From: Pseudanabaena sp.
Lineage (GTDB): Bacteria > Cyanobacteriota > Cyanobacteriia > Pseudanabaenales > Pseudanabaenaceae
Assembly (NCBI GenBank): GCA_003249035.1
Contig: QBMK01000002.1
Span: 82,495-146,494, forward strand
Direction: 5' to 3'
DNA: 64,000 bases
The notes under the pieces are model-generated. The model worked only from the letters and a program-made list of their open reading frames with translations, made no database searches and had not been told where the DNA came from. Positions 1 to 64,000 of the stretch are shown in pieces. The position numbers and the translations under genes are program-made. How positions within the stretch are numbered: position 1 is the stretch's first letter; each line of letters starts with the position of its first letter.

Positions 1-1
1 C

Positions 2-613
2 ATGACCGACAATCTCTATCATGCTACAGGTGGCAGTGTCAAAGACCGATTGGGTGAAAGATTGACTGGTGCTGTTACAGGGGTAGGTGCAAATATTGGT
101 ATCGATCAAGCTCTCGGTCACCGCGTTAGTAAGATGATTTTTACAACTGAAGGTTCAGTAGTCGCCGTAGAAGGACAAATTGTCACTCCACGAGTAATCG
201 AAAGAGCCAAAACAAATCATCAAGAACAAGCTCTACTAGAAGCGGTTGGTTTAACTACAGGTGATGCTTTGAGAGTTACTGGTTCTAATGTTGGGCAACA
301 GGTCAAGGATGGTGCTAAAGGATTATGGGAGCAGGTTAAGGAAACCGCCAGTAACCTGCAAGATCATGGCTCTCAAGCGATTGAAGATCGAAGAATTCAG
401 GGTGCTTTGGGTCGTCCTGTCACTCGCGTGATTCTCGATCGCCATGATGAGGTGATTCTCAATGTCGGCGAATTAATTACGCATCAAGCGATCGCTATTT
501 CCCGTGAAGCTGATGTCTTAGAGGTTTTGCTGGACTCAGTTTATACCGAGAAGCCAAATCTTTCTCTCAGTGACTTACGCGCTCCTGAAGCTGGCAAGGC
601 GGCTTTACGTTAA
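2..613 (+). CDS. PRC-barrel-like protein, possibly 5' incomplete
   Basis: The 203-residue product contains two copies of a beta-rich module resembling a PRC-barrel (about residues 34-75 and 133-178). Each opens with ALG[HR]xV[ST] and leads into a short strand ending near GQIVT or GELIT. They are joined by a Lys/Gln/Glu-rich amphipathic helix (about 95-130). PRC-barrels are usually protein- or RNA-contacting platforms; no catalytic residues are visible. The ATG is at base 2, so a longer N-terminus upstream of the window cannot be excluded. The stop codon overlaps the next start (TAATG), which implies translational coupling to the HAD-ATPase gene and a shared job. That job is unknown. Confidence 0.65.
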   Translation: MTDNLYHATGGSVKDRLGERLTGAVTGVGANIGIDQALGHRVSKMIFTTEGSVVAVEGQIVTPRVIERAKTNHQEQALLEAVGLTTGDALRVTGSNVGQQVKDGAKGLWEQVKETASNLQDHGSQAIEDRRIQGALGRPVTRVILDRHDEVILNVGELITHQAIAISREADVLEVLLDSVYTEKPNLSLSDLRAPEAGKAALR

Positions 614-2334
614 TGCACTATCTAATATTAGCCACAGATTACGATGGAACCTTAGCTAAGGATGGCAAAGTATCAGAGGCAACTCTTGATGCTCTCAAGC
701 GTCTGCAAAAGTCGGGACGAAAGCTGATCTTGGTGACAGGAAGGCAACTGGAAGACATTCTGCTGGTATTTCCTGAAGTCAACTTATTTGATTGTGTCGT
801 TGCGGAAAATGGAGCCGTAATTTACTTTCCTGCAACTCGCGAAGAGTTACTGCTCGGTGACTTGCCGCCAGAGAAATTTGTGCAGACTTTGCGATCGCGT
901 AATATTGACCCACTCTCGGTCGGTAAAGTGATCGTGGCAACATGGGAACCTAACGAAGCCGAAGTGCTGAATGCCATTAGAGAACTGGGATTAGATCTAC
1001 AGGTAATCTTTAATAAAGGCGCGGTAATGGTCTTGCCCGCAGGAGTTAATAAGGCTTCGGGACTAAGTGCCGCTTTGGATAAAATGGGCTTATCTGTCCG
1101 TAATACGGTTGCTGTCGGTGATGCAGAGAACGATCTATCCTTCTTGAAATTATGTGAGCTTTCCGTTGCTGTCGCTAATGCTCTACCATCAGTCAAAGGT
1201 GAAGTGGATTGGGTGACAGAAGAGGTGCGAGGTGATGGTGTAATTGAATTAATCGAGAAGCTATTAACCCTAGATCTCACCGAAGATCTACGCGAATCTC
1301 CCATTTTGCCAGATCGACATCGCATTGTCTTGGGTAAACTTGATGGCGATCGCGAAGCCTATGTTCAGCCACTTAACCGCAATATTTTGTTGGCGGGTAT
1401 CTCTGGCGGCGGCAAATCAACTTTAGCGACAGGATTAATCGAGAGGTTTATTGATAAGGGCTATCAGGTCTGCATTATCGATCCTGAAGGAGACTATCAA
1501 AACTTTGAGCAAAGCGTGACCTTGGGCAATGCTGAACTGATTCCTAGCTCAGCCGAAGTATTAACCGCTTTGAGTAAGCCTGAGCAGAATCTAATTATCA
1601 ATTTAATGGGAGTGAAAATCGACGATCGCCCATCGTATCTTGCTCAATTACTACCTTCTCTCTTGGAAATGCGCGTGAGGACTGGGCGACCGCATTGGAT
1701 TGTCATTGATGAAGTACATCATATGTTCCATGCTGATTGGAATGCTGCGGTTACCTTGCCTCAGTCTGTGAGTAGTATTTTGATGATTACAGTTCATCCC
1801 GAACATGTGGCGACTTCAGCTTTGTCTTTAGTTGATACGATTATTGCCGTTAAGTCACCTTCGCAGACAATTACAGATTTTTGCAAAGCTGTTGGACATC
1901 AGCTACCTAATGAGTCTCTGTCTTCAGAAATTGTTGCTGGAGAAGGAGTTGCATGGTTCTTAAATAATGAAGAGCAGCCATTCCAATTTCAGGTAATCCC
2001 ACCTCGTCAAGAAAGACAACGGCATATGCGAACCTATGCTGAAGGTAATTTGGGCAGCGATCGCTGTTTCTTTTTTAGAGGTGAAGATAACCAGCTAAAT
2101 CTCAAAGCACAGAATCTCAATATGTTTATCCAATTAGCGGCTGGAGTTGACGATCGCACTTGGCTACATCATTTGCGTCTGCAAGATTACTCGAATTGGC
2201 TCCAAAATTCGATTAAGGATGAAACCTTAGCGGGTGAGGTCAGCGAGATTGAAAAAACGACCGATCTCTCACCTGCTGATAGTCGCGATCGCATTAAATC
2301 CGCGATCGAAAAACGCTACACCTTGCCTGCTTGA
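613..2334 (+). CDS. HAD phosphatase fused to HerA/DUF87-like P-loop ATPase
   Basis: Residues 1-215 form a HAD-superfamily hydrolase of the Cof/sucrose-phosphatase type: motif I is DYDGT (9-13), motif II is in LVTGR, the motif III lysine is in VNKASG, and motif IV is GDAEND. Residues 240-450 are a P-loop ATPase domain, with Walker A GISGGGKST (262-270) and a Walker B that ends in IDEVHH. This resembles the HerA/VirB4 (DUF87) group that moves DNA or protein. A C-terminal segment of about 100 residues has no family I recognise. The HAD half would remove a phosphate from a small substrate and the other half would hydrolyse ATP; how they cooperate is unknown. It is coupled to the upstream PRC-barrel gene by a TAATG overlap and followed by a strong terminator hairpin. 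Confidence 0.8.
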   Translation: MHYLILATDYDGTLAKDGKVSEATLDALKRLQKSGRKLILVTGRQLEDILLVFPEVNLFDCVVAENGAVIYFPATREELLLGDLPPEKFVQTLRSRNIDPLSVGKVIVATWEPNEAEVLNAIRELGLDLQVIFNKGAVMVLPAGVNKASGLSAALDKMGLSVRNTVAVGDAENDLSFLKLCELSVAVANALPSVKGEVDWVTEEVRGDGVIELIEKLLTLDLTEDLRESPILPDRHRIVLGKLDGDREAYVQPLNRNILLAGISGGGKSTLATGLIERFIDKGYQVCIIDPEGDYQNFEQSVTLGNAELIPSSAEVLTALSKPEQNLIINLMGVKIDDRPSYLAQLLPSLLEMRVRTGRPHWIVIDEVHHMFHADWNAAVTLPQSVSSILMITVHPEHVATSALSLVDTIIAVKSPSQTITDFCKAVGHQLPNESLSSEIVAGEGVAWFLNNEEQPFQFQVIPPRQERQRHMRTYAEGNLGSDRCFFFRGEDNQLNLKAQNLNMFIQLAAGVDDRTWLHHLRLQDYSNWLQNSIKDETLAGEVSEIEKTTDLSPADSRDRIKSAIEKRYTLPA

Positions 2335-2351
2335 GACTATACTCCTTTCCT

Positions 2352-2404
2352 AACCAAGAAATAGCGGTGCGGGGCTTTGCCCCGCACCGCTATTTCTTGG
2401 TTTT
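2352..2404 (+). terminator. intrinsic terminator after the HAD-ATPase gene
   Basis: A perfect 24-bp stem (2352-2375 with 2379-2402) closes a TTT loop; its core is GC-rich, and a short T run ends the right arm. It lies 18 nt after the stop codon and closes the two-gene operon. Confidence 0.85.
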
Positions 2405-2590
2405 ATGTGCCTATTTCTTTAGTGGTAAGGAAGTATCTTAGATCAATGAAGAACATTTAGACGATCTCCAGACCCAATCCTTAAGCTGCCATTAAACTTT
2501 ATCTGTAATCAATCAATTCAATCACGATATCAAGCATTGTTATGTCAGCTTAGAGATGCAGAATAGATTTTAATTTTTGGAGAAACTACC

Positions 2591-2797
2591 ATGCAAACTA
2601 ACACGCCACAAGCTGAAACTGCCGAAGTAATGATGCGTAATGCTTGGATCACAGGATTTACTCCTCAAGCAGAACTTTGGAACGGTCGTCTTGCCATGAT
2701 CGGTTTTGTATCAGCGATCGCGATCGAATTGTTTACGCATCATGGTGTTCTACGTTTCTGGGGCATTTTATCGTCAGGGGTAGTTCCAGTTTTATAA
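2591..2797 (+). CDS. hli: high-light-inducible (one-helix chlorophyll-binding) protein
   Basis: A 68-residue protein with the chlorophyll-a/b-binding motif ELWNGRLAMIGF (about residues 29-40) at the start of its single membrane helix. HLIPs bind chlorophyll and carotenoid in the thylakoid, dissipate energy and protect photosystem II assembly under light or nutrient stress. The glutamate, asparagine and arginine that ligate pigment are all present, and the length is typical. A GGAGAAAC Shine-Dalgarno-like stretch precedes the ATG. A rubredoxin starts 56 nt downstream on the same strand, so co-transcription is likely. Confidence 0.92.
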   Translation: MQTNTPQAETAEVMMRNAWITGFTPQAELWNGRLAMIGFVSAIAIELFTHHGVLRFWGILSSGVVPVL

Positions 2798-2853
2798 ATG
2801 CTGTGGCAAATTGATCTATAAAATCCGCATCATTTATAAATTTGGAGTCAAAA

Positions 2854-3057
2854 GTGCAAAAGTATACTTGTCAAACCTGTGGATATGTTTACGATCCAGC
2901 CGTCGGCGATCCAGACTCAGGTATTGAACCTGGTACTCCCTTTGGCGCTTTGCCAGATGATTGGGTTTGCCCTACATGTGGAACTCCAAAGTCTGACTTT
3001 GAGCCAGAAGATGCAGCCGCAACAGATGTTCCATTAATGGAACCAGTCCCAGCCTAA
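2854..3057 (+). CDS. rubredoxin
   Basis: A 67-residue iron protein with two CxxCG knuckles (CQTCG near residue 6 and CPTCG near residue 39) and the conserved YVYDP and DWVCP segments. Four cysteines hold one iron, and the protein carries single electrons. It lacks the C-terminal membrane helix of RubA, the rubredoxin linked to photosystem assembly, and ends instead in an acidic, proline-containing tail, so it is probably soluble. I chose the GTG at 2854 because a GGAG lies 6 nt before it; a TTG at 2842 would overlap that ribosome-binding site. The position after an HLIP suggests a role in light or oxidative stress. Confidence 0.88.
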
Positions 3058-3368
3058 TCTCCTATTTAAGTATTGATTCAGATCATCCCAAGCCTCCCCT
3101 AAAAGGGAGAATTAATTATTCCCCCTTTTAAGAGCTAACGTTTACACACAAGTCTCTCTATCTTCGTTTCAATTTATCTAAGCCACCTAAATATACTAAT
3201 TCTGGGGAACTTTGTAAGGATTCAACTTTTTTGTCCCTACAGAATTGGGGGTTAGAGGGGGCTAATTATTGACTTGACTAGGTTTTATGCGTGTACACCG
3301 CTTTTTAAGAGGGATTGAGGGGATCTCTTAGAGTCTCTAACCAACATCATTCATTCAAGGAAATTTCT
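3058..3368. repeat. intergenic repeats (CCCCCTTTTTAAGGGGG-type and a second family)
   Basis: This 311-bp space has no convincing gene. It contains degenerate pieces of a palindromic C5T5AAG5-type repeat (about 3085-3130 and 3297-3322), also present near 11,570-11,680 and 41,125. Bases about 3194-3266 match, in inverted orientation, a stretch at about 55,732-55,792 (GGGGGTTAG...CAGAATT). Both are typical dispersed cyanobacterial intergenic repeats. Confidence 0.6.
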
Positions 3369-3905
3369 ATGCAGACAATCAATATTGGACTCACCGACAC
3401 CCAGCGCCTTGGCGTGATCGACCTGCTCAACAACGACTTGGCAGACAGCTATCTGCTACTAGTCAAAACCAAAAAATATCATTGGGATGTAGTAGGTCCT
3501 CAATTCATGACCTTGCATAAACTATGGCAAGCTCATTACGAAGCTCTCACGATTAATGTCGATGCGATCGCTGAAAGGATTAGAACCCTCGGTGGCTATC
3601 CTGTAGGAACGATGGAAGGGTTTCTCAAAATCTGTTCTCTCAAAGAACATGCTGGCAAAATCCCGACAGCAACTGGTATGGTATCGCAACTGCTAGAAGA
3701 TCATGAACAGATTGTGCGGAACTTGCGTGAACATATTGAGAAATGTAGCGACAAGTTCAAAGATGATGGAACTGCCGACTTTCTAACTGGTTTGATGGAG
3801 CAGCATGAACAAATCTCATGGATGCTACGCTCTTTTGTTGAAGGTGAAGCGATCGCCTCCAATGGTGCAAAGCCAGAGACTAATAAAAAGATGGTAGGAG
3901 TTTAA
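3369..3905 (+). CDS. dps: Dps-family ferritin-like DNA-protection protein
   Basis: A 178-residue four-helix ferritin-like protein. The Dps signature is clear: KKYHWDVVGPQFMTLH, then the helix HYEALTINVDAIAERI with the inter-subunit ferroxidase His/Asp/Glu ligands. Dps dodecamers oxidise and store iron using hydrogen peroxide and often shield DNA. The start is the ATG at 3369 with AAGG upstream; an in-frame start farther upstream (3315) would only add sequence derived from the intergenic repeat. The C-terminal tail carries a few lysines. The gene stands alone, ending in a hairpin terminator, in an island of other oxidative-stress genes. Confidence 0.93.
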   Translation: MQTINIGLTDTQRLGVIDLLNNDLADSYLLLVKTKKYHWDVVGPQFMTLHKLWQAHYEALTINVDAIAERIRTLGGYPVGTMEGFLKICSLKEHAGKIPTATGMVSQLLEDHEQIVRNLREHIEKCSDKFKDDGTADFLTGLMEQHEQISWMLRSFVEGEAIASNGAKPETNKKMVGV

Positions 3906-3916
3906 GAAACTACAAT

Positions 3917-3962
3917 ATTGAAAAAGAAGGGGTAATTCATGAATTACCCTTTCTTTTTCAAT
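3917..3962 (+). terminator. hairpin terminator after dps
   Basis: An inverted repeat of about 22 bp per arm (3917-3938 with 3941-3962, one G-T wobble) begins 11 nt after the dps stop. The right arm contains a T-rich run. It separates dps from the GST gene 24 nt farther on. Confidence 0.8.
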
Positions 3963-3985
3963 GAATATACTAAGAGGGTAATTCG

Positions 3986-4657
3986 ATGATAACAGTTCAC
4001 CAATTAAACAACTCTCGCTCCCAACGTGTGCTTTGGCTACTAGAAGAACTTGAACTTCCCTACGAAATCAAACGCTACGAACGTGACCCCAAAACCATGT
4101 TTGCTCCTGCATCTCTACGGGAGGTACATCCACTCGGTAAATCACCTGTGATTACTGATGGCGAACTGACTCTTGCAGAATCTGGAGCCATTATCGAGTA
4201 TCTAGTCGGACGCTATGGCAACGGAAGATTGGCTCCTGCTCCAGACACGCCCGAACATTTGCGCTACACCTACTGGCTGCATTATGCAGAAGGTTCTGCT
4301 ATGCCGCCGCTATTACTTAAGCTTATATTCGATCAAATCGAGAAGAGTCCAATGCCCTTTATTGTGCGCCCGATCGCTCGGCGGATCGCAAAACGTGTAA
4401 AAAATTCGATTATTGAACCGCAGATTAAACAGCACCTAGATTATATGGAGGCAGAGATTGGAAAGAACGCATGGTTTGCTGGGAACGAATTTACCGCAGC
4501 CGATATCCAAATCAGTTTTCCATTGGAGGCAGCAGTAGCAAGGGCTGGACTGAACGCAAGTCGTCCAAAACTTATCGCATTCTTGAATCGCATTCATAGC
4601 CGTCCTGCATACAAAAAAGCATTAGAGCGCGGTGGTACATACGATCTTTTGAGTTGA
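3986..4657 (+). CDS. glutathione S-transferase family protein
   Basis: A 223-residue cytosolic GST. The N-terminal thioredoxin-like domain (1-80) has the substrate-contacting SRSQRVLW segment and the cis-proline context GKSPVI, followed by the glutathione gamma-glutamyl binding pair in LAESGAIIEYL. The C-terminal all-helical domain includes the N-capping box FTAADIQ. The active site is of the serine kind (Ser near residue 10), as in bacterial theta/beta-like GSTs. It would conjugate glutathione to electrophiles or reduce peroxides; the natural substrate is unknown. The gene is monocistronic between a terminator and the DUF6335 gene. Confidence 0.9.
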   Translation: MITVHQLNNSRSQRVLWLLEELELPYEIKRYERDPKTMFAPASLREVHPLGKSPVITDGELTLAESGAIIEYLVGRYGNGRLAPAPDTPEHLRYTYWLHYAEGSAMPPLLLKLIFDQIEKSPMPFIVRPIARRIAKRVKNSIIEPQIKQHLDYMEAEIGKNAWFAGNEFTAADIQISFPLEAAVARAGLNASRPKLIAFLNRIHSRPAYKKALERGGTYDLLS

Positions 4658-4810
4658 AGTTTGGGATATGCCCATACTCAACTTTTTGAATGAATAAAAT
4701 CTTATGGCTAAATTTGCCAGCTTAATCTGAAGCTGTAGGACTTTGAGAGATCGCTTAACAGATGCGGCGATGGTTAATAAACAAATTCCTAAATTCAAAG
4801 GAGAAAATAT

Positions 4811-5071
4811 ATGACAACCCCACGATCAAATTCACTAAAAGGTGCAGATTTAGCAGACGACGCTGAGAATGATGCATATCGAGCCGAAGTAAATGGTGAT
4901 GAATCCGTTGGCGGCAGCACCGCAGTTCCCAATCAAAACGACACTGAAGAATTAGCGGAGGCGGTGGGGATTGTAGTAGATAATGACACACCCCTTGATA
5001 CTGAAGAAATGCTTCTAAAGCGCGATCGCGATCGCTGGGAATTAGATTCTGCATCGGCTGTCGATCATTAA
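4811..5071 (+). CDS. DUF6335 family protein, copy 1
   Basis: An 86-residue acidic, hydrophilic protein with the cyanobacterial DUF6335 pattern: a GGSTAVP element, the helix TEELAEAVGI, and a C-terminal RDRDRWELD block. No membrane or signal segment is present and the function is unknown. AGGAGAAAATAT gives a good ribosome-binding site. A second copy lies at 9144-9404; the products are identical at 74 of 86 positions and even share the leader AGGAGAAAATATATGACAA, but similarity stops outside the gene. The pyruvate-kinase-like gene starts 25 nt after the stop, probably in the same operon. Confidence 0.85.
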   Translation: MTTPRSNSLKGADLADDAENDAYRAEVNGDESVGGSTAVPNQNDTEELAEAVGIVVDNDTPLDTEEMLLKRDRDRWELDSASAVDH

Positions 5072-5096
5072 TTAAGGACTATTAAGGAAAGCTATT

Positions 5097-6662
5097 ATGC
5101 AAACTTTAACTTCAATTCCTAAGACAGATTATCAATCCACACCTTTTAATCTATCCACTCCACAAGGTTTATTATCAACTCTGCAAGAACTACGACAGAC
5201 AGTTGAGACTGAAGGGAAATTGACCTTTGATCAGTGGCGATCGCACATTGAACGTCCTGAATTTCTTGCCAGTGCCTTAAATCTGGCTGAATATCTGGCT
5301 CTGCGGCGACACGATCTGCGATCGCTTCAAGTTGCACTAAAGCCTTGGGGACTATCCTCATTGGGACGGATTGAAGCAAGGGTGATTGCCAATCTTGATG
5401 CGGTGATTACCACTTTGGAAGTTATCTGCGGCTCTGAATCTCATCAAAACCGACCACCGATTGAATTTTTTCTGGAGGGCGATCGCATACTCCAACAACA
5501 TACAGAAGAACTATTTGGCGACTCCCAACGCCGAGTCAGGATCATGGTCACGCTCGATACGGATGCGGCTACTGACTATGAGAAGGTACGAGAATTTATG
5601 CGATCGGGGGCAAACTGTATGCGAATTAACTGCGCCCACGACACCCCAGAGATTTGGGAGAACATGATCAAAAACATCCGTCATGCCGAACAGGAAACAG
5701 GAACAACCTGTAAAATCATGATGGACTTGGGTGGTCCAAAAATTCGCACAGGATCGGTACTTAGACCGCTTGATAAAAAACGGGTTTTTCTAGGAGATCA
5801 TATCCTGCTGTCACGCTCCCTGCCTGTCGTAAATGAGAAAAAAAGTGCATCAAAAGCCATTCCATCACCTGTAGATCACTTCCAAACTTGCTGTACCATT
5901 CCCTCCATTCTTGATTTATTAGAAGTTGATACTCCTGTATTCATTGATGATGGCAAGATTCAGTCGCGTGTGGTTGATCCTCAATATCTATTACCTGATG
6001 GAGAACTAGGGCTTTTATTAGAAGTCATAAATGCAAGCCCCAAAGGAGTCAAACTTTTGCCAGAAAAGGGCATGAATTTCCCAGATACAGCCTTGTCTCT
6101 GAGTCCATTGACTGAAAAAGACTTGTCTGACCTAGATTTTGTCGGTACTCACGCCGATATTATTGGTTACTCTTTTGTGCAACGACCTGCGGATATTGAG
6201 TTACTTCAACAGGAATTAGACAAACGCTTTGGCGCAAGTCTATGCCGACCCGCAATTGTGGCAAAGATTGAGACTGCGATCGCGGTTGCCAATCTTCCAG
6301 AATTGATCATCTATGCCGCAGGCAAACAATCCTTTGGGGTGATGATTGCCCGTGGTGACTTAGCGGTACAAATTGGCTATCAGCGTTTAGCCGAGATTCA
6401 AGAAGAGATTCTGTGGCTATGCGAAGCCGCTCATGTGCCTGTGATCTGGGCAACTCAAGTGCTAGAGAGTTTAGTCAAGACTGGCATCCCTTCCCGTGGA
6501 GAGATGACTGATGCCGCAATGGCAGAACGAGCTGAATGTGTAATGCTAAATAAGGGCGCTTTTGTGGGCAAAGCGATCGCAATTCTTGATGATGTTCTCA
6601 CGCGCATGGAAGCCCATCAATTGAAAAAAACGCCCCAATTACGGGCACTCCATTCATGGTAA
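5097..6662 (+). CDS. atypical pyruvate-kinase-like enzyme lacking the C-terminal domain
   Basis: A 521-residue protein. An N-terminal helical extension (1-145) with no recognised family is followed by a pyruvate kinase barrel with inserted B domain (146-505). Visible active-site elements are RINCAHD (canonical RLNFSH), GGPKIRTG (canonical KGPEIRTG), FIDDGKI, VAKIET with the catalytic Lys and metal Glu, ARGDLAVQ with the metal Asp, and WATQVLES. The canonical MLSGETA after the barrel is MLNKG here, and the protein ends soon after, without the allosteric C-terminal domain of ordinary enzymes. It may make ATP and pyruvate from phosphoenolpyruvate without the usual control, or act on another substrate. 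It is co-directional with DUF6335 and followed by a terminator. Confidence 0.75.
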   Translation: MQTLTSIPKTDYQSTPFNLSTPQGLLSTLQELRQTVETEGKLTFDQWRSHIERPEFLASALNLAEYLALRRHDLRSLQVALKPWGLSSLGRIEARVIANLDAVITTLEVICGSESHQNRPPIEFFLEGDRILQQHTEELFGDSQRRVRIMVTLDTDAATDYEKVREFMRSGANCMRINCAHDTPEIWENMIKNIRHAEQETGTTCKIMMDLGGPKIRTGSVLRPLDKKRVFLGDHILLSRSLPVVNEKKSASKAIPSPVDHFQTCCTIPSILDLLEVDTPVFIDDGKIQSRVVDPQYLLPDGELGLLLEVINASPKGVKLLPEKGMNFPDTALSLSPLTEKDLSDLDFVGTHADIIGYSFVQRPADIELLQQELDKRFGASLCRPAIVAKIETAIAVANLPELIIYAAGKQSFGVMIARGDLAVQIGYQRLAEIQEEILWLCEAAHVPVIWATQVLESLVKTGIPSRGEMTDAAMAERAECVMLNKGAFVGKAIAILDDVLTRMEAHQLKKTPQLRALHSW

Positions 6663-6681
6663 GCAGCTATGAACAGAACCA

Positions 6682-6720
6682 AAACGTGAGTCGCTCGCAA
6701 AGCGGGCGACTCACGTTTTT
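6682..6720 (+). terminator. intrinsic terminator after the pyruvate-kinase-like gene
   Basis: An 18-bp stem (6682-6699 with 6703-6720, one G-T wobble) with an AAA loop; the right arm ends in TTTT and one more T follows. It begins 19 nt after the stop codon. Confidence 0.85.
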
Positions 6721-6759
6721 AGACTAGCTACTTCCATCTTCTAAATGGTAATACTCACT

Positions 6760-7746
6760 ATGAAAGTTTCTATTTTTAGTACAAAATCATACGATCGCCA
6801 ATTTTTTACAGCCGCTAATGCCAAATATCAGCATGAAATGACATTTTTAGAATCACGGCTCGACCATCAAACCGCTCTACTCGCAAAAGGTGCGATCGCT
6901 GTCTGTGTCTTTGTCAATGATGAAGTCGATAAGAAGACTATAGAAGCTCTTGCTAGTCAGAATGTGAGCCTAATTGCGCTGCGTTCGGCTGGGTATAACC
7001 ATGTCGATGTGCAAGCCGCTAAAAATATGGGCATCAAACTGGTGCGAGTACCCGCTTATTCTCCCCATGCAGTCGCCGAGCATACTGTCGGACTAATCCT
7101 CACCCTCAACCGCAAACTCCATCGGGCTTATAATCGAGTCCGTGAGGGCAACTTTTCGCTAGAAGGATTGCTGGGATTTGATTTACACGGTCGCACGATT
7201 GGCATTATCGGCTCAGGTCGAATTGGCGCAGTCGTTGCCAAAATCATGACGGGGTTTGGCTGCAAGGTGATTGCCTACGATCTCTACCATAATCCTCAAT
7301 GTGAAGCGATCTCAGTTCGATATGTCGATATGCCTCAACTTCTATCCCAATCTGATATTATCTCCATTCACTGTCCATTAACTTCTGAGACTTATCACTT
7401 AGTAGATAAGAAGGCGATCGCCCAAATGAAGCCCCATGTCATGCTGATTAATACCAGTCGCGGCGCATTGATCGACACAAATGCCGTCATCACCGCACTC
7501 AAATCATCACAAATTGGCGCATTAGGATTAGATGTATACGAACAAGAATTAGAACTATTCTTTGAAGATCGCTCAGATCGGATTCTTCAAGATGATACCT
7601 TTGCCCGACTGATGACTTTTCCTAATGTAATGATTACTGGACATCAGGCATTCTTTACTGAAGATGCGATGCAGGCGATCGCCGAAGTAACGTTAGCGAA
7701 CATCACGCAAATAGAACAAGGACAGATTTGTGAAAATGAAATTTAG
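6760..7746 (+). CDS. ldhA: D-lactate dehydrogenase (2-hydroxyacid dehydrogenase family)
   Basis: A 328-residue D-isomer-specific 2-hydroxyacid dehydrogenase of the fermentative LdhA kind. It begins with the typical MKVSIFSTKSYD, has the NAD-binding motif GSGRIG (Rossmann fold, about 152-157), and carries the catalytic triad: Arg in NTSRG, Glu in DVYEQE and His in GHQAF. It reduces pyruvate to D-lactate with NADH. I start at the ATG at 6760; an in-frame ATG at 6745 would add five non-conserved residues, and neither has a strong ribosome-binding site. It lies next to a pyruvate-kinase-like gene and near a phosphoglycerate mutase, which suggests dark fermentation. Confidence 0.9.
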   Translation: MKVSIFSTKSYDRQFFTAANAKYQHEMTFLESRLDHQTALLAKGAIAVCVFVNDEVDKKTIEALASQNVSLIALRSAGYNHVDVQAAKNMGIKLVRVPAYSPHAVAEHTVGLILTLNRKLHRAYNRVREGNFSLEGLLGFDLHGRTIGIIGSGRIGAVVAKIMTGFGCKVIAYDLYHNPQCEAISVRYVDMPQLLSQSDIISIHCPLTSETYHLVDKKAIAQMKPHVMLINTSRGALIDTNAVITALKSSQIGALGLDVYEQELELFFEDRSDRILQDDTFARLMTFPNVMITGHQAFFTEDAMQAIAEVTLANITQIEQGQICENEI

Positions 7747-7816
7747 ACGTGGCAAGATTGCATCTGAGATGACCGATGTGTGATAAAACGTAATTGCTGG
7801 AATTGACAACCCAGAA

Positions 7817-8215
7817 TCATTGCTCGTTGGAAGCTTTCGTCTTTTGAATCATCTCTTGGATTGTTTCGGTTTCGCCAATTTCATAAAGACTAATCAAACT
7901 TTTCTCAATGGTAAAAATTTGTTGAATTGTTGCATCCGCGAGTAAATTGCCTTGCAAATCTCTGACGATTTGATGAACGGTAACAACATTTCGATTGTTT
8001 TCATCCGTCTCAAATTTTAGCGTTTCAAGCTGAACTTGGATAACCTTATATTGATTAGTCCAGTATTCGCGCACCGCATCGCGTCCATAAACGAAACCGC
8101 CTTCCACCCCGTTCGCCCATTTCACGTCTGGGCGCATCACCGAGATGATGGTTTCAATCTCGCCTTTGTTAAAGGCTTCGTATAAATTTTGCAGAAACTG
8201 TTGATTTGAACTCAT
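7817..8215 (-). CDS. SnoaL-like / NTF2-like protein
   Basis: A 132-residue protein of the NTF2-like alpha/beta cone fold. It starts with the typical helix NLYEAFNKGE, followed by DVKWAN, the YGRDAVREYW helix and the beta-strand run of the SnoaL-like group. Members are small isomerases or hydrolases, or simply ligand-binding proteins, and the substrate cannot be read from the sequence. The gene is separated from the phosphoglycerate mutase gene by 64 nt on the same strand. Confidence 0.8.
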   Translation of the reverse strand: MSSNQQFLQNLYEAFNKGEIETIISVMRPDVKWANGVEGGFVYGRDAVREYWTNQYKVIQVQLETLKFETDENNRNVVTVHQIVRDLQGNLLADATIQQIFTIEKSLISLYEIGETETIQEMIQKTKASNEQ

Positions 8216-8279
8216 AACTATTCACCATACATTACGATTATTAAGAAACTATACGCATATCATCATACGCATTCAGGTA

Positions 8280-8978
8280 TCAATCGTTTAGAATTTTTTT
8301 AGAGATCACTTCTCCAGAGACATCAAGGTCATAAACAATCGGCACACCCGTTGCTAATTCTAGGGCTGTTACTTCCTCTGGACTTAGGCGATCGAGCATC
8401 ATAATGATGGAACGTAAAGAGTTCCCATGAGCAGCAATGAGAACGTTTTCGCCTTGAAGTAAATGCGGCAGAATACGGATTTTGAAATAAGCAATTACTC
8501 GCTTTTGCGTATCCTCTAAACTCTCTCCCCCTGGTGGTCGAACGCTGTAAGACCGCCGCCATTCATGAACCTTTTTATCGCCATACTTGATCGCAGTTTC
8601 GGCTTTATTTAAGCCCTGCAATTCACCATAAAACCGCTCATCAAGGGCAGCATTTGTAAAAACAGGTAACTCTTCGTCTGGGTTCCCATCGTAACTATCC
8701 CAGCCATGCCAGTCTTGGTCGGATTGTTCGTGCTTAATAATCGGAATTTTGCCACCACAGATATCATCGCGTTCTGTTAGGCAAATTGTCGCTGTCTCGA
8801 TCGCCCGAATTAATTTGCTAGTAAAACAGACATTTACGCGATAACCACTGAGCCGACAAGAGGCGATCGTTGCTTCAGCTCGACCACGTTCACTTAATGG
8901 GACATCTACCCATCCCGTGAATTTGTTAAGCGCATTCCAAAGGCTTTGTCCATGCCGAACTAAGATAAGTTGAGCCAT
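8280..8978 (-). CDS. gpmA: 2,3-bisphosphoglycerate-dependent phosphoglycerate mutase
   Basis: A 232-residue histidine-phosphatase-fold enzyme. The catalytic motif LVRHGQSLWN places the phosphorylated histidine at residue 9. The classical dPGM block FTGWVDVPLSERG follows, and the second catalytic histidine is in AAHGNSLR; ERFYGELQGLNK and the RSYSVRPPGG lid are also conserved. It interconverts 3- and 2-phosphoglycerate. It stands opposite lower-glycolysis genes (pyruvate-kinase-like and D-LDH), so this part of the window covers several steps of the route to lactate; enolase is absent. Confidence 0.93.
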   Translation of the reverse strand: MAQLILVRHGQSLWNALNKFTGWVDVPLSERGRAEATIASCRLSGYRVNVCFTSKLIRAIETATICLTERDDICGGKIPIIKHEQSDQDWHGWDSYDGNPDEELPVFTNAALDERFYGELQGLNKAETAIKYGDKKVHEWRRSYSVRPPGGESLEDTQKRVIAYFKIRILPHLLQGENVLIAAHGNSLRSIIMMLDRLSPEEVTALELATGVPIVYDLDVSGEVISKKILND

Positions 8979-9143
8979 TATTTTTTGCCATTACTTGTCA
9001 TTCATTACCTAAATAATAGCTACCTCCCGTTATAAACGAAGGAAGATAGATAAGTTTTGTACTGTATTTAACCAATTCACACCTTAAATCAATCATGGTT
9101 CTGCGATCGTGAAGAGATAAGAAGAATTTACAGGAGAAAATAT

Positions 9144-9404
9144 ATGACAAAACCACGGTCGCATTCATTAACAGGTGCAGATTCCTCCGACGATGCGGAG
9201 AATGATGCCTATCGAGCCGAAGTAAATGGTGATGAAGCCGTTGGTGGTAGCACCGCAGTTCCCAGCCAAAATGACACAGAAGAATTGGCGGAAGCGGTGG
9301 GAATTGTGATACATGATGACACTCCCATTGATACTGAAGAAATGCTCCTAAAGCGCGATCGCGATCGCTGGGAATTGAATTCTGCATCGGCTGTCGATCA
9401 TTAG
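9144..9404 (+). CDS. DUF6335 family protein, copy 2
   Basis: An 86-residue paralogue of the gene at 4811, with 12 substitutions, mostly conservative, and the same GGSTAVP, TEELAEAVGI and RDRDRWEL blocks. The Shine-Dalgarno region AGGAGAAAATAT is identical. The two copies bracket the fermentation-type genes. The function is unknown. A short gap follows before the azoreductase gene (64 nt, same strand). Confidence 0.85.
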   Translation: MTKPRSHSLTGADSSDDAENDAYRAEVNGDEAVGGSTAVPSQNDTEELAEAVGIVIHDDTPIDTEEMLLKRDRDRWELNSASAVDH

Positions 9405-9468
9405 ACATGTTACTGGCTCAGGCACGAGCATTCTACTCCACAATTACTCTATAACTTGAGGTTAAACG

Positions 9469-10089
9469 ATGTCACATATTCTTCATATAGATTCTAGTCC
9501 ACGGGGCGATCGCTCCATTTCTCGCGCGCTTTCTAAAGAATTTATCTCTAGTTGGAAAGCCACTTACCCTAACGAAACTCTAACCTACCGCGATCTCGGA
9601 CATTATCCTGTGCCCTTTGTGAGCGAAGACTGGATTGCCGCCGCATACTCCTCACCAGAGCAATATACGCTAGAGCAAGCCACTGCGATCGCAATTTCCG
9701 ATGAGTTAATTGATGAATTTTTTGCAGCCGATCGGTGTGTGTTCGGCGTGCCGATGTACAACTTCAGCATTCCGTCTAACTTCAAAGCATACATCGATCA
9801 AGTGGTTCGTGTGGGTCGCACATTCACGGAGGAGAATGGTCAAGTCAAAGGACTTGCGAACGGTAAAAAAGTTCTGTTCATAACATCACGAGGCGTTGAA
9901 TATGGAGCAGGTTCGCCTTATGAAGGATGGGACTGTCAGGAACCTGCTCTCAGGTATGCTTTTCAATTTATGGGTGTGACTGATATTCAGTTCATTAATG
10001 TCAATGGTCTAGATATGGGAGACGAGGCACGGAAACGAGCGTTAGACGAAGCACAATCTAAAATTCAAGAATTAGTTAATAATTGGTAG
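9469..10089 (+). CDS. azoR: FMN-dependent NADH-azoreductase / quinone reductase
   Basis: A 206-residue flavodoxin-like protein close to AzoR: the FMN phosphate-binding loop DSSPRGDRSISR (about 8-19), the flavin-contacting PMYNFSIPSNFKAYIDQV block, and TSRGVEYGAGSPYEGWD around the active site. It transfers two electrons from NADH to azo dyes or quinones; the physiological role is probably quinone detoxification. AGGTTAAACG upstream of the ATG gives a modest ribosome-binding site. Confidence 0.93.
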   Translation: MSHILHIDSSPRGDRSISRALSKEFISSWKATYPNETLTYRDLGHYPVPFVSEDWIAAAYSSPEQYTLEQATAIAISDELIDEFFAADRCVFGVPMYNFSIPSNFKAYIDQVVRVGRTFTEENGQVKGLANGKKVLFITSRGVEYGAGSPYEGWDCQEPALRYAFQFMGVTDIQFINVNGLDMGDEARKRALDEAQSKIQELVNNW

Positions 10090-10243
10090 CGCCAACTATC
10101 TAGCAAGTAGATGAAGCGCGTAGTCTGGTGATTACCTACGGTAGGCTTCGCTAGCACTAACGCTCAATCCTCCATAAAAACTGAGATCGATTAACAGATG
10201 TGGCGATCGCAATCTCAAATAATTTTATAACAGACAAAACAAA

Positions 10244-10729
10244 ATGATATTCATCCGAGTTTGGCGATTTATTACGCTGATGCTGGCTTCGTTTAGTCTT
10301 TGTTTGTCGATGACACATTTGCTAGAGTTACCGCAAAGAATGCAGTTTGACCAGCAACTTTGGGTGAGAGTGACAGTTATTGAAAATGTTTATAAGTTGT
10401 TTGGTTCAGTCGGTGCAGTCTTTGAAATGGCTGCTATTTTGGCTTCAATTATTCTCGTATTTTTAGTTCGCAAACACGGTTCAACGTTCTACTGGACATT
10501 GAGCGGAGCGATGCTCTTAGCGATCGCATTTGTAAGTTGGGTTATATTTGTCGCGCCCATGAATGCTGAATTCGCTAAATGGTTGACGACTCCCATTCCA
10601 TCAAACTGGATGCAGTATCGCGATCAATGGGAGTATGCACACGCAACTAATGCTTTGATCAAGATCATCGGACTAAGTTTTCTTGTAATCTCTATACTTG
10701 TAGAAACAACAACAAAAAGAGATATTTAA
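10244..10729 (+). CDS. four-helix membrane protein, DUF1772-like
   Basis: A 161-residue protein with four predicted membrane helices (about 5-25, 60-80, 88-108 and 136-155). The layout, with HLLELPQRM after helix 1 and a PMNAEFAKW loop after helix 3, resembles DUF1772/anthrone-oxygenase-like membrane proteins, but I am not certain of the family. Its stop codon overlaps the next start (TAATG), so the two are translationally coupled. Confidence 0.6.
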   Translation: MIFIRVWRFITLMLASFSLCLSMTHLLELPQRMQFDQQLWVRVTVIENVYKLFGSVGAVFEMAAILASIILVFLVRKHGSTFYWTLSGAMLLAIAFVSWVIFVAPMNAEFAKWLTTPIPSNWMQYRDQWEYAHATNALIKIIGLSFLVISILVETTTKRDI

Positions 10730-11001
10730 TGGAAAATACATGGCTTGATCGAGTATTTCGGGACAGCGAAGGCAAAATTGTTCTCGCACAGATGCCCAAC
10801 TTGCCTCTCATAGTTTGGGTTGTCGTTACTGTATTAAAGCTAATTTTTACCACAGGTAAAATTAGCACTGGATTAGAAGTAATCGCTTTTGGGGCTTTGT
10901 TTACTTGGGCTTGGGAAGAATTATTTCAAGGCGTTAATTACTTTCGCAGAGCATTAGGGCTTCTGGTACTTGTCAGCCTGATTGCCTCGAAAATTCAGTG
11001 A
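10729..11001 (+). CDS. small membrane protein of unknown function
   Basis: A 90-residue protein with two or three hydrophobic segments (about 24-42, 46-62 and 73-88) and a short acidic N-terminus (ENTWLDRVFRDSEGK). I do not recognise the family. It resembles small membrane proteins often found in low-copy operons with DUF1772-like genes. Overlap with the upstream gene supports that it is real. Confidence 0.6.
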   Translation: MENTWLDRVFRDSEGKIVLAQMPNLPLIVWVVVTVLKLIFTTGKISTGLEVIAFGALFTWAWEELFQGVNYFRRALGLLVLVSLIASKIQ

Positions 11002-11003
11002 TT

Positions 11004-11513
11004 TTATTTGCGACCGATCCATTTTGAGGCGATCGCACCTACAACTGCACCCACAATAGGATTGCTTAGAAACTTGACCAATGCAGGTTGATCGGCTAAA
11101 ACTTCATGAAAAATGTCAGGATGTGAATGATAAGCAAACCCTGCTAATTTAGCGACATCATCAGGTTTCATTCGGCTAGGATCGTGACTAGATAAGCCCA
11201 ATTGTTTTTCTAGCTCTTGATTACCTAGTCCTCTCTTTTTAAGCTGGCTAAATAACTCTCTAGCTACGTCATCTCGCTGATTTGGCTGAATCTTTGCGAT
11301 CGCTTGTTTCAATTCTGGTTCCATTTGTGCCGAAGAAATGCGATCGGGTTGAAAAAAATCACTAAATAAATTACGGCGTTCCTCACGGGAAGACCTTTGA
11401 GCAAAGTTGTCAAAATCCTCAAAATTTTCCGCCTGATCAGGTAGGGTCTCTTTATTCCCTTTCGCCAAATCTTTCATGACTTGGCGCTTATATTCATCAC
11501 TAGTATTTGGCAT
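11004..11513 (-). CDS. hypothetical helical protein with C-terminal glycine/alanine-rich hydrophobic segment
   Basis: A 169-residue protein. The N-terminal 120 residues are charged and helical (EEYKRQ-like, SSREERRNLFSDFFQ, KQAIAKIQPNQRDDVARELFSQLKKRG). The C-terminus NPIVGAVVGAIASKWIGRK could insert into or lie on a membrane. I do not recognise a family. It is convergent with the preceding plus-strand pair (2-nt gap) and first in a run of minus-strand stress-like genes. Confidence 0.55.
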   Translation of the reverse strand: MPNTSDEYKRQVMKDLAKGNKETLPDQAENFEDFDNFAQRSSREERRNLFSDFFQPDRISSAQMEPELKQAIAKIQPNQRDDVARELFSQLKKRGLGNQELEKQLGLSSHDPSRMKPDDVAKLAGFAYHSHPDIFHEVLADQPALVKFLSNPIVGAVVGAIASKWIGRK

Positions 11514-11519
11514 AGCTAT

Positions 11520-11705
11520 TTAGAACTCCATTAAAAATAAATAATGCGATTAGGAATTGCGCTACATCTCCCCAGTCCCCCTTAAAAAGGGAGATTAGGA
11601 ATTGCGCTAGAGTCTCCCTTAAAAAGGGAGAAAAATTTTCTTCGTCCCCCTTTTTAAGGGGGATTGAGGGGGGGGCTCTTAGGGGTTTTAACCAAAGAAA
11701 GTAAT
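11520..11705. repeat. palindromic CCCCCTTTTTAAGGGGG repeats with a duplicated segment
   Basis: This space carries three copies of the TCCC(C)CTT(A)AAAAGGGAG palindrome. A 16-bp direct repeat, ATTAGGAATTGCGCTA, occurs at about 11,550 and 11,592. The last palindrome has the form CCCCCTTTTTAAGGGGG. A hypothetical reading frame across it is composed of repeat sequence and is not called as a gene. Confidence 0.7.
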
Positions 11706-11707
11706 TC

Positions 11708-11998
11708 TTAAGTAGTTCCTGCTTGATCCCAAGCATCACGAACTGCATCTTTGACTTTATTCCAAGCCAATCCTGTTCCACTCTTTTGAGCTAAGAGAGA
11801 TTCATAATCTCTCTTGAGTTCGGCTTCTGCTTCATCAAAGCTCTTGCCAAAATAGCGATCGCAACCTTCATGTCCTGTCTGATAGGCTAATTGATAGTCT
11901 TCGTAGTTAGCGCCTTTCTCAATATACTGACGAGAACTATGATTCTGTCGCCAATAATTATCATTGAAGCTGGAAACTGTTAGGGTTTGATTAATCAT
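11708..11998 (-). CDS. hypothetical protein sharing a C-terminal module with the 16,728 gene
   Basis: A 96-residue protein starting at MINQTLTV (ATG at 11,998); a longer frame upstream overlaps the preceding gene. Residues about 15-95 align with the C-terminus of the glycine-zipper protein at 16,728-17,228: F[ND]DN[DY]W, YEDYQ[LP]AY[QR]TG[HY]EG[CY]DRY, L[KQ]RDY, W[NE][KQ][AV]K[DH]A[VK]DAWD. The module is soluble, with many aromatic residues, and I do not know its function. The copy here lacks the membrane-type N-terminal half. The upstream lipoprotein gene ends 37 nt away on the same strand. Confidence 0.65.
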   Translation of the reverse strand: MINQTLTVSSFNDNYWRQNHSSRQYIEKGANYEDYQLAYQTGHEGCDRYFGKSFDEAEAELKRDYESLLAQKSGTGLAWNKVKDAVRDAWDQAGTT

Positions 11999-12035
11999 GG
12001 TTATTTCGATAAAAATCTGGGTGGATCGTGCTGCA

Positions 12036-12479
12036 TTAACTCGCTTGCTGATAATCAATTTGTTTAGATTGATAGTCATAGCGAGCAGTCAAAACTAATT
12101 TTTTGTCAGGTGCATAGATCAAAACGGTTAAATCTTGATTTGGGAAAGTGTTCCGAAAGCCTTGGGTAAGTGATTGAGTTAAGGACTTTACATCTGTAGG
12201 TAGAACTTGAGATGAAATTACGACCCCTAATTTATTACTGTCGCGCACATAAGCATCCATAATTAAGCCTTTACTAGTTTGTACCACCCAATTGCCAAAA
12301 TCTTGCCCTGCGGCTGAATTGCCTCGCGCTATTTGACTGTAATCTGAACTCTGATTGAGCTTTACTGGATTAGAAGATTGAGTAGCTCCGCAAGCAGTTG
12401 TAAAGGTCAAGACCAACATTAGTGCGATCGCTACTATTGTGGTTCGAGCATGGCGAAAAATATTCATCTGGTTATCCAT
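12036..12479 (-). CDS. putative lipoprotein of unknown function
   Basis: A 147-residue protein with a lipoprotein signal: basic start, hydrophobic helix (about 13-28), then lipobox LTFTTACG with the modified cysteine near residue 30. The mature part is small and mixed alpha/beta, ending in a LVLTARYDY strand. I do not recognise the family. A later start (ATG at 12,467, MNIFRH) keeps the signal and is equally possible. Probably anchored in the periplasmic leaflet of the inner membrane. Confidence 0.65.
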   Translation of the reverse strand: MDNQMNIFRHARTTIVAIALMLVLTFTTACGATQSSNPVKLNQSSDYSQIARGNSAAGQDFGNWVVQTSKGLIMDAYVRDSNKLGVVISSQVLPTDVKSLTQSLTQGFRNTFPNQDLTVLIYAPDKKLVLTARYDYQSKQIDYQQAS

Positions 12480-12523
12480 TAGTTTTCCGTAATCGTAATA
12501 GGATGGGTCGTGCTTTACGCCGT

Positions 12524-12892
12524 TTATCTTTTCCCTTCACTGCCAACTCCTTTTTCAGCAAAGTATTTATTGAGGAAAGTACTACAGAAAGATAAAACGA
12601 TGGGAGCTAAGATAAATGCTAAGAAACCATTCATCGTAAATCCTGGAACAATAATTGAGGCAAGCCATAGCAATATTCCATTCAGGACGAATGAAAATAA
12701 CCCAAGAGTAATGAAGGTGAGGGGTAGTGATAAGACCCGCAAAACTGGGCTAATAAAGGCATTGACAAAACCAATGACGACTGCTGCTAGTAATGCCGCA
12801 GGAAAGTTGGCAATGTCTACACCAGGTACGATTGTATCGAGAACGAGAAGCGCTAAAGCAGTCGCTAATATAGTCACAAAGTAGCCAATCAT
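12524..12892 (-). CDS. phage-holin-4 / YvlD family membrane protein
   Basis: A 122-residue integral membrane protein with four hydrophobic helices. The segment VIGFVNAFISPVLRVLSLPLTFITLGLFSFVLNG is diagnostic of the Mycobacteriophage holin 4 (YvlD) family, in which the NAFI and P-x-T-x-x-T-x-G-L-F residues are conserved. In bacteria these chromosomal proteins are not lysis proteins; they are envelope-stress proteins of unclear action. Confidence 0.85.
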   Translation of the reverse strand: MIGYFVTILATALALLVLDTIVPGVDIANFPAALLAAVVIGFVNAFISPVLRVLSLPLTFITLGLFSFVLNGILLWLASIIVPGFTMNGFLAFILAPIVLSFCSTFLNKYFAEKGVGSEGKR

Positions 12893-12976
12893 ATTCTTTA
12901 ACCTAATAATAATTTTTGGTGAAACGCGATCGTGAAAAATGTAAATTGGTATCCAAATAGAGCAAATTGAGTAAAT

Positions 12977-13147
12977 CTAATTACTTGACTGTTGCTCTTG
13001 CTGTTTAGAGATCGCCCAAACAGCGTGAATGATGCCAGGAATCCACCCTAATAGAGTTAGTCCAATATTGATTAATAGAGTGACGCTGAATCCATAAGCC
13101 AGAAAAACGCCAAGGGGAGGCAGAAGAATGCCTAAAATTAGTTTCAT
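12977..13147 (-). CDS. YqaE/Pmp3 family small membrane protein
   Basis: A 56-residue protein read from the ATG at 13,147. It carries the Pmp3/YqaE signature: LPPLGVFLAYG in the first helix, then INIGLTLLGWIPGIIHAVWAI in the second. Two membrane helices and a short polar tail ending in QEQQSSN are present. Family members are induced by salt, cold or envelope stress and are thought to influence membrane potential. Small, but the motif match is convincing. Confidence 0.9.
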   Translation of the reverse strand: MKLILGILLPPLGVFLAYGFSVTLLINIGLTLLGWIPGIIHAVWAISKQQEQQSSN

Positions 13148-13199
13148 AGTTGATTACTCATTAAAGAATTTACTTTTTTTTGGTGATGTACTTTTAGAG

Positions 13200-14135
13200 T
13201 TAGCGCTTAGTGACAGAATTTTTGCTTTTCCAAATTTCTTTTAAGCCCTGCTTGATCTGTTCCTCTTTACGAGCAACTACTGAACCAAGTTCGCCTAGAT
13301 TTTCCTCGATTTCTGCATGTTTCTGTTGTAAAGGAATGACTCCACTCGCATCAGCCTCAACTTTTTTCTGGTTATACCAAGTTTTTGCTTTTTCCCATTG
13401 CTGCTTAATCTCTTGATATTGATCGCCATAACGATCTGCCAACTTCTTATCTAGAAGTGCCAGTTGGGACATGAGTTTGATGTACTGCTCTTGCAAAATC
13501 CCCAACTCGTGTTGCTCTTGATAGGTATTGATCGCTAGATTAATATCTTCAGAATTAGTATCTGGTAATTCCACTGCCTTGATATCCATCATAATGGCGC
13601 TGGATTCACGATCTAGTTCTTCCTGCTGTTGATCCAATTGAGTTTGAATCGCGAGTAGTCTCACTCGTCGCTCCGCGATCGCCTGTTGACGCTGACGAGT
13701 ACTTCCTACAATCGCGCCTTCAATAGAAGCAGTAAGTTTTTCGGAATTTTCCTTGCCACTTCCCTGTAAATCAGCAATTACCGTAGAGATGGCATCTTTT
13801 ACAATCAAGCCAATTTCACCTGAGCCTTCTTTTAGCTCTGCGACGGTTTGAGCAACTGCATCTGTAACAATTTCTCGAATATGTTCGGATCTAATCTTGC
13901 CTTGGCTCTTTGCCTTTTCAAGATTGATTTTAATCTTGTCTTTAACTAGGTTAGTCATAGTTAACGTTTCCAATTTATAAGTTGTATTGATGTTTTGTCT
14001 GATCTCAGCTTGAGCAATAACAGAAGGAACAAATGAGGCTATGGCTATACCCAAACTTAAAATGGTTGCTTTAGATAGAAATCTAAACAAAGGAAAGAAA
14101 GTAAATTTCTGATTGATTGAATTCTGTCTTACCAT
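13200..14135 (-). CDS. secreted or periplasmic coiled-coil protein, possibly DUF6781
   Basis: About 310 residues. A hydrophobic signal-like segment (ATILSLGIAIASFVPSVIAQA) ends in an AxA-type cleavage site. The rest is strongly helical and charged: an N-terminal block with IREIVTDAVAQTVAELKEGSGEIG and IVKDAISTVIADL, then long coiled coil (about 150-290). The block resembles a family I recall as DUF6781, with low certainty. A start at 14,135 (MVRQNS) keeps the signal; a second start at 13,958 (MTNLVKDK), with GGAAA nearby, would give a cytosolic form. The function is unknown. Confidence 0.6.
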   Translation of the reverse strand: MVRQNSINQKFTFFPLFRFLSKATILSLGIAIASFVPSVIAQAEIRQNINTTYKLETLTMTNLVKDKIKINLEKAKSQGKIRSEHIREIVTDAVAQTVAELKEGSGEIGLIVKDAISTVIADLQGSGKENSEKLTASIEGAIVGSTRQRQQAIAERRVRLLAIQTQLDQQQEELDRESSAIMMDIKAVELPDTNSEDINLAINTYQEQHELGILQEQYIKLMSQLALLDKKLADRYGDQYQEIKQQWEKAKTWYNQKKVEADASGVIPLQQKHAEIEENLGELGSVVARKEEQIKQGLKEIWKSKNSVTKR

Positions 14136-14212
14136 AATGCACATACTGGAGCTAATTGCTCACTTGTTCTAGTTCTTCCAATATCAAAGCAAAATTAAAG
14201 AATGCCCGTATC

Positions 14213-14251
14213 ATTAGCATTATTAGTAAGACGCTTACCACTAATGCTAAT
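14213..14251 (-). terminator. hairpin downstream of the hemerythrin gene
   Basis: Two 18-nt arms (14,213-14,230 and 14,234-14,251) pair with two mismatches around an ACG loop. It lies about 70 nt beyond the stop codon of the minus-strand hemerythrin gene and could end that transcript, although no clear T run is present. Confidence 0.45.
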
Positions 14252-14319
14252 CGCATACAATCTATATGTGGATAGAACTTGCCGTTAAACCTGATGGAGC
14301 ATTGCAAGTCCTAGTACAT

Positions 14320-15357
14320 TTATAAAGAAGCTGATACTAGTCGCCGATCTTGAATCTGACTCTTAGCAGTTTTAAAATCTGTCGCGAGTTGCTTCTGTTG
14401 ATCGTCACCAAAACTACCCCGAATACGAGGGAACATTTCTTTCTCCTCTTCTTGGATATGGTCGTTCACATCTGTCGCTAGAAGCTCTAATGCAGCTTTA
14501 AATGCAACCGTATCTTCACAGTTCATCGCTTTGATCTGGTCAAGCATTTGCTTCATTTCCGCTTGTTCGTCATACAGCTTCTGCACGTCATTGTAGTAAG
14601 GACGCACAACTGGATAGAGAACCTGCTCCTCAGCGTCAGAGTGTGCGCTCAAATCTTGGTAGAGTTGGCCAAAATACTCTTCTAGCTTTTGAGGATCGTC
14701 AGTGGCTTTAATCTCAGAGAACAGAGCGTATACCTTGACGTGATCGAGTCGAATCAGATCGCATATATTTATCTCATGATCGTTGCGAGAGATGAGGCTG
14801 CCAGCAACGCCACTCAGAGCCGCGATCGTATCCTGTACTCTTGACCACAGCCCACTATCAGAAGGCTTACCAGTTAGCTCCAACGTGCTGAGGGATTCCA
14901 TGATTCCTTTCAGTTGTTCTTCATGTCCACGATTCTCAAAGTTAACCGTATTAAGCGGTGCGATCGCTACAGCGATATCTGCACCAACCACCTGACCCGC
15001 CTTGTGAACGAGAACTCCTGCCATTGCTTGAGTATGTTTGAGAATTTCGTGCTTGGCAACCTTTTCAAACAAAGTGATATCTGAGTCTTGCATCATCTTT
15101 CCAAGATCTTCAGACTCCTTCTGCATTGATGGATTTGGCTCAGCTTTAATGCCATACTGAACGATCACCGTGTCGATGATACCCAAGTTTTTCTGATCAT
15201 CTCTGAGAAATCCTTCTAAACGGTTAGTGATTTCTCGATCTGGACAGGCGGCAATTAAACTTCTTTCATTGGCAATTAGCAGGTTTTGAGTTGCTTTCAT
15301 GTCTGCCAATTTAACTGCGATCGCAGTACGTTTGTTGTCTTCTAGTGTTACTGACAT
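14320..15357 (-). CDS. hemerythrin HHE-domain protein
   Basis: A 345-residue two-part protein. Residues 1-170 are helical and resemble a ferritin-like/DUF892 bundle, with glutamates in NLLIANERSLI and HEILKHTQAM. Residues 195-345 are a hemerythrin-like bundle: the iron-ligand pattern is DHVKV, HSDAEEQVLYPVV, then DHIQEEEKEMFPRI, as in HHE proteins. Such proteins bind di-iron and sense or scavenge oxygen, NO or peroxide. The ATG at 15,357 has AAGGA upstream, so I prefer it to a longer frame. An IS630-type element lies in the upstream region. Confidence 0.85.
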   Translation of the reverse strand: MSVTLEDNKRTAIAVKLADMKATQNLLIANERSLIAACPDREITNRLEGFLRDDQKNLGIIDTVIVQYGIKAEPNPSMQKESEDLGKMMQDSDITLFEKVAKHEILKHTQAMAGVLVHKAGQVVGADIAVAIAPLNTVNFENRGHEEQLKGIMESLSTLELTGKPSDSGLWSRVQDTIAALSGVAGSLISRNDHEINICDLIRLDHVKVYALFSEIKATDDPQKLEEYFGQLYQDLSAHSDAEEQVLYPVVRPYYNDVQKLYDEQAEMKQMLDQIKAMNCEDTVAFKAALELLATDVNDHIQEEEKEMFPRIRGSFGDDQQKQLATDFKTAKSQIQDRRLVSASL

Positions 15358-15605
15358 TGACTTTAATCCTTGTGTATAGTTAAGAGACAAATTTAAGAGT
15401 CAATTACTTCTCTGTATATAAATCATGACGTTGGAATGTCCAACTACTTGAGTGACTTGATGAACTTGCTTTACTATGAAATAAATCGTAATAGAACTCA
15501 CGCTCTGCCATGCATTATTTCTACGCTCTTCCCACTAACATATAGCAATCCTAAATAATATGTGAGAAAGTAGAAATAGGAAATATATTTTTAGAGGGTC
15601 TAAAA

Positions 15606-16073
15606 ATGACAGAAGAACTGCAAGAATTTATCGAGGCAAATCGGGATGCAAGAGAATTAAAGAGAGGTGTATCAGTACAAATGTATCTCGAAGGATATAA
15701 ACATCGGGAGATCAAAGATATTTTGGGCGTGGGTTCGGGATATGTCAGTAAATGGACGAAAATATATGTGGATAAGGGATTAGAGGGATTATTGCTAGGA
15801 TATAAAGGTAAGTCAAGTTATCTGAGCGAAATGCAAAGCCAAGCAATAAATGCATGGTTACAGGCTAAGAATTATTGGAACTTGGTAGAATTACAAGAAT
15901 ATCTTGAGGATGAGTACAACGTAGCATTTGAGTCTAAGCAAAGCTATTACGCCATATTTGAGAAAGCTGGAATTAGCTGGAAAAAGACGCAAAAGCACAA
16001 TCCAAAAGGAAACCCGACCATTATTCAAAAAAAAAGAGGAGATTACAGAATGGCTAGAAAAGCATCGTCCTGA
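15606..16073 (+). CDS. IS630-type transposase, frame A (DNA-binding half)
   Basis: The 155-residue first frame holds two helix-turn-helix units: REIKDILGVGSGYVSKWTKIYVDKGLEGLL, then a second Leu-rich homeodomain-like unit (VELQEYLEDEYNV and YYAIFEKAGISWKKT). They bind the terminal repeats. The frame reads through an A9 stretch (16,027-16,035) into a short tail; the catalytic half lies in the +1 frame. AGGG precedes the ATG at 8-10 nt. Confidence 0.82.
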   Translation: MTEELQEFIEANRDARELKRGVSVQMYLEGYKHREIKDILGVGSGYVSKWTKIYVDKGLEGLLLGYKGKSSYLSEMQSQAINAWLQAKNYWNLVELQEYLEDEYNVAFESKQSYYAIFEKAGISWKKTQKHNPKGNPTIIQKKRGDYRMARKASS

Positions 16074-16635
16074 GATCATTACTGAGAAGTTAGCTGTATT
16101 TTTTGCTGACGAATGTCATTTGCTATGGGGAGATATTTGTGGATATGTGTGGGGCAAAAAACAAGAACGTATTGAAATACCGATCACCAATGAACGAGAG
16201 CGACAGACCTATTATGGGGCTGTGAACCTGTATACACAGGAATGTGTAATTCAAGCGTCTAGTGCAGGTAATTCTGAGGGTACTGTAGCTTTTCTGAAAT
16301 ATTTACAGGGTCAGAATGAAGACAGGCGAATTGCTATAATCTGGGATGGCGCTAGCTATCATCGTTCTCAAGAGGTAAAAGATTATCTTGCTCTAACCAA
16401 TCATGAACTTGAAGAGTCAGCTTGGAAAATTACTTGTATCCGTTTTGCACCTAACGACCCGAAACAAAATCCAATTGAAGATATTTGGTTACATGCCAAG
16501 CGATTTATTCGTGAGTTCTATCATTTATGTAAATCTTTTGCGGCGGTTAAGTTCTTTTTTGAGTTTATTACGCATCGACAAATCTTTAACTTTCCCAAGC
16601 TTTTTACCTATGGCTTTTTCTCACAAATCAATTAG
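16027..16635 (+). CDS. IS630-type transposase, frame B (catalytic half)
   Basis: The 202-residue continuation in the +1 frame carries the DDE active site: Asp in VFFADECHL, Asp in AIIWDGASYH, and Glu in NPIEDIWLHAK. It has no good start of its own; expression by +1 (or -2) slippage on the A9 run joins KKR of frame A to KKKEEITEWLE of frame B, a common arrangement in IS630 elements. I mark it from the slippery run, not from an upstream ATG in the same frame (15,928) that would be inside frame A. Confidence 0.8.
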   Translation, partial: KKKEEITEWLEKHRPEIITEKLAVFFADECHLLWGDICGYVWGKKQERIEIPITNERERQTYYGAVNLYTQECVIQASSAGNSEGTVAFLKYLQGQNEDRRIAIIWDGASYHRSQEVKDYLALTNHELEESAWKITCIRFAPNDPKQNPIEDIWLHAKRFIREFYHLCKSFAAVKFFFEFITHRQIFNFPKLFTYGFFSQIN

Positions 16636-16650
16636 GACTGCTATATAAAA

Positions 16651-16687
16651 TCAAGAAAAAGCGGGGCGAAGCCACGCTTTTTCTTGA
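16651..16687. terminator. hairpin terminator between IS and the glycine-zipper gene
   Basis: Arms of 17 nt (16,651-16,667 and 16,671-16,687; one mismatch) with a GAA loop. The stem ends are A-rich on one side and T-rich on the other, so it can work in both directions, for the IS and for the convergent minus-strand gene. Confidence 0.75.
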
Positions 16688-16727
16688 CTAGGAAGGGAGT
16701 AGATTGCGAAGCAGTCAACAAAAGGGA

Positions 16728-17228
16728 TTAACGTCTCAATTGTGTAGAAGCTCGATCCCATGCATCTTTTACTGCATGTTTAGCTTGTTCCCAAGGTAAA
16801 CTTCCAGTCTGATTTGTTTGATAATCGCGCTGCAAATCTGTCTCAACCTCGTTGTAAGTCCGACCACTGTGACCATAGCGATCGTAGCCTTCATAGCCAG
16901 TGCGATAGGCTGGTTGATAATCTTCGTAGGTTCTATTTTTTTCAGCATAAGGACTAGAAGTATAAGTATCCTCCCAATCATTATCATCAAAGGTAGGATT
17001 AGCTTGCTCAGCCACATTCTTGCCAGCCAATCCGCCAACGACTGAGCCGACTACCGCGCCAACTACTGCACCAATGGGGCCACCAACTACGCCGCCGACG
17101 ACTGTGGCAGCAGCGCCAGCACCTGCGGCTCCCACGCCTGTTCCCACAGGATGCGCTCCTGTTTCTCCAGAGAGCGGATCGAGATTAGCATCGGTTTGCC
17201 TATCAGGGTTTACAGTTCTACTAGTCAT
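16728..17228 (-). CDS. glycine-zipper protein with a C-terminal aromatic module
   Basis: A 166-residue protein from the ATG at 17,228, which has AGAGGA upstream. Residues 25-80 form a Gly/Ala/Val-rich segment (GAAGAGAAA, then GGVVGGPIGAVVGAVVG) typical of glycine-zipper membrane proteins. The last ~80 residues, Tyr- and Asp-rich (YEDYQPAYRTG, YDRYGHSG), are paralogous to the gene at 11,708. Related cyanobacterial proteins occur in stress loci, but no function is known. It belongs to the same minus-strand run of envelope or stress genes. Confidence 0.7.
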   Translation of the reverse strand: MTSRTVNPDRQTDANLDPLSGETGAHPVGTGVGAAGAGAAATVVGGVVGGPIGAVVGAVVGSVVGGLAGKNVAEQANPTFDDNDWEDTYTSSPYAEKNRTYEDYQPAYRTGYEGYDRYGHSGRTYNEVETDLQRDYQTNQTGSLPWEQAKHAVKDAWDRASTQLRR

Positions 17229-17317
17229 TGTTTTCGATCCTCTAAATAATCTATTAGTAATTTGCACAAAATCTTGAAATTGAAAGCAGCTCTTTTAACC
17301 CAATGCGAAAAGGGTAA

Positions 17318-17566
17318 TTAAGAAGTTCTATTAACTAAGCGAATACCGTATAGTAAAACCACTGCGCCAATGGTTGCCACAATCAAGCTACCGATCAAGC
17401 CGCCACCCGCAGAGACCCCAAAGGCATTAAATAGAAAACCACCTAGTAATGCGCCGATAACACCAACAATAATATCGCCTAACGTACCGAAGTCATCGCC
17501 GCGAACTATTTGACCAGCCAAAGCGCCAGCCACTAGTCCGATCAAAATAAACCAAATAAATTCCAT
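17318..17566 (-). CDS. GlsB/YeaQ/YmgE family stress-response membrane protein
   Basis: An 82-residue protein with three hydrophobic segments. The GlsB/YeaQ motif is visible: GLVAGALAGQIVRG at the first helix, then GTLGDIIVGVIGALLGGFLF in the second. Members are envelope- or acid-stress-linked in several bacteria and their molecular role is not settled. AGGAAAAATT upstream of the ATG gives a ribosome-binding site. Confidence 0.9.
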   Translation of the reverse strand: MEFIWFILIGLVAGALAGQIVRGDDFGTLGDIIVGVIGALLGGFLFNAFGVSAGGGLIGSLIVATIGAVVLLYGIRLVNRTS

Positions 17567-17650
17567 AAATTTTTCCTCTGTTTACAAATTTGCAATTGAT
17601 GGGAATGAGCGAACAATCATCGCAAAGCGATAACTGTTCGCTTACTGCAT

Positions 17651-18100
17651 TTACTGTCCTAAGAAGTTTTTGACAGAATCAATGGCTTCATCGACTTTGT
17701 TGCCAGCTTTCTCAGGTAAGTCTTTGGCTCCATTCTTAAATTCATTGGTGCGATCGCTTGCCATTGCCTTAGCTTTGTTTACACCATCACCAATATTGTC
17801 TTTAGAATTTTTACCAGCATCCTTCACTCTGTCCATATTTGCCTTAGTGCCTTCCTTGACATTTTTAGCTAAGTCCTGAGCGCGATTTCCTGCTTCTTTG
17901 GCAAAGTCTTTTGAGGTTTCTGCAAGCTTAATGTTAGCCAAAGGAGACGCGATCGCTCCAGAGCTAAAAAAGGTAACTTGCAACATGCAAACAAGAGCGA
18001 ACCCAACAGCGAAAAGAAGTCCTATCTTGACACCGTTTAATACCGCAATAACTGGATTATTAAAATCATTAGCACTTGCCTTGCCTAATATATTAGCCAT
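17651..18100 (-). CDS. LEA/apolipophorin-like amphipathic protein with one membrane helix
   Basis: A 149-residue protein. A hydrophobic segment (about 25-46) is followed by about 95 residues of repeated lysine- and aspartate-rich 11-mer-like helix (KDFAKEAGNRAQDLAKNVKEG, VKDAGKNSKDNIG, NKVDEAIDSVKN). The pattern resembles late-embryogenesis-abundant (LEA) type and CsbD-like stress proteins. The N-terminal helix could anchor it in the membrane. The function is unknown; the family resemblance is compositional only. Confidence 0.6.
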   Translation of the reverse strand: MANILGKASANDFNNPVIAVLNGVKIGLLFAVGFALVCMLQVTFFSSGAIASPLANIKLAETSKDFAKEAGNRAQDLAKNVKEGTKANMDRVKDAGKNSKDNIGDGVNKAKAMASDRTNEFKNGAKDLPEKAGNKVDEAIDSVKNFLGQ

Positions 18101-18477
18101 TTATTTCACCGCACATTATGTATGTAATCTATTAACCAAGTTCAACATAACAACCTAATGCTTGATTTCATGTTTGATAAATGTATAAATTGAATGAATT
18201 GCATTAAATCAACATAAAGCTTGACAATAGACTTTCCTAATCTTTCTAAAAGCGATGACTTTACCTCGTCCTTACTCACTAACTCTTAAACACAAGTCTT
18301 TGTAAAGATTTGTTGAAATTTTAGACCTATCCATTGAACTTATACATTGAACGTACAGGATCTCATACAGCACAATGAGATGTTAATCGGTAAACCAATC
18401 TAGCCCGCAGCTAGAATTTCTACTATGCGACAGTGTTTAAAAATTCGTTTCATAACTCAGTAAAGGAGATAATCGAG
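18101..18477. other. intergenic region before the mgtA operon
   Basis: A 377-bp AT-rich gap between divergent genes. A TTGACA lies at 18,221-18,226 without a good -10. Two small hairpins occur: ATCTCAT...ATGAGAT (about 18,360-18,382) and CTAGC...GCTAG (about 18,402-18,414). I could not fit a known Mg2+ riboswitch (M-box) or any RNA gene to it. Confidence 0.4.
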
Positions 18478-18879
18478 ATGATTACAAAAGTAGGGCTATG
18501 GATTGACCATAAAAAAGCTGTTGTTGTATCTATTACCGAGAATGGGGAAGAGATAAAAGAGATAATATCGGATGTTGAAAAACAGCCTCGGCGTTCTGGT
18601 GACTCACCTCTTAAGGGTACTTATGAACCAGTCCAAGTCCCTGCTGCTGATAGTCGCCAGAGAGCTTTTACTAGAGGTCTAAATGTTTACTATGACAAGG
18701 TTATTGCCTCTATTGGCAGTGCGGAGTCTATTCTGATATTTGGGCCAAGTAAGGCAAAAGAGGAACTCAAAGAACGTCTTAAAGAAAACAATCTTGATAG
18801 TCGTATCGTAGGTGTTGAAACGGTTGACAAGATGACAGATCATCAGATTGTGGCCAAAACAAGACTGAACTTTGCCTGA
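18478..18879 (+). CDS. Dom34/eRF1-domain-like protein of unknown function
   Basis: A 133-residue protein from the ATG at 18,478, with AAGGAG 10 nt before it. The pattern MITKVGLWIDHKKAVVVSI, then an Arg-rich middle, YYDKVIASIGSAESILIFGPSKAKEELKERL and a last VETVDKMTDHQIVAK resembles the small eRF1/Dom34-like (host-attachment or VLRF1-type) domain proteins, which share an RNase-H-like fold without obvious catalysis. It could bind ribosomes or a nucleic acid; this is inference. Its end overlaps the mgtA reading frame, so it is the first gene of that operon. Confidence 0.6.
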   Translation: MITKVGLWIDHKKAVVVSITENGEEIKEIISDVEKQPRRSGDSPLKGTYEPVQVPAADSRQRAFTRGLNVYYDKVIASIGSAESILIFGPSKAKEELKERLKENNLDSRIVGVETVDKMTDHQIVAKTRLNFA

Positions 18880-21586
18880 GCTTGACGATTTAGCGACACC
18901 GAAAAATTTTATGCAGCCTGTAAATCAGACTAAGAGTTCATCTAAAAGCCCAAAAACTAGTACCTTCAGGGATTCATCTACATCACTCCTCAGTATTGCT
19001 CAGAGCGATGTAGATGAAGTTCTCCATCTATTTGAAACTGAGTTAGAGGGACTGAGCGAACCTGAAGCCAAGCGAAGATTGGATAAATATGGACTAAATG
19101 AAATTGCCCGTGAGAAAAAGATTGCGTGGTATGTCCAACTGCTAAAAACAGTAACCAATCCCCTCTCAATACTATTAATTGTGCTAGCGATTGTTTCCCT
19201 ATTTACTGGAAGTACAACCGCCGCTTTAATCATTTTTATAATGGTTCTCTTTGGCGGACTATTGCGGTTCTCGCAAGAGTTTAAATCCAATAAAGCTGCC
19301 GAAAAGTTGCGTGAAATGGTGAGCGCCAGAGCCTCAGTTAATCGCAAGAATGATACTAAAGTAACTGCCTCTCCATCTAAAGATGTCAAAGCCATAGCCA
19401 AAGGCGTAGCAATTGAAGTAAAACTGCTAGTCCCAGGGGATATCATCTTTCTGTCCGCAGGAGATATGATTCCCGCCGATGTCAGGTTGGTTGAGGCGAA
19501 GGATCTATTTCTGAGTCAGTCTACTCTCACGGGCGAGTCTCTCCCTGCCGAAAAGCACGTAGACCTTAGCGATCGCAATGAGAAAAATCCCCTAGAGCTA
19601 GTCAACCTCTGTTTTATGGGTACAGCGGTAGTCAGTGGTTCAGGAACGGCTGTGGTTGTAGAAACTGGCGGACATACTTATCTTGCCTCACTTGCGAAAA
19701 CTGTCGGTGGACGCAAGCCTCGCACTAGCTTTGATAAAGGCGTAAATGGCGTAACCATGTTACTCCTGCGCTTTATGCTAGTCATGGCTCCCTTAGTCTT
19801 TATGATTAATGGCATATTCAAAAAAAATTGGGTTGAGGCGTTCACTTTTGCCTTGTCGGTAGCTGTGGGACTTGCACCAGAAATGTTGCCTGTGATTGTC
19901 ACCGCCAATTTAGCGAAAGGTGCGATCGCGATGTCTGACAAAAAGGTAATTGTCAAAAACATTGATGCGATTCAAGACTTTGGCTCTATGAATATTCTCT
20001 GTACGGACAAAACAGGGACTCTCACCCAAGACAAGATTGTTTTGCAGAGGCACTTAGATCCCTACGGTCAAGAGAGTACTGATGTTCTTAAATATGCATA
20101 TCTCAATAGTTTCTATCAGACTGGGTTAAAAAACTTATTGGATATCGCCGTTCTCGAACATAATCAAGAACTTGAATCCTTAGAAATTGAAAAAAACTAT
20201 CGAAAATTTGATGAAATTCCCTTTGATTTTGTACGTCGGCGGATGTCGGTTGTCATCGAAGAAATGGGAAAACAACATGTACTAATTTGCAAAGGTGCTG
20301 TAGAGGAAGTTCTCAAGGTTTGTACCCAACTTAAAGTCAACGATCAAGTTGAGGCGATGGATGATTCCGCCCGTACTAAGGTCGCTAATTTACAGAAATC
20401 TCTCAACTCTGATGGACTGCGAGTAATTGCCGTAGCCTATAAAGTAATGCCACCAGATCAAGCCCATTATGCGATTAGTGATGAGAGCGATCTGATTCTA
20501 CTGGGTAATATTGCTTTTCTCGATCCACCAAAAGATTCTGCTGCGGAAGCGATTAAAGCTCTTAAACATTCTGGTGTCGATGTCAAAATCTTAACTGGCG
20601 ATAATGAAATTATTACTCAGAAAATCTGCAAAGATGTCGGATTGCCAGTCCAAAATGTTCTATTAGGTAGCGATATTGAAGCTTTATCGGACGATAAACT
20701 TGCCGAGGTCGCCGTAACAACAACTATTTTTGCAAAATTCTCTCCTACTCAAAAAGCCAAAGTCATTCAAGTGCTACGAAAAAAAGGGCTTGTTGTCGGG
20801 TATATGGGCGATGGCATCAATGATGCAGCAGCTCTGCGAGAAGCTGATGTGGGGATCTCCGTAGATACGGCTGTGGATATTGCCAAAGAAGCAGCCGATA
20901 TCATTTTATTGGAAAAGAATTTGTTGATTCTCGAATCTGGCGTAATGGAAGGTCGCAGAACCTTTGCCAATATCATCAAATATATCAGAATGGGGACTAG
21001 CTCTAATTTTGGCAATATGTTTAGTGTCTTGGGCGCGAGTGCATTACTGCCCTTTTTACCGATGCAGCCCGTCCAGATATTAATCAATAATCTTCTCTAC
21101 GATTTTTCGCAAACGGGAATTCCCTTTGATGATGTCGATCGCGAAGACCTAGCCAAGCCTCCACAGTGGAAAATTGATAATATCCAGCGCTTTATGATCT
21201 TTATTGGGCCAATCAGCTCTATTTTTGACTATGCTACCTATGCCTTGATGTGGTTTGTATTTGGGGCAACGACTAGAGACAATCAATCTCTGTTTCAAAC
21301 GGGTTGGTTTGTGGAAAGTCTGATGACGCAAACGCTAATTGTCCATGTTATTCGCACTTCTAAGATTCCTTTCTTCCAGAGTCGAGCTTCTTTACCAATG
21401 CTGATGATTACCGCTACGGTCATGGGTGTGGGCTTGTACTTACCCTTTTCACCACTCGCTTCCAGTTTAGGGTTTGTTCCTTTACCAGCCATTTACTTTG
21501 TCTGGCTAGCTTTAATCCTCACCAGCTATTGCATACTGACCCAATTTGTAAAAACTTGGTTTATCAAAAAATATGGCTATAGGTAA
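18872..21586 (+). CDS. mgtA: magnesium-translocating P-type ATPase
   Basis: A 904-residue type IIIB P-ATPase. The phosphorylation motif CTDKTGT has its Asp at about residue 379, TGES (actuator) is in [11 protein letters not shown], the hinge is [10 protein letters not shown], and the MgtA-type membrane core is in [21 protein letters not shown]. It imports Mg2+ using ATP. I keep the start at 18,872 (TTG, within the end of the upstream gene); an ATG at 18,911 (MQPVNQ) is an equally good alternative with no clear ribosome-binding site. The residues removed are low in conservation. The end overlaps the next gene by 14 nt. Confidence 0.92.
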
Positions 21587-22496
21587 AACTGACTTTAAAG
21601 ACTATTACAGCGTCTTGGGAGTGAGCAAAACTGCAACTCCTGAGGAAATCAAACGCGCATATCGGAAAATTGCCCGCAAGCATCATCCAGACCTCAATCC
21701 TGGGGATAAAGAAGCAGAGGCAAAATTCAAAGATCTGAATGAAGCGAATGAAGTACTCTCCGATCCAGAGAAGCGGGAGAAGTACGATCACTTTGGACAG
21801 CATTGGAATCAGCCGAATTACACTGAATCGCCGCCGCCAAGTGAACCTAGTGCTGGGAATAACTTCGATCAGTATGGAGACTTTGATGCGTTTATTAACG
21901 ATCTTCTAGGGCGATCGCAACGTCGAACCTCTAGTGATGGGTTTCGCTCTCAAGCACCTGCACCAGATACCGAAGCTGCGATCGTCCTCACCTTTTCTGA
22001 AGCATTTCATGGTGTCCAGAAGCGCTTACAACTTGACAATGACACGATCAATGTTCGCATTCCCGCAGGCGCAACAACAGGGAGTCGGATAAGACTCAAG
22101 GGAAAAGGTCGCCCTAGTCCGTTTTCTCAACAGCGTGGAGATTTATATCTCACGATTGAATTGTTACCGCATTCCTTCTTTCACTTTGAAGGCGATCGCC
22201 TTATGTGCAATGTCCCAATCCGTCCTGATGAAGCGGTTTTAGGCACGGAAATCAATGTGCCGACACCCGATGGCAGCGTAACGATGAAAGTCCCTAAAGG
22301 ATCGCAAACTGGACAATCGCTGAGGTTGCGCGGCAAAGGCTGGACATTGCCCAAAGGAGGACGTGGTGATTTATTTGCCAAACTTCAGATCGTTACGCCG
22401 CAGGATCTCAATGAGATCGAGCAAGAATGTTACGAAAAAATCCAAGCCAATACCACCTTTAACCCGCGCGCTCACTTAGAGGATATTAAGTTATGA
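21573..22496 (+). CDS. cbpA: DnaJ/CbpA-type J-domain co-chaperone
   Basis: A 307-residue type II Hsp40. The J domain (about 8-75) carries HPD at 38-40. A Gly/Asn/Ser-rich linker follows, then two beta-sandwich substrate-binding domains (about 135-300, with [14 protein letters not shown] and GDLYLTI). There is no zinc-finger. It stimulates Hsp70 and holds unfolded clients. It overlaps mgtA by 14 nt and the next gene (cbpM) by 4 nt (ATGA), so all are in one operon. Confidence 0.92.
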
Positions 22497-22822
22497 ACGA
22501 AGTTCTTTCAACAAGCCATTCATCAAGTCTTTCAACGATGGTAGTTTCCCTCGAAGGCGAACAACTCTTCACCTTTGAATATGCCGCATCCATGACGGAG
22601 ACTTCAATTACGGTTGTACAGGTTTATGTCGAGTTAGGTGTAATCGAACCAAACGGAACAATGCTCCATTCTCGCGAAATTTCTCGAATTGCTCAAATTC
22701 AACGCTTACGTCAGGACTTGGGGCTAAATTTAGTTGGAGCTGCGATCGTGCTAGATATGGCTCAGGAACTCGCGCAACTGCGGGCAAGGCTCAAAGCGCA
22801 TCAGAACCAACCAGCCAACTAA
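22493..22822 (+). CDS. cbpM: CbpM-like chaperone modulator
   Basis: A 109-residue MerR-like helical protein. The C-terminal half (ARLKAHQNQ region and [18 protein letters not shown]) is typical of CbpM, an anti-co-chaperone that binds the J domain of CbpA. The N-terminal ~30 residues are not conserved. Translational overlap with the J-domain gene supports the assignment. Confidence 0.8.
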
Positions 22823-22824
22823 CT

Positions 22825-23679
22825 ATGAGATATCCCAACCAATCGCCAAAATTAGCCCCAAAAACACCGCCCGAATCAACTTCTGAACTAGCCATAGATC
22901 GAGAACGTTACGAACTACTACAACAGTGGGAAAGTTGGCTAGAGATACCGATGCTAGTGCTGAGTTTTGCTTGGTTAGGACTACTTATTATTGAGTTGGT
23001 TTGGGGGCTGAATTCTCTCTTAGAGACCATCGGCATTACCATTTGGAGCATTTTTATCCTAGATTTCTGTCTAAAATTTTTGCTTGCACCACATAAACTT
23101 TTTTATCTCAATCACAATTGGCTAATTGCTTTTTCTCTAATTATTCCTGCGTTACGAACTTTGAAGATCGTGCCAATCCTGCAATCTTTGCAATCAGTTC
23201 ATGCCGTGAGAGGGTTGCAGTTGCTGGGAATCATGACTAGAACGAATAGGGGAATGCGATTGCTTGGGGCTAGTATGGAACGTCGAGGAATCGGCTATGT
23301 GTTTGCTCTAACGGTGATTGTCGCCTTAGCTGGTGCTGCGGGAATCTATACATTTGAGCGCAAGCTTCCTAATGGGGCAGTTGGTATTGCGGATTACGGT
23401 ACGGCGCTATGGTGGACAGCGATGTTGATGACCACAATCGGCTCGGATTACTTTCCCAAAACTGAGGAAGGACGGGTGCTGTGTTTTTTATTAGCGGTAT
23501 ATGCGATCGCCTTGTGTGGATATGCGACAGCGATATTAGCGACATTCTTTGTTGGTCAAGATGCTGAAAATGATGAAGCTGAGCTTGCAGGTACAAAATC
23601 TATTCAAGCATTGCAAGTAGAAATTGCTGCCCTACGCAATGAAATTCTAGCTTTAGCCAAACGCGATTTAGATCATTAA
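22825..23679 (+). CDS. six-helix ion channel with a non-canonical GSD selectivity filter
   Basis: A 284-residue membrane protein with six helices: a voltage-sensor-like part (about 40-150), a pore helix and filter, and a C-terminal helix. The S4-like segment ALRTLKIV...RGLQLLGIMTRTNRGMRLLG has several Arg. The filter reads TTIGSDYFPKT where potassium channels have TxGYGDxxP, so the GYG is replaced by GSD. A short C-terminal coiled coil follows (IQALQVEIAALRNEILALAKRD). It opens 2 nt after the cbpM stop, so it is the last gene of the operon. Ion selectivity cannot be read from the sequence. Confidence 0.8.
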   Translation: MRYPNQSPKLAPKTPPESTSELAIDRERYELLQQWESWLEIPMLVLSFAWLGLLIIELVWGLNSLLETIGITIWSIFILDFCLKFLLAPHKLFYLNHNWLIAFSLIIPALRTLKIVPILQSLQSVHAVRGLQLLGIMTRTNRGMRLLGASMERRGIGYVFALTVIVALAGAAGIYTFERKLPNGAVGIADYGTALWWTAMLMTTIGSDYFPKTEEGRVLCFLLAVYAIALCGYATAILATFFVGQDAENDEAELAGTKSIQALQVEIAALRNEILALAKRDLDH

Positions 23680-23690
23680 TTTGCGATCAG

Positions 23691-23766
23691 ATCGTGTTAG
23701 CCATTGTAGCGATCGCCCCATAGATCACGACTCTCAGTAATAGAGATCGTTAACTAATCAATTCCC
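23691..23766. repeat. degenerate HIP1 composite repeat
   Basis: This contains GCGATCGCCCC and the module ATCACGACTCTCAGTAATAG, a diverged copy of the ATCACGACTCATAGTAA unit found in other gaps. A similar piece is at about 24,453-24,490. No coding or RNA feature is visible. Confidence 0.55.
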
Positions 23767-24342
23767 TTAGAAACACAAAGTTCTAAACAACTCGCTGACT
23801 GCAACCTTGAAGTTTAAAATTACATCTTCTCCATCTAAAATATCATCACCTCGCAATAGGCGATCGGGCTGAGGGCTATGGTAAACCAGTACATATCTTT
23901 CATCAGGATGGATTACCCACAGCAGCCTAGTTCCACTTGCAAAATATTCTTCAATCTTGTTGTGGATTTCCTCAAAAGTATTTCCTGGAGAGATAATCTC
24001 AACAACTAGATCGGGTGCACCATCAAAAAAGCCTTTAGGCAATCTTTTTAGCCCAATCAATCGCTCTTTACTCACAAAAGAAATATCGGGCGATCGCTTA
24101 TTACCTCCTTTCATTTTAAATGCTGTACTGGAGTCGCAAGTAACGCCAAGATTATGCTGTCTGACAAATATCTCGATTAGCCCACCAAGGAATATGCCAA
24201 TATTCCCATGCTCCATGCCTGAATTGCCCAAGTTTACCAACTCTCCATCTACAATTTCGTAACGATCACCATCATCAGCTAAAGCCATAAACTCTTCATC
24301 AGTCCAAACTTTATCCTTTATTTTTTCTAAGATAACTGTCAT
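23767..24342 (-). CDS. Uma2-family (DUF820) endonuclease-like protein
   Basis: A 191-residue protein with the Uma2/DUF820 nuclease fold: EFMALADDGDRYEIVDGELV near the start, SPDISFVS in the middle, and the catalytic core PDLVVEIISPGNTFEEIHNKIEEYFASGTRLLWVI, in which Asp, Glu and Lys form a PD-(D/E)XK-like site. These proteins are abundant and often mobile-associated in cyanobacteria; their biological role is not known. Confidence 0.92.
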   Translation of the reverse strand: MTVILEKIKDKVWTDEEFMALADDGDRYEIVDGELVNLGNSGMEHGNIGIFLGGLIEIFVRQHNLGVTCDSSTAFKMKGGNKRSPDISFVSKERLIGLKRLPKGFFDGAPDLVVEIISPGNTFEEIHNKIEEYFASGTRLLWVIHPDERYVLVYHSPQPDRLLRGDDILDGEDVILNFKVAVSELFRTLCF

Positions 24343-24560
24343 ATTTATTCAAGTCCTTTTAATTTTTAGGCAAAGCAATTTGTTTACATGACTAACTCAG
24401 TAATTTCTTTATGTAATACTAACCCAAATGTAAAAAATTTGATTTGACTGGTATCGCGATCGCCTAATAATCACGACTCATGGAATTAGAATAGCAGACT
24501 GCAATAATTTGTGAAGATTGGTACTAGATAATTGTTGTTTTGAGAGCATTATTATCACAG

Positions 24561-25151
24561 ATGATTATTTGGTTAAATGGAGCCTTTGGTGTTGGCAAAA
24601 CTCAGACTGCCTTTGAGTTACATAGTCGCATTCCTAACAGTTTTGTGTTCGACCCCGAACAAATAGGTTTTTTTCTTGGCAAAATCGTTCCGCCAGATGT
24701 TCGAGTAGGAGATTTTCAAAACCACCCTATCTGGCGCGAATTTAACTGTCAAGGGCTGCGATATGTTGCTGAGAATTTTGAAGGGACTATTATCGTTCCA
24801 ATGACAGTAGTCGAGCCTCTCTATTACGATCAAACTGTTCTAGCATTGAAAAGTTATGGGTTGCAGGTGTATCATTTTACTTTGCTTGCATCTCGCGATA
24901 CGATTCTTCGTCGGTTGAGACGAAGGGGTGATGGAAGTAATTCTTGGAATGCACGTCAACTAGATCGATGCTTAGAATGTTTATCAGATGAGAAGTTTGC
25001 TGTTCATCTCAACACAGAGGGGAAAGGAGTTGAGGTTGTTGCTGAAGAAATTGCTTATTGCGCAGGGCTTAATATAAATCCTCCAACTTGGCATCCAATT
25101 TTTCGCCCCTTAAAGCGGATGATCGTTCAAATACGTCATATTCGATTTTAG
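24561..25151 (+). CDS. TmrB-like P-loop kinase
   Basis: A 196-residue ATP-binding protein. The Walker A loop is in LNGAFGVGKTQTAFEL, the sequence continues with NSFVFDPEQIGFFL, and the adenine-binding Arg-rich end is RRLRRRGDG. It resembles TmrB, which confers tunicamycin resistance by binding the drug, and other small AAA-family kinases. The ATG at 24,561 (MIIWLNGAFG) is preferred since TmrB relatives start this way; a TTG at 24,540 would add seven residues. Confidence 0.75.
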   Translation: MIIWLNGAFGVGKTQTAFELHSRIPNSFVFDPEQIGFFLGKIVPPDVRVGDFQNHPIWREFNCQGLRYVAENFEGTIIVPMTVVEPLYYDQTVLALKSYGLQVYHFTLLASRDTILRRLRRRGDGSNSWNARQLDRCLECLSDEKFAVHLNTEGKGVEVVAEEIAYCAGLNINPPTWHPIFRPLKRMIVQIRHIRF

Positions 25152-25159
25152 AAAGAGGA

Positions 25160-25342
25160 ATATATCGATCTCCTTTAGGATATAGATGTTGATGCAATCA
25201 CCTAAAAACCACGACTCACAGTAGAGATCGCCTTCTGTAAACCTCTAGAAAATATATCGTTAAAGTGATCGCCTAAAATCACGACTGATGATAATAGCGA
25301 TCTTCTTTAAGAGATAGATTGTTTGTGCGATCGCAAGCTTAA
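25160..25342. repeat. composite HIP1 repeat modules, two copies
   Basis: Two adjacent copies of a module of the form GCGATCGCCTAAAATCACGACTG followed by GATCTTCTTTAAGAGATAGATTGTTTGTGCGATCGC. The same unit occurs near 32,695-32,768 and 36,355-36,425. No gene is present. Confidence 0.6.
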
Positions 25343-25406
25343 AAATATTACAAGGCAAGCTTGGGAGCAATCTCGATTTATATTTTTATCAAGTCCACCA
25401 TTGTAG

Positions 25407-25763
25407 TTACAAGCCAAGTTCAGAACGCTTCCTTTGCGAGAAACCTGAGGTAACAATACGATGGGATTCGGCAATACATTGCTGAAGCTGATTATCAGTT
25501 AGTTCGGAATAATCATAGCGTTGAATCCAAGTCATGCCTCGCGATGCAAAGTAAGGAGCAGGACGTAATCCCGACATCCCTCGCAGGATTTCATAATCCA
25601 TTTTAGAGGTCTTAAACGTAATACTCGCTACGGGAGCGTCTTGGGAATTGCAAATCGCAAATACCTTGCCACCGACCTTCCAAACGTCTGAGTCATGCCA
25701 CTGTACGACATGGCTCGTAGTGGGCAAGCTCTGACAAAATTGGTTAAATTCATCGCGGGTCAT
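25407..25763 (-). CDS. MmcQ/YjbR family protein
   Basis: A 118-residue protein of the MmcQ/YjbR cyanobacterial-type fold, which resembles a DNA-binding or ligand-binding domain. The conserved MTRDEFNQFCQSLP start, WHDSDVWKVGGKVFAI and the C-terminal HRIVTSG are all present. The longer frame upstream would overlap the TetR gene, so I start at the ATG at 25,763; the gap to the TetR stop is 10 nt, and the two probably form an operon. Confidence 0.85.
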   Translation of the reverse strand: MTRDEFNQFCQSLPTTSHVVQWHDSDVWKVGGKVFAICNSQDAPVASITFKTSKMDYEILRGMSGLRPAPYFASRGMTWIQRYDYSELTDNQLQQCIAESHRIVTSGFSQRKRSELGL

Positions 25764-25773
25764 ATGATTGATT

Positions 25774-26394
25774 TTACGATCGCATACCTGGACTGAGAAA
25801 TCGAACCAGTTGTTGAGTTGTTTCTTCAATGTCTGAAGAGCTATTGCTTTTGAGAAGGGCGAATGGCTTTCCAGCTTCAGTTAATACCCGAATTAATGCA
25901 GCAATAACTAGATCGAGTTTCCAGGATAGTTGCGATCGCGACTGATCGGGCAAAATCCTTTGTAACACATCCAAAAAAGCTTGACTAGCCGCATCGTACT
26001 CTTCGTTTGCAATACTCTGAATTGGCTCTGGTTCAGTTCGGCAACGCCCCATAAATTGAGCTGTGACTAAGTGACTGTCAGCATGTTGGGACAAAATTAC
26101 AAGCGAAGGTTTGATTAGAGCCGTCAGAATTCCTTCTACTGAGATTGGCTCTAATCCCTTTTGCAGTTCTGACAGTAAGTACAACTCTTGATCAACTACT
26201 GGTCGAGCATACTTCGCTACTACGGCTCGATATAAATCTTCCTTCGACCCAAAATGATAACTAACCGCAGCTAGGTTAACACCTGCTTCACTTACAACAT
26301 TCCGTAAAGTGGTTCCATCAAAACCATGTTCGGCAAACAGTCGCTCAGCGACCATAATGATTTGTTCTTTGGTATTAGGTGGCGAATCGGTCAT
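25774..26394 (-). CDS. TetR/AcrR-family transcriptional regulator
   Basis: A 206-residue regulator. The N-terminal helix-turn-helix (about 10-56: EQIIMVAERLFAEHGFDGTTLRNVVSEAGVNLAAVSYHFGSKEDL) is textbook TetR. The C-terminal ligand-binding half is diverged and the effector is unknown. Two matching palindromes nearby (26,479-26,494 and 27,287-27,302) look like its operators, so it would control itself, the YdeI-like gene, and the P450 locus. Confidence 0.9.
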   Translation of the reverse strand: MTDSPPNTKEQIIMVAERLFAEHGFDGTTLRNVVSEAGVNLAAVSYHFGSKEDLYRAVVAKYARPVVDQELYLLSELQKGLEPISVEGILTALIKPSLVILSQHADSHLVTAQFMGRCRTEPEPIQSIANEEYDAASQAFLDVLQRILPDQSRSQLSWKLDLVIAALIRVLTEAGKPFALLKSNSSSDIEETTQQLVRFLSPGMRS

Positions 26395-26466
26395 AAATTC
26401 TTCGGTCAGCGAAACTTCAGCAATAGTGCATAGTAAATAGCTTAACAGCTAGTTTAAATTTATAGC

Positions 26467-26495
26467 TTGCAATTTGTTCAAACGTACGTTTTAAT
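26467..26495 (+). promoter_or_regulatory. candidate promoter with overlapping TetR operator, site 1
   Basis: TTGCAA (26,467-26,472) and TTTAAT (26,490-26,495) are 17 bp apart and could be -35 and -10 elements for the plus-strand gene at 26,656. The palindrome AAACGTACGTTT (26,480-26,491) sits between them, where a TetR dimer would block RNA polymerase. It lies 73 bp upstream of the divergent tetR start. Confidence 0.55.
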
Positions 26496-26655
26496 GTTTG
26501 TGTTGACTATTTAGACAAAAGTGCAGCTTCACAACAATCCCATCCGAGATGCAGTTCTTAAGGTGATCTCCTTTGGCAGCTTTGCTCCATCGGTAGCTTT
26601 GCTCCATCGGCAGTTTCAGGTTGTAAAGATAACTTGTCCATGGCATGAGTGACCC

Positions 26656-27234
26656 ATGATAAAAACAGAGAACTTTGCTCAAGTCGAGGTCACATCCACC
26701 CATCAACTTCGGGAGTGGTTGATGGCGAATCACCGACAAAAAGAAAGCGTCTGGCTCGTCACCTACAAAAAGCACGCGAGCGATCGCTATGTCTCGATTC
26801 AGGAAGTTCTCGATGAATTGCTCTGCTTTGGTTGGATCGACGGCATCCGCCGCAAACTTGACGATAACCGAACGATGCAGTTAATCGCGCCTCGTCAAGC
26901 TCAACACTGGGCAAAAAGCTACAAAGACAGAGCGAATAAACTTCAAAAAGATGGAAGGATGTACCCTGCGGGGCTTAGAGCCATCGAAGAATCAAAACGT
27001 AAAGGCTTATGGGATTTCATGGATGACGTGGATGCCCTGATCGTTCCCGACGATCTTGCTGCGGCGTTAAAGGCTTATCCTGAAGCCACAGATTATTTTG
27101 ATGCCTTTGCCGACTCCAGCAAAAGGTTCACATTGCGGTGGATTAAGCTCGCGAAAACATCCGCAACCCGCGCCAAACGCATCGAACAAGCGGCGACCTT
27201 AGCGGCAAAAAATATGAAAATACCAGGCATTTAA
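26656..27234 (+). CDS. YdeI/OmpD-associated family protein
   Basis: A 192-residue protein with the YdeI pattern: REWLMANHRQKESVWLV, CFGWIDGIRRKLDD, then LIAPRQAQHWAKSYKDR and a basic C-terminus with RWIKLAKTSATRAKRIEQAATLAAK. Relatives in proteobacteria give modest protection against cationic antimicrobial compounds. The function in cyanobacteria is unknown. It lies downstream of a TetR-type operator site. Confidence 0.85.
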   Translation: MIKTENFAQVEVTSTHQLREWLMANHRQKESVWLVTYKKHASDRYVSIQEVLDELLCFGWIDGIRRKLDDNRTMQLIAPRQAQHWAKSYKDRANKLQKDGRMYPAGLRAIEESKRKGLWDFMDDVDALIVPDDLAAALKAYPEATDYFDAFADSSKRFTLRWIKLAKTSATRAKRIEQAATLAAKNMKIPGI

Positions 27235-27274
27235 GTAAAAGCAAAAATTCGATCCCAAAAATCACGATTTAGAC

Positions 27275-27303
27275 TTGCAATTAAATCAAACGCACGTTTT
27301 AAT
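27275..27303 (+). promoter_or_regulatory. candidate promoter with overlapping TetR operator, site 2
   Basis: The sequence CTTGCAATT...TCAAACGCACGTTTTAAT repeats the region of site 1 over about 35 bp. TTGCAA (27,275-27,280) and TTTAAT (27,298-27,303) are again 17 bp apart, and the near-palindrome CAAACGCACGTTTTAA (27,287-27,302) lies across the -10. It is about 137 bp before the P450 start. Confidence 0.55.
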
Positions 27304-27439
27304 ATGTGAAATGATTATTTGATTAATCGTTTCAATTTCATCTTGAAGCAGCCTATGACAGTCACTTAGGTGTTCGGGAATGTGTATCTCTTATTTAAAT
27401 AATTAAAACGCTAGTATTAAGTTTGGGAGTCTACTTACG

Positions 27440-28711
27440 ATGTCTACTGAAAACACCGAAGCCTTGAAATGTCCATTCGAGCATATTCGATCGCCTGAAA
27501 AATTTAATCCGTTCGCGCCTGACTTTAACCTAGACCCTGATAAAGCATTTAGGTTAGCAAGAGAGGAGCAGCCAGTATTTTTCAGTCCAGTTATGAATAT
27601 GTGGGTGGTGACTCGCTACGATGACCTCAAGACGGTCATGCAAGATGCCGATACGTTTACTTCTGGTGGAGCATTCTCCGCCCCAGCAGTAGTCGCACCT
27701 GAAGCACTCAAAGTTATGGGGGGACTGGATCACCCTGTCTATCGCTATTCATTTATTAATGTCGATCCCCCAGCACACACGCGATTTCGCAACAATTTTC
27801 AGCGAGCTTTTACGCCTCGTCAAGTCGATATCCTAGAGCCACAAATCCGCGAACTAATTCATCGGCTACTAGCCGATCTTCGAGCCAACAAGCGAGCTGA
27901 GGTAATCAAGACCTTTTGCAATCAATTACCGTTGCTGACCATTTGTCGTCTGATTGGTATTCCTGATGTAGATGCGGCAGAGATCAAACGTTGGAGTACG
28001 GACTATATCCGCCTACCAAATCCAGGTTGGAGTGAAGAAGAACAGCGATTAATTGGGCAAAGTGTTGTCGATTATTACGCATATATGCTCGATTTGGTCA
28101 AACATTACGCCAGCCAACCTACTGAGAACTTGATTAGTGCTGTTATTGAGGGGCAGAAGAGCGATGCGGAGCCATTAAGTTATGAGGAAATTGCGGGACT
28201 GATGGTTAATTTAGTGTTAGCTGGACATGAAACCACCGCAGCCTTAATCGGTAACACTTTGTATAGTCTCTTAAATCAACGCGAACTATGGGACTATTTC
28301 TGCCAGCATCCTGAACGATCTGCTGGTGCGGTGGATGAGCTTATCCGACATGGTGGCTCTGCGATCGGACTATTCCGCCGTACTAGCCGCGATACTATGT
28401 TAGGTGAAGTGAGCATTCCAAAAGATTCTGTGGTCTGGATTTCTTACCTTGCAGGTAATCACGATCCAGCTAAGTTCGACTTACCCGATCGATTAGATGT
28501 TAGCCGAAAGAATGCCAGCAGTCATCTCGGCTTTGGTCATGGCATTCATTACTGCATTGGTGCGTCCCTATCAAAACTCGAAGTGCGCCTAGTGCTGGAA
28601 GAGTTGACTCGCCACTACCCCAGCCTACATCTGGAACCAGAACAAACTCTAGTGCGCGTTCCAAACTTTGTCTTACTAGCTTATCAAGAGATGGTCTTGG
28701 CAATTGATTAA
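27440..28711 (+). CDS. cytochrome P450
   Basis: A 423-residue soluble P450. The I-helix oxygen-binding motif is VLAGHETTAAL, the ExxR is in ELIRHGG, and the haem-binding loop is FGHGIHYCIGASL, with the proximal Cys at about residue 372. No membrane anchor is present. It needs a ferredoxin or flavodoxin reductase system that is not in this window. The substrate is unknown. It follows the duplicated TetR operator, and the MGMT-like gene 16 nt downstream is in the same operon. Confidence 0.93.
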   Translation: MSTENTEALKCPFEHIRSPEKFNPFAPDFNLDPDKAFRLAREEQPVFFSPVMNMWVVTRYDDLKTVMQDADTFTSGGAFSAPAVVAPEALKVMGGLDHPVYRYSFINVDPPAHTRFRNNFQRAFTPRQVDILEPQIRELIHRLLADLRANKRAEVIKTFCNQLPLLTICRLIGIPDVDAAEIKRWSTDYIRLPNPGWSEEEQRLIGQSVVDYYAYMLDLVKHYASQPTENLISAVIEGQKSDAEPLSYEEIAGLMVNLVLAGHETTAALIGNTLYSLLNQRELWDYFCQHPERSAGAVDELIRHGGSAIGLFRRTSRDTMLGEVSIPKDSVVWISYLAGNHDPAKFDLPDRLDVSRKNASSHLGFGHGIHYCIGASLSKLEVRLVLEELTRHYPSLHLEPEQTLVRVPNFVLLAYQEMVLAID

Positions 28712-28727
28712 TTAGGAGAAAAAGAAG

Positions 28728-29135
28728 ATGGCTAAAACTTGGCAAGAAAAACTTAATGACAAAAAACCGCCTAAGCTCCAAGTCTTGGAGAAATCTATGG
28801 CAGGAGTTCCCATTGGCGGGACTCTATTTTTCCCAACGCCACTGGTGGTTAAGGAATTTATGGACAATATACCTAAAGGTAAATCTGTTCCGTTCGCCCA
28901 AATGCGCCAGCAGATTGCCCAAGCTCATAAGGGAGATGGAAGTTGCCCTCTTACTACTTCTACATCTGCCCGCATTGTCGCTGAAGCAGCATGGGAAGAG
29001 ATAGAGAAGGGCAAAGAACCCGATCTCGTTACACCATTTTGGCGGGCGATCGAACCTAGCTCTAGCATTGCCAAAAAGTTGGCTTGCGGGGTGGAATTTA
29101 TCGAGGCGATGCGATCGCAAGAGGAGATTGCATAG
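28728..29135 (+). CDS. MGMT-like small protein, operon partner of the P450
   Basis: A 135-residue protein that resembles alkyltransferase-fold MGMT-like proteins by the segment VPFAQMRQQIAQAHKGDGSCPLTTSTSARIVAEAAWE and by FWRAIEP near the end. A PCHR active-site cysteine is absent, so DNA repair by alkyl transfer is not expected; CPLTT holds the only conserved Cys context. I am unsure of the family. AGGAGAAAAAGAAG gives a strong ribosome-binding site. Confidence 0.6.
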   Translation: MAKTWQEKLNDKKPPKLQVLEKSMAGVPIGGTLFFPTPLVVKEFMDNIPKGKSVPFAQMRQQIAQAHKGDGSCPLTTSTSARIVAEAAWEEIEKGKEPDLVTPFWRAIEPSSSIAKKLACGVEFIEAMRSQEEIA

Positions 29136-29208
29136 TCTAAATCAAATAAAGCAAACTTATCTAAAATTCTAAGACTTCACATTAAGAGCGATCGCATTCT
29201 CAAGACAT

Positions 29209-29291
29209 AACTCATTTGAGATTAATTATGTTTTGAGATAGCGATCGCCTTCAGCAAACCCTTTACAGATAGATAAATGAGGCGATCGCAC
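29209..29291 (+). repeat. HIP1 composite repeat, long form copy 1
   Basis: An ~83-bp unit of the form CATTTGAGATTAATT...GTTTTGAGATAGCGATCGCC...ACCCTTTACAGATAGATAAATGAGGCGATCGC. Matching units occur at 30,171-30,253 (plus) and about 63,743-63,823 (minus). It occupies the gap upstream of the TfoX-like gene. Confidence 0.65.
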
Positions 29292-29426
29292 TTGACTTAA
29301 TTATCCATCTGCGGTAATTTGCCTTTGATAAAGGAATTATACTGCAACTTCGTTATAGCCCCTAGTTTGTCGCTACTTTCCACATCAGTTGTACTCCCCA
29401 AATTTCGCCAAGTGATACGAGAATAT

Positions 29427-29768
29427 ATGTCTTCAGACCTGAACTTTGTTGAATACATCCGCGATCAAGTAAACGAAGCGGGACAAGTCTCTTTCAAAAA
29501 AATGTTTGGCGAATATGCGATCTACTTCGATGAGAAAGTCGTTGCACTTGTTTGTGATAATCAACTGTTCATAAAGCCAACTGCTAGTGGGCGATCCATG
29601 ATTGGTAATATCGTAGAAGTACCCCCATATCCAGGTGCCAAGCCACACTTCCTGATTGGAGAACAGCTTGAGGATCGACAGTGGATGTCGAATCTCATTC
29701 AATTAACGGCAAGTGAGCTTCCTGCCCCGAAACCAAAGAAATTAAAGCCCAAAAAGGTAAAAATATGA
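29427..29768 (+). CDS. TfoX/Sxy N-terminal domain protein
   Basis: A 113-residue protein, from the ATG at 29,427 with an ACGAGAA stretch upstream. It has the TfoX N-terminal pattern: DLNFVEYIRDQV, VSFKKMFGEYAIYFD, KVVALVCDNQLFIKPT, and YPGAKPHFLI. TfoX/Sxy regulates competence in proteobacteria, but single-domain versions like this are common and not tied to competence. A Lys/Pro-rich tail ends it. It overlaps the VOC gene by 4 nt. Confidence 0.85.
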   Translation: MSSDLNFVEYIRDQVNEAGQVSFKKMFGEYAIYFDEKVVALVCDNQLFIKPTASGRSMIGNIVEVPPYPGAKPHFLIGEQLEDRQWMSNLIQLTASELPAPKPKKLKPKKVKI

Positions 29769-30160
29769 AATTTGGCTACACCATTGTCTATGTCTCATCG
29801 GTCGCGGATGCGCTGACCTTTTATAAGGATGCATTCGGCTTTGAAACGCGCTTTTTGCATGAATCTGGTCATTATGGTGAGTTGAATACGGGTGAAACGG
29901 TGCTTGCTTTTGCCTCACATGATATGGGTGAAATGAATCTCGGCGGTAATTATAAAAAAACCGATCTCCATACTGCACCTCTTGGCATTGAGTTGGTGTT
30001 CGTCACCGATGATGTGGCATTAGCCTATGATAAGGCAGTTGCTGCTGGTGCAGTTCCTATTAAGGAACCGATCGCTAAGCCTTGGGGTCAAGTAGTTGCA
30101 TATGTAAGGTCTAGTGAAGGGTCGTTAATTGAGCTTTGTTCACCGATTAGCGCCGTCTAA
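29765..30160 (+). CDS. VOC-family (glyoxalase/bleomycin-resistance fold) protein
   Basis: A 131-residue single VOC module made of two beta-alpha-beta-beta-beta units (VYVSSVADALTFYKDAFGFETR and AYDKAVAAGAVPIKEP). The end GSLIELCSPI has the usual metal Glu position. Probably metal-dependent; the substrate is unknown. The start overlaps the TfoX-like stop codon (ATGA). Confidence 0.85.
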   Translation: MKFGYTIVYVSSVADALTFYKDAFGFETRFLHESGHYGELNTGETVLAFASHDMGEMNLGGNYKKTDLHTAPLGIELVFVTDDVALAYDKAVAAGAVPIKEPIAKPWGQVVAYVRSSEGSLIELCSPISAV

Positions 30161-30170
30161 AAAGTAACAA

Positions 30171-30253
30171 GTCATTTGAGACTAATTTCGTTTTGGAGAT
30201 AGCGATCGCCTACAGCAACACCTTTAACAGATAGATAATTGAGGCGATCGCTC
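30171..30253 (+). repeat. HIP1 composite repeat, long form copy 2
   Basis: GTCATTTGAGACTAATTTCG, then GTTTTGGAGATAGCGATCGCC, CCTTTAACAGATAGATAATTGAGGCGATCGC. It is nearly identical to the copy at 29,209 and lies just beyond the VOC stop codon. Confidence 0.65.
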
Positions 30254-30256
30254 TAA

Positions 30257-31129
30257 CTAAACGATGGGAGCTAATACATCTTTAGCCCATTGCTTTAGCG
30301 TAGTCGGGGTGGTTGTTTCTCTTGTACGAATTTCTGCTTGATATATGCCCTTAGCTACTTCAGCAAACAAATCAACTAGACTCCGAGCAAAAGCAGAACT
30401 ACAGCCATTTGTAAGCATAGATTGATAATAGGCTTCTGGTGGAATAGATTGAAACCGAACAGGTTTATTTAGCACTTCACTAAAAATAGTCGCTACTCGA
30501 TCGAGCGTTAAATCTTCAGCACCATGAACCCCTACACCACTTTGACCAAACCAATCTCGATCGCCCAACCACTGAGCCGCAACAGCACCAATATCTTTAG
30601 TGCAAACCATTGGCATCAGAAATTCGCTGGGGAAAGGATAAAAGAACATTCCTTGCTGAGAAATCGGTTTTATCTGCCATAGAAAATTCTCCATAAAGTT
30701 CCCACAACGCAAATATTTAATATCAGCATTTGTAGTATTGAGCAGTTCTTCCATAGCGTGAAGTGCAGAAATTGCTCCAGCGTTCTTCGCTAATCCGTAT
30801 CCGCCACTAGATACGGCAACTATTCGAGGTGGTTTGGTTTCTCTAATCGCAGTACAAAGGGCTTTAGTGAAGTGGAGATAATACTGCAATACATTCTCTT
30901 GGGTATGGCTTTGGGGAATGCACCAGAATAGAGATTCAATTCCATTTAAGGCTTTCGCTAAAACCGAGGCATCATCAATAGAGCCTTGAACTATATCAAT
31001 CTGAGCCGCCAGATCGAGAGCGAGTTTGTCGGGATGACGAACAATAACTCGAACGGATTGATTGGTATTTACAAGCGATCGCAACACATGGCGACCGATA
31101 TTTCCCGTAGGAGTTGTTATGAGAATCAT
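30257..31129 (-). CDS. NmrA-like NAD(P)-binding protein
   Basis: A 290-residue atypical short-chain dehydrogenase of the NmrA/isoflavone-reductase type. The Rossmann loop is TTPTGNIGRHVLR, and VIVRHPDKL continues the NADP-binding part. The active-site Tyr-x-x-x-Lys of true SDRs is missing, so it may be a redox sensor or a quinone-type reductase. It is the second gene after a VOC gene (12 nt gap) in a minus-strand operon. Confidence 0.85.
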   Translation of the reverse strand: MILITTPTGNIGRHVLRSLVNTNQSVRVIVRHPDKLALDLAAQIDIVQGSIDDASVLAKALNGIESLFWCIPQSHTQENVLQYYLHFTKALCTAIRETKPPRIVAVSSGGYGLAKNAGAISALHAMEELLNTTNADIKYLRCGNFMENFLWQIKPISQQGMFFYPFPSEFLMPMVCTKDIGAVAAQWLGDRDWFGQSGVGVHGAEDLTLDRVATIFSEVLNKPVRFQSIPPEAYYQSMLTNGCSSAFARSLVDLFAEVAKGIYQAEIRTRETTTPTTLKQWAKDVLAPIV

Positions 31130-31141
31130 TTATTTATTTAT

Positions 31142-31534
31142 TTATTCATTTAGCTGAGCATACAAATTGACAATGCCATAATCTGGATCTTTGACACGCG
31201 CAAATCTTTGACCCCAAAAAGCATCCCATGGCTCTCGATAACTTTCGTAGCCCAAGCCGATTAGTTTGGCATAAATAGCATCGACTTCTTCTGGTGAGTC
31301 ATACTCAAATTGCAAATTTATAGCTTGTCCGACTGGTGTAATGAACTGCGGATCAGCGCTTTTTGCCATTTGTTCGGTTAAAAAACCGATAACGATACCG
31401 TTGGGCAACTCAAGATCGAGATTTTCTTCTCGATCGCTTCCTGCTGGTATTGCAAGCCCAAGGTGCTGGTAAAAATCAAGGGTCTTCTTCATGTCTTTCA
31501 CAATGACCCCGACAGTCTTTAACTTTACGCTCAT
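31142..31534 (-). CDS. VOC-family protein
   Basis: A 130-residue glyoxalase-fold protein: VGVIVKDMKKTLDFYQHLGLAI, FLTEQMAKSAD, and DPDYGIVNLYAQL with the metal-contacting Glu/His-like end position changed. Probably a small-molecule binding or lyase protein. Its stop is separated from the NmrA gene by a short ATTT tandem repeat (31,130-31,141). The AraC regulator on the other strand is divergent (136 bp between starts) and could control both genes. Confidence 0.85.
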   Translation of the reverse strand: MSVKLKTVGVIVKDMKKTLDFYQHLGLAIPAGSDREENLDLELPNGIVIGFLTEQMAKSADPQFITPVGQAINLQFEYDSPEEVDAIYAKLIGLGYESYREPWDAFWGQRFARVKDPDYGIVNLYAQLNE

Positions 31535-31670
31535 AAATTCTCCATTTCAAGTTGTTAATAATGTTAGGCAGAAGAGATATTAGGTACAATAGCAGCAAGT
31601 ATGTAGATGCAGAATATCTATAAGTCCAAATTTTTTAGCCAATCGTCCAAGTTTTGATCGATCTAAAGTA

Positions 31671-32624
31671 ATGCTAATTCCAGACCTATTAACTGACATT
31701 TTGCAGACTATGCGACTGGAGCATACGATTTTATGTCGCTGTCAATTAAAAGCACCTTGGGGAATCAGATTTCCTGCGGATGATGGGGAAGCAACTTTTC
31801 ATGTGGTGACAAAAGGGCAATGTTGGTTGCAAGTTGAAGGTCATAAGGAGCCTCTACTATTAGCAACTGGGGATTTTGTAATGTTTCCCCACGGACAAGA
31901 ACATATCCTTTCCGATACGATTTCTAGTCCGATTACCGACTTTGTGGATACGGCAATTATGCGCCCTAATCATGGATACAATCAAATTTCCTTTGGCGGT
32001 GATGGTATGGAAATCGAACTATTGGCGGGTTGTTTTACCGTGCGAGCCGATCGCCGCAATCCTCTACTGTCTTCTCTCCCTAAGTTAATTCATATTCGTA
32101 GCGATCGCGGTCAATTTATACCTTGGTTAGAGACTACTTTGCGATATATCACTGCCGAACTTGCCATCAGTCAGCTTGGGTTTCAAACCGTGATTGCGCG
32201 ACTGGTAGATGTGTTATTTATTCAAGCGGTACGAGCTTATGTAGATAGAATTAGTGACGATCGACGTAATTGGTTGAGAGCTTTAACCGACCCTGAAATA
32301 GCGATCGCTTTGTCGTTAATGCAGCGATCGCCTGAAAAATCATGGACAGTTGCCGAGTTAGCAGAACGGATTCCGATGTCACGATCGGCTTTTTCAGCCA
32401 AGTTTACAGAACTGGTCGGTCAACCGCCGATGCAATATCTCACAACTTGGAGAATGATTAAAGCGACTGAATTATTACGAGAAAGTCGGTTGGGTTTAAA
32501 GGATATATCCAGTAAGGTGGGCTATGAATCGGAAGTATCTTTTAGTAAGGCTTTTAAGCGCTGGTCTGGGGTTGCCCCAAGTTTGTATCGCCAAGATTAC
32601 ATGAGGAATTTAGGGGTTATTTGA
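31671..32624 (+). CDS. AraC-family regulator with N-terminal cupin
   Basis: A 317-residue regulator. The N-terminal cupin (about 20-110) has TFHVVTKGQCWLQVEG and MFPHGQEHIL, with a His-rich pocket. The C-terminal AraC domain carries two helix-turn-helix units (WTVAELAERIPMSRSAFSAKFTELVG, and LKDISSKVGYESEVSFSKAFKRWSG). It probably responds to a small molecule. It is divergent from the VOC/NmrA operon. Confidence 0.88.
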   Translation: MLIPDLLTDILQTMRLEHTILCRCQLKAPWGIRFPADDGEATFHVVTKGQCWLQVEGHKEPLLLATGDFVMFPHGQEHILSDTISSPITDFVDTAIMRPNHGYNQISFGGDGMEIELLAGCFTVRADRRNPLLSSLPKLIHIRSDRGQFIPWLETTLRYITAELAISQLGFQTVIARLVDVLFIQAVRAYVDRISDDRRNWLRALTDPEIAIALSLMQRSPEKSWTVAELAERIPMSRSAFSAKFTELVGQPPMQYLTTWRMIKATELLRESRLGLKDISSKVGYESEVSFSKAFKRWSGVAPSLYRQDYMRNLGVI

Positions 32625-32644
32625 GAGTATCTATATTTTGAATG

Positions 32645-32768
32645 GAAATAGCGATCGCAATACCGCAAACCCTCTAGCAGATAGATGATTGGGGCGATCA
32701 CATATAAATCACGACTCATAGTAATTGCGATCGCCTTCAGGAGATAGATTGTTGATGCGATCGTGTCT
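32645..32768 (+). repeat. HIP1 composite repeat, fused long and short modules
   Basis: This contains AGCGATCGCAATACCGCAAACCC...GATAGATGATTGGGGCGATC, joined directly to ATCACGACTCATAGTAATTGCGATCGCCTTCAGGAGATAGATTGTTGATGCGATCG. It shows that the two modules of the repeat family are used together. Confidence 0.65.
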
Positions 32769-32886
32769 ATCACCTCTACAGGCTCATCACCGACTTTTTA
32801 TATAATAGTTAAGAATATTCGTAAATTCACACAGAAAGTTGAACCTTTCAACTTTAGCTTTTTAAGATTGCACCTAGTAAGACTAA

Positions 32887-33699
32887 ATGAAAACCAACCT
32901 CATGTCATCAATCGAGCTTCTTAATTACTATCGCCAGATGAGTACAGAGGTGTTCACGGTTGTCGATCTCGAAACAACTGGAGGAATGGGACATAAAGAT
33001 CGCATTATCGAGATTTCAGTTCTAAAAGCAACGCTCAAAGATGGAATCCAGCAAATATTGACAGACTTAATCAACCCTGAAATCGCGATTCCCAATCAAA
33101 TAGTTCGATTTACGGGAATTTCACAGAATATGGTCGATCACACATCCACTAGCGATCGCATTTTGCCTAATTATCTGCCAATGCTGGAGTCTGGCATTCT
33201 CACCGCTCACAATTTTAGTTTTGATTATTCTTTCTTGCAAGCTGAATATCGCAGATTAGGAATTACTTTTAAAGCACAAGCTCAACTTTGTACGGTAGAA
33301 TTGTCACGGCTTTTATTGTCACATTTACCATCACGATCGCTACAAAAATTGGTAAAGCACTATGGATTTGATGTCGGTCAGTCCCATCGAGCAGAGTCCG
33401 ACGCGATCGCCTGCTGGTTGCTATTAGAGAAGTTACTTACGCAAATACTCAACTCATCTGATGCTGAGATTCTCCATCTTTTCGGGCAGCAATGGCTATC
33501 TATAAAGGATATTAGCGTAATTCTCAAGCTTTCGCCGAATAGAGTGGAATCTTTATTTTCGGATGCGGCAATAAAATCACGATTTTCCCGCTATCGCCAG
33601 ATAAACCTATATCAACGGAGTGGAGTAGAGATGTTAGCGGACAAACTTAAAATAGAGTCTCGAAAAGAGATAGCTGAACAGCTTGCGCTTCCTCTTTAG
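32887..33699 (+). CDS. DEDDh (DnaQ-type) exonuclease with a C-terminal clamp-binding-like motif
   Basis: A 270-residue 3'-5' exonuclease of the DEDDh class: motif I VVDLETTG (Asp 27, Glu 29), motif II in HNFSFDYSFL, and motif III HRAESDA. It is related to the epsilon proofreading subunit of DNA polymerase III or to PolC exonuclease. Residues 185-260 carry a short HTH-like extension (LSIKDISVILKLSPNRVESLF). The last six residues, QLALPL (265-270), resemble the sliding-clamp-binding hexamer QLSLPL. The tail overlaps the convergent photolyase gene by 53 nt. Starts at 32,902 or 32,938 are possible; no strong ribosome-binding site is seen. Confidence 0.85.
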   Translation: MKTNLMSSIELLNYYRQMSTEVFTVVDLETTGGMGHKDRIIEISVLKATLKDGIQQILTDLINPEIAIPNQIVRFTGISQNMVDHTSTSDRILPNYLPMLESGILTAHNFSFDYSFLQAEYRRLGITFKAQAQLCTVELSRLLLSHLPSRSLQKLVKHYGFDVGQSHRAESDAIACWLLLEKLLTQILNSSDAEILHLFGQQWLSIKDISVILKLSPNRVESLFSDAAIKSRFSRYRQINLYQRSGVEMLADKLKIESRKEIAEQLALPL

Positions 33700-35359
33700 G
33701 TTTTGCTTTTTTGTTAGAGGTTTTTTGAGAAGCCTTGCTAGAGGATTTCTCTACTTTTGGCTTGAGAGAACTTGGTTTATGGGATTTGATTTCGACATGA
33801 GCAACTAACCAAGTTCGCAAATTCACTGCTTGCTCGGTATTCAATCTATTCAAGTCAAGCGCTTCTGGAAATAATCGTGGATTGCGCTCGGATATCCAAT
33901 CTGACTTTTCGTTAGAAGCAGACATTGCAAAAGGAATTGGAAATTCAGGCATTCTGGCTAAATAGGGTAAGACATTTTCTTGTTCGCGAAACGCCGATCT
34001 CTGTCGTTCTAATTGCTTGACTCTTTTCTGTCTTGCCTGTTTGTAATCGAGCATCGGTGCAGGATAGCCGTATATCTGCAAATTTCCTGCCAACTTTTCA
34101 ATGGGAACTTCCGACAACTCTGGTAGCCAACGCTTAATAAATTTGCCTTCGGGATCGCATCTAGTGATCGCCACTTGCCCTGGATTGTAAATCCGCGTCC
34201 ATGATTTATCGACACAGTGAGTGACCCCTGCTTGCATTGCCCATTGATAATGGTCGATCGCGCAGTCCGCATCAAGCAAATGCTGCATAAAGTGTAAAGC
34301 TCCGTAACGCCAATCCATTCCCAATAGGTTGCTCAGAAAGCTGGAATATATAGCTCGACTACGAAAGTTCAACTCTTTCCAGCCTCCCGTTGCTTGCAAA
34401 CACCGAGCCGCCGCATCAACGATGGGAAATCCCGTCAGTCCCTGTTGCCATTTTTGATAGCACTCAAGATCGAATTCCCATCCTTCATCGTCAAAGATTG
34501 AGTATAGCGATCGCAATTCTAGCTGAGGTATATAGCGAAATCTCTGATGGAAGCCACTCCCCCAACGCAATCGCGAAATTAGCTGCTTGCTGCTACGGCG
34601 AACCCGAAAATCGGGATCGTTGGTAAAGGCTTTAGCAAATTGCACACATTCTCTTATCGAAATTGCGCCAACTTTGATATAAGGACTTAAGCCCGTGGTG
34701 GCTTCAGCGCTAGGATAGGATAGTTGCCAATAATAACTTTCGGCTTTGCTATCAAAAAATTCTTTGAGAAGCGATCTCGCTGGTTCCGTTCCCCCTGCGG
34801 GAATGATTTTGAGATCGCTTTTATGCCCTAGCTCTTCTAATGTGGGAATAGGTTCGCTAGTTATATCGTCTGGTACGACTATTCTCTGAGGTGGCGGCGC
34901 GATCGGCGCATTCATATCTTCGTACCAGCGATCGCGATACTTGGGATAGGCAATTAGTTCGTCAATACTAGCTGGTGGCTCGAACCAGCGTATTTTCATT
35001 TGTCGTTCGGCTAAAGCAACATTCAGCTTGGCATCTCTGACTCGGCAATAGATGCGATCGCAATCCGTATGTGCGTATATTCCCTCCGCTTGGCTTTCGG
35101 CAATCAGATTCGGTAAAATTTCTATGGGATTGCCAATTCTTAAAATTAATCTGCCGCCAAGTTTCCGCAGATCTAGATCCAGAGATTTTAGGCATTCCAA
35201 AGTGAAAGCAATCTGGGCGGGACAAGCTTCAGGATGATGCAGTAGCGATCGCTCAAAAATGTAGATCGGAATGACTTGACCTCGGCGAGCCGCTCTTTGC
35301 AAGGGCTCACAATCATGTATGCGTAAATCCTGTCGAAACCAGACAACTGTATGCGGCAT
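33647..35359 (-). CDS. cryptochrome/photolyase-family protein with a C-terminal clamp-binding-like motif
   Basis: A 570-residue flavoprotein: N-terminal antenna domain (VVWFRQDLRIHD), and FAD domain with WGSGFHQRFRY, GFPIVDAAARCLQATGGW and RIYNPGQV...DPEGKFIKRWLPEL. The CPD-photolyase WxW neighbourhood (NNGGWQW in E. coli) reads AIDHYQWAMQAG, so the repaired lesion or the photoreceptor role is uncertain. A Lys/Ser-rich tail (about 520-558) ends QLSLFETLF; QLSLF (562-566) matches the consensus of the bacterial beta-clamp-binding pentamer. Its stop codon lies 53 nt inside the exonuclease gene. Confidence 0.88.
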   Translation of the reverse strand: MPHTVVWFRQDLRIHDCEPLQRAARRGQVIPIYIFERSLLHHPEACPAQIAFTLECLKSLDLDLRKLGGRLILRIGNPIEILPNLIAESQAEGIYAHTDCDRIYCRVRDAKLNVALAERQMKIRWFEPPASIDELIAYPKYRDRWYEDMNAPIAPPPQRIVVPDDITSEPIPTLEELGHKSDLKIIPAGGTEPARSLLKEFFDSKAESYYWQLSYPSAEATTGLSPYIKVGAISIRECVQFAKAFTNDPDFRVRRSSKQLISRLRWGSGFHQRFRYIPQLELRSLYSIFDDEGWEFDLECYQKWQQGLTGFPIVDAAARCLQATGGWKELNFRSRAIYSSFLSNLLGMDWRYGALHFMQHLLDADCAIDHYQWAMQAGVTHCVDKSWTRIYNPGQVAITRCDPEGKFIKRWLPELSEVPIEKLAGNLQIYGYPAPMLDYKQARQKRVKQLERQRSAFREQENVLPYLARMPEFPIPFAMSASNEKSDWISERNPRLFPEALDLNRLNTEQAVNLRTWLVAHVEIKSHKPSSLKPKVEKSSSKASQKTSNKKAKPKEEAQAVQLSLFETLF

Positions 35360-35529
35360 AGGATCGTACTAAACTTAATTAACTAGATAATTAGCGATGT
35401 GTCATTCTTAGCCTTCCACATCATCATTTCGTAATTAATTTCAGTATATCAAGATTCTAATTTGTACGGCTTAAATCGACTGCTATTGCAGCATGAAACG
35501 AATTAATGGCGATTGCAAAGTTAAGAAAT

Positions 35530-35620
35530 TGATAAGCGATCGCCTGCATTAAACCCTTTAACAGATAGATAATTGAGGCGCTCGCCTAGAAATCAAGGCT
35601 CAAAGTATTAGCAATCGCTT
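35530..35620. repeat. HIP1 composite repeat (diverged copy)
   Basis: This contains AAGCGATCGCCTGCATTAAACCC, AACAGATAGATAATTGAGGCGC and CTAGAAATCAAGGCTCAAAG, a diverged copy of both modules in tandem between the photolyase start and the nuclease-like gene. Confidence 0.55.
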
Positions 35621-36260
35621 AAATTGTCAAATCGCCAATATAAGCACCAATTTGTTTAAGACCCTGCAAAACTTGGATACGTTCTTCTGTATTTTCAAGT
35701 AACCGATAAGTATGCGATCGCGTATATTGAGGGGCATTTTGGTGGCGATCGCACTTCAAGAACAATACTTCTCTTCCATTTGTAACCATTCCATAGCAAC
35801 TTGGCTGTATGTTGGGAGCGCTCAACAAATAAGTAAGTGCTTGGGGAATTCCCGCAGTAACATCTAGCTTTGCAGGTTTTGATTCGATTACCAAAACCCA
35901 AAAACTATCTTGGATTACCAAAATATCAATTCTGCCTTGAACTGCCATAGCATAAGCTTCGTCAGCAACTTCGATATTGGTACTTACTTCTGCTTTTACC
36001 AAAAAAGGAAACTGATAGAAACTAGCCAAATCTAGCAATGGTGATACCACGACAAGCATCACAATTTCTTCGAGAGGTGGTTCTTCTTGACTGAGATAGG
36101 TATAGTTGCGAGTGAGGCGGTCTAATCCTTGTAGTTCCGCTTCGGTTAAAGTCGGCGCATGATTTAACCATTCATCAAAAAAGCGATCGCTAGAGTCAAG
36201 TCTCAAGCCAAAGGTTTGACGGAGATTGCTAAGGGTAAGGCTACTAGCATTTGTAATCAC
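35619..36260 (-). CDS. PD-(D/E)XK nuclease-like protein, annotated in relatives as restriction subunit R
   Basis: A 213-residue protein with a PD-(D/E)XK-type core: GRIDILVIQDSFWVLVIESKPAKLD, in which the Asp, Glu and Lys lie in the usual order. The N-terminus is helical. Cyanobacterial relatives are labelled restriction endonuclease subunit R, but no helicase or methylase partner is nearby, so it is a solitary protein of unclear function. Confidence 0.75.
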   Translation of the reverse strand: MITNASSLTLSNLRQTFGLRLDSSDRFFDEWLNHAPTLTEAELQGLDRLTRNYTYLSQEEPPLEEIVMLVVVSPLLDLASFYQFPFLVKAEVSTNIEVADEAYAMAVQGRIDILVIQDSFWVLVIESKPAKLDVTAGIPQALTYLLSAPNIQPSCYGMVTNGREVLFLKCDRHQNAPQYTRSHTYRLLENTEERIQVLQGLKQIGAYIGDLTI

Positions 36261-36679
36261 GATTAAATCCTTGTAGTAATTACATGAAGTTTAGAAGTCG
36301 AGACATTTGATCAAGGTTCTAATACCTAATATACGATATATGTAAGAGAAAAAGAGCGATCGCATAGAAATCACGACTCATGGTAAAAGCGATCGCCTTT
36401 AGAAGATAGATTGTTGGTGCGATCGCCTTAACTTGGCTTTGGCTATGAGGAGAAATAACCTTAGCCCAATACGGATATTCGCTAACTTAAATTTAAATAT
36501 TGATATTCACTCGAAAATTGCAATTTGTATCGTAATCAATCAATTCATGCAGGAAACAAGACAACTACCTGCCAGATTAATGTTGAAAGCCGAAATTTGC
36601 CGAATAGATGCGTTACATTGCACTAACACATCCTCCAAATAATTAAGGCTTTCTAATTACGAGCTTATGGAGTGTAGAT
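36261..36679. repeat. intergenic region with a HIP1 composite repeat (short module)
   Basis: Between 36,355 and 36,425 there is GAGCGATCGCATAGAAATC, ACGACTCATGGTAAAAGCG, ATCGCCTTTAGAAGATAG and ATTGTTGGTGCGATCGCC. Beyond it, about 36,447-36,642 could encode a 64-residue peptide, but without a clear ribosome-binding site or recognised domain; I do not call it. Confidence 0.6.
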
Positions 36680-38032
36680 GTGATTACGGACAAGGATAAA
36701 TTTGAAGAGCATATTAACAATCTATCGAACACATCAAATCTATTAGCGCCAGCGGCAGATGGGAAAAAAGAAGCAATAGTAATGTTGGAGCAACCAGAAA
36801 AGCCAAAACCAAAACGCATTAAACCGATCGCATTTGTTTTAACAGGATTAGGCGTTGGCGCAGTCTTGGCGGGTATATTTGGCTATCGATATTGGCAATA
36901 TGCCTCCACCCACCAATCAACAGATAATGCGACAGTAGTTGGGCATATCCACCAAGTTAGTAGCAAAATTGCAGGAACTGTCACCCATGTTCTCGTGAGT
37001 GACAATCAGCAGGTGCAAGTTGGGCAGTTATTAGTAAAGCTCGATCCTACAGACTATGAGAACAAAGTCCAGCAGGCTCAAGCCAAACTAGAATCGTCGA
37101 AACGAACGGCAAACGCCGCTCAAGCGAATATTGACTTAGCATCTCAAACTACTAGTGGCAAGACCACTCAAGCGCAAGGAAATGTCAGCACTGCCTATGC
37201 CGCAATTGCTAATGCTCAAGCTGTTTTGCAAGAGGCGGAAGCGGGAGTTCCCCTTGCACAAGCGCAGGTAGAACAAGTCAATGCCAGTTTGGAAAATGCT
37301 CAAATTGATTACAATCGCTATGATGCTCTTTTCAAGCAGGGTGCGATCGCTAGTCAGCAATTGGATGCAGCTAAAGCCAGCTTGGATATTGCTAAGGCTC
37401 AAAAAAATTCGGCTTTGCAAACAGTGCAACAAGCTAAAGCAAGAGTTGCCCAAGCACAAGAGGGAATTGCCAGCGCTCAAGCTCGACTTGCAGCATCTGG
37501 TGGTGAATTGGAACAAGCTGCTGCTAGCGGCCAGCAAACAACGGTAAATCGTAGCGAGTATGAAGCCGCCCAATCTGCGATCGCGCTGTCGGGGGCTACT
37601 CTCAAAGATGCTGAATTACAACTTTCGTACATTGATGTCTTCGCCACAAATGCAGGACGAATTGGGAAGAAAACTGTGGAAGTAGGTAATCGCATCCAAG
37701 TTGGATCGCCACTCATGGCTGTTGTCGAGAATAATTATTGGATTATAGCTAATTTCAAAGAGACTCAGCTAAACCGCATAAAAACAGGACAGCTTGTAGA
37801 AGTCAAACTAGATGCTTTTCCCGATAGCACTTTCACGGGTCGAGTAGATAGTATTTCTCCCGCCTCTGGCTCTCAATTCTCTTTATTACCACCAGATAAC
37901 GCGACAGGCAACTTCACTAAAGTCGTTCAACGTATTTCCGTAAAAATCACCTTAGATCCACAAAGTGTCAAAGGTTACGAATCACGAATTACCGCAGGCA
38001 TGTCAGCTGAAGTTACAGTCGAAATCAAATAA
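36680..38032 (+). CDS. HlyD/EmrA-type membrane-fusion efflux adaptor
   Basis: A 450-residue periplasmic adaptor: cytosolic start, one membrane helix (about 47-66), lipoyl half-motifs (GTVTHVLVSDNQQVQVGQLLVKLD and its C-terminal counterpart), a long alpha-helical hairpin rich in Ala/Gln (about 125-300), and a beta-barrel end. It links an inner-membrane transporter to the outer membrane. The GTG at 36,680 has GGAG 7 nt before it, so it is the preferred start. The partner MFS gene immediately downstream is only a fragment. Confidence 0.9.
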   Translation: MITDKDKFEEHINNLSNTSNLLAPAADGKKEAIVMLEQPEKPKPKRIKPIAFVLTGLGVGAVLAGIFGYRYWQYASTHQSTDNATVVGHIHQVSSKIAGTVTHVLVSDNQQVQVGQLLVKLDPTDYENKVQQAQAKLESSKRTANAAQANIDLASQTTSGKTTQAQGNVSTAYAAIANAQAVLQEAEAGVPLAQAQVEQVNASLENAQIDYNRYDALFKQGAIASQQLDAAKASLDIAKAQKNSALQTVQQAKARVAQAQEGIASAQARLAASGGELEQAAASGQQTTVNRSEYEAAQSAIALSGATLKDAELQLSYIDVFATNAGRIGKKTVEVGNRIQVGSPLMAVVENNYWIIANFKETQLNRIKTGQLVEVKLDAFPDSTFTGRVDSISPASGSQFSLLPPDNATGNFTKVVQRISVKITLDPQSVKGYESRITAGMSAEVTVEIK

Positions 38033-38038
38033 TTTTGT

Positions 38039-38200
38039 ATGCAAACAACTGAGAACCAATCCTTATTCCCTGCACTGCGATCGCGAAACTATCGCTTATT
38101 TTTTGCGGGTCAGGGGGTGTCTTTGATTGGCACATGGATGACCCAAATCGCAACTGTATGGCTGGTTTATCATCTTATACCAAAACTAAAAATGGCGTAG
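38039..38200 (+). pseudogene. truncated MFS transporter gene, interrupted by a MITE-like element
   Basis: From ATG 38,039, about 45 residues match the N-terminus of DHA-type MFS transporters: an RNYRLFFAGQGVSLIGTWMTQIATVWLVYHL stretch. The frame then runs into the element at 38,178 and stops in its sequence. Even with the element removed, the frame ends within 40 nt in sequence that looks like an IS relic. The HlyD partner therefore has no cognate transporter here. Confidence 0.8.
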
Positions 38201-38277
38201 CCATTTTAGTTTTTAAAACCCTTACTGGGTTTGGTTTTTAATTCACATAAGTGTCGTCATACTTTTGTGAATTGGTA
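38178..38277 (+). mobile_element. MITE-like element copy 1
   Basis: A 100-bp element starting TACCAAAACTAAAAATGGC and ending ACTTTTGTGAATTGGTA, flanked by TTA at 38,175-38,177 and 38,278-38,280. It contains two palindromes (AAATGGCGTAGCCATTT and the AAGTGTCGTCATACTTTT part). It sits inside the truncated MFS gene. Confidence 0.85.
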
Positions 38278-38314
38278 TTAGCATTAGCTTGAGTGAAAAT
38301 ATAGAACTCTCAAC

Positions 38315-38428
38315 TTAGAGGCTGTTTGAGAATAGAAGGGATTAAGCTAAATGGTTGGGCATGATGCGAATCATAGTGACATAAATGAAAGTTTAAAACA
38401 TTTGCGGTAGAAGTTATCTGAAGTAACC
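38315..38428 (-). pseudogene. possible IS5-type insertion-sequence relic
   Basis: GAGGCTGTTTGAGAATAG at about 38,318 resembles an IS5-family terminal repeat. On the minus strand, the following bases could encode a short transposase C-terminus (FIYVTMIRIMPNHLA then stop). Only the end remains. The assignment rests on resemblance and is weak. Confidence 0.35.
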
Positions 38429-38506
38429 CTATGGATTCGGACAGTAGATTAACGAGATTAAATAAGCTATTCTCATATTTGAACAGTCAGTTACAGACGC
38501 AAAGTT

Positions 38507-39625
38507 ATGCAAGATTTGATGAATCTCAGTTCCGACGTGAGTTTGGCTCCCTTGAACCGAAAACCTTCTCCTCAGGACATGGATCAAGCCATCCGCGATG
38601 CCGTATTTGCCGTCGATAGCCTTGACTGGCTCCAGCCCGGTGACACGGTATTCATTAAACCGGTGATTAACTCAGGCAAGCCTTACCCATCGACCACCAG
38701 TCCCTTAGCAGTGGCAAGCATGATTGGCTTGCTTAAGGAAAAAGGAGCAAGTCGGGTCGTCGTTGGTGACATGAGCGGGGTTGGGCTTCTCCACCAGAGT
38801 CCAGAGGGTTGTAAAGGCAGTACCCGCAGTCTGGCGAAGAGTGCAGGGCTGTTGAATATCGTTCTAGACGCTGGGGCAGAGTGGGCTTTTTTCGAGGAAG
38901 CAGGCTGGGAGAGTTTCTATGAAGAACAGCCAGCCCCAGGCTCCCACTGGGAGAGGGGTATCATGCTGCCTAACGTACTTCAGGAGGTAGATCACATCGT
39001 GTCAATGCCACGCTGTAGCCGCCACGCCCTGATGGGGAATACCCTCGGGCTTAAGTCTGTGGTTGGCTACATGCGCTACGACACCAGATTGGAGTACCAT
39101 CATGCCGCCAAGAGCATCCAAGAAAAAACTGCCGAGGCAAACACCGTTCCCACCCTTTTACAAAAGCAACGTCTGGTCGTTACAGCAGCAGATAAGGTGC
39201 TAGCAACTTTTGGACCGGATTTGGGCCACGTGATCGCCCCATCACAGGGTTTGGTCATTGCCTCCCGTTCAGTGATAGCGCATGATTTAATATCCCTAGC
39301 TTGGTTGATTGTGCAATGGCGTCAGGCACCGTGGCTCAACAAACAGTTTTTAACCGACCCTAGTAGTAACAAAATCGTGACAAATATAGCGAACCATTTG
39401 GTCGCTGGCATTTTGGGTGGCTGGAAATGGGGCATCAGCGCCGAGAATATGGAAAATTCTCCTCAACCGAATATCTGGCGCGATCGCACCCTGCAACGGG
39501 CCTTTGAACTGATGGGAGGGATACCAGATATTCAGTTGCATCCAACCCAGTCCAGCATTTTGCCGCAGCTATTAGCTGAGTTGGCATCAATGGTGGCTTT
39601 GCCCTCAGCTTCAAGAGCGGCGTAA
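38507..39625 (+). CDS. DUF362-domain protein
   Basis: A 372-residue protein with the DUF362 pattern: WLQPGDTVFIKPVINSG, STTSPLAVASMIGLLKEKGASRVVVGDMSG, GWKWGI near the end, and LMGNTLGLKSVVGYMRYD in the middle. Ferredoxin-like 4Fe-4S motifs seen in longer relatives are absent. The function is unknown. No clear ribosome-binding site precedes ATG 38,507, and an upstream start in another frame is unlikely. The following genes are on the opposite strand. Confidence 0.8.
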   Translation: MQDLMNLSSDVSLAPLNRKPSPQDMDQAIRDAVFAVDSLDWLQPGDTVFIKPVINSGKPYPSTTSPLAVASMIGLLKEKGASRVVVGDMSGVGLLHQSPEGCKGSTRSLAKSAGLLNIVLDAGAEWAFFEEAGWESFYEEQPAPGSHWERGIMLPNVLQEVDHIVSMPRCSRHALMGNTLGLKSVVGYMRYDTRLEYHHAAKSIQEKTAEANTVPTLLQKQRLVVTAADKVLATFGPDLGHVIAPSQGLVIASRSVIAHDLISLAWLIVQWRQAPWLNKQFLTDPSSNKIVTNIANHLVAGILGGWKWGISAENMENSPQPNIWRDRTLQRAFELMGGIPDIQLHPTQSSILPQLLAELASMVALPSASRAA

Positions 39626-39662
39626 GCAAGACAACTGCAATCAATGGTACTTACTTGAGTCA

Positions 39663-39762
39663 TGCCAATTAACAAAAGTGTAGCTGCACTTTTGTTAATT
39701 GGAAATCAAACCCAGCAAGGGTTTTAAAGCACAAAATTGCTACGCCATTTTGTGCTTTGGTA
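39663..39762 (-). mobile_element. MITE-like element copy 2
   Basis: A 100-bp element, TGCCAATTAACAAAAGTG to GCTTTGGTA, opposite in orientation to copy 1. The 3-bp duplication is TCA (39,660-39,662 and 39,763-39,765). The right TCA is the TGA stop codon of the minus-strand gene at 39,763, so the element is inserted exactly at the end of that gene. Confidence 0.85.
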
Positions 39763-40266
39763 TCAGGCAGGCTTTTCAGGTTCGGACAAAATAGACTGCT
39801 GCGAAATCTCTGAATTGGGGACAATGGAAGGTGGCTCAATCTCTGGGTCGGGGAATATAGAACGCTGCTCGATCCAGTAGCCGATAGTCCATATCGAAAC
39901 GATGGAATCCACGATTAAAACAGGAAAGTAGCCGTAGGTGTTTTCATTGGCAAACCCGCGAGAGGCTAAATAGAGCAGAACCATCCAGAATTTTTCCGCA
40001 AACGAGTAGAATACGACCGGGGGACGCCAAGATTTCTTGAACGAGGCAACTACCATCACCACGCCCATAAAGCCAACCATCACGCCCCAGTGGTTGTAGA
40101 AGAAGTAATGTCCTTGATCGAAATAGTTCGACGCGAAGTTTTCGTCATAAGGGAGTCTCAATATGTTCACGATCGCCCACTTAGGCGCGATCGCATAGAT
40201 AAAGCAGCTAGCCGTAGCCAATCCCATGACTAAGAGCATCTTTGATAGGTGGCGGGTAAAAAACAT
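39763..40266 (-). CDS. membrane protein of unknown function
   Basis: A 167-residue protein with four hydrophobic segments (about 10-30, 58-76, 85-103 and 112-131) and a Pro/Ser/Glu-rich C-terminal tail (about 135-167). I do not recognise a family. The stop codon TGA lies in the target duplication of MITE copy 2 but is native sequence, so the frame is complete. Confidence 0.6.
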   Translation of the reverse strand: MFFTRHLSKMLLVMGLATASCFIYAIAPKWAIVNILRLPYDENFASNYFDQGHYFFYNHWGVMVGFMGVVMVVASFKKSWRPPVVFYSFAEKFWMVLLYLASRGFANENTYGYFPVLIVDSIVSIWTIGYWIEQRSIFPDPEIEPPSIVPNSEISQQSILSEPEKPA

Positions 40267-40384
40267 ATTGGCTTAACTCTCGGTTACTTTCTCACATGAA
40301 TATAACTCAAATGGCAGCCGATAGTAACTGAACCGTGAGGAACGATTCATACGACGGACTACAAAAATATTACATCGCCTCTAA

Positions 40385-40485
40385 TACCAATTTACGAAAG
40401 TGTGCCGACACTTTTGTAAATTAAAAACCAAACCCAGCAAGGGTTTTCAGAACTAAAAATGGCGTAGCCATTTTTAGTTCTGGTA
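40385..40485 (-). mobile_element. MITE-like element copy 3
   Basis: A 101-bp copy beginning TACCAATTTACGAAAGTG and ending GTTCTGGTA, flanked by TAA at 40,382-40,384 and 40,486-40,488. It carries the same GGCGTAGCC and GTGCCGACAC palindromes and lies in the gap between two minus-strand membrane-protein genes. Confidence 0.85.
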
Positions 40486-40538
40486 TAATGAGTGAGAGAA
40501 CGATATTGCAGAAGTCTAATGGAGTTTGAGGAGATTAG

Positions 40539-41033
40539 CTAAGCACCAAAAAGTATCTCTAATATCTTGGGTTTTCCGATTACCCTCACGATTTCCACCC
40601 CAATTGAGTAGACAAATAATAGTACCAAAAGCCAAATTTGAACCACAAAAAAGTGCTGCCAAACTATTTCAGCTTGAATGTTCTGGTGGGCAAGACTCCA
40701 ACTTTGATGTTTTAATAGCTTCGGTATGAGTTCCTCTAGATACCGAAAGAAAAGAGCAATTAGCAAATAAACAAATGTCTTCCAAGCAATATTGTAAATA
40801 AGGGGTTTATCGGGAAATCGGTTAATAAATGGAAGCTTATCCGCGATCAAAATCGCCTTTCCGACTACAAGAGCGCTGACAGAAACCAGTGCCATAGTTG
40901 AAGCGGGAACTCCATGCTCACTCAAGATCAGAGATTCCGTGAGTGCAAGCAAATGAAAGGCAATAAAGAAGAAAATTACTGCAGGAAGTACTTCTAAGAA
41001 TTCCTTCTTGAGGAAATCAAGGATTTTAGCCAT
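40539..41033 (-). CDS. membrane protein of unknown function
   Basis: A 164-residue protein with four predicted helices (about 14-34, 47-66, 83-101 and 130-151). Its helices carry few charges; a Glu-rich loop follows helix 3 (RYLEELIPKLLKH). I do not recognise the family. The N-terminus (MAKILDFLKKEFLEVLP) has an amphipathic helix that could contact the membrane surface. Confidence 0.55.
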   Translation of the reverse strand: MAKILDFLKKEFLEVLPAVIFFFIAFHLLALTESLILSEHGVPASTMALVSVSALVVGKAILIADKLPFINRFPDKPLIYNIAWKTFVYLLIALFFRYLEELIPKLLKHQSWSLAHQNIQAEIVWQHFFVVQIWLLVLLFVYSIGVEIVRVIGKPKILEILFGA

Positions 41034-41103
41034 ACAAATTTCTAGATCTAATTATTCTGAGCAAGTCGATTTATAAAACTGATTATAAAACCGATCTTCA
41101 GTT

Positions 41104-41193
41104 AGAAACCATTGAAGAATTGCCTCAATCCCCCTTTTTAAGGGGGATCTCTTGGAGCTTTTGACTGTAGAAAACAATTCTTAAATGGTTTCT
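41104..41193. repeat. 90-bp palindromic repeat with 19-bp ends
   Basis: The ends AGAAACCATTGAAGAATTG (41,104-41,122) and CAATTCTTAAATGGTTTCT (41,175-41,193) are inverted copies with one mismatch. The middle carries the palindrome CCCCCTTTTTAAGGGGG. The right end also resembles the end of the 11,700 region (AATTCTTAAGTAGTTCCT). It looks like a second small miniature element. Confidence 0.65.
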
Positions 41194-41196
41194 TAA

Positions 41197-41236
41197 AGAG
41201 AAAGGTATCTGCCATTGCTGATAGATACCTTTCTCT
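41197..41236 (-). terminator. hairpin terminator after the arylsulfatase gene
   Basis: A 14-bp perfect stem (41,197-41,210 with 41,223-41,236), with AGAGAAAGGTATCT on one side and a 12-nt loop. It begins 36 nt past the stop of the minus-strand sulfatase gene. Confidence 0.65.
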
Positions 41237-41271
41237 AAATAATTATAATTAACGATGAAACAGGGCAACCT

Positions 41272-42774
41272 CTAGTGGCTATTAACACCCGCCATGATCT
41301 TCTCCATCACTTGGTCAACCGTGAAACTAGCCGCCTTCTGTCGAGGGGGAAACTCTAGGAAGGTGGATAAGAATTGACCAACAATGGGCTGAGCTGCCAA
41401 CACCAAGGGAATATGGTCGAACATCCAATCCCAGTAGCTATTAGAGGTGATATCGGCAAACTCGTAGGGATCGGTACGCAGGTTAAACAACTTCGGAACC
41501 CGCAGTACGACAAAGGGTTCTGCCCAGATCTGACAAGTGCCTTGAACTCGCTGTTCCATGAAAACTATTTTCCAGTTGTCATAGCGCATAGCCATTAGGT
41601 CGCCGTCATCACTGAAGTAAAAGAACTCAACTCGTGGGCTTTTCTTCACCTCGCCCTTCAGGTAAGGCAATAGGTTGTAGCCATCGAGATGCACCTTGAA
41701 GGTCTTATTGCCTGCTTGATGACCCTTGAGTAGTTTTTCTTTAATGTCAGGATCGCCCGCCGCCGCAACTATAGTCGGCAACATATCCATGTGACTGACA
41801 ATTTCATTAGAGATGGTACCTGGGGCAATTACTCCGGGCCAGCGCATCAGAGCAGGAATGCGGAAAGCTCCCTCCCAGTTTGAATTCTTTTCACTCCGAA
41901 ATGGCGACGTGCCAGCATCTGGCCAAGAGTTTTTGTGAGGACCGTTATCAGTCGAGTACTGCACGATCGTGTTGTCGGTAATGCCAAGAGCATCAATATA
42001 ATCTAGCAACTCGCCCACGAACTTGTCGTGATCGATCATAACGTCATGGTATTCCGACTGCCAGCGACCAGACTGACCGATACTTTCGGGCTTGGGATGG
42101 GTGCGGAAATGCATGTGGGTGGCGTTAACCCAAGCAAAGAAAGGTACACCTGCCTTCACTTGGCGATCGATGAAATCCTTAGCTTTGACAAGAACTTCAT
42201 CATCAATGGTTTCCATGCGCTTTTTCGTCAGCGAACCAGTGTCAACAATTGTTTGGGTTCCGTCTGGATTGGCATGAGAATGCAGCACACCACGAGGCCC
42301 GAAATTTTTCCTGTAGTTAGGAAAGTCGGCGGCGGGAGGATAATCTCTTAATTCTGGTTCTTCTTCGGCATTCAAGTGATAGAGATTACCAAAGAACTCA
42401 TCGAATCCATGCATGGTGGGCAGCATTTCATCTTTGTCGCCTAGGTGATTCTTGCCAAATTGACCAGTGGCATAGCCCATCGGCTTCAATAGCTCGGCAA
42501 TGGTGGGATCTTCATCGCGCATCCCCAAGGTGGCTCCAGGCATCCCCACCTTGCTCAAGCCAGTACGCAAAGTGCATTGACCCATAATGAAGGAAGATCG
42601 TCCAGCCGTGCAGCTTTGCTCGCCGTAATAATCTGTAAATAGAATGCCTTCTTTGGCAATGCGATCAATGTTGGGTGTTTTATAGCCCATCAGACCGTGA
42701 GAGTAACAACTGAGGTTGGACTGACCGATGTCATCACCCCAGATAATCAGAATGTTAGGTTTATCTGTTGCCAT
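41272..42774 (-). CDS. arylsulfatase, type I (formylglycine)
   Basis: A 500-residue alkaline-phosphatase-superfamily sulfatase: NILIIWGDDIG binds the metal, and the active-site motif CTAGRSSF places the cysteine that becomes formylglycine at residue 55 (C-x-A-x-R). FGKNHLG and STDNGPHKNSWPDAGTSPFRSEK add more ligands. It cleaves sulfate esters. No signal peptide is visible, so the enzyme is probably cytosolic or its export is unusual. A maturation enzyme (SumF or anSME) is not in the window. Confidence 0.92.
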   Translation of the reverse strand: MATDKPNILIIWGDDIGQSNLSCYSHGLMGYKTPNIDRIAKEGILFTDYYGEQSCTAGRSSFIMGQCTLRTGLSKVGMPGATLGMRDEDPTIAELLKPMGYATGQFGKNHLGDKDEMLPTMHGFDEFFGNLYHLNAEEEPELRDYPPAADFPNYRKNFGPRGVLHSHANPDGTQTIVDTGSLTKKRMETIDDEVLVKAKDFIDRQVKAGVPFFAWVNATHMHFRTHPKPESIGQSGRWQSEYHDVMIDHDKFVGELLDYIDALGITDNTIVQYSTDNGPHKNSWPDAGTSPFRSEKNSNWEGAFRIPALMRWPGVIAPGTISNEIVSHMDMLPTIVAAAGDPDIKEKLLKGHQAGNKTFKVHLDGYNLLPYLKGEVKKSPRVEFFYFSDDGDLMAMRYDNWKIVFMEQRVQGTCQIWAEPFVVLRVPKLFNLRTDPYEFADITSNSYWDWMFDHIPLVLAAQPIVGQFLSTFLEFPPRQKAASFTVDQVMEKIMAGVNSH

Positions 42775-43127
42775 TTTCCTTGGTTTATCAATAATTTTAG
42801 CATCCTTACAGGTATTAAGAGTATAACTATGACGACCTAGTAATCCTAAAGAAAATATAAAGAGAATGCGATTCTAAATCGCTAAAGCAGATCAAAAAAA
42901 CTATTCTCTTCGCAATCATTCACGGCATTTATTCAGCGAGAAGAGAGTATAATTTCAATTCAATAGTGCCTTGAGAGATTTACGGATTGCCATCACTGCA
43001 ACTTTAGTCTCAGAAACTTCTGGATTGCAGAAGCGCCTAAAGGGAGTTCATTTTTTGCGGATATAGCTGAGTGAAACTATCGCAAAACAAAGGATATCTT
43101 AATTTTTTTCTTAAAAATTTTTTAATT
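42775..43127. other. intergenic region with no recognised feature
   Basis: This 353-bp AT-rich gap separates the divergent sulfatase and DUF2808 genes. A TATAAT-like hexamer is at 42,948-42,953, without a good -35. No repeat family member was seen. Confidence 0.4.
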
Positions 43128-43694
43128 ATGTTATACAAAAAGACTCTACTAGCTTCAATTTTTCTCGGTTCCTTAAGTTTCTGCCTAGCCTCCACACTCC
43201 ATTGGAACAATTCGTCAGTTCAAGCGATTGAGCTACAAGACGGCAAGACCTATTTTTTACAGCCGCCTACCTTGGTCGATGCTTACACAACCATCAATGT
43301 GATCAATTCGTGGAGTGCAATTTACTACTACACGATTCAGACGGCTGCTAATGCTGGGGTGCCTTTGCAGTCAGTTGCGATCGCGCAGACTCAGGGCGGT
43401 GATACAGTCGAGTTTCGGATCGGTGCGACTACTACCTATACTCAAGATGCTGGGGGCGATCGCACCCAAATCCAGAGCAAAACGACCCTAAATCCAGAGA
43501 CTAACACTCTATCAATTGTTTTCGATCCGCCTGTTCCCCCCGGCAAAGCCGTAGTGATTAGACTGCTACCATCAAGCAATCCTCGCTTTCCGGGAGTGTA
43601 CTTATTCGGCGTTACGGCTTTCCCTCCAGGGGCTAAACCATTTGGGCAATTTTTAGGTTACGGAAGGCTATCTTTTTTTAGTCCTAGACGCTGA
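43128..43694 (+). CDS. DUF2808 family secreted protein, copy 1
   Basis: A 188-residue protein from ATG 43,128, chosen because the paralogue downstream has the same length and start context. The signal peptide (LLASIFLGSLSFCLASTL) is followed by the mature DUF2808 domain: FLQPPTLVDAYTTI, VPLQSVAIAQTQGGDTVEF, KTTLNPETNTLSIVFDPPVPPGK and GVYLFGVTAFPPG. The fold is predicted to be an immunoglobulin-like beta-sandwich in the cell envelope. The function is unknown. Confidence 0.88.
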   Translation: MLYKKTLLASIFLGSLSFCLASTLHWNNSSVQAIELQDGKTYFLQPPTLVDAYTTINVINSWSAIYYYTIQTAANAGVPLQSVAIAQTQGGDTVEFRIGATTTYTQDAGGDRTQIQSKTTLNPETNTLSIVFDPPVPPGKAVVIRLLPSSNPRFPGVYLFGVTAFPPGAKPFGQFLGYGRLSFFSPRR

Positions 43695-43848
43695 TGGCTC
43701 TTCAATCTAGTCTTAAGAATTGATAGGCGGCGCTAATCAATTCTTGGGTTTTATGTCCTAGTACACTTTGCGACAGCTATTAATGCTTCATGATGTAATA
43801 TAACTTTTCGAGGGGTTGCGCGAATAGCACCCATTAATTTTTTAAGCT

Positions 43849-44415
43849 ATGCTGCACAAAAAGACTGTACTTGCCTCAATTTTTCTCGGATCCCTAGGTT
43901 TCTGCCTAGCCTCAACTTTGCCTTGGAACAATCCTTTGGTTCAAGCAGTGGAGCTGCAAAACGGTAAAACCTATTTTTTGCAACCGCCTACCTTGATTGA
44001 GGCTTACACGACTATCTATGCGGTCAATGTATGTTGTGCAACTTACTTCTTCAAGATTCAGACTGCTGCTAACGCCGGTGTGCCTTTGCAGACAGTAACG
44101 ATCGCTCAAACTCAGGGCGTCGACACGGTCGAGTTTCAGCTTGATGCAACAATTACCTACGCTAAAGATGCAAGTGGCGACATCCCACTCCGAAGCAAAA
44201 CGACTCTAAATCCAGAGACCAATACCCTATCAATAGTTTTCGATCCACCTGTTCCCGCAGGCAAAACTGTGATGATTGGCTTACGTCCCTCCACCAATCC
44301 CCGTTTTGATGGCGTGTATTTATTCGGCGTTAATGCTTTTCCTACAGGTGATAAACCCTTCGGACAATTTCTAGGTTATGGAAGGCTAACTTTTTATAGT
44401 GCTTCGGTCAGATAA
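43849..44415 (+). CDS. DUF2808 family secreted protein, copy 2
   Basis: A 188-residue close paralogue of the previous gene, with signal peptide VLASIFLGSLGFCLASTL and the same sequence of conserved blocks (FLQPPTLIEAYTTI, KTTLNPETNTLSIVFDPPVPAGK). Its predicted cysteines (VNVCCATYFF) are unique to this copy. It follows copy 1 by 154 nt; both come from a tandem duplication. Confidence 0.88.
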   Translation: MLHKKTVLASIFLGSLGFCLASTLPWNNPLVQAVELQNGKTYFLQPPTLIEAYTTIYAVNVCCATYFFKIQTAANAGVPLQTVTIAQTQGVDTVEFQLDATITYAKDASGDIPLRSKTTLNPETNTLSIVFDPPVPAGKTVMIGLRPSTNPRFDGVYLFGVNAFPTGDKPFGQFLGYGRLTFYSASVR

Positions 44416-44519
44416 AAAGTCAGTCAGATTTTTGAAACTATAGCCACTATGAGTTCTGAAAACAGCGAATAATAAAAGCCTAAATAGATTAGGAAAGCTT
44501 TGCCCATTTCATCTGTTTA

Positions 44520-44619
44520 TACTAATCCACAAAAGTGTCGTCACACTTTTGTGGATTGAAAACCAAACCCAGCAAAGGTTTTAAAGCACAAAATGGCGTA
44601 GCCATTTTATGCTTTGGTA
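44520..44619 (-). mobile_element. MITE-like element copy 4
   Basis: A 100-bp copy beginning TACTAATCCACAAAAGTG and ending TGCTTTGGTA, with TTA target duplications (44,517-44,519 and 44,620-44,622). It lies 30 bp upstream of the disrupted ClC gene start. Confidence 0.85.
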
Positions 44620-44648
44620 TTAGGCTTTTATTTGGATATATTTATTGA

Positions 44649-45958
44649 ATGAAGATCATGCACAAGCTATCGCGAATGTTTAAACAAAAAGGTATTGGAA
44701 ACCATCAATTAACTTTTGGGAAGATTCTCTTTTATGCAGCTTGTCTTGGTGTCGGCATTGGCTGTCTGTCAACTTGCTACTACTTCGTCCTCCAGTGGGG
44801 ATTGCAAGCAGTGTGGACTACTTACCCTCTGCTTTAAATTTGGATCCCAATAACTTTCAAGGCTATGCATGGGTTCTCACAACGATCGGTGGGTTACTAG
44901 TTGGCCTGAGCGTGCATTACTTAGGTGCACCCACTGGTATCAATGCGGCAATTGATGAGATCCACAAGGAAGGGCGAATTGATTATCGACTAACTCCTGG
45001 GATGATAGTTGCCTCATTATTGTCTTTGATTTTTGGCAGCAGTGCTGGGCCAGAAAGCCCATTAGTCGATATCAACGGTCGCGTAGGCAGTTGGCTAGGT
45101 GATAAGCTTAAACTGTCCGAAGGTAATACCCGGATTTTGACATTTTGCGGAATTAGTGCTGCATTGGGAGCTTTTTTTGGTTCTCCCCTCGGTAGTGCAA
45201 TGCTAGCTCTAGAGTTACCGCATCGGTTTGGGCTAGAGTACTACGAGGCGATAGTTCCAGCGATCGTATCAGCGACTATTAGCTTTGCAATCTTTCGCTC
45301 TCTCACTGGACATATCATCGGAGGCTTCTACGAGTTCCCTACCTCTCCTCCTTTTCTTCCGCATCATCTAATCTTTGCCGTCTTACTAGGAGTGCTTGGA
45401 GCCGCTGTAGCAAGTCTTTTTATCTTTATTTTTCGAGGCACTCAGAGGTTAACCCAAGCAGTCCCACTTCACCCCATCCTATTAACAATATTAGGAGGAT
45501 TGGGACTCGGACTCACAGCTGCAATTTTCCCGCTAACTTTATTTTATGGAGAACACCAAATACAAATTATTATCGACAAGGGCGCCCAAATAGGATGGGG
45601 ATTGCTTATATTAATTGCCATAGTCAAAATGTTTACAGTCAGTTTGAGCTTACATTCTGGTTTTCGTGGTGGATTCATCTTCCCAATATTCTTTATTGGA
45701 GCTGCGATCGGAATGGCGTTGAGTCTACTGATTCCTTCTATACCTCCATCCGTCATCATGCTTTGTATGATGGCATCGGTTACGGTTGCAGTCATGAAAA
45801 CGCCCGTGAGCATCCCGATAATACTAACAGTTATTTCCGATACGAATCTGATTCCCACGATCGCAGTTGCCTCAACTGTGAGTTTCCTTTTAACTATGAA
45901 AATCTCATTAATCCCAACCCAGCGATCGCGCAATTCGACTCCTGAAAAGTTACTCTAG
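44649..45958 (+). pseudogene. ClC-type chloride channel/antiporter gene with a frameshift
   Basis: The N-terminal part (62 residues, KILFYAACLGVGIGCLSTCYYFVLQWGLQAVWTTYP) stops at 44,837. The rest continues in another frame (from SALNLDP near 44,827) for about 375 residues. One base appears lost between 44,815 and 44,837. The body has the ClC signatures: GSSAGPESP with the gating Glu, GISAALGAFFGSPLGSAMLALE, and GFRGGFIFP. The frameshift could be a true mutation or a sequence error, since the downstream frame is intact. Confidence 0.75.
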
Positions 45959-45986
45959 TTTTGACCTCAACGCATCCGTAAGAAAT

Positions 45987-46041
45987 TACAGTCTAGATAT
46001 ACCTAAAAAATACCGTAGAGGATAGCCAAAAAGGCGAATAT
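45987..46041 (-). repeat. duplicated 3' end of the DUF202 gene
   Basis: This 55-bp stretch matches 55,168-55,222 at 52 of 55 positions. In that copy it is the last 13 codons plus stop of the DUF202 gene and its downstream bases. Here only this piece is present. Confidence 0.75.
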
Positions 46042-46104
46042 CACGGTTCAGTTTAATCGCGTCATGACCAAGTTATAGATTTGCGCCGCCTCAAACTCTC
46101 TAGA

Positions 46105-48300
46105 TCACAACCTTTCAAAAAACTGTCCAATCACGCCGACAAGTTGTTCTAGTTCTAAAGGTTTACTGAGATATTGATTAGCACCCGCTTCAAGACAAAG
46201 CTCTTGATCTCCTTGCATAGCTCTCGCTGTTAGGGCAATGATCGGTACTTTAGCCAGTTTTGAGTCAGCGCGTATCAGTCGGGTTGCTTGTAGCCCGTCC
46301 ATCACAGGCATTTGAATATCCATTAGGATGATGTCTGGCTGGTGAGTCTTTGCCATAGCCACTCCCTCTTCGCCATTTTTTGCTATAACCACTCGATATT
46401 TATAAGCACTTAGATAAGATGTGAAGGTCTGAACATTAGCTTCATTGTCTTCGACAAGTAAGATAAGCGGCGCGATCGCATTTTTTGACTTGGCGGTAGG
46501 TAATGAGAATGGCGTGATTAGCTCAGGCGATCGCGTGGTGGATGCGGACATTTGATAGGGTAGAGCGACAGTAAATGTACTTCCTTGACCGATCTCACTT
46601 GTGACCAAAACCTGACCATCATGAAGTTCAGCAATCTGCTTAACCATTACTAGCCCCAATCCAGTGCCTTCATATTCACGGTTTAGTCCACTGTCGAGCT
46701 GTACAAAGGGTTGAAATAGTCGGTGTAAATCTTTACTAGCAATGCCAATCCCTGTGTCGGTAACTTGAAAAAGAATCATGGGCAAATCTTGATCTTTTAA
46801 TTGCTTTGGAACAATCGCTTCACCTTGCCATGTATCACCACAGCCAACGGAAACTAAAAGACTGACTTTTCCCTTTTTGGGAGTAAATTTTACGGCATTG
46901 ACCAAGAGATTAATTAAAATCTGTCTGAGGCGGCGCTCATCGACCAAAATATTGCTGATATTCGGAGCGATATTGCTATAAACTTCTACACGCTTTTGAA
47001 ATGCTTGCTGCTTGACATAGACCAAACTTGAATCGCAGACGTTCTGCACTGAAACCGATTCAAGATCGAGTTCGACTTTGCCTGATGAAATTTTTGATAG
47101 GTCAAGAATGTCATTAATCAGTTCTAGTAGATGTCGTCCTCCTTTTCTAATGGCGATCAGTGCTTTCTGTTGGCGTTCATTTATGGAGCCTAACATTTCC
47201 TTTTGCAATATTTCTGACATACCCAACACCGCAGTCAATGGGGTGCGGAGTTCGTGGCTCATGTTAGCGAGAAATTCATCCTTGAGTCTTGTCGCTTTAA
47301 TTAGTTGTTCATTAGTTTGGAGTAGTTGTTCTTCGACTTCTTTGCGATCGCTAACATTAAAATTAACCCCGATGATCCTTTGAGCTATGCCTTCCGCATC
47401 TCTCAATACGGTTCCATAGGAGTGAATAAAATGAATACTTTGATCGGGATGGACGATCCTAAACTCAGATTCATATTTCTCCTCTTCGAGGATGGCTTGC
47501 TGGAGTACTGATTCGGCAGCAACACGATCTTCGGGATGTAGAGCGTTTGCCCAAACATTGTAGAGATCTAGGGCTGGACTCTCCGTGACTGCATATAGTT
47601 CGTGCATTCGCTCATCCCAATGGATGGTATTCGCGACAATTTCCCATTCCCAACAACCGATCTCTCCAGATTTTAGTGACAAGGTAAGTCGCTCTGATAG
47701 TCTTTCGAGTTCTGCTTCGCGTTTTTGGAGTTGATTTGTATATTGTTGGAGATTTTGCAGGAGTTCTTGTTGTCGTTGTTGCGATCGCATTAGTTGCTGA
47801 TTAATCGCGATGCGATCGCGTACTTGACTGACACTGATACAGAGAGAAACTGCGCTAACATCTCTTTTTTCTAGATAGTCAGCCGCCCCTAGTTTCATGG
47901 CTCTTACGGCAGTCTGTTCGTCACCCTGACCTGTCAAAACAATTACAGGCAATCGTTGTTCGTTGATCCCTTCACTAAAAGCTTCAAGAAACTCTAGTCC
48001 ATCTCCATCAGGTAATTTCACATCTAGCAGTACTATCTCAGGGCTTTGCGATCGCCACATTTCTAGCCCATCTTCTAGGTTTTCCGCCTCAATGATTTCA
48101 TAAGTGTAGTCTGGATCAGATTGTAGATAACGGATATAGGTATCGCGATCGATATCGGAATCATCCACAATCAGAATTCTGGTCAAAGTTTCGGTCGAAA
48201 TTTGGGTAGGTCGAACTTCATTGTTTTTGGATTCTAACAATGGAGGGGCGAAGGTAGTGGCATACAAAGAAGGCATAGGCTCAGGTGTTGAATTGTCCAT
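46105..48300 (-). CDS. hybrid sensor histidine kinase (REC-PAS-HK-REC)
   Basis: A 731-residue protein. Order: receiver domain (about 42-165, DDSDID and LLDVKLPDGDG), coiled coil, PAS domain (about 205-320, with ENLEDGLEMW-like start in the receiver and RIIGVNFNVSDRKEVE at the PAS end), histidine kinase with the phospho-acceptor in MSHELRTPLTAVLG, N box (NLLVNAVKFTP), G boxes (DTGIGIASKDL, GTGLGLVMVK), and a C-terminal receiver (LVEDNEANVQTF, MDIQMPVMDG). It is in the same operon as the response regulator, overlapping its end by 20 nt, and the bacteriophytochrome. Confidence 0.93.
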   Translation of the reverse strand: MDNSTPEPMPSLYATTFAPPLLESKNNEVRPTQISTETLTRILIVDDSDIDRDTYIRYLQSDPDYTYEIIEAENLEDGLEMWRSQSPEIVLLDVKLPDGDGLEFLEAFSEGINEQRLPVIVLTGQGDEQTAVRAMKLGAADYLEKRDVSAVSLCISVSQVRDRIAINQQLMRSQQRQQELLQNLQQYTNQLQKREAELERLSERLTLSLKSGEIGCWEWEIVANTIHWDERMHELYAVTESPALDLYNVWANALHPEDRVAAESVLQQAILEEEKYESEFRIVHPDQSIHFIHSYGTVLRDAEGIAQRIIGVNFNVSDRKEVEEQLLQTNEQLIKATRLKDEFLANMSHELRTPLTAVLGMSEILQKEMLGSINERQQKALIAIRKGGRHLLELINDILDLSKISSGKVELDLESVSVQNVCDSSLVYVKQQAFQKRVEVYSNIAPNISNILVDERRLRQILINLLVNAVKFTPKKGKVSLLVSVGCGDTWQGEAIVPKQLKDQDLPMILFQVTDTGIGIASKDLHRLFQPFVQLDSGLNREYEGTGLGLVMVKQIAELHDGQVLVTSEIGQGSTFTVALPYQMSASTTRSPELITPFSLPTAKSKNAIAPLILLVEDNEANVQTFTSYLSAYKYRVVIAKNGEEGVAMAKTHQPDIILMDIQMPVMDGLQATRLIRADSKLAKVPIIALTARAMQGDQELCLEAGANQYLSKPLELEQLVGVIGQFFERL

Positions 48301-48787
48301 AACTAGGTAAAACCGTGAATTGGAACCAATTTTGAAACAGAATTTGCACAGTCTGCTGCATTTCTAAAACGCCCATCGGCTTGAGCATGTATGAATTTGC
48401 GCCATATCGGTAACAAGTTTGAATATCGTGAGCGCTACTAGAAGTAGACAAAACGATAACTGGAATCATTTGCAGATCGGGAGTTTCTTTAACCTTCTTG
48501 ATGATGTCACGTCCATCAGTACCAGGAAGGTTCAGATCGAGCAGGATGCCAACGGGTAGAGGTGCTTTTAGGTTTTGATAATCTCCTTGACGAAATAGGT
48601 AATCTAACGCTTCATCCCCATCTTCAAATCGTAAAAACTTATACTGCGATCGCATAAATAGGTCGAGATTTTGAGTGACCCGCAAAAAGGTATAGAAATC
48701 TTCATCACTATCTTCAATAATCATGATGACAGGATGAGTGAGGTCATCCCAAGCTGAAGTCAATAGCCTTTGCGCGTAAGATTTCAT
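48281..48787 (-). CDS. Rcp1-type response regulator
   Basis: A 168-residue single receiver: acidic pocket in MIIEDSDEDF, phosphorylatable Asp in LLDLNLPGTDG, conserved Thr/Ser in VLSTSSS, and Lys in YMLKPMG. It is the Rcp type that pairs with phytochromes, with no output domain. The start ATG at 48,787 follows directly on an 8-bp tandem repeat and no Shine-Dalgarno is visible. It overlaps the following hybrid kinase gene by 20 nt. Confidence 0.92.
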   Translation of the reverse strand: MKSYAQRLLTSAWDDLTHPVIMIIEDSDEDFYTFLRVTQNLDLFMRSQYKFLRFEDGDEALDYLFRQGDYQNLKAPLPVGILLDLNLPGTDGRDIIKKVKETPDLQMIPVIVLSTSSSAHDIQTCYRYGANSYMLKPMGVLEMQQTVQILFQNWFQFTVLPSYGQFNT

Positions 48788-48788
48788 A

Positions 48789-48857
48789 GTGGGAGAGTGG
48801 GAGAGTGGGAGAGTGGGAGAGTGGGAGAGTGGGAGAGTGGGAGAGTGGGAGAGTGGG
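48789..48857. repeat. 8-bp tandem repeat (GTGGGAGA), about 8.6 units
   Basis: GTGGGAGA is repeated about 8.6 times without change over 69 bp, in the gap between the phytochrome stop and the response-regulator start. On the coding (minus) strand the repeat reads CTCTCCCAC right up to the start codon, where a ribosome-binding site would be expected. Confidence 0.92.
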
Positions 48858-48874
48858 CTTCGCTTTAGGTGAAA

Positions 48875-51196
48875 TCATTGATTAGTACTCATATTTTGAA
48901 TGGGTAACGCAAACGAAAATGTAGTTCCTTTGCCAAAGTAGGATTCTACTTGGATTTGACCGCCATGACGCTCGACGATCTTTTTAACAATGGTTAGCCC
49001 TGCGCCAGTGCCACCTCCATACTTACTAGATGCATGTAATCTCTTAAAGATGCGAAACACAGATTCTAGATGCTTTTCACGAATGCCGATGCCATTATCG
49101 CGCACATAAAAAGTAAAAATGTTATGTGGCTGTCCATCGGATTCAATCCAGCTAATTTCCGCCCATTTTTCAGGCTGATTATTGTACTTAAAGGCATTGG
49201 AAATTAAATTCGTAAATACTTCTTCGATCAAAACCCGATCGCCAAATACTGTTGGTAGCGATCGGGGAATGCGAATCTTGCAGTTGCTCCATTGGGGATT
49301 CATGCTAAATAATTCGGTCACATTCCGCAATAGTAGATTGAGATCGATCGAGTCCATTTGCAACTCTTGCCTGCCTAATCGCGAGAACTTCAACAAGGAT
49401 TCGATCAGTAATTCCATACGGGTAGTCAGCCGTACCAGCGTGTGCAGCTTTTCTGCGCCTTCACCCTGCAAGATTTCGCCATAGTCATCTAACAAAAAAG
49501 TGGCGTAGTTGTGAATGCCGCGCAGGGGTTCTTTCAAATCATGGGAAGCGATGTAAGCAAACGCATCTAGTTCGTTATTAATCCGTTCTAGTTCCGAGTT
49601 GATATTGGTAAGTTCACCCGATTGACGTAACACGATGTCGATGATTGCTCGGCGTAATTCGATCACCGCTTCTACTTCACATTGGAGCCAATGGTTAGAC
49701 TTGCCACTGACGATCTGTTGCCAAGCCTCAAAAGACTTACGCGGAAATATTGTCAAACTACCATCTGATTCTATTTGATTGGGTTTATCAGGATTGCCAG
49801 CCCAAGTCACTGTCTGCAATATCTCAGGACGAAACCAAAGGATATATTGCCTCTGGGTTTCCGAAATTACCATCGCCAGCAGACCACTAGCGACATCTTT
49901 ATACGCTTCAGCGATCGCATAGACATTAGACAAACTATCAGTCACAAAAATATCTTGCTTAAATAGATGACGCAACCTTGGGAGCAAATCTGCCACAGAT
50001 TCTTGGTTAGGGGTTTGACCAATCAAGATGATGTCGTTGCCATCACATACCGCCACACCAGTAGCACCTGTCAGATGTAACAAAGCTTCGTGGTCTGAGA
50101 CGATCTCTTCCACAAAATTGGAGCTGGTTACTTTAGTTAGACGTTCTACAAATTGAGCTTGGATTGTCTTTAGATGCAATTTGTAGTCGAGGTCTTCGTT
50201 ATTTTCTTTAGTAGCTAACTCTGTTGACATTAACTGTCCCAAAAATTCGCAGACGGTGCGCATTTCATAGGAAACAAGTTTGGGAGTGAGGTGGTGACAG
50301 GAAATCAATCCCCAAAGCTTCTGCTGATGAATTAGAGAAACTGACATTGAGGCAACAACGCCCATATTTTTGAGATATTCAATATGCAGTGGTGACACTG
50401 CTCGCAAGCCGCAATAGCTCATGTCAAGGGAATGTGAAGAGGTTTCATCGGTTGCGACTAGCCCTATCTGCTGATAATTTACATCTGGAATCAAACGTAG
50501 CCAATTAAGGGTATAAAGTTGCTTAGCCTGCTTAGGAATATCAGAGTCAGGAAAATGCATTCCTAAAAAAGCTTCTAAACTATCCTGTTTTGATTCGGCA
50601 ATCACTGTACCATCGCCCCCCTCATTAAAGCGATAGATCATCACCCGATCAAATCCTGTCAGTCCACGCATTTCCTGAACCACTAAGTCACACAATGCAG
50701 ACAGATTTTGCGTCGTCTGCATTTTTGCCAAAGTAACTTTGATATGACGGTAAAATTGAAAAAAGTCACTCTTAGACGCAGATTCTACTGGTTCTAATTC
50801 AAGTACAATCTCGCCATCAGGAGCACGATGGACAACTCCATTAAATAGGAGCATCACACCATCAGCATCAGCAATCGAAAGATTCAATGGATTTATATGT
50901 TCAAAGCTATGATCGAGACAAGCCCGAATCACTTCGATCAGATCGCTGCGATCGCTACTAATAAAATCAGCTAAGGAGCGATCGAGCAATTCTGTCGCTG
51001 GCATTCCCAAAATATCTGGAGCGTTTTCACTTACGCGAGTAATTCGCAGGTCTGGTTCAGCTAAAGCTAACAGTAAGCCTTGTGGTTGAATATAGCTGGG
51101 AATATGAATAGGTTCGCGATCGCAGTTGGTCAGATTAACTGAATCAAGCTCATTAATCTTATCCTTGACGATTTGTACCGAAAGCTGGTTCATCAA
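48875..51196 (-). CDS. bacteriophytochrome histidine kinase
   Basis: A 773-residue photoreceptor. The N-terminal PAS domain has a Cys in TNCDREPIHIPSYIQPQG (about residue 25), the biliverdin-binding cysteine of bacteriophytochromes. The GAF domain contains FPDSDIPKQAKQLY and the SPLHIEYLKNMGV stretch; the Cys found there in Cph1-type phytochromes is replaced by Ile, so the chromophore is expected to be biliverdin on the N-terminal Cys. PHY domain, then HisKA (SHDLKEPLRGIHNYATFL) and ATPase with N and G boxes. It senses red/far-red light and signals through the downstream regulator and hybrid kinase. Confidence 0.93.
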   Translation of the reverse strand: MMNQLSVQIVKDKINELDSVNLTNCDREPIHIPSYIQPQGLLLALAEPDLRITRVSENAPDILGMPATELLDRSLADFISSDRSDLIEVIRACLDHSFEHINPLNLSIADADGVMLLFNGVVHRAPDGEIVLELEPVESASKSDFFQFYRHIKVTLAKMQTTQNLSALCDLVVQEMRGLTGFDRVMIYRFNEGGDGTVIAESKQDSLEAFLGMHFPDSDIPKQAKQLYTLNWLRLIPDVNYQQIGLVATDETSSHSLDMSYCGLRAVSPLHIEYLKNMGVVASMSVSLIHQQKLWGLISCHHLTPKLVSYEMRTVCEFLGQLMSTELATKENNEDLDYKLHLKTIQAQFVERLTKVTSSNFVEEIVSDHEALLHLTGATGVAVCDGNDIILIGQTPNQESVADLLPRLRHLFKQDIFVTDSLSNVYAIAEAYKDVASGLLAMVISETQRQYILWFRPEILQTVTWAGNPDKPNQIESDGSLTIFPRKSFEAWQQIVSGKSNHWLQCEVEAVIELRRAIIDIVLRQSGELTNINSELERINNELDAFAYIASHDLKEPLRGIHNYATFLLDDYGEILQGEGAEKLHTLVRLTTRMELLIESLLKFSRLGRQELQMDSIDLNLLLRNVTELFSMNPQWSNCKIRIPRSLPTVFGDRVLIEEVFTNLISNAFKYNNQPEKWAEISWIESDGQPHNIFTFYVRDNGIGIREKHLESVFRIFKRLHASSKYGGGTGAGLTIVKKIVERHGGQIQVESYFGKGTTFSFALPIQNMSTNQ

Positions 51197-51597
51197 CTAA
51201 TATCCTTATTCCAAGTCTTTTTCTTAAGGTTTTTTCAAAAATAATTATAAATGTTGATAATAATGAAAGTTCCGCTTTTAACCAGAAAGCAACCAGTTTT
51301 CTTAAGAAAGTATTTAAGAACTGAAAGCAGTAAAATTTCAAAGCATTTTGTGCATCAAATCCAAATAAATCAATGGTTAGCAATCGCATCCGACGCAATT
51401 TTCGGTGTCATTTTTGTCGCTATTGTCTTAGCTTTTAATAACAAAAAACAAAGAAAATACTGTGATTCAAGACTTATCTATAATTTAATTATAGGGTTTA
51501 GATTAGTTTATTCATAAATATAAACGTAAAGCATTTAGATTCTTATATGTATCTAACTTGCCAAAACATTTGTAAATATCTATGAGTTATCTTCCCT
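51197..51597. other. AT-rich intergenic region
   Basis: A 401-bp gap between divergent genes. An 88-codon frame (51,251-51,517) with one hydrophobic stretch has no ribosome-binding site or recognisable family, and I do not call it. No repeats or RNA genes were seen. Confidence 0.4.
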
Positions 51598-53913
51598 ATG
51601 GCACAGAGATCGTTGAAAGCATCATTAGTAGGGATAAAAAAGGCTAAGCAGCAATTTGCCCTAAAAGGATGGACACAAGAATATCTTGCAAATGAAGTCA
51701 ACATCAAGACCAGACAGCCAATTTGGCGTTTTTTTGCTGGACAGGCAATCGAACGATATACATTTTTTGAGCTTTGTACGAGATTGGATTTGGATTGGCG
51801 AGAGATAGCCCTCGATCCTCCTCTCGACTACATTGCTCTCAATATTGATGGAACCACTGATTTCGACGAATTAGGAATAGATGCTCTTGCCCAAATTGTG
51901 CGATCGCGAAGGCGTGAGAAAATCAATCACCAATGTGGCATCTTGCAATTGTTAGATGTTAATCGCCCTATTAAAATTGAACAGATTTACATTGACGTCA
52001 ACATCTTGGAGCAGATTGCCAGTCAGCAATGGTTAGAAATCTCCGCGATCAACAGTCTCTCCCCCGAAGATATTGATCGCTATGGCTTAGGCAAGATCGT
52101 CGAAAGCCAAATCCCTGGGATGCAGGCGGTCGAGAAGTATAACAAGCTCAGAGTATTAGGCAAACCAGGTTCTGGTAAATCGACATTTCTCAAACATCTT
52201 GCCATTGAATGCAATCATGAGCAGTTTGTTGAAAGTCAAATTCCCATCTTTATTAAACTTCGAGATTTTGCTGAAAGCCGAAAAGAACATCATCAAATTG
52301 ATTTCTTAGAATTTATCCATCAGGAATTTCTAACTTCAGATATTTCGCAAATATCCGTGCTTAAGAAGTTACTACAAGCAGGGAGAATCCTACTTTTGAT
52401 CGATGGAATGGACGAAGTCTCTCATGAAGAAGAAAGTGCTATCCTCAATGAAATTCGGCGATTTTCTGAGAAGTATCACAAAAATCAGTTTGTCGCATCC
52501 TGTCGCACTGCCTCGCAAAGGCTATTGCTGCAAGGTTTTACGGATGTGGAAATCGCCCCATTTACCGAAAATCAAATTTCTGACTTTTCGCAAAAATGGT
52601 TTGTTGCCTTTAGCAAAGAGCCTAACGAGGGAGTCGCCACTGCACTACAATTTATGGAAAAGTTGAACCTGCCTGAAAATTGGCGATTTCGACGGATGAT
52701 TACTACACCCTTATTTCTGCATCTTGCCTGTTCTATATTCCATCGCCAAGGCAAATTCCCCATTAAGCAAGCCGAGTTTTATAAACAAGGTATGGATTTA
52801 CTTCTCGGTAAATGGGATGAGGCAGAAGGCATTGAAAGAGATCAAGTCTATCGTGGATTTTTGTTGCCGCAAAAGCTCAAGTTATTGAGCCAAATAGCCG
52901 CCGCCACCTTTGAGCAGGGCCAGTACTTCTTTGAGCAAGATGTGATTCAGCAATATATCGGTGACTATCTGGAAAGTCTTCCCAATGCAAGTACCGATCC
53001 TGAGGAAATCCAACAGGCAAGTGAAAACGTATTGAAAGCGATCGAGTCACAACATGGGCTGCTAGCCGAACGGGCGCGAGGGATATTCTCCTTCTCTTAT
53101 CTAGCATTACAAGAGTACTTTACAGCCCGTAAGATCGTCGCCAATCACAATCTCCAATCCCTAGGGCAGTCTCTACAAGGACTGGTAGACCATATTACCG
53201 ATCCCCATTGGCGAGAAATCTTTTTGCTAACGGCGAGTATGCTCCGCAGTGCTGATGGCTTGGTGGGATTAATGAAGCAAGAAATTGATGCTCTTGTTTC
53301 TGAAGACCCTCATCTGCAAGATTTTTTAGCTTGGGCTAGCCAAAAATCAAAATCTAATCCATTAGAAACAAAATCGGCGACAGGTCGAGCCTTTTATCTA
53401 GCGCTAACCCGTGCGCCCAATCTTGCCCCTGACCTTGCTCTAGCCTGCACCTTAGATCGGGGTGAATTTTTAGATGCGGCACTCGATGATCTGTTATCTG
53501 AATCTGTCCTACATGAGAGTAAAGACTTTGCCTATGTCCATGCCTGCGGTGATGCTCTGAGCAATATTTTAGGTGTTGTCGTTGATATTGGACTTCATAA
53601 GTCACTACAGCAACTCAGCGATCAACTACCCAATGACAATTATACGAAAGCCAACTTTGAAAAATGGTGCAACAAAAATTATGCAACATGGGTAACTAAG
53701 CTTCAGGAGGCGATCTCCTCCCATCGCAGCATCGGCAACAAATGGGAATTTACTATTCCTCAAGAACAAGCTTTGCAAAATTATTACGATGCTAATCAAC
53801 TGCTGCTTGATTGTCTCAACAGCAACTGCGAAGTTACCACCAGTATTCGCGAACAAATCGAAGCAACCCTATTACTACCACAACAAGAACTCGAAAAGCG
53901 CGAATGGGAATAA
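51598..53913 (+). CDS. NACHT-domain NTPase with N-terminal helix-turn-helix
   Basis: A 771-residue STAND-family ATPase. Residues 10-70 form an XRE-like helix-turn-helix (GIKKAKQQFALKGWTQEYLA, RQPIWRFFAGQAIERYTFFELC), typical of cyanobacterial NACHT NTPases. The NACHT core has Walker A GKPGSGKST (188-196), Walker B LLLIDGMDE (about 265-273), sensor-like SCRTAS, and TTPLFLHLACSIFH. The C-terminal 350 residues are helical with no recognised repeat, with one segment (IEATLLLPQQELEKREWE) at the very end. NACHT proteins in bacteria can be antiphage sensors; the role of this one is unproven. It stands alone between divergent genes and ends in a strong terminator. Confidence 0.9.
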   Translation: MAQRSLKASLVGIKKAKQQFALKGWTQEYLANEVNIKTRQPIWRFFAGQAIERYTFFELCTRLDLDWREIALDPPLDYIALNIDGTTDFDELGIDALAQIVRSRRREKINHQCGILQLLDVNRPIKIEQIYIDVNILEQIASQQWLEISAINSLSPEDIDRYGLGKIVESQIPGMQAVEKYNKLRVLGKPGSGKSTFLKHLAIECNHEQFVESQIPIFIKLRDFAESRKEHHQIDFLEFIHQEFLTSDISQISVLKKLLQAGRILLLIDGMDEVSHEEESAILNEIRRFSEKYHKNQFVASCRTASQRLLLQGFTDVEIAPFTENQISDFSQKWFVAFSKEPNEGVATALQFMEKLNLPENWRFRRMITTPLFLHLACSIFHRQGKFPIKQAEFYKQGMDLLLGKWDEAEGIERDQVYRGFLLPQKLKLLSQIAAATFEQGQYFFEQDVIQQYIGDYLESLPNASTDPEEIQQASENVLKAIESQHGLLAERARGIFSFSYLALQEYFTARKIVANHNLQSLGQSLQGLVDHITDPHWREIFLLTASMLRSADGLVGLMKQEIDALVSEDPHLQDFLAWASQKSKSNPLETKSATGRAFYLALTRAPNLAPDLALACTLDRGEFLDAALDDLLSESVLHESKDFAYVHACGDALSNILGVVVDIGLHKSLQQLSDQLPNDNYTKANFEKWCNKNYATWVTKLQEAISSHRSIGNKWEFTIPQEQALQNYYDANQLLLDCLNSNCEVTTSIREQIEATLLLPQQELEKREWE

Positions 53914-53950
53914 AGATGATTTACCACGCAAAGCGTGGTAAATCATCTTT
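53912..53950 (+). terminator. intrinsic terminator after the NACHT gene
   Basis: A perfect 18-bp stem (53,912-53,929 with 53,933-53,950) with an AAA loop; the stop codon overlaps its left arm, and TTTATTTTAG follows. Confidence 0.85.
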
Positions 53951-54059
53951 ATTTTAGTTATTAAATTTTGCAACAAGATCAATCAAGTCAACGATCTCAC
54001 TTATCAAATCAATCATTGCTCTGACAAGGTAGTTACAGAAACCTTTAGGAGAAACTAAA

Positions 54060-54542
54060 ATGACTATATCAACTGAGCAAACAACCGTGCATCCAGACGA
54101 AATCAACAAGTCCCTTGGTCATACCGTCGATTCTGAAGGTTTGCTAAATAACTATGCGATCGAGCCAGAAATGTATATGGAGCATGGTGCTTGCCTATCA
54201 GAATTAACTAATCGAGTGACAGTAGTCGATATCTTCGACTCTGAGGAAGAAGCAAAAAGTGCTGTACTGGAAATGGAACATAAGGGTTTACTCGTTGCCC
54301 ATATTTCTATAGTCGCAAAAAACTACAAGGAACCTCAATCATTTAGCTGGGAAAGCATCACAGCTGAAGGCGGATTGGCTGCGGTTTTAACAAGGCTCGG
54401 AATTAGCGATAATGCGATTTCAAAATTCGTTGAAGCTACTGATAATGGTAAGTTTTTGGTGATTGAAGTTGGTAACGATCGCGAAGCCAGTCAAGTCCAG
54501 CATGTTTTAGAAAAAGCTGGACATACCAATCAAGACGGCTAA
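54060..54542 (+). CDS. YflT-like general stress protein, copy 1
   Basis: A 160-residue acidic protein that resembles the heat-induced stress protein YflT/GSP17M: DIFDSEEEAKSAVLEMEHKGLL and HISIVAKNYKEP, then a helical section and an ending VLEKAGHTN. The function is unknown. AGGAGAAACT gives a strong ribosome-binding site 6 nt before the ATG. A paralogue follows at 54,612. Confidence 0.75.
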   Translation: MTISTEQTTVHPDEINKSLGHTVDSEGLLNNYAIEPEMYMEHGACLSELTNRVTVVDIFDSEEEAKSAVLEMEHKGLLVAHISIVAKNYKEPQSFSWESITAEGGLAAVLTRLGISDNAISKFVEATDNGKFLVIEVGNDREASQVQHVLEKAGHTNQDG

Positions 54543-54611
54543 ATAGAAAGTGCGGCATGTATGACCGCTTTGTCTATTTTTATTTATAGATATCTGAGCG
54601 GAGAAGTGATC

Positions 54612-55091
54612 ATGTTGCGAACTCATTACAAAACTATTAATTCCGATGATGCGAGTAATGTCCATACGGAGACTCGTGAAAGTTTTCAAAACAATTATGC
54701 GATCGCGCCTACGATTTATATGAAATATGGCGAATCCTCACCTCAATCAGAAAATATATTTACTGTGATCGATACATTCTCCTCTAGGCTAGAAGCTAGA
54801 AAAGCAGTATCAGAATTTCAACGCCAAGGCTTGCAGCCGTCTCAGATTGTCGTCATTACTAAGAATTATCAAGAACACGAAGATTCAACAAATTGGGAAT
54901 TTATTACTGAGGATAGTAGTACATTAACAATTTTGTCAGGAATCGGAATTGATATTTATGACGCTTCGCAATACGAAAATGCAGTTAAACATGGCAAGTT
55001 TTTGGTGGCAGCAGTAGTTACCGAGCATTCTGCTAGTCAGGCTCAATCTCTTTTAGAAAATATTGGACATAGAGTGATCTCTGTATATTAG
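54612..55091 (+). CDS. YflT-like general stress protein, copy 2
   Basis: A 159-residue paralogue of the previous gene from ATG 54,612 (GCGGAGAAG upstream). TVIDTFSSRLEARKAVSEFQRQGL, QIVVITKNYQE, GKFLVAA and LLENIGHRV match the previous protein in order. A longer frame back to 54,561 would overlap the end of copy 1 by less and is not supported. The two probably form one transcription unit. Confidence 0.75.
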   Translation: MLRTHYKTINSDDASNVHTETRESFQNNYAIAPTIYMKYGESSPQSENIFTVIDTFSSRLEARKAVSEFQRQGLQPSQIVVITKNYQEHEDSTNWEFITEDSSTLTILSGIGIDIYDASQYENAVKHGKFLVAAVVTEHSASQAQSLLENIGHRVISVY

Positions 55092-55183
55092 ATCTCTTAA
55101 AGGTTGTTGTCCCTCCTGCGAGGCAAAAAGGATTTGCTGTTCAACAAAAGCTGTGTGCGGTTGAGCGTACAGTCTAGATATAC

Positions 55184-55600
55184 CTAAAAAATACCGTAGA
55201 GAATAGTCAAAAAGGCAAATATGCCAATCGAAACTAAGGAGATAGCTGTTATCAAACCAATAGAGCGTGGGCGAGTATAGATATAATCCTCTTGGCTGAG
55301 AAGTTTGAGCACCTTCATATGTTCTCTTGCCGCTGCCGACAATGCCCCAACCCCTAACAGAATAAAACTCAGCCCTACCCAGCGCGAAACCATATCAATA
55401 TTTGAACTACTCTGTAATTTGCTGTTTTGGAGTGCAATTGCGATCCGGTCAATCCCAAACCCAAAGGTAATGAGAGATAGGCTCGTCCTAATCCACGCCA
55501 TGAGTGTCCTCTCTGCTGCTACGCGATTGCGCTCCCTCGCCAGTTCGTTGGTGAGATTGTATTTACGGATTCTAGGTGGTTTCGGAGATGATTCACTCAT
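55184..55600 (-). CDS. DUF202 (YidH-type) membrane protein
   Basis: A 138-residue protein with the DUF202 pattern: NELARERNRVAAERTLMAWIRTSLSLITFGFGI at the first helix, a GLSFILLGVGALSAA second helix, and ISLVSIGIFAFLTIL third. The motif AAERTxxAWxRT is diagnostic. The role of this family of small membrane proteins is unknown. The last 13 codons have a 52-of-55-bp duplicate at 45,987. Confidence 0.9.
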   Translation of the reverse strand: MSESSPKPPRIRKYNLTNELARERNRVAAERTLMAWIRTSLSLITFGFGIDRIAIALQNSKLQSSSNIDMVSRWVGLSFILLGVGALSAAAREHMKVLKLLSQEDYIYTRPRSIGLITAISLVSIGIFAFLTILYGIF

Positions 55601-55942
55601 TTGTCTTAGGTTTTATATTTAATTTGCGATCGCCTTGCAGTTTCGCGATCGTTTTTTCGCCAATAATTATAGGGCTTACTCTAGTTGCTACGCTGTAGCC
55701 ACAATATATAAAACCATTTCAAGTCACCAATTAATAGCCCCCTAACCTCCAATTCTGGGGGGACAAGAAAATTAAATTTTTTCAAAGCCTTCCAGAATCG
55801 GGAATTTACACCAATTCACGAAAGTGTGACAACACTTTCGTGAATTAAAAACCAAACCCAATAAGGGTTTTCAAAACTAAAAATGGCTACGCCATTTTTA
55901 GTTTTGGTATTAGGGGGCTTGATATAGATCGGAGTTTCAGTA
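55601..55942. repeat. intergenic region with dispersed repeats and MITE copy 5
   Basis: It contains a HIP1-rich stretch (55,620-55,660), the inverted match to 3,194-3,266 (about 55,732-55,792, AGCCCCCTAACCTCCAATTC) and MITE copy 5. No gene was seen. Confidence 0.6.
55809..55909 (-). mobile_element. MITE-like element copy 5
   Basis: A 101-bp element beginning CACCAATTCACGAAAGTG and ending TTTTGGTA, flanked by TTA at 55,806-55,808 and 55,910-55,912. Same internal palindromes as the other copies. Confidence 0.82.
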
Positions 55943-57337
55943 TTACAAATCTTCTTCCACCAGCGCCTCCACGCGCCCCGAACGCACAGCCTCGACTAGT
56001 GCTTGGTAGTCTCGTTCGGTTTGATCTGCATAGGCAAGGGCAAATTTCGCCATCGCTTGGTCAAACTGGTCGCCTTTACCCAAATAGCCACTAATCGTTG
56101 CACCATCGCCTGATTTAGCGTGGGCATGAGCTAATGACCAGCCACAATATTCCGCATATCGCTTCAGTTGCAAGGCTGAACATCCCTCAATAGGGAAAGA
56201 CATCTTCATGTCGCGTAGCTGACGGACGTAAAAGTCACGACCATGTCGCGATCGTATCCAGCCCAAAAAGATGTCGCTAGAGGAATGCGTCAGCCGCTGA
56301 CCCACGACCACGCGCTGCCCTTGGTTGTCATATTGGCTCTTCTCCGTGTAGGGTTCGAGGACAGAACGACGCGCTTCTTTGATTTGTAGCATCAGGGGAT
56401 GGTTGTCTTCAGAGAAAAACAGTGCGATATGGCACCTTGTCCCGACGCTGCCAATTCCGACCACTTTCAGGGCAGCATCTTCAAAATTGTAGCGATCGAA
56501 GAGGAGACGGCGCTCATCAGATAGTGTCAGACGATAGTCTTCCAAACCCTCTCGAACCTTTTCCTCGAAGTCTTCTTCAGCAGGATGGAAGAGAACCGGA
56601 GGTTGGTCGATAATGCGGTGACGTCCACCAGTCGAGTCAGTAATCTTGGGAAAGAGATTGTCAATGATGCGCCTGCGAGCTTTTTTGGCTATGTCTTCCC
56701 GAAACTTTTTCGATTTGGCATCGGGAGCTGCTTCGATGATAGTCTGTGCATCTATGCGATTGTACCAGACTTCTAATGGACTCATGTGGGAATACTCTCG
56801 AAGGCGTACTCTATAGGAACGGACGCACTCGATAACAGCTGCTTGGGATTCAACTTCAGATAGTTGATTATCTCGCCCAGCGATAACAAAGCTGGTGACA
56901 AGACGCTTGAGATCCCACTCCCAAGGGGCAGGGTGGGTTTCGTCAAAGTCATTCAGGTCGAAGACTAAATTACGCTCAGGGGTGGCAAATAAGCCAAAAT
57001 TCAAAAGATGGCAGTCTCCGCAAGCTTGAACATTAATGCCGATATTTGGTGTAGAAGCGAGATCGTAAGCCATCAGTGGAGCAGAACCACGCAGGAAAGT
57101 AAATGGGCTGCGTAACATACGCCCGTAGCGGATAGGAATTAGCTGTGCCATACGATCTTGGTTCGATTCTTCGAGGATATCGATAGGATCGCGTCGATTG
57201 GTCGGGGGAGTCCAATTAGCTTGTGTAATGCGGGGTAACTTACCTCGTAAAGATTTACCGATTTCAATGCGTTCCGCCGTAGTGCGAAATTGAGTTTGAG
57301 AATCGGAACGGGGGCTAATTTCAGGCTGGTCGCTCAT
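55943..57337 (-). CDS. DUF2252 family protein (kinase-like fold)
   Basis: A 464-residue protein: PIRYGRMLRSPFTFLRGSAPLMAYDLA, GDCHLLNFGLFATPERNLVFDLNDFDETHPAPWEWDLKRL and SVGTRCHIALF are the DUF2252 blocks. The HxxN-type catalytic loop (GDCHLLNFG) and the DFDE metal site resemble aminoglycoside phosphotransferase-like enzymes, so it may phosphorylate a small molecule; the substrate is unknown. Confidence 0.9.
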   Translation of the reverse strand: MSDQPEISPRSDSQTQFRTTAERIEIGKSLRGKLPRITQANWTPPTNRRDPIDILEESNQDRMAQLIPIRYGRMLRSPFTFLRGSAPLMAYDLASTPNIGINVQACGDCHLLNFGLFATPERNLVFDLNDFDETHPAPWEWDLKRLVTSFVIAGRDNQLSEVESQAAVIECVRSYRVRLREYSHMSPLEVWYNRIDAQTIIEAAPDAKSKKFREDIAKKARRRIIDNLFPKITDSTGGRHRIIDQPPVLFHPAEEDFEEKVREGLEDYRLTLSDERRLLFDRYNFEDAALKVVGIGSVGTRCHIALFFSEDNHPLMLQIKEARRSVLEPYTEKSQYDNQGQRVVVGQRLTHSSSDIFLGWIRSRHGRDFYVRQLRDMKMSFPIEGCSALQLKRYAEYCGWSLAHAHAKSGDGATISGYLGKGDQFDQAMAKFALAYADQTERDYQALVEAVRSGRVEALVEEDL

Positions 57338-57403
57338 GGGTTAAGACTATTATTGCAAATTATGAATTAGTTGTTATTATCCAACGGCAGAGACATTAAA
57401 AAA

Positions 57404-58885
57404 TTATTCTGGTTGGATCAGCTCAAATACTTGGTATCCCCATGCGGGTAAATCCAGATAGAGTCCAGGGAAGCGCAGACTGTCGCCATGCTCCTCGTAA
57501 CTCGCAGAACTCATTATGTCCTTAAGCTGGAACTTCTGCCCACTCAGTCCCTCCCAAGGTAGCGGAATATAACACTGGCTTTGATGCGGTGCATAGTTCA
57601 CGATCGCGATCGCTCTTTGCCCATCGTCTCCTTGCCAACCAAAAGCAATAAAACAATCCCGCGTCCAATTGCCTTCCCAAGCATGTTTGCATTCCAGTAA
57701 TTGCCAATCCCCATTGCGTACTACATTCATTCGCAAAGCATCCAAAAGCTTCTGGTAAAATGCCTGTAAGCATGGATCAATCGGCTGTTCGGGGGCCCGA
57801 CAGAGGTGAACGGAAATTTTTTGAGTCCATCCTTGCAACTGCCCTTGATGGAAGAAACGCAAACCGGGACAAAAGTAGGTTAAGACCGCCGCCGCTTGAT
57901 GCAGGTCGGAGGCGAAAGTTGCGGCGACGCGGGGTTCATCGTGATTCTCTAAAAAACGGGCAGACTTCCTTTGGTAATCTAGGTCAGCCCAGAAATGCTC
58001 TCGCACAGGTTGGGCATGCTGCTCTCGCAAGCGATCGTACAAGCGCTTATCGTAGGTGTAATCAAACCCCTGCTGTTGCAACGTCCATTCCAAATCCCAA
58101 TAGACCTCAGCCATGAAGATAAATTCTGGATGCGCCTGCCGCACCTGAGGAATTGCTTTCGACCAAAATGGTTCAGTGGCAATCCCCCATGTCCGTTGAA
58201 AAATTTCTGGTAGAACCAACATCGCCATATCACAGCGCAGTCCATCGCAGCATTGTGATATTTTTACCAGTTCATCGATTAGGGCTGCCTGTAAATCCAG
58301 ATTACCGTAATTGAGTTGGATCGTATCTGGCCAGCCATCAAAGTAAGGATCTCGTCCATAAGCCAGAACTGTCGAACCCTGAGGCAAGTCTATTTTGAGA
58401 TAGTTTTGCGGCTGCTCAGTCAGTTGAGCTTTTGTGCCACTGACATAGTATTCTGGATGCTCCTGCACCCAAAGATGATCCGGTGCAGTATGGTTGGGGA
58501 CAAAATCTAGCATCAATTTGAGTCCCCTTTGATGCAAGCGATCGCGCAGGCGAATCAAACATGCAGCATCCCCCAAGCTGGTATTGAGGGTATAGCTGGT
58601 GATGGCAAATCCTGAGCCACAGATATCATCTTCTTGCAAGTCTGGCAACAGTTCTTCATATTCTGCCAACCATTGTGAATTAGAACGAGAGACTTGGCGA
58701 GCTGCCAGTCCTGTCTGCCAAACACTAAGGAAGTATATCCAGTCAAATCCTAAATTCCCCAGTTCATCCAGTTCGGCATCGGGAATGTCATCGAGCGTGG
58801 CGTGGCGACCGATTTGGGGAGAGAGTCGATTCAACCAGACGCGGGTATTAATTTGGTATAGAGAAGGGTATAGATTGCTATTCAT
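57404..58885 (-). CDS. GH13 alpha-amylase-family glycosidase
   Basis: A 493-residue TIM-barrel enzyme. The four GH13 regions are seen: DFVPNHT (about 127-133), GLRCDMA with nucleophile Asp 219, FMAEVYW with acid/base Glu 260, and ENHDEPRV with Asp 316. It starts with NLYPSLYQINTRVWL as other small GH13 members do. No signal peptide is present, so it works in the cytosol, most likely on glycogen-derived or sugar-phosphate-derived glucosides; exact specificity is unknown. Confidence 0.9.
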   Translation of the reverse strand: MNSNLYPSLYQINTRVWLNRLSPQIGRHATLDDIPDAELDELGNLGFDWIYFLSVWQTGLAARQVSRSNSQWLAEYEELLPDLQEDDICGSGFAITSYTLNTSLGDAACLIRLRDRLHQRGLKLMLDFVPNHTAPDHLWVQEHPEYYVSGTKAQLTEQPQNYLKIDLPQGSTVLAYGRDPYFDGWPDTIQLNYGNLDLQAALIDELVKISQCCDGLRCDMAMLVLPEIFQRTWGIATEPFWSKAIPQVRQAHPEFIFMAEVYWDLEWTLQQQGFDYTYDKRLYDRLREQHAQPVREHFWADLDYQRKSARFLENHDEPRVAATFASDLHQAAAVLTYFCPGLRFFHQGQLQGWTQKISVHLCRAPEQPIDPCLQAFYQKLLDALRMNVVRNGDWQLLECKHAWEGNWTRDCFIAFGWQGDDGQRAIAIVNYAPHQSQCYIPLPWEGLSGQKFQLKDIMSSASYEEHGDSLRFPGLYLDLPAWGYQVFELIQPE

Positions 58886-59293
58886 AAAATTATTAAAAAA
58901 TTATTTGTTAAAAAAGATTGCAGTAAATTTTATTAAAGATTTTATTTATAACTAATTTCCAATGGATGCGACCTCAATTTAATACATCAGGAAGGAATAG
59001 GATAACCATATTGATTGAGCTTGTTCCAGAATTGAGTCCAACGAGTGGGCGTTAAGACAAGAGTTCTCAAACTAAGTACCACTAAGGGCAATAAGTTTTT
59101 CCTCTTCCTGCGCGTTGATAGACATGACGATCAACCACGACTTCTCCATAAGGGGTTTCATATGTTTTCGTCAGCTCTCCTTTAGTCCCCATCTTTTCTC
59201 CTTCTATCTCGATTGCTGAGCCATCTGTATCTAAATATTTCAGCGTTTTCCTTCCACGTAACATCAGTTACTAATTGAAAGACACTCTAACTT
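58886..59293. other. region with an IS remnant and AT-rich sequence
   Basis: The stretch up to about 58,960 is AT-rich without features. The rest (58,987-59,264) is a decayed transposase gene described separately. Confidence 0.5.
58987..59264 (-). pseudogene. ISKra4-like transposase remnant
   Basis: The 60-codon frame from ATG 59,264 matches a region of ISKra4-type transposases (LTKTYETPYGEVVVDRHVYQR, GKTYCP) and stops at 59,082. In the next frame, about 35 codons (VVLSLRTLVLTPTRWTQFWNKLNQYG, then PIPS) follow to 58,987 and look like a transposase end. The middle, including the active site, is missing, so only the two ends are left. Confidence 0.65.
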
Positions 59294-59788
59294 TCACAGT
59301 AATGCTTGAATATCTTTCACTAAATCTTCTGGCTTTGCAGTTGGAGGATAACGTTTAACGACCTTTCCACTGCGATCAACCAAAAACTTAGTGAAGTTCC
59401 ATTTAATTCCCTCAGTACCAAAAATTCCTGGTACCGCTTTAGACAAATACTGATATAACGGATGGGCATCGCTTCCATTTACCTTGATTTTCTGAAAAAG
59501 TTGGAAAGAAACTCCAAAGTTAATTTCACAGAAAGACTGAATCTGGTCTGAGTTTCCTGGTTCTTGTTGTCCAAATTGGTTGCAGGGAAATCCTAAAACA
59601 ACTAAACCTTGGTTGGCATATTGATCAGACAACGCCTGTAGTCCTTTATATTGAGGCGTAAAGCCACATTGACTGGCAGTATTTACAATTAGTAAAACTT
59701 TGTCTTTATAGGTGCTTAATGATACTGGATTTCCATCAAGACCAGTTGCTGAAAATCTGTAAATTGACGCAGAAGCTTGTGCTGTCAT
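59294..59788 (-). CDS. gpx: glutathione peroxidase
   Basis: A 164-residue thioredoxin-fold peroxidase. The active-site motif is NTASQCGFT with the peroxidatic Cys at about residue 41; the resolving Cys in FPCNQFGQQEPG and the Gln/Trp tetrad in FGQQEPG and WNFTKF are conserved. It uses thioredoxin or glutathione to reduce hydroperoxides. No signal peptide is present. Confidence 0.95.
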   Translation of the reverse strand: MTAQASASIYRFSATGLDGNPVSLSTYKDKVLLIVNTASQCGFTPQYKGLQALSDQYANQGLVVLGFPCNQFGQQEPGNSDQIQSFCEINFGVSFQLFQKIKVNGSDAHPLYQYLSKAVPGIFGTEGIKWNFTKFLVDRSGKVVKRYPPTAKPEDLVKDIQALL

Positions 59789-59897
59789 TAGGTTAAATAT
59801 TTTTTTAATACAGTCATACTTAAGTATCTTACTATGACACTTTGACGATTAGTTAGATACCTACTAAAACAGACAACTTCAATGGGCGCATCGGATA

Positions 59898-60278
59898 TTA
59901 TGATTTTGTGTCACGGGTATATGCTTTCCACGTTATTAAAGAACCAATTGCAAATAGGATACCTTCGATAATCATGAAGAAGAGTGAACTCGTGTTGCCA
60001 GTGGCAAGTCGGTAAAAACTAGCCACGAACATTCGGAACAGTCCGAGAACTAGCAAGAACCAGCCACAGAGGGTAATCAACAGAGTCCAGTCACGTTGCC
60101 ATAGATTATGCGATCGCGCGATCGCCAAACCCGCAACGAACATGAGAACTCCAGAGAGGTAGACGACTGGTGGGATCTGTTCGTCGTAGAGATGTGGTTG
60201 AATAAGCGGGAACTCCGAAGCAACCATTACCATCAGGGTTGGTCCCAGCAGTCCTCCTATACGATTCGAGTTTGTCAT
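59898..60278 (-). CDS. membrane protein of unknown function
   Basis: A 126-residue protein with about three or four hydrophobic segments (about 10-28, 37-55, 66-86 and 98-116). I do not recognise the family. Its start overlaps the stop of the upstream CPBP gene by 4 nt, so it belongs to the same operon. Confidence 0.6.
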   Translation of the reverse strand: MTNSNRIGGLLGPTLMVMVASEFPLIQPHLYDEQIPPVVYLSGVLMFVAGLAIARSHNLWQRDWTLLITLCGWFLLVLGLFRMFVASFYRLATGNTSSLFFMIIEGILFAIGSLITWKAYTRDTKS

Positions 60279-61099
60279 GACCCACCTCGCGAGGCTGATT
60301 GGACTAAAAAGCGATATTTACTCAGAGTTTTTGTTCCCCATAACCAAGTTATTGCGATCGCGGTAATCGCTAACAAAATAGTAAAGATAAATGGGGCATA
60401 ATGCGAACCATTACTTGGGAATAAATACGGACTTATGTTAAGCGTGGTATGAAAGAGAATTATCGCAAAAACACTTTTATGAGTATTGTTAAAGATCCAC
60501 ACCATAATTATCCGCAAAAAGACCATACCGAGACATTGCCAAAATATCCATATTGGCGTTTGATGCGCTTGGCTGTAGGGAATGATATGCCATATTGCCC
60601 AAACAAAACCAATGATGATACTAGCTTTAAAAGCTCCATACTGATTTTGCAAAGGCTCGGTAACATAACCACTCCAACCCACTTCTTCGCCGATCGCACC
60701 AATAAAATATACAAAGAAAAAAATGATAACAGATAGAAAGGGGATTGGCGGTTCAGGTAGTATCACTCCTGTTATCTTCAAGTACAAATAAGAAAGTGCT
60801 GCTATGGTGGGCATGAGAAAAAAAACAGGCACATACCATTTTTTGTCTTTGATTTTCTGAAAGTCGAAAGACAGTTTTAACAGTTCTTTAACACCATGAA
60901 TCTTTTGTTCTTTATAAACAAGAATTGCTGCTGCTAACAAAGGGCAGAAAGTCATTAATGCGCTTATTGGCAGCTTTATAGGAAGTATTTCAGTCAAATC
61001 CCTAGTCACAGCGCCCAGTATCCAAAAAGGAATAGACAGCAAAAAAACTAACAAGAAGAATTTGAGTGGTGATTTATTTTCTGGCACGTTGTTTTCCAT
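60275..61099 (-). CDS. CPBP-family intramembrane glutamic endopeptidase
   Basis: A 274-residue membrane protein with eight hydrophobic segments. The CPBP (CAAX protease/Abi) motifs are GEEVGWSG (Glu-Glu pair), FVWAIWHIIP (His), and FHTTLN (His/Asn). These proteases are linked to prenylated-protein processing, immunity peptides or stress signalling in bacteria. It is third in a four-gene operon. Confidence 0.88.
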   Translation of the reverse strand: MENNVPENKSPLKFFLLVFLLSIPFWILGAVTRDLTEILPIKLPISALMTFCPLLAAAILVYKEQKIHGVKELLKLSFDFQKIKDKKWYVPVFFLMPTIAALSYLYLKITGVILPEPPIPFLSVIIFFFVYFIGAIGEEVGWSGYVTEPLQNQYGAFKASIIIGFVWAIWHIIPYSQAHQTPIWIFWQCLGMVFLRIIMVWIFNNTHKSVFAIILFHTTLNISPYLFPSNGSHYAPFIFTILLAITAIAITWLWGTKTLSKYRFLVQSASRGGS

Positions 61100-61114
61100 A
61101 TTAATCTTCTATTC

Positions 61115-61756
61115 TTAAATTGTTTGAGTAATAACCTCAGAATCCTTCTTGAACATGATGGCGAGTAGCAACATTGACAGGGGCGCTGTAATTGCCCAAG
61201 GCATTCCAATCAGAAGTAGCTTTTCCGAAAAGTTGGGATAGAAATAAACAAATACAATCAACGGTGTAACCAGACTATGAGCCAAGAAAGAATATCTGAC
61301 CCACCTTTGAAATCCCTGCTTCTCAAATATTGGAAGAGCAAATAAGGTTGCGAGTCCCATAAATATATAACCGATCGCATCAAAGTCCCAAAAGAGAGAG
61401 TGCGGAGTTTGTCTTAGAATCAGAATCTCTTCTGAAGCTCCTTGAAGTGTCATCGGAATTACCGTTGTTAGTTGCACAACATAATTAGCCGTAACGAATG
61501 CTACATACAAGACTGTAAATATAAGAGCCGCATGACTCCAAAACTTTTTTTCAGTTGGAGTTATATAGTGAAGTGCTAGCATTTCCAGCAAGAAAGGTAT
61601 GACTATACAAAGCGAAAATCCATAAATCAAAATTTCATCCAAGGGATAACTGAGAAAAGCAAATAGCTGCAACGTCTGCACAATAACAAATGCAACTGTT
61701 GCGGCAAATGCAATCAGTCCTGACCAAAACCCAACTTTATGTACTGTTTTATTCAT
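61115..61756 (-). CDS. six-helix membrane protein of unknown function
   Basis: A 213-residue protein from ATG 61,756 (the longer frame upstream adds poor sequence). Six hydrophobic segments are spread through the whole length and a Tyr/Phe-rich loop (TPTEKKFWSH) lies after the second. I do not recognise the family. It is the second gene of the operon; CPBP starts 15 nt downstream. Confidence 0.6.
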   Translation of the reverse strand: MNKTVHKVGFWSGLIAFAATVAFVIVQTLQLFAFLSYPLDEILIYGFSLCIVIPFLLEMLALHYITPTEKKFWSHAALIFTVLYVAFVTANYVVQLTTVIPMTLQGASEEILILRQTPHSLFWDFDAIGYIFMGLATLFALPIFEKQGFQRWVRYSFLAHSLVTPLIVFVYFYPNFSEKLLLIGMPWAITAPLSMLLLAIMFKKDSEVITQTI

Positions 61757-61780
61757 ATTTTTGTGTTTATAAAATATTGA

Positions 61781-61822
61781 GAGTTGTGAGAGTCTCACCC
61801 GTAGGCGAGACTCTCACAACTC
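61781..61822 (-). terminator. hairpin between the hydrolase gene and the rest of the operon
   Basis: A 19-bp stem (61,781-61,799 with 61,804-61,822; one mismatch), with a CGTA loop, overlaps the stop codon of the hydrolase gene. It is followed on the coding strand by T-rich bases. It could partly terminate and so reduce expression of the downstream three genes. Confidence 0.6.
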
Positions 61823-62893
61823 TTCTCGGATTGATATAGTAGGTAATATATGATTTATCAAGAGATCGTTAAACTTTTGTTGTTCTTCTATGTCAGCAAG
61901 GTGTGCCGAGTTCTCAAACCAAATTAATTCTTTTTTGGGTGCTTTAATTGTTTTAAAATATTGTTCTGCAATTACGGATGGTGCTTCGTAGTCATGTCTT
62001 CCTAATACAAAATATATTGGAACTTTAAAGGATGATGCCTGTTCTTTTAGGTTAATGGTCAAAAGTTCTTCCCATAACAAATGATTTGATTGAAATATTC
62101 CTTTAAAGAAATTTACTTTATCAATTAAGGTATATTCAGTAGCACATATCAAACTACTAAAAATAAGTGGAAAAGCACCTTTTGAACTGCCATACAACTC
62201 TCCACCATACTTTCCTAATAATCGTCGTTGGGTCATTAGTTTTTTCTGCCAATCACCAGTATAAGGGGGAGGTTCTATCTCGGCAAGAGTCTTAACCGCT
62301 CGATTATCTTTCGCTTTTGTCGCTTGGGCAAATGTCCATTCATAAGAAGTTTGTTCATTCTCCTGCATATTTGCAATCTGACCAATTCCTATATAGGCAT
62401 GATATAAATCAGGATATTTTTGAATGCTAAATATCCCTATTACACTTCCCCATGAATGACCGACCAGAAATATTTTCTTTTGATTAAAGCGATCGCAGAG
62501 CAATTGGGTAAGTTCGCCAGTATCTAAGATGAACTGATTGATTGTCATGGAAGAATGTGGATTAATAGCTTTATAGGATTTGCCAGCACCTCGTTGATCC
62601 CATGTTACGACTATAAAATGTTTCTCTAATTCATTCGTATATTTTCTTAAAAGAGACATATTTGCAGTGCCAGGACCACCATGAAGAAAGAGAATGATCG
62701 GCTTTATGATATCGATGCCACGAATAAGAATCCATTGTTCCTGTCCTCCCAAGTTAACTTTTTCGAGTGAGGCAATGCTCCGAGAAACATGATGTCCTTG
62801 TTTATCTTTAATGGAAAAAGTAAAGCTAGGAATTAGGAATAGGCTACCTAAGACTATTGCACTCAATAAAACGACGATCACAAAAAGCATCAT
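61814..62893 (-). CDS. alpha/beta-hydrolase (proline-iminopeptidase-like)
   Basis: A 359-residue protein with a hydrophobic N-terminal helix (about 2-22: FVIVVLLSAIVLGSLFL) that may anchor it or act as a signal. The hydrolase core has the oxyanion HGGPGTANM, GAGKSY, nucleophile in LVGHSWGS, and the last catalytic His in ENSAHLAD. The Asp is in LGRHDYEAP. It resembles prolyl aminopeptidases; the substrate is unknown. It leads the minus-strand operon. Confidence 0.85.
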   Translation of the reverse strand: MMLFVIVVLLSAIVLGSLFLIPSFTFSIKDKQGHHVSRSIASLEKVNLGGQEQWILIRGIDIIKPIILFLHGGPGTANMSLLRKYTNELEKHFIVVTWDQRGAGKSYKAINPHSSMTINQFILDTGELTQLLCDRFNQKKIFLVGHSWGSVIGIFSIQKYPDLYHAYIGIGQIANMQENEQTSYEWTFAQATKAKDNRAVKTLAEIEPPPYTGDWQKKLMTQRRLLGKYGGELYGSSKGAFPLIFSSLICATEYTLIDKVNFFKGIFQSNHLLWEELLTINLKEQASSFKVPIYFVLGRHDYEAPSVIAEQYFKTIKAPKKELIWFENSAHLADIEEQQKFNDLLINHILPTISIREEL

Positions 62894-63121
62894 GATTTTA
62901 TTCTTAAAGCTTTAAGTGTGATAGGCGATCGCTTGATTTCGTGAATGAATTGATTGAATACGATATAAAATGTAATTGAATGAATGAAACTGAAATTAAA
63001 TAACTTGTTGAGAGAATTTATATTTACCTAGAGTTTCTGTTCACTATAGCCAAGTTATCGCGATCGCATTAACAATCTATCTTCTAAAAATGAAGCATAA
63101 TTCAAAATCCTTGGTTTAGCT
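62894..63121. other. intergenic region
   Basis: No gene was found in this AT-rich gap, which includes GGCGATCGC at about 62,922 and GCGATCGC at about 63,060. It carries no full copy of the composite repeat. Confidence 0.4.
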
Positions 63122-63649
63122 TCAAATTAGTGCTGTCTTGATTTTCTTCGCACGCCCCGAAACTGATTTTCTGGGATCGTGAGCTAATCTTTCCAAATGT
63201 GGCAATAACCACTCCTTTAATATCGAGTCATTTTTTGCCCATTTGCTTAAGGTATCCATTGTATTGTTCAGAACGATCCAATCTGTGTGAGTTTCAAGAT
63301 TTTTTTGAAGAATATTCTTTGCCTTGTTTCTCTGTGTCTCTGACATAAAGACTGAAAGAGTCTGAAATAAATTGGCTAGAGTCCATTGCGCTGAAGGTTG
63401 GTTAATATTTGATATTTCAGAAATAAGTTTGTCAATATACGGAATAAGCCACTCAGGATTTTCTAAGGATATTCTCTTGATGGCATTAGACGTGCGAAGT
63501 CGAACAATTTCATCGGCACTGAAATAACAATTGTATAAATCTGAAAGTCTTGTGGAATTAGCTAATACTATATCAACTACCTCAATTGTTCTACCTAGAG
63601 AGTTCGGATGCCCTCCTGTAAGCATTTCTTCAAAAGATTCACTTGTCAT
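63122..63649 (-). CDS. HEAT-repeat-like protein of unknown function
   Basis: A 175-residue all-helical protein: RLRTSNAIKRISLENPEWLIPYIDKLI, SAQWTLANLFQTL, and WIVLNNTMDTLSKWAK repeat the HEAT-like pattern of paired helices with central Trp/Leu. HEAT proteins bind other proteins. Relatives are common as small adaptor proteins; the partner is unknown. Confidence 0.75.
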   Translation of the reverse strand: MTSESFEEMLTGGHPNSLGRTIEVVDIVLANSTRLSDLYNCYFSADEIVRLRTSNAIKRISLENPEWLIPYIDKLISEISNINQPSAQWTLANLFQTLSVFMSETQRNKAKNILQKNLETHTDWIVLNNTMDTLSKWAKNDSILKEWLLPHLERLAHDPRKSVSGRAKKIKTALI

Positions 63650-64000
63650 ACCTGGGTTCTCTTTAAAAAACTAAGGTTGATTTTCCCTAAATATTGTAAG
63701 CTATCCAGTAGAGATCGCTAGCACTGTGAGTCGTGATTTCTAGGCGATCGCCTCAATTATCTATCCGCTAAAGGGTCTGCTGAAGGCGATCATTATTCCA
63801 AACCCGAATTAATCTCAGATGATTAGTTTTCTTGTTACAGCGATCGCCGATCACCTTTCGTGACTCAAGTGCATTAATGGAAGTTGATTCTAAAGTTCTC
63901 TCCTACCTAGAACTTCTGGAATAATCTCAGTTGCTTATGCTACGAAAGAAGCCGTCAGTGTTGTGAAATGCGATGTAAACTGAGATATAACTTGCTAGAC
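63650..64000. repeat. HIP1 composite repeat, minus-strand copy, and window end
   Basis: The stretch 63,709-63,823 holds both modules in reverse: GTGAGTCGTGATTTC, TAGGCGATCGCCTCAATTA, TCTATCCGCTAAAGGG, then GATCATTATTCCAAACCCG and ATTAATCTCAGATGATTAG. The rest of the window up to 64,000 has no clear gene. Confidence 0.6.

Follow-up and report, generated by a model that had tools for sequence, protein, structure and literature searches.

Organization of the locus

The window analysed here is the whole 64-kb stretch of DNA. On its forward strand, an ORF with an ATG start (5097..6662) and an AAGGA-type ribosome site 5′ of that ATG encodes a pyruvate kinase (PK)-like protein of 521 aa, which we call PKL. 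The ORF is confirmed as a real gene: comparison with its relative at locus L005 gives a dN/dS of ~0.11 (0.119/1.043) and homologues are present in five groups of bacteria, which together place it beyond chance. Purifying selection acts on the window PKL, and a decaying gene is rejected by the same ratio. The genome (G000, 4.55 Mb in 60 contigs) carries four PK-barrel genes, namely two canonical ones, PKL and a paralogue at C22:301173.

A small DUF6335 protein (PF19861) is encoded upstream on the forward strand (4811..5071); 25 nt separate the end of its gene from the PKL start, and this spacing suggests that both lie on the same transcript. A closely similar DUF6335 gene (9144-9404) is found just upstream of a flavodoxin-fold gene. 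Downstream of PKL is an intrinsic-terminator-like hairpin with a T tail (6681..6719, forward strand; 18 pairs, −30.6 kcal/mol, z −8.3), a structure absent from the output of the consensus terminator scan. Next comes a forward-strand gene (6745..7746; the start may be the ATG at 6760) assigned by Pfam to the D-2-hydroxyacid dehydrogenases and resembling D-lactate dehydrogenase (LDH); its best NCBIfam matches are D-lactate dehydrogenases, all under their cut-offs. The strong terminator between the two genes makes their co-transcription in the window doubtful and weakens the case for a PKL-LDH operon there. A 2,3-bisphosphoglycerate-dependent phosphoglycerate mutase (NF002217, 352 bits, cut-off 320) is encoded on the reverse strand (8280..8978), and members of the same ORF cluster lie near PKL in L071 and L110. 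Elsewhere in the window, positions 613-2334 encode a 573-aa protein in which a HAD-type (sucrose-phosphatase-like) hydrolase is fused to a HerA/DUF87-like P-loop domain, and an IS630-like transposase, recognized by eye, spans two overlapping ORFs at 15606-16635.

PKL belongs to a separate branch of pyruvate kinases

PKL residues 145-486 (5529..6554, forward strand) match the PK barrel family PF00224 with an E value of 1.7e-46 and 159.3 bits against a cut-off of 30. The match includes the lid (B) domain, whose limits, roughly residues 218 to 323, were read from the alignment, and it agrees with the strand and helix order of the AlphaFold model (pLDDT 88.1, pTM 0.87), whose confidence is high for barrel and lid. 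A Foldseek search with this model gave human PKM2 as the top match (E 3.4e-26), and the best 50 folds listed were all PKs; barrel and lid thus place PKL in the PK superfamily by Pfam, AlphaFold and Foldseek. An identity as HpcH/HpaI aldolase was discarded, the PF03328 match being sub-threshold only (19.5 bits, cut-off 25). The absence of the C-terminal (allosteric) PK domain, part of the original prediction, was borne out: Pfam finds no match to it, so that the canonical A/B/C architecture is lacking, and the chain ends 35 residues past the barrel match (486 of 521).

The nearest NCBIfam model is NF011314 (PRK14725), a model of 614 positions named 'pyruvate kinase' (E 1.4e-168). At 562 bits, PKL lies under the curated cut-off of 642 and hence outside the equivalog, apparently because a segment of ~110 aa near the lid is missing, the model matching in two stretches. 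Of the long forms (about 600-630 aa, with ~110 aa extra near the lid), two exceed the cut-off (710.6 bits for L126 and 709.4 for L022), while the divergent long form L123 falls just under it (623) and the short forms scored (window, L010, L013 and L017) are all below. The layout of the NF011314 branch is that of PKL, with an N-terminal domain, a barrel and no C domain. In a tree of 69 rows (midpoint root, for drawing only), 56 PKL sequences are split from 13 canonical PKs with 100/100 support, and the window PKL groups with the cut-off-passing L126 and L022, which makes it a member of the NF011314 branch. A phylogeny with canonical PKs had been proposed earlier as a check, and it sets PKL apart from them. 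Within its own tree group of six rows the window sequence has the longest end branch (0.22).

Residue conservation was counted over 114 aligned branch members, among which the window sequence is L078; the split loci L016, L020, L073, L155 and L156, plus L098, are left out of the alignment. The branch-specific N-terminal helical domain (about residues 22-145; 5160..5531, forward strand) was delimited from the AlphaFold model, with helices at residues 22-50, 54-70, 75-84, 88-91, 96-111 and 122-140, and from conservation, with N62 and L81 in 114/114 members, Y66 and R70 in 110/114 and Q78 in 109/114. PKL residues 1-144 match no Pfam family at E≤1, and the domain modelled alone (pLDDT 85, pTM 0.68) has no PDB fold match at E≤0.001 with Foldseek. 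The statement that the first 145 residues match nothing therefore holds for Pfam and the PDB but not for the branch: as judged from the alignment, they contain a domain conserved within a branch for which NCBI already has a model under the name pyruvate kinase. A CHAD-like polyphosphate binder was also considered for this domain and is unsupported, with no CHAD match in Pfam and no Foldseek match at E≤0.001.

A scan of genome contigs detected 24 relatives in cyanobacteria, Anaerolineae, Paracoccus, Burkholderiales/Hydrogenophilales and Bacteroidota, the last including Saprospiraceae, Winogradskyella, Robertkochia, Flagellimonas and others. A profile of the N-terminal domain found matches in 50/386 cyanobacterial genomes (four with a degenerate form only and one, G350, with a short weak match), in 25/200 genomes of the order of L019 (Burkholderiales), in 8/196 of the Winogradskyella order and in 6/289 of the Paracoccus class. 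PKL copies also occur in 12 plasmid records, 8 of which cover at least 80% of the query. Bearer genomes usually retain a canonical PK alongside PKL; in the 25 bearers from Betaproteobacteria the match was full in 23, partial and at a contig end in one, and lacking in one. In the last of these (G540, a 2.4 Mb assembly of L019's order) PKL was found and canonical PK was not, and in G610 the canonical enzyme is present only as the contig-end fragment; these cases could reflect incomplete assemblies or replacement.

Two subgroups depart from the common pattern. Relatives of 360-369 aa that carry the N-terminal domain occur in four genomes of one genus (L117-L120; G056, G117, G342 and G253), and in L117 the barrel motifs NCAHD, KIE and GD are gone, so that from its residues this protein is an apparent pseudoenzyme. 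A divergent long PK-like form of 606-613 aa is found at L122-L124 (family f2); the L123 stretch also encodes TrkA-like, CorA-like and phosphate-binding (PstS-like) proteins and a CHAD gene, all but CHAD recognized by eye. The branch is apparently known so far only as the NF011314 'pyruvate kinase', widespread and unstudied: in literature that lacks most subscription papers, we found none on the branch or its polyphosphate link and none naming PRK14725. We know of no measured activity for any member.

Catalytic residues are kept and two loops are remodelled

PKL residues R176, N178, D210, R217, K390, E392, D421 and T453 align to E. coli PykF R32, N34, D66, R73, K220, E222, D246 and T278. The Arg/Asn/Asp/Arg/Lys/Glu/Asp/Thr catalytic set of the superfamily is thus complete in the window PKL, in agreement with the original prediction for the catalytic Lys, the metal Glu and Asp, and Arg. 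Over the branch, R176 is present in 113 of the 114 members and each of the other seven in all 114. Similar conservation, 111-114 of 114, applies to N178 and R217 (114), H181 (112) and K324 (111), which we take to be the nucleotide-phosphate ligands equivalent to human N75, H78, R120 and K207. The window PKL itself deviates at two near-invariant sites of the 114-member alignment, with D154 in place of Pro and Q425 in place of Glu.

Two loops differ from canonical PKs. The sequence MLNKG (residues 483-487; 6543..6557, forward strand), within CVMLNKGAFV, replaces MLSGE(S/T)AxG, which reads MLSGESAVG, MLSNETAVG and similar in canonical ORFs. This change had been described as MLSGETA to MLNKG; the motif is there, but the loop is shortened by 4 residues and not only substituted, so that the canonical MLSGE(S/T)A loop is absent. 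N485, K486 and G487 are each found in 114/114 branch members. In canonical PKs the MLSGE loop contributes its Ser and Glu to the enolpyruvate proton relay, and PKL lacks both. The adenine-side loop is mostly TLPxEAA across the branch where canonical PKs have TIGPAS. D182 (111/114) and W187 (113/114), at the positions of PykF G38 and H43, are changed throughout the branch, and W451 (114/114) is a further mark. In the alignment, conservation extends to the residues that serve PEP, metal and nucleotide phosphates, and remodelling to the adenine-side and MLSGE(S/T)AxG loops.

The sequence GGPKIRTG, within DLGGPKIRTG (residues 210-219), had been singled out as a departure from KGPEIRTG, with Lys in place of Glu. 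It is present, but its Lys occurs in 15/15 canonical cyanobacterial PK ORFs. This residue, K215, corresponds to rabbit position 117 and is Lys in 110/114 branch members and Arg in 4/114; L211, the equivalent of Leu113, is Leu in 111/114. According to PMC8835810, Lys117 marks K+-independent PKs, and K+-independence is also treated in PMC5501398 and PMC4284704; GGPKIRTG was therefore rejected as pointing to a new substrate. PKL has both Lys117 and Leu113, and resembles the canonical K+-independent PKs (PMC8835810, PMC5501398) in barrel, lid and catalytic residues as well. Unlike them, it lacks the C domain and has the extra N-terminal domain and the motifs MLNKG, RINCAHD, WATQVLE and LAVExG. A further difference lies at positions 114 and 120, where Gln and Leu/Ile/Val are found in 77% of Lys117 sequences (PMC8835810) and PKL has G212 and T218; over the branch the first is Ala in 70, Ser in 24, Gly in 16 and Pro in 4 of 114 members, and the second Thr in 78, Ile in 21 and Leu in 12.

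Polyphosphate genes adjoin PKL more often than canonical PKs

We compared the neighbourhoods of PKL and canonical PK genes by scanning six-frame translations within 7 kb with local HMMs for CHAD, PPK1, PPK2, Ppx and PEP synthase; the ORFs of 90 neighbourhoods were clustered before the scan. The HMMs derive from neighbours of PKL, and distant relatives in the controls may escape them; the controls were 40 canonical-PK neighbourhoods (20 cyanobacterial and 20 betaproteobacterial) from a subset of PKL-bearing genomes (14 and 20, respectively). The 120 PKL loci exclude the duplicates L068 and L085, the degenerate L117-L120 and the weak short N-domain match G350, and group labels such as 'Betaproteobacteria' were taken from the order or class to which the named central locus belongs.

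A polyphosphate gene (CHAD, PPK1, PPK2 or Ppx) was found at 34/120 PKL loci and 0/40 canonical PK loci (Fisher p 2.5e-5). Such genes lie at 21/70 cyanobacterial loci (CHAD 17, PPK2 4), 11/28 betaproteobacterial loci (CHAD 10, PPK1 6, Ppx 6, PPK2 2), 1/6 alphaproteobacterial loci (PPK2, L017) and 1/14 Bacteroidota loci (PPK2, L028, with ABC transporter genes upstream that look Pst-like by eye). The remaining 86/120 loci have none within 7 kb, including 13/14 in Bacteroidota, 5/6 in Alphaproteobacteria and 2/2 in Chloroflexi. Contig ends leave less than 7 kb on one side in 64/120 PKL stretches and 10/40 controls; PKL stretches are thus the more often truncated, which disfavours the association. 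The branch is linked to ppk, ppx and CHAD genes above chance; the window itself is without such genes, and no local-HMM match to CHAD, PPK1, PPK2, Ppx or PEP synthase was found anywhere in its 64 kb.

An independent search with Pfam CHAD placed this domain within 7 kb of PKL in 17/59 PKL-bearing cyanobacterial genomes (G056, G117, G253 and G342, which are degenerate, and G350 excluded), where random placement expects 0.21; in the 20 cyanobacterial controls, the Pfam CHAD places also fall outside the control stretches. One family (f1) supplies 12 of the 17 CHAD-linked genomes, and since related genomes are not independent, p-values overstate the linkage. By lineage, the CHAD link appears in families f1, f2 and f8 and in Nodosilinea (L008), and again in Betaproteobacteria. 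Gene order varies, CHAD preceding PKL in L008, L061 and L069-L076 and following it in L065-L068. Mere co-presence in a genome is uninformative, as CHAD (59/59) and PPK2 (57/59) are almost universal in bearers.

Pfam confirmed CHAD in L071 and L061, CYTH-CHAD in L021, L126 and L141, PPK2 in L010 and L028, PPK1 in L141, L136 and L143, Ppx in L126 and L136, and PEP synthase in L010 and L082. Polyphosphate gene clusters (ppk1, ppx, CYTH/CHAD) contain PKL at some betaproteobacterial loci. At L136 and L143, ppx, PKL, PPK2, CHAD and ppk1 lie in one stretch (PPK2 and CHAD by local HMM only; Pfam confirms ppk1 at the two loci and ppx at L136). L136 also encodes a histidine phosphatase (Pfam), presumably SixA-like. 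CHAD domains bind inorganic polyphosphate according to PMC6537752, and the main text of this CHAD polyphosphate-module paper gives 0 matches to the word 'pyruvate'. Beside the PKL paralogue of the window's genome (L069:8181-9175; G000:C22), the CHAD gene is frameshifted into two ORFs, and an intact separate CHAD gene is present on contig C55.

Genes for pyruvate use form a second theme. PEP synthase lies within 7 kb at 15/70 cyanobacterial PKL loci and 0/20 controls; paired with a PK, it would run a futile cycle in the absence of regulation. Cyanobacterial fermentative islands (PFOR, hydrogenase, PFK, lactate dehydrogenase) are found near PKL at L010, L061, L077, L096, L110 and in the window, and unlike one conserved operon these genes adjoin PKL at some loci only. 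In L110 the genes after PKL encode an L-lactate dehydrogenase (TIGR01771, over cut-off) and a phosphoglycerate mutase of the window's type; unrelated lactate dehydrogenases in the same place, D- in the window and L- in L110, suggest from these two loci that pyruvate is the point. PKL of L096 lies between NuoF-like and hydrogenase small-subunit-like genes (both below NCBI cut-offs) with PFOR downstream, L061 has, to one side and no more than 10 kb away, hypB (over cut-off), PFK and PFOR, and L010 has PEP synthase, PFK and PFOR.

Proposed role of PKL

Taken with the fold, residue conservation, branch position and controlled gene context, the presence of a second PK without a C domain among polyphosphate and fermentation genes points to an isozyme for energy-limited conditions. 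We consider it probable, though by no means assured, that PKL is a PK isozyme free of C-domain allostery that serves under energy limitation and is tied to the polyphosphate pool and fermentation. It would move the phosphate of PEP to ADP, yielding pyruvate and ATP, at an active site of the K+-independent type. The N-terminal domain may stand in for the lost domain, either in packing and oligomerisation or in docking. Such an enzyme could supply energy when respiration or light is limiting, its pyruvate passing to lactate, PFOR/hydrogen or acetate fermentation, and its ATP or PEP flux might be balanced against the polyphosphate pool that the PPK1, PPK2, Ppx and CHAD proteins encoded nearby handle. 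Against this reading stand the 86/120 loci with no polyphosphate gene within 7 kb, the lack of such genes and of PEP synthase in the window, the terminator ahead of the LDH gene, the loss of the MLSGE-loop Ser and Glu, an N-terminal domain that resembles no polyphosphate-binding fold, and the futile cycle to be expected from unregulated PEP synthase. The suggestion in the original prediction of a constitutive enzyme is plausible, as a short C-terminal end without C domain is common to aligned members; a changed substrate, its other suggestion, is possible from the sequence.

An ordinary redundant PK that has shed its C domain, with neighbours owed to general stress or to islands moved horizontally and not to a functional tie, would account for the patchy cyanobacterial distribution (50/386), the plasmid copies, the 86 loci without polyphosphate genes and their absence from the window. 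We regard it as unlikely in view of the 34/120 against 0/40 comparison and because the association, with varied gene orders and polyphosphate enzymes, recurs in Cyanobacteria and Betaproteobacteria and is seen once each in Alphaproteobacteria and Bacteroidota; conservation of the N-terminal domain and MLNKG across the branch also argues against simple loss.

It is improbable that PKL is a polyphosphate-linked glycolytic enzyme, whether a PEP:polyphosphate phosphotransferase or a PK docked to polyphosphate granules; if true, this would give bacteria of at least two phyla a direct route between PEP and the polyphosphate store. For the phosphotransferase proper, we judge the chances to be poor. 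The terminal phosphate of polyphosphate would replace ADP as acceptor, or act in reverse as donor, so that glycolysis would build polyphosphate directly, with the N-terminal domain or a CHAD partner presenting the polymer. Clusters with ppk1, ppx, PPK2 and CHAD are consistent with this, as are the kept phosphate-binding residues beside an adenine-side loop and D182/W187 changed branch-wide, and the canonical PK in 23/25 bearers of L019's order would already cover ordinary PK activity. However, PKL shares its nucleotide-phosphate ligands with PKs that use ADP, many members stand beside fermentation genes without a polyphosphate gene, neighbouring PPKs can equally link polyphosphate through ATP, and no such enzyme was found in a literature search that had most subscription papers outside it.

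A barrel of changed chemistry (aldolase, lyase or PEP mutase-like) that has lost phosphate transfer, as the weak sub-threshold PF03328 HpcH_HpaI match and the altered MLSGE loop might suggest, is very hard to reconcile with a PK catalytic set that 113-114 of 114 members retain, a lid Lys in 111/114 and exclusively PK folds among the best 50 listed. A non-catalytic regulatory relative, for which the 360-369 aa proteins of four genomes and the missing catalytic barrel residues of L117 could be cited, is highly improbable, as L117-L120 are a different, degenerate subgroup and the window PKL keeps all listed catalytic residues under purifying selection.

PKL represents a PK branch without the classical allosteric domain, one that databases label simply 'pyruvate kinase' yet which has its own domain and active-site loop. 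The link between glycolysis and polyphosphate has long been discussed for phosphate-accumulating and fermenting bacteria. The PKL gene context around polyphosphate is the new observation and makes this link to the energy store concrete: in distant bacteria, polyphosphate genes are much commoner beside the branch than beside canonical PKs.

Some PEP synthases near PKL are themselves unusual. Those at L082:1801-5421 and L088:4577-8194 are 1205-1207 aa long with an intein-like insert, and similar lengths occur in L090 and L092-L094. The L082 insert has a Pfam splicing-domain match (E 1e-8) scoring just under the cut-off and a LAGLIDADG-like match also below it.

Follow-up and report, generated by a model that had tools for sequence, protein, structure and literature searches.

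Putative sliding-clamp-binding motifs at the overlapping 3' ends of a photolyase-like gene and an exonuclease gene in Pseudanabaena

Clients of the bacterial sliding clamp (β clamp, DnaN) carry a short clamp-binding motif (CBM), published as Q-φ-x-[LM]-[FL] or Q-φ-x-[LM]-x-[FL] (PMC11139829). The clients listed in that 2024 review are polymerases, the clamp loader, mismatch repair proteins, ligase and Hda; photolyase is absent from it. Hda, a regulator of DnaA, has the hexameric motif QLSLPL at its N terminus, and the peptide PAQLSLPLYL binds with a KD of 0.38 µM (PMC11139829). In polymerase clients, a flexible tail terminates in the motif (PMC11139829). The epsilon subunit of DNA polymerase III (DnaQ) is a 3'-5' exonuclease of the DEDDh fold that also contacts the clamp (QTSMAF). 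A second line of earlier work concerns the origin of coding sequence: antisense overprinting of whole small genes, such as laoB, is known in E. coli (PMC5810103). Here, we describe two neighbouring genes of a Pseudanabaena species that encode a photolyase-like flavoprotein and a stand-alone exonuclease, not polymerases, and that both end in putative CBMs.

The window analysed comprises 64,000 nucleotides of the Pseudanabaena genome referred to as G000 in all comparisons. The gene of a DEDDh 3'-5' exonuclease (32,887 to 33,699, plus strand; 270 aa, ending in EQLALPL) and that of a photolyase/cryptochrome-like flavoprotein with a long K/S-rich tail (33,647 to 35,359, minus strand; 570 aa, ending in VQLSLFETLF) converge tail to tail, and their coding sequences overlap on both strands by 53 bp (33,647 to 33,699). 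The C terminus of the exonuclease is the hexamer QLALPL (33,679 to 33,696, plus strand), which fits Q-φ-x-[LM]-x-[FL], and the pentamer QLSLF close to the C terminus of the photolyase (33,662 to 33,676, minus strand) fits Q-φ-x-[LM]-[FL]. The motifs lie back to back, and the centre of the overlap is an inverted repeat, AGCTG-AA-CAGCT (33,672 to 33,683, both strands), with the Gln-Leu codons of one motif in each arm. A scan of the region gave no terminator-like structure in or near the overlap, the inverted repeat included, and the repeat was therefore rejected as a terminator. Within the overlap, the DNA of each motif encodes the partner's linker on the other strand; since these linkers are flexible, both motifs can be kept. 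In the photolyase, the disordered, K/S/E-rich linker that precedes the motif comprises residues 520–561 (33,677 to 33,802, minus strand), as judged from pLDDT and family conservation. The overlap and both motifs had been proposed in an original prediction made from the DNA alone, and on re-reading the sequence its coordinates, frames, motif positions and the length of the overlap were exact, as was the match of both tails to a clamp-binding motif.

How often such a tail occurs by chance was estimated from about 0.47 Mb, about a tenth of the G000 genome: among 378 other ORFs with 100 aa or more, only 3 carried a strict CBM within the final 12 residues. For one pair of genes this background alone is not decisive; conservation, as far as it can be judged from sequences, is. 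The DnaN of G000 has 11 of the 18 pocket residues of the E. coli β clamp (taken from PMC11139829), core ones included (L155, T172, G174, H175, R176, L177, P242, N320, Y323, M362 and P363), and the others are mostly conservative replacements. A UmuC/DinB-type polymerase ORF of G000 was searched as a positive control and had no strict CBM; it was dropped, so there is no positive control here for canonical use of the CBM in cyanobacteria. Another C-terminal clamp-like motif was seen outside the window, on contig C22 of G000 (loci L187-L206), in a 243-aa ORF that ends in KDLLEQLSLLASA.

Orthologues of the photolyase-like protein, 44–97% identical, are present in the Pseudanabaenaceae and in several other cyanobacterial families. 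A strict CBM is found in the last 12 residues of 73 of the 84 full-length orthologues (0.25 expected from shuffling of the tails) and a looser one in 81 of 84 (2.9 expected from shuffling of their own tails), so the motif singled out in the original prediction is almost universal among its homologues. In the family alignment, no part of the protein is less conserved than the linker in front of it, and residues 520–570 are disordered in the structural model, with pLDDT below 50. Other photolyases (class I and DASH-like) from the same and related genomes, those of G000 included, had no CBM in any of 23 cases. The photolyase motif is also kept without any overlap in three further genomes (G020, G036, G037) and in other families. 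In P. cinerea (G010), the photolyase ends early, at residue 494, and an exonuclease homologue is missing; a single deletion that spans both 3' ends would give this pattern. The photolyase of G016 is broken by a stop and frame changes (L220:5478-6668) and what is left of its motif is QLSLS, whereas the overlapping exonuclease is intact and keeps QLSLPF. Apparently, the motif in the frame of the dead gene is decaying and that of the partner frame is kept.

Both Pfam domains of photolyases, DNA_photolyase (PF00875) and FAD_binding_7 (PF03441), were matched, and the nearest solved structure is that of the class I CPD photolyase of S. elongatus/A. nidulans (1owl). The two have the fold of two domains, the FAD domain and most of the Trp chain in common, but their identity is only about 30% and the family described here adds the CBM tail. 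The cut-off of TIGR03556 was clearly missed (215.8 versus 884.6 bits), and the other curated models of class I CPD photolyases were likewise under their cut-offs. In the class I enzymes, Glu283, Asn349 and Trp392 (A. nidulans numbering) contact the CPD dimer. The three contact residues are replaced by Arg263, Phe332 and Met375, which are invariant in all 57 aligned members, and the residue that faces N5 of the flavin is Asp369, where class I has Asn. Of the electron transfer chain, Trp350 and Trp373 are invariant and Trp294 is present in 72% of these members. In view of the replaced contact residues, it is unsafe to file the flavoprotein as a CPD photolyase: the predicted active site is invariant but non-canonical, and the subfamily probably has an uncharacterised activity, although CPD repair was not assayed. 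There was no evident match to the Phr1-Phr8 set of picocyanobacteria (PMC9426592) in a comparison made without a phylogeny.

The exonuclease consists of a PolC-type exonuclease domain (residues 25–176), an HTH-like region (about 190–250), in which HTH_17 matches were weak, and the C-terminal tail. It matches Pfam RNase_T with 3.2e-25, the catalytic residues D27, E29, D113, H167 and D172 of the DEDDh type are invariant in 23 homologues, and Foldseek matched the AlphaFold model (pLDDT 91; mean of 61 in the last ten residues) to PolC/DinG/DnaQ exonucleases. It shares with Pol III epsilon the fold and the activity, but it is below the cut-offs of all curated epsilon models (71.4 versus 71.5 for the dnaq subfamily model), has the HTH-like region and carries a strong motif at the C terminus. 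Only 11 of the 386 cyanobacteria sampled have the gene, and thus the enzyme is not a general proofreader.

Conservation of the exonuclease tail is uneven. Among the 65 homologues from outside the Pseudanabaenaceae, 53 have a loose CBM at their end (3.4 expected from shuffling) and 21 a strict one (0.28 expected), with tails such as QLSLL, QQMSLL, QLSWL, EQLSIL and HQLSLP, several of which (QLSWL, QLSIL, QLSLP) fit the pattern only loosely; 12 of the 65 do not have even a loose match. Inside the family, 18 of 25 exonucleases are without the motif, and the seven that carry it form one clade (97/96) in an otherwise motif-less family. The assumption that homologues keep the tail therefore holds for most exonucleases outside the family and for one clade inside, but not for many close relatives. 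This clade comprises the overlapping copies of G000, G016 and G011 and relocated copies in G020, G011 (G011b), G030 and G017 (100/99); where G000 has QLALPL, the tails of its relatives read QLSLPL, QLSLPF, QLSFPL or QLSLF. The relocated exonucleases of these four genomes keep QLSLPL or QLSLF, mostly as EQLSLPLY, with no photolyase adjoining. EQLSLPLY is almost identical to the Hda peptide PAQLSLPLYL, and the hexamer is the same as in Hda (AQLSLPLY), with the difference that it is C-terminal in the exonuclease. In P. frigida (G011) the exonuclease is present twice, both times with a clamp-like tail: one copy overlaps the photolyase and the other is elsewhere (L217:5953-6780, L221:4973-5785). 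The idea that the exonuclease motif exists only through the overlap was rejected because it also occurs in relocated copies and in other families; judged by its distribution in both proteins, the motif is independent of the overlap.

Restriction of the overlap to a single strain, which would have spoken against the original prediction, was not found. Three Pseudanabaena species (G000, G011 and G016) have the overlap intact, a remnant is left in G015 (only the last 84 residues of the exonuclease) and a relic of about 12 residues in G009, and a separate overlap of 19 bp is present in G437 of family f15. The remnants show an old overlap that is decaying. In other members of f15 the two genes are convergent neighbours with a gap of about 290 bp (G443) or 660 bp (G438), and in G448 they are 1.7 kb apart with three ORFs in between. 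Convergent pairing hence recurs in three genera (G000/G011/G016; G437/G438/G443; G448). Between the convergent genes of G438, there is a PIN-type toxin/antitoxin-like pair (L208:5328-5981). Most genomes with both genes have them unlinked, and pairing is thus not needed for function. Both genes occur together in 6 of 386 genomes (11 with the exonuclease, 9 with the photolyase; Fisher p = 8e-9), but there was no association within families f15 and f24, and this co-occurrence, being phylogenetically clustered, is only weak evidence. Between G000 and G011, divergence is 11% in the overlap against 22–24% elsewhere; with the broken photolyase of G016 it is relaxed, at 17% against 16%. These figures are consistent with a dual-coding constraint, but the bases are too few to rely on.

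Where did the motif of the Pseudanabaena exonuclease come from? The motif-less exonucleases of the family are 249–279 aa long, those nearest to the motif clade 254–260 aa, and they stop at about position 249–265 of the G000 protein, approximately opposite the stop codon of the photolyase: exonuclease codon 254 (33,646 to 33,648) covers the start of that codon (33,647 to 33,649). The extension that is missing from them (residues 254–270; 33,646 to 33,696, plus strand) thus coincides with the overlap. Because two genes cannot both have passed on the same stretch intact, at least one of the tails must derive from antisense reading of the other, and as the photolyase has its motif at the same place in relatives without an overlap (G020, G036, G037, other families), the exonuclease tail is the newer one. 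The likeliest history is that the exonuclease gained a new CBM from the antisense of the photolyase tail, a direction that is inferred from distribution and parsimony. Two demands on a case of overprinting are met: the new segment is missing from relatives and matches the older frame, and the older frame is independently conserved and ancestral. Alternatively, the motif could be the ancestral one of the family, as in f15 and f24, which was lost often in relatives and around which the overlap formed later. In other families the exonucleases indeed have tails of the EQLSLL/EQLSIL type at about the same position, and loss is frequent, as the homologues without even a loose match outside the family document. 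However, a hand count on the tree requires about seven independent losses in the Pseudanabaenaceae and their neighbours for retention, versus one loss and one regain; retention also has to account for the antisense origin of one tail when the photolyase tail is common to genomes without the overlap, and the hexameric LPL type of Pseudanabaena is unlike the QLSxL of others. Motif losses are common (in some members of f15 and in most Pseudanabaenaceae), and ancestral retention with many losses is not excluded, but we regard it as unlikely.

A regain by overprinting is not without difficulties. It is favoured by parsimony on a tree that leaves the order of overlapping and relocated copies unresolved. 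A secondary loss also has to be assumed for G020, where the exonuclease is relocated and the photolyase has no overlap. Upon synonymous recoding, an antisense CBM arose in 9–10% of cases for this photolyase tail, in 0–2% for non-overlapping tails and in 0.6% for background genes. The idea that a photolyase tail encodes an antisense CBM nearly for free was dropped, since the first value reflects past constraint and the other tails are so much lower; as non-overlapping tails rarely encode such a motif, overprinting is improbable a priori. A resemblance of the photolyase tail to the reverse reading of unlinked exonuclease tails was not used, because it follows from the homology of the exonucleases alone. 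Antisense-overprinted bacterial genes of the laoB type (PMC5810103) were likewise born antisense to an existing gene, but those are whole new small genes, whereas here an old gene was apparently extended at its end by a short interaction motif that lies opposite a like motif. In the literature searched, of which the coverage is incomplete, we found no short interaction motif born by antisense overprinting.

The motifs might also be real but serve a purpose other than DnaN binding. Short hydrophobic C termini can act as protease signals, and with no binding data a C-terminal degradation signal, or another partner with a hydrophobic pocket, has to be considered. Gln at position 1, Leu at position 4 and a tolerant position 3 are, on the other hand, the specific pattern of a CBM; 3–12 residues follow the motif in G365, G444 and G437, which a terminal degron would not tolerate; and both proteins are DNA-processing enzymes. 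Such a use is in our view improbable. Somewhat less credible still is a function of the overlap itself, that is, regulation by antisense transcripts or a shared terminator. The recurrence of the convergent arrangement in three genera would fit, but a terminator-like site is absent, the distances range from overlap to 1.7 kb, in one case with the PIN-type toxin-antitoxin pair inserted, and the genes are far apart in most genomes that have both. Finally, two tails could merely resemble CBMs by chance: at a background of about 0.8% per gene, about 0.06 such convergent pairs are expected per genome. This is refuted because the motifs are conserved in dozens of species although the linkers have diverged, and hardly any weight is left for it.

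Altogether, with a probability of roughly 0.75, we favour the reading that both proteins are clients of DnaN via C-terminal CBMs and that the exonuclease regained its CBM antisense to the photolyase tail; binding, joint action and the direction of overprinting are inferred. Both enzymes are likely to act on the clamp, and both tags are conserved well beyond the strain, but in the absence of binding data the tethering of both, as first proposed from this locus, remains an inference. Each CBM would dock in the peptide pocket of DnaN and thereby bring the flavoprotein and the 3'-5' exonuclease to loaded clamps at forks, gaps and repair patches, where its flexible tail would allow either enzyme to reach the DNA nearby. 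The motif is old and conserved in the photolyase subfamily and likewise in the exonuclease family outside the Pseudanabaenaceae; the Pseudanabaena lineage of the exonuclease probably lost it first, and a new CBM would then have arisen when the frame read through its former stop and on along the antisense of the photolyase tail. It is tempting to speculate that one ring of the dimeric clamp, with its two pockets, could carry both enzymes. A clamp-binding photolyase was not found in the literature searched (β clamp, DnaN, PCNA/PIP box; coverage incomplete), and as a clamp client, with binding inferred, it has thus no precedent there.

Whether the non-CPD photolyase/cryptochrome subfamily is a dedicated clamp client that couples light repair or sensing to the replisome, with the antisense of its tail giving the partner exonuclease a second working CBM, is in our opinion evenly balanced. 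If true, a clamp-bound photolyase-like enzyme would carry light-dependent repair or sensing to forks and gaps, and this in organisms whose DNA is copied in sunlight. Its active site, unusual yet conserved, also hints at an activity that has not been characterised. The overlap would be a rare, testable case of an interaction motif that, by inference, arose from the antisense of another motif and outlived the overlap after the gene had moved.
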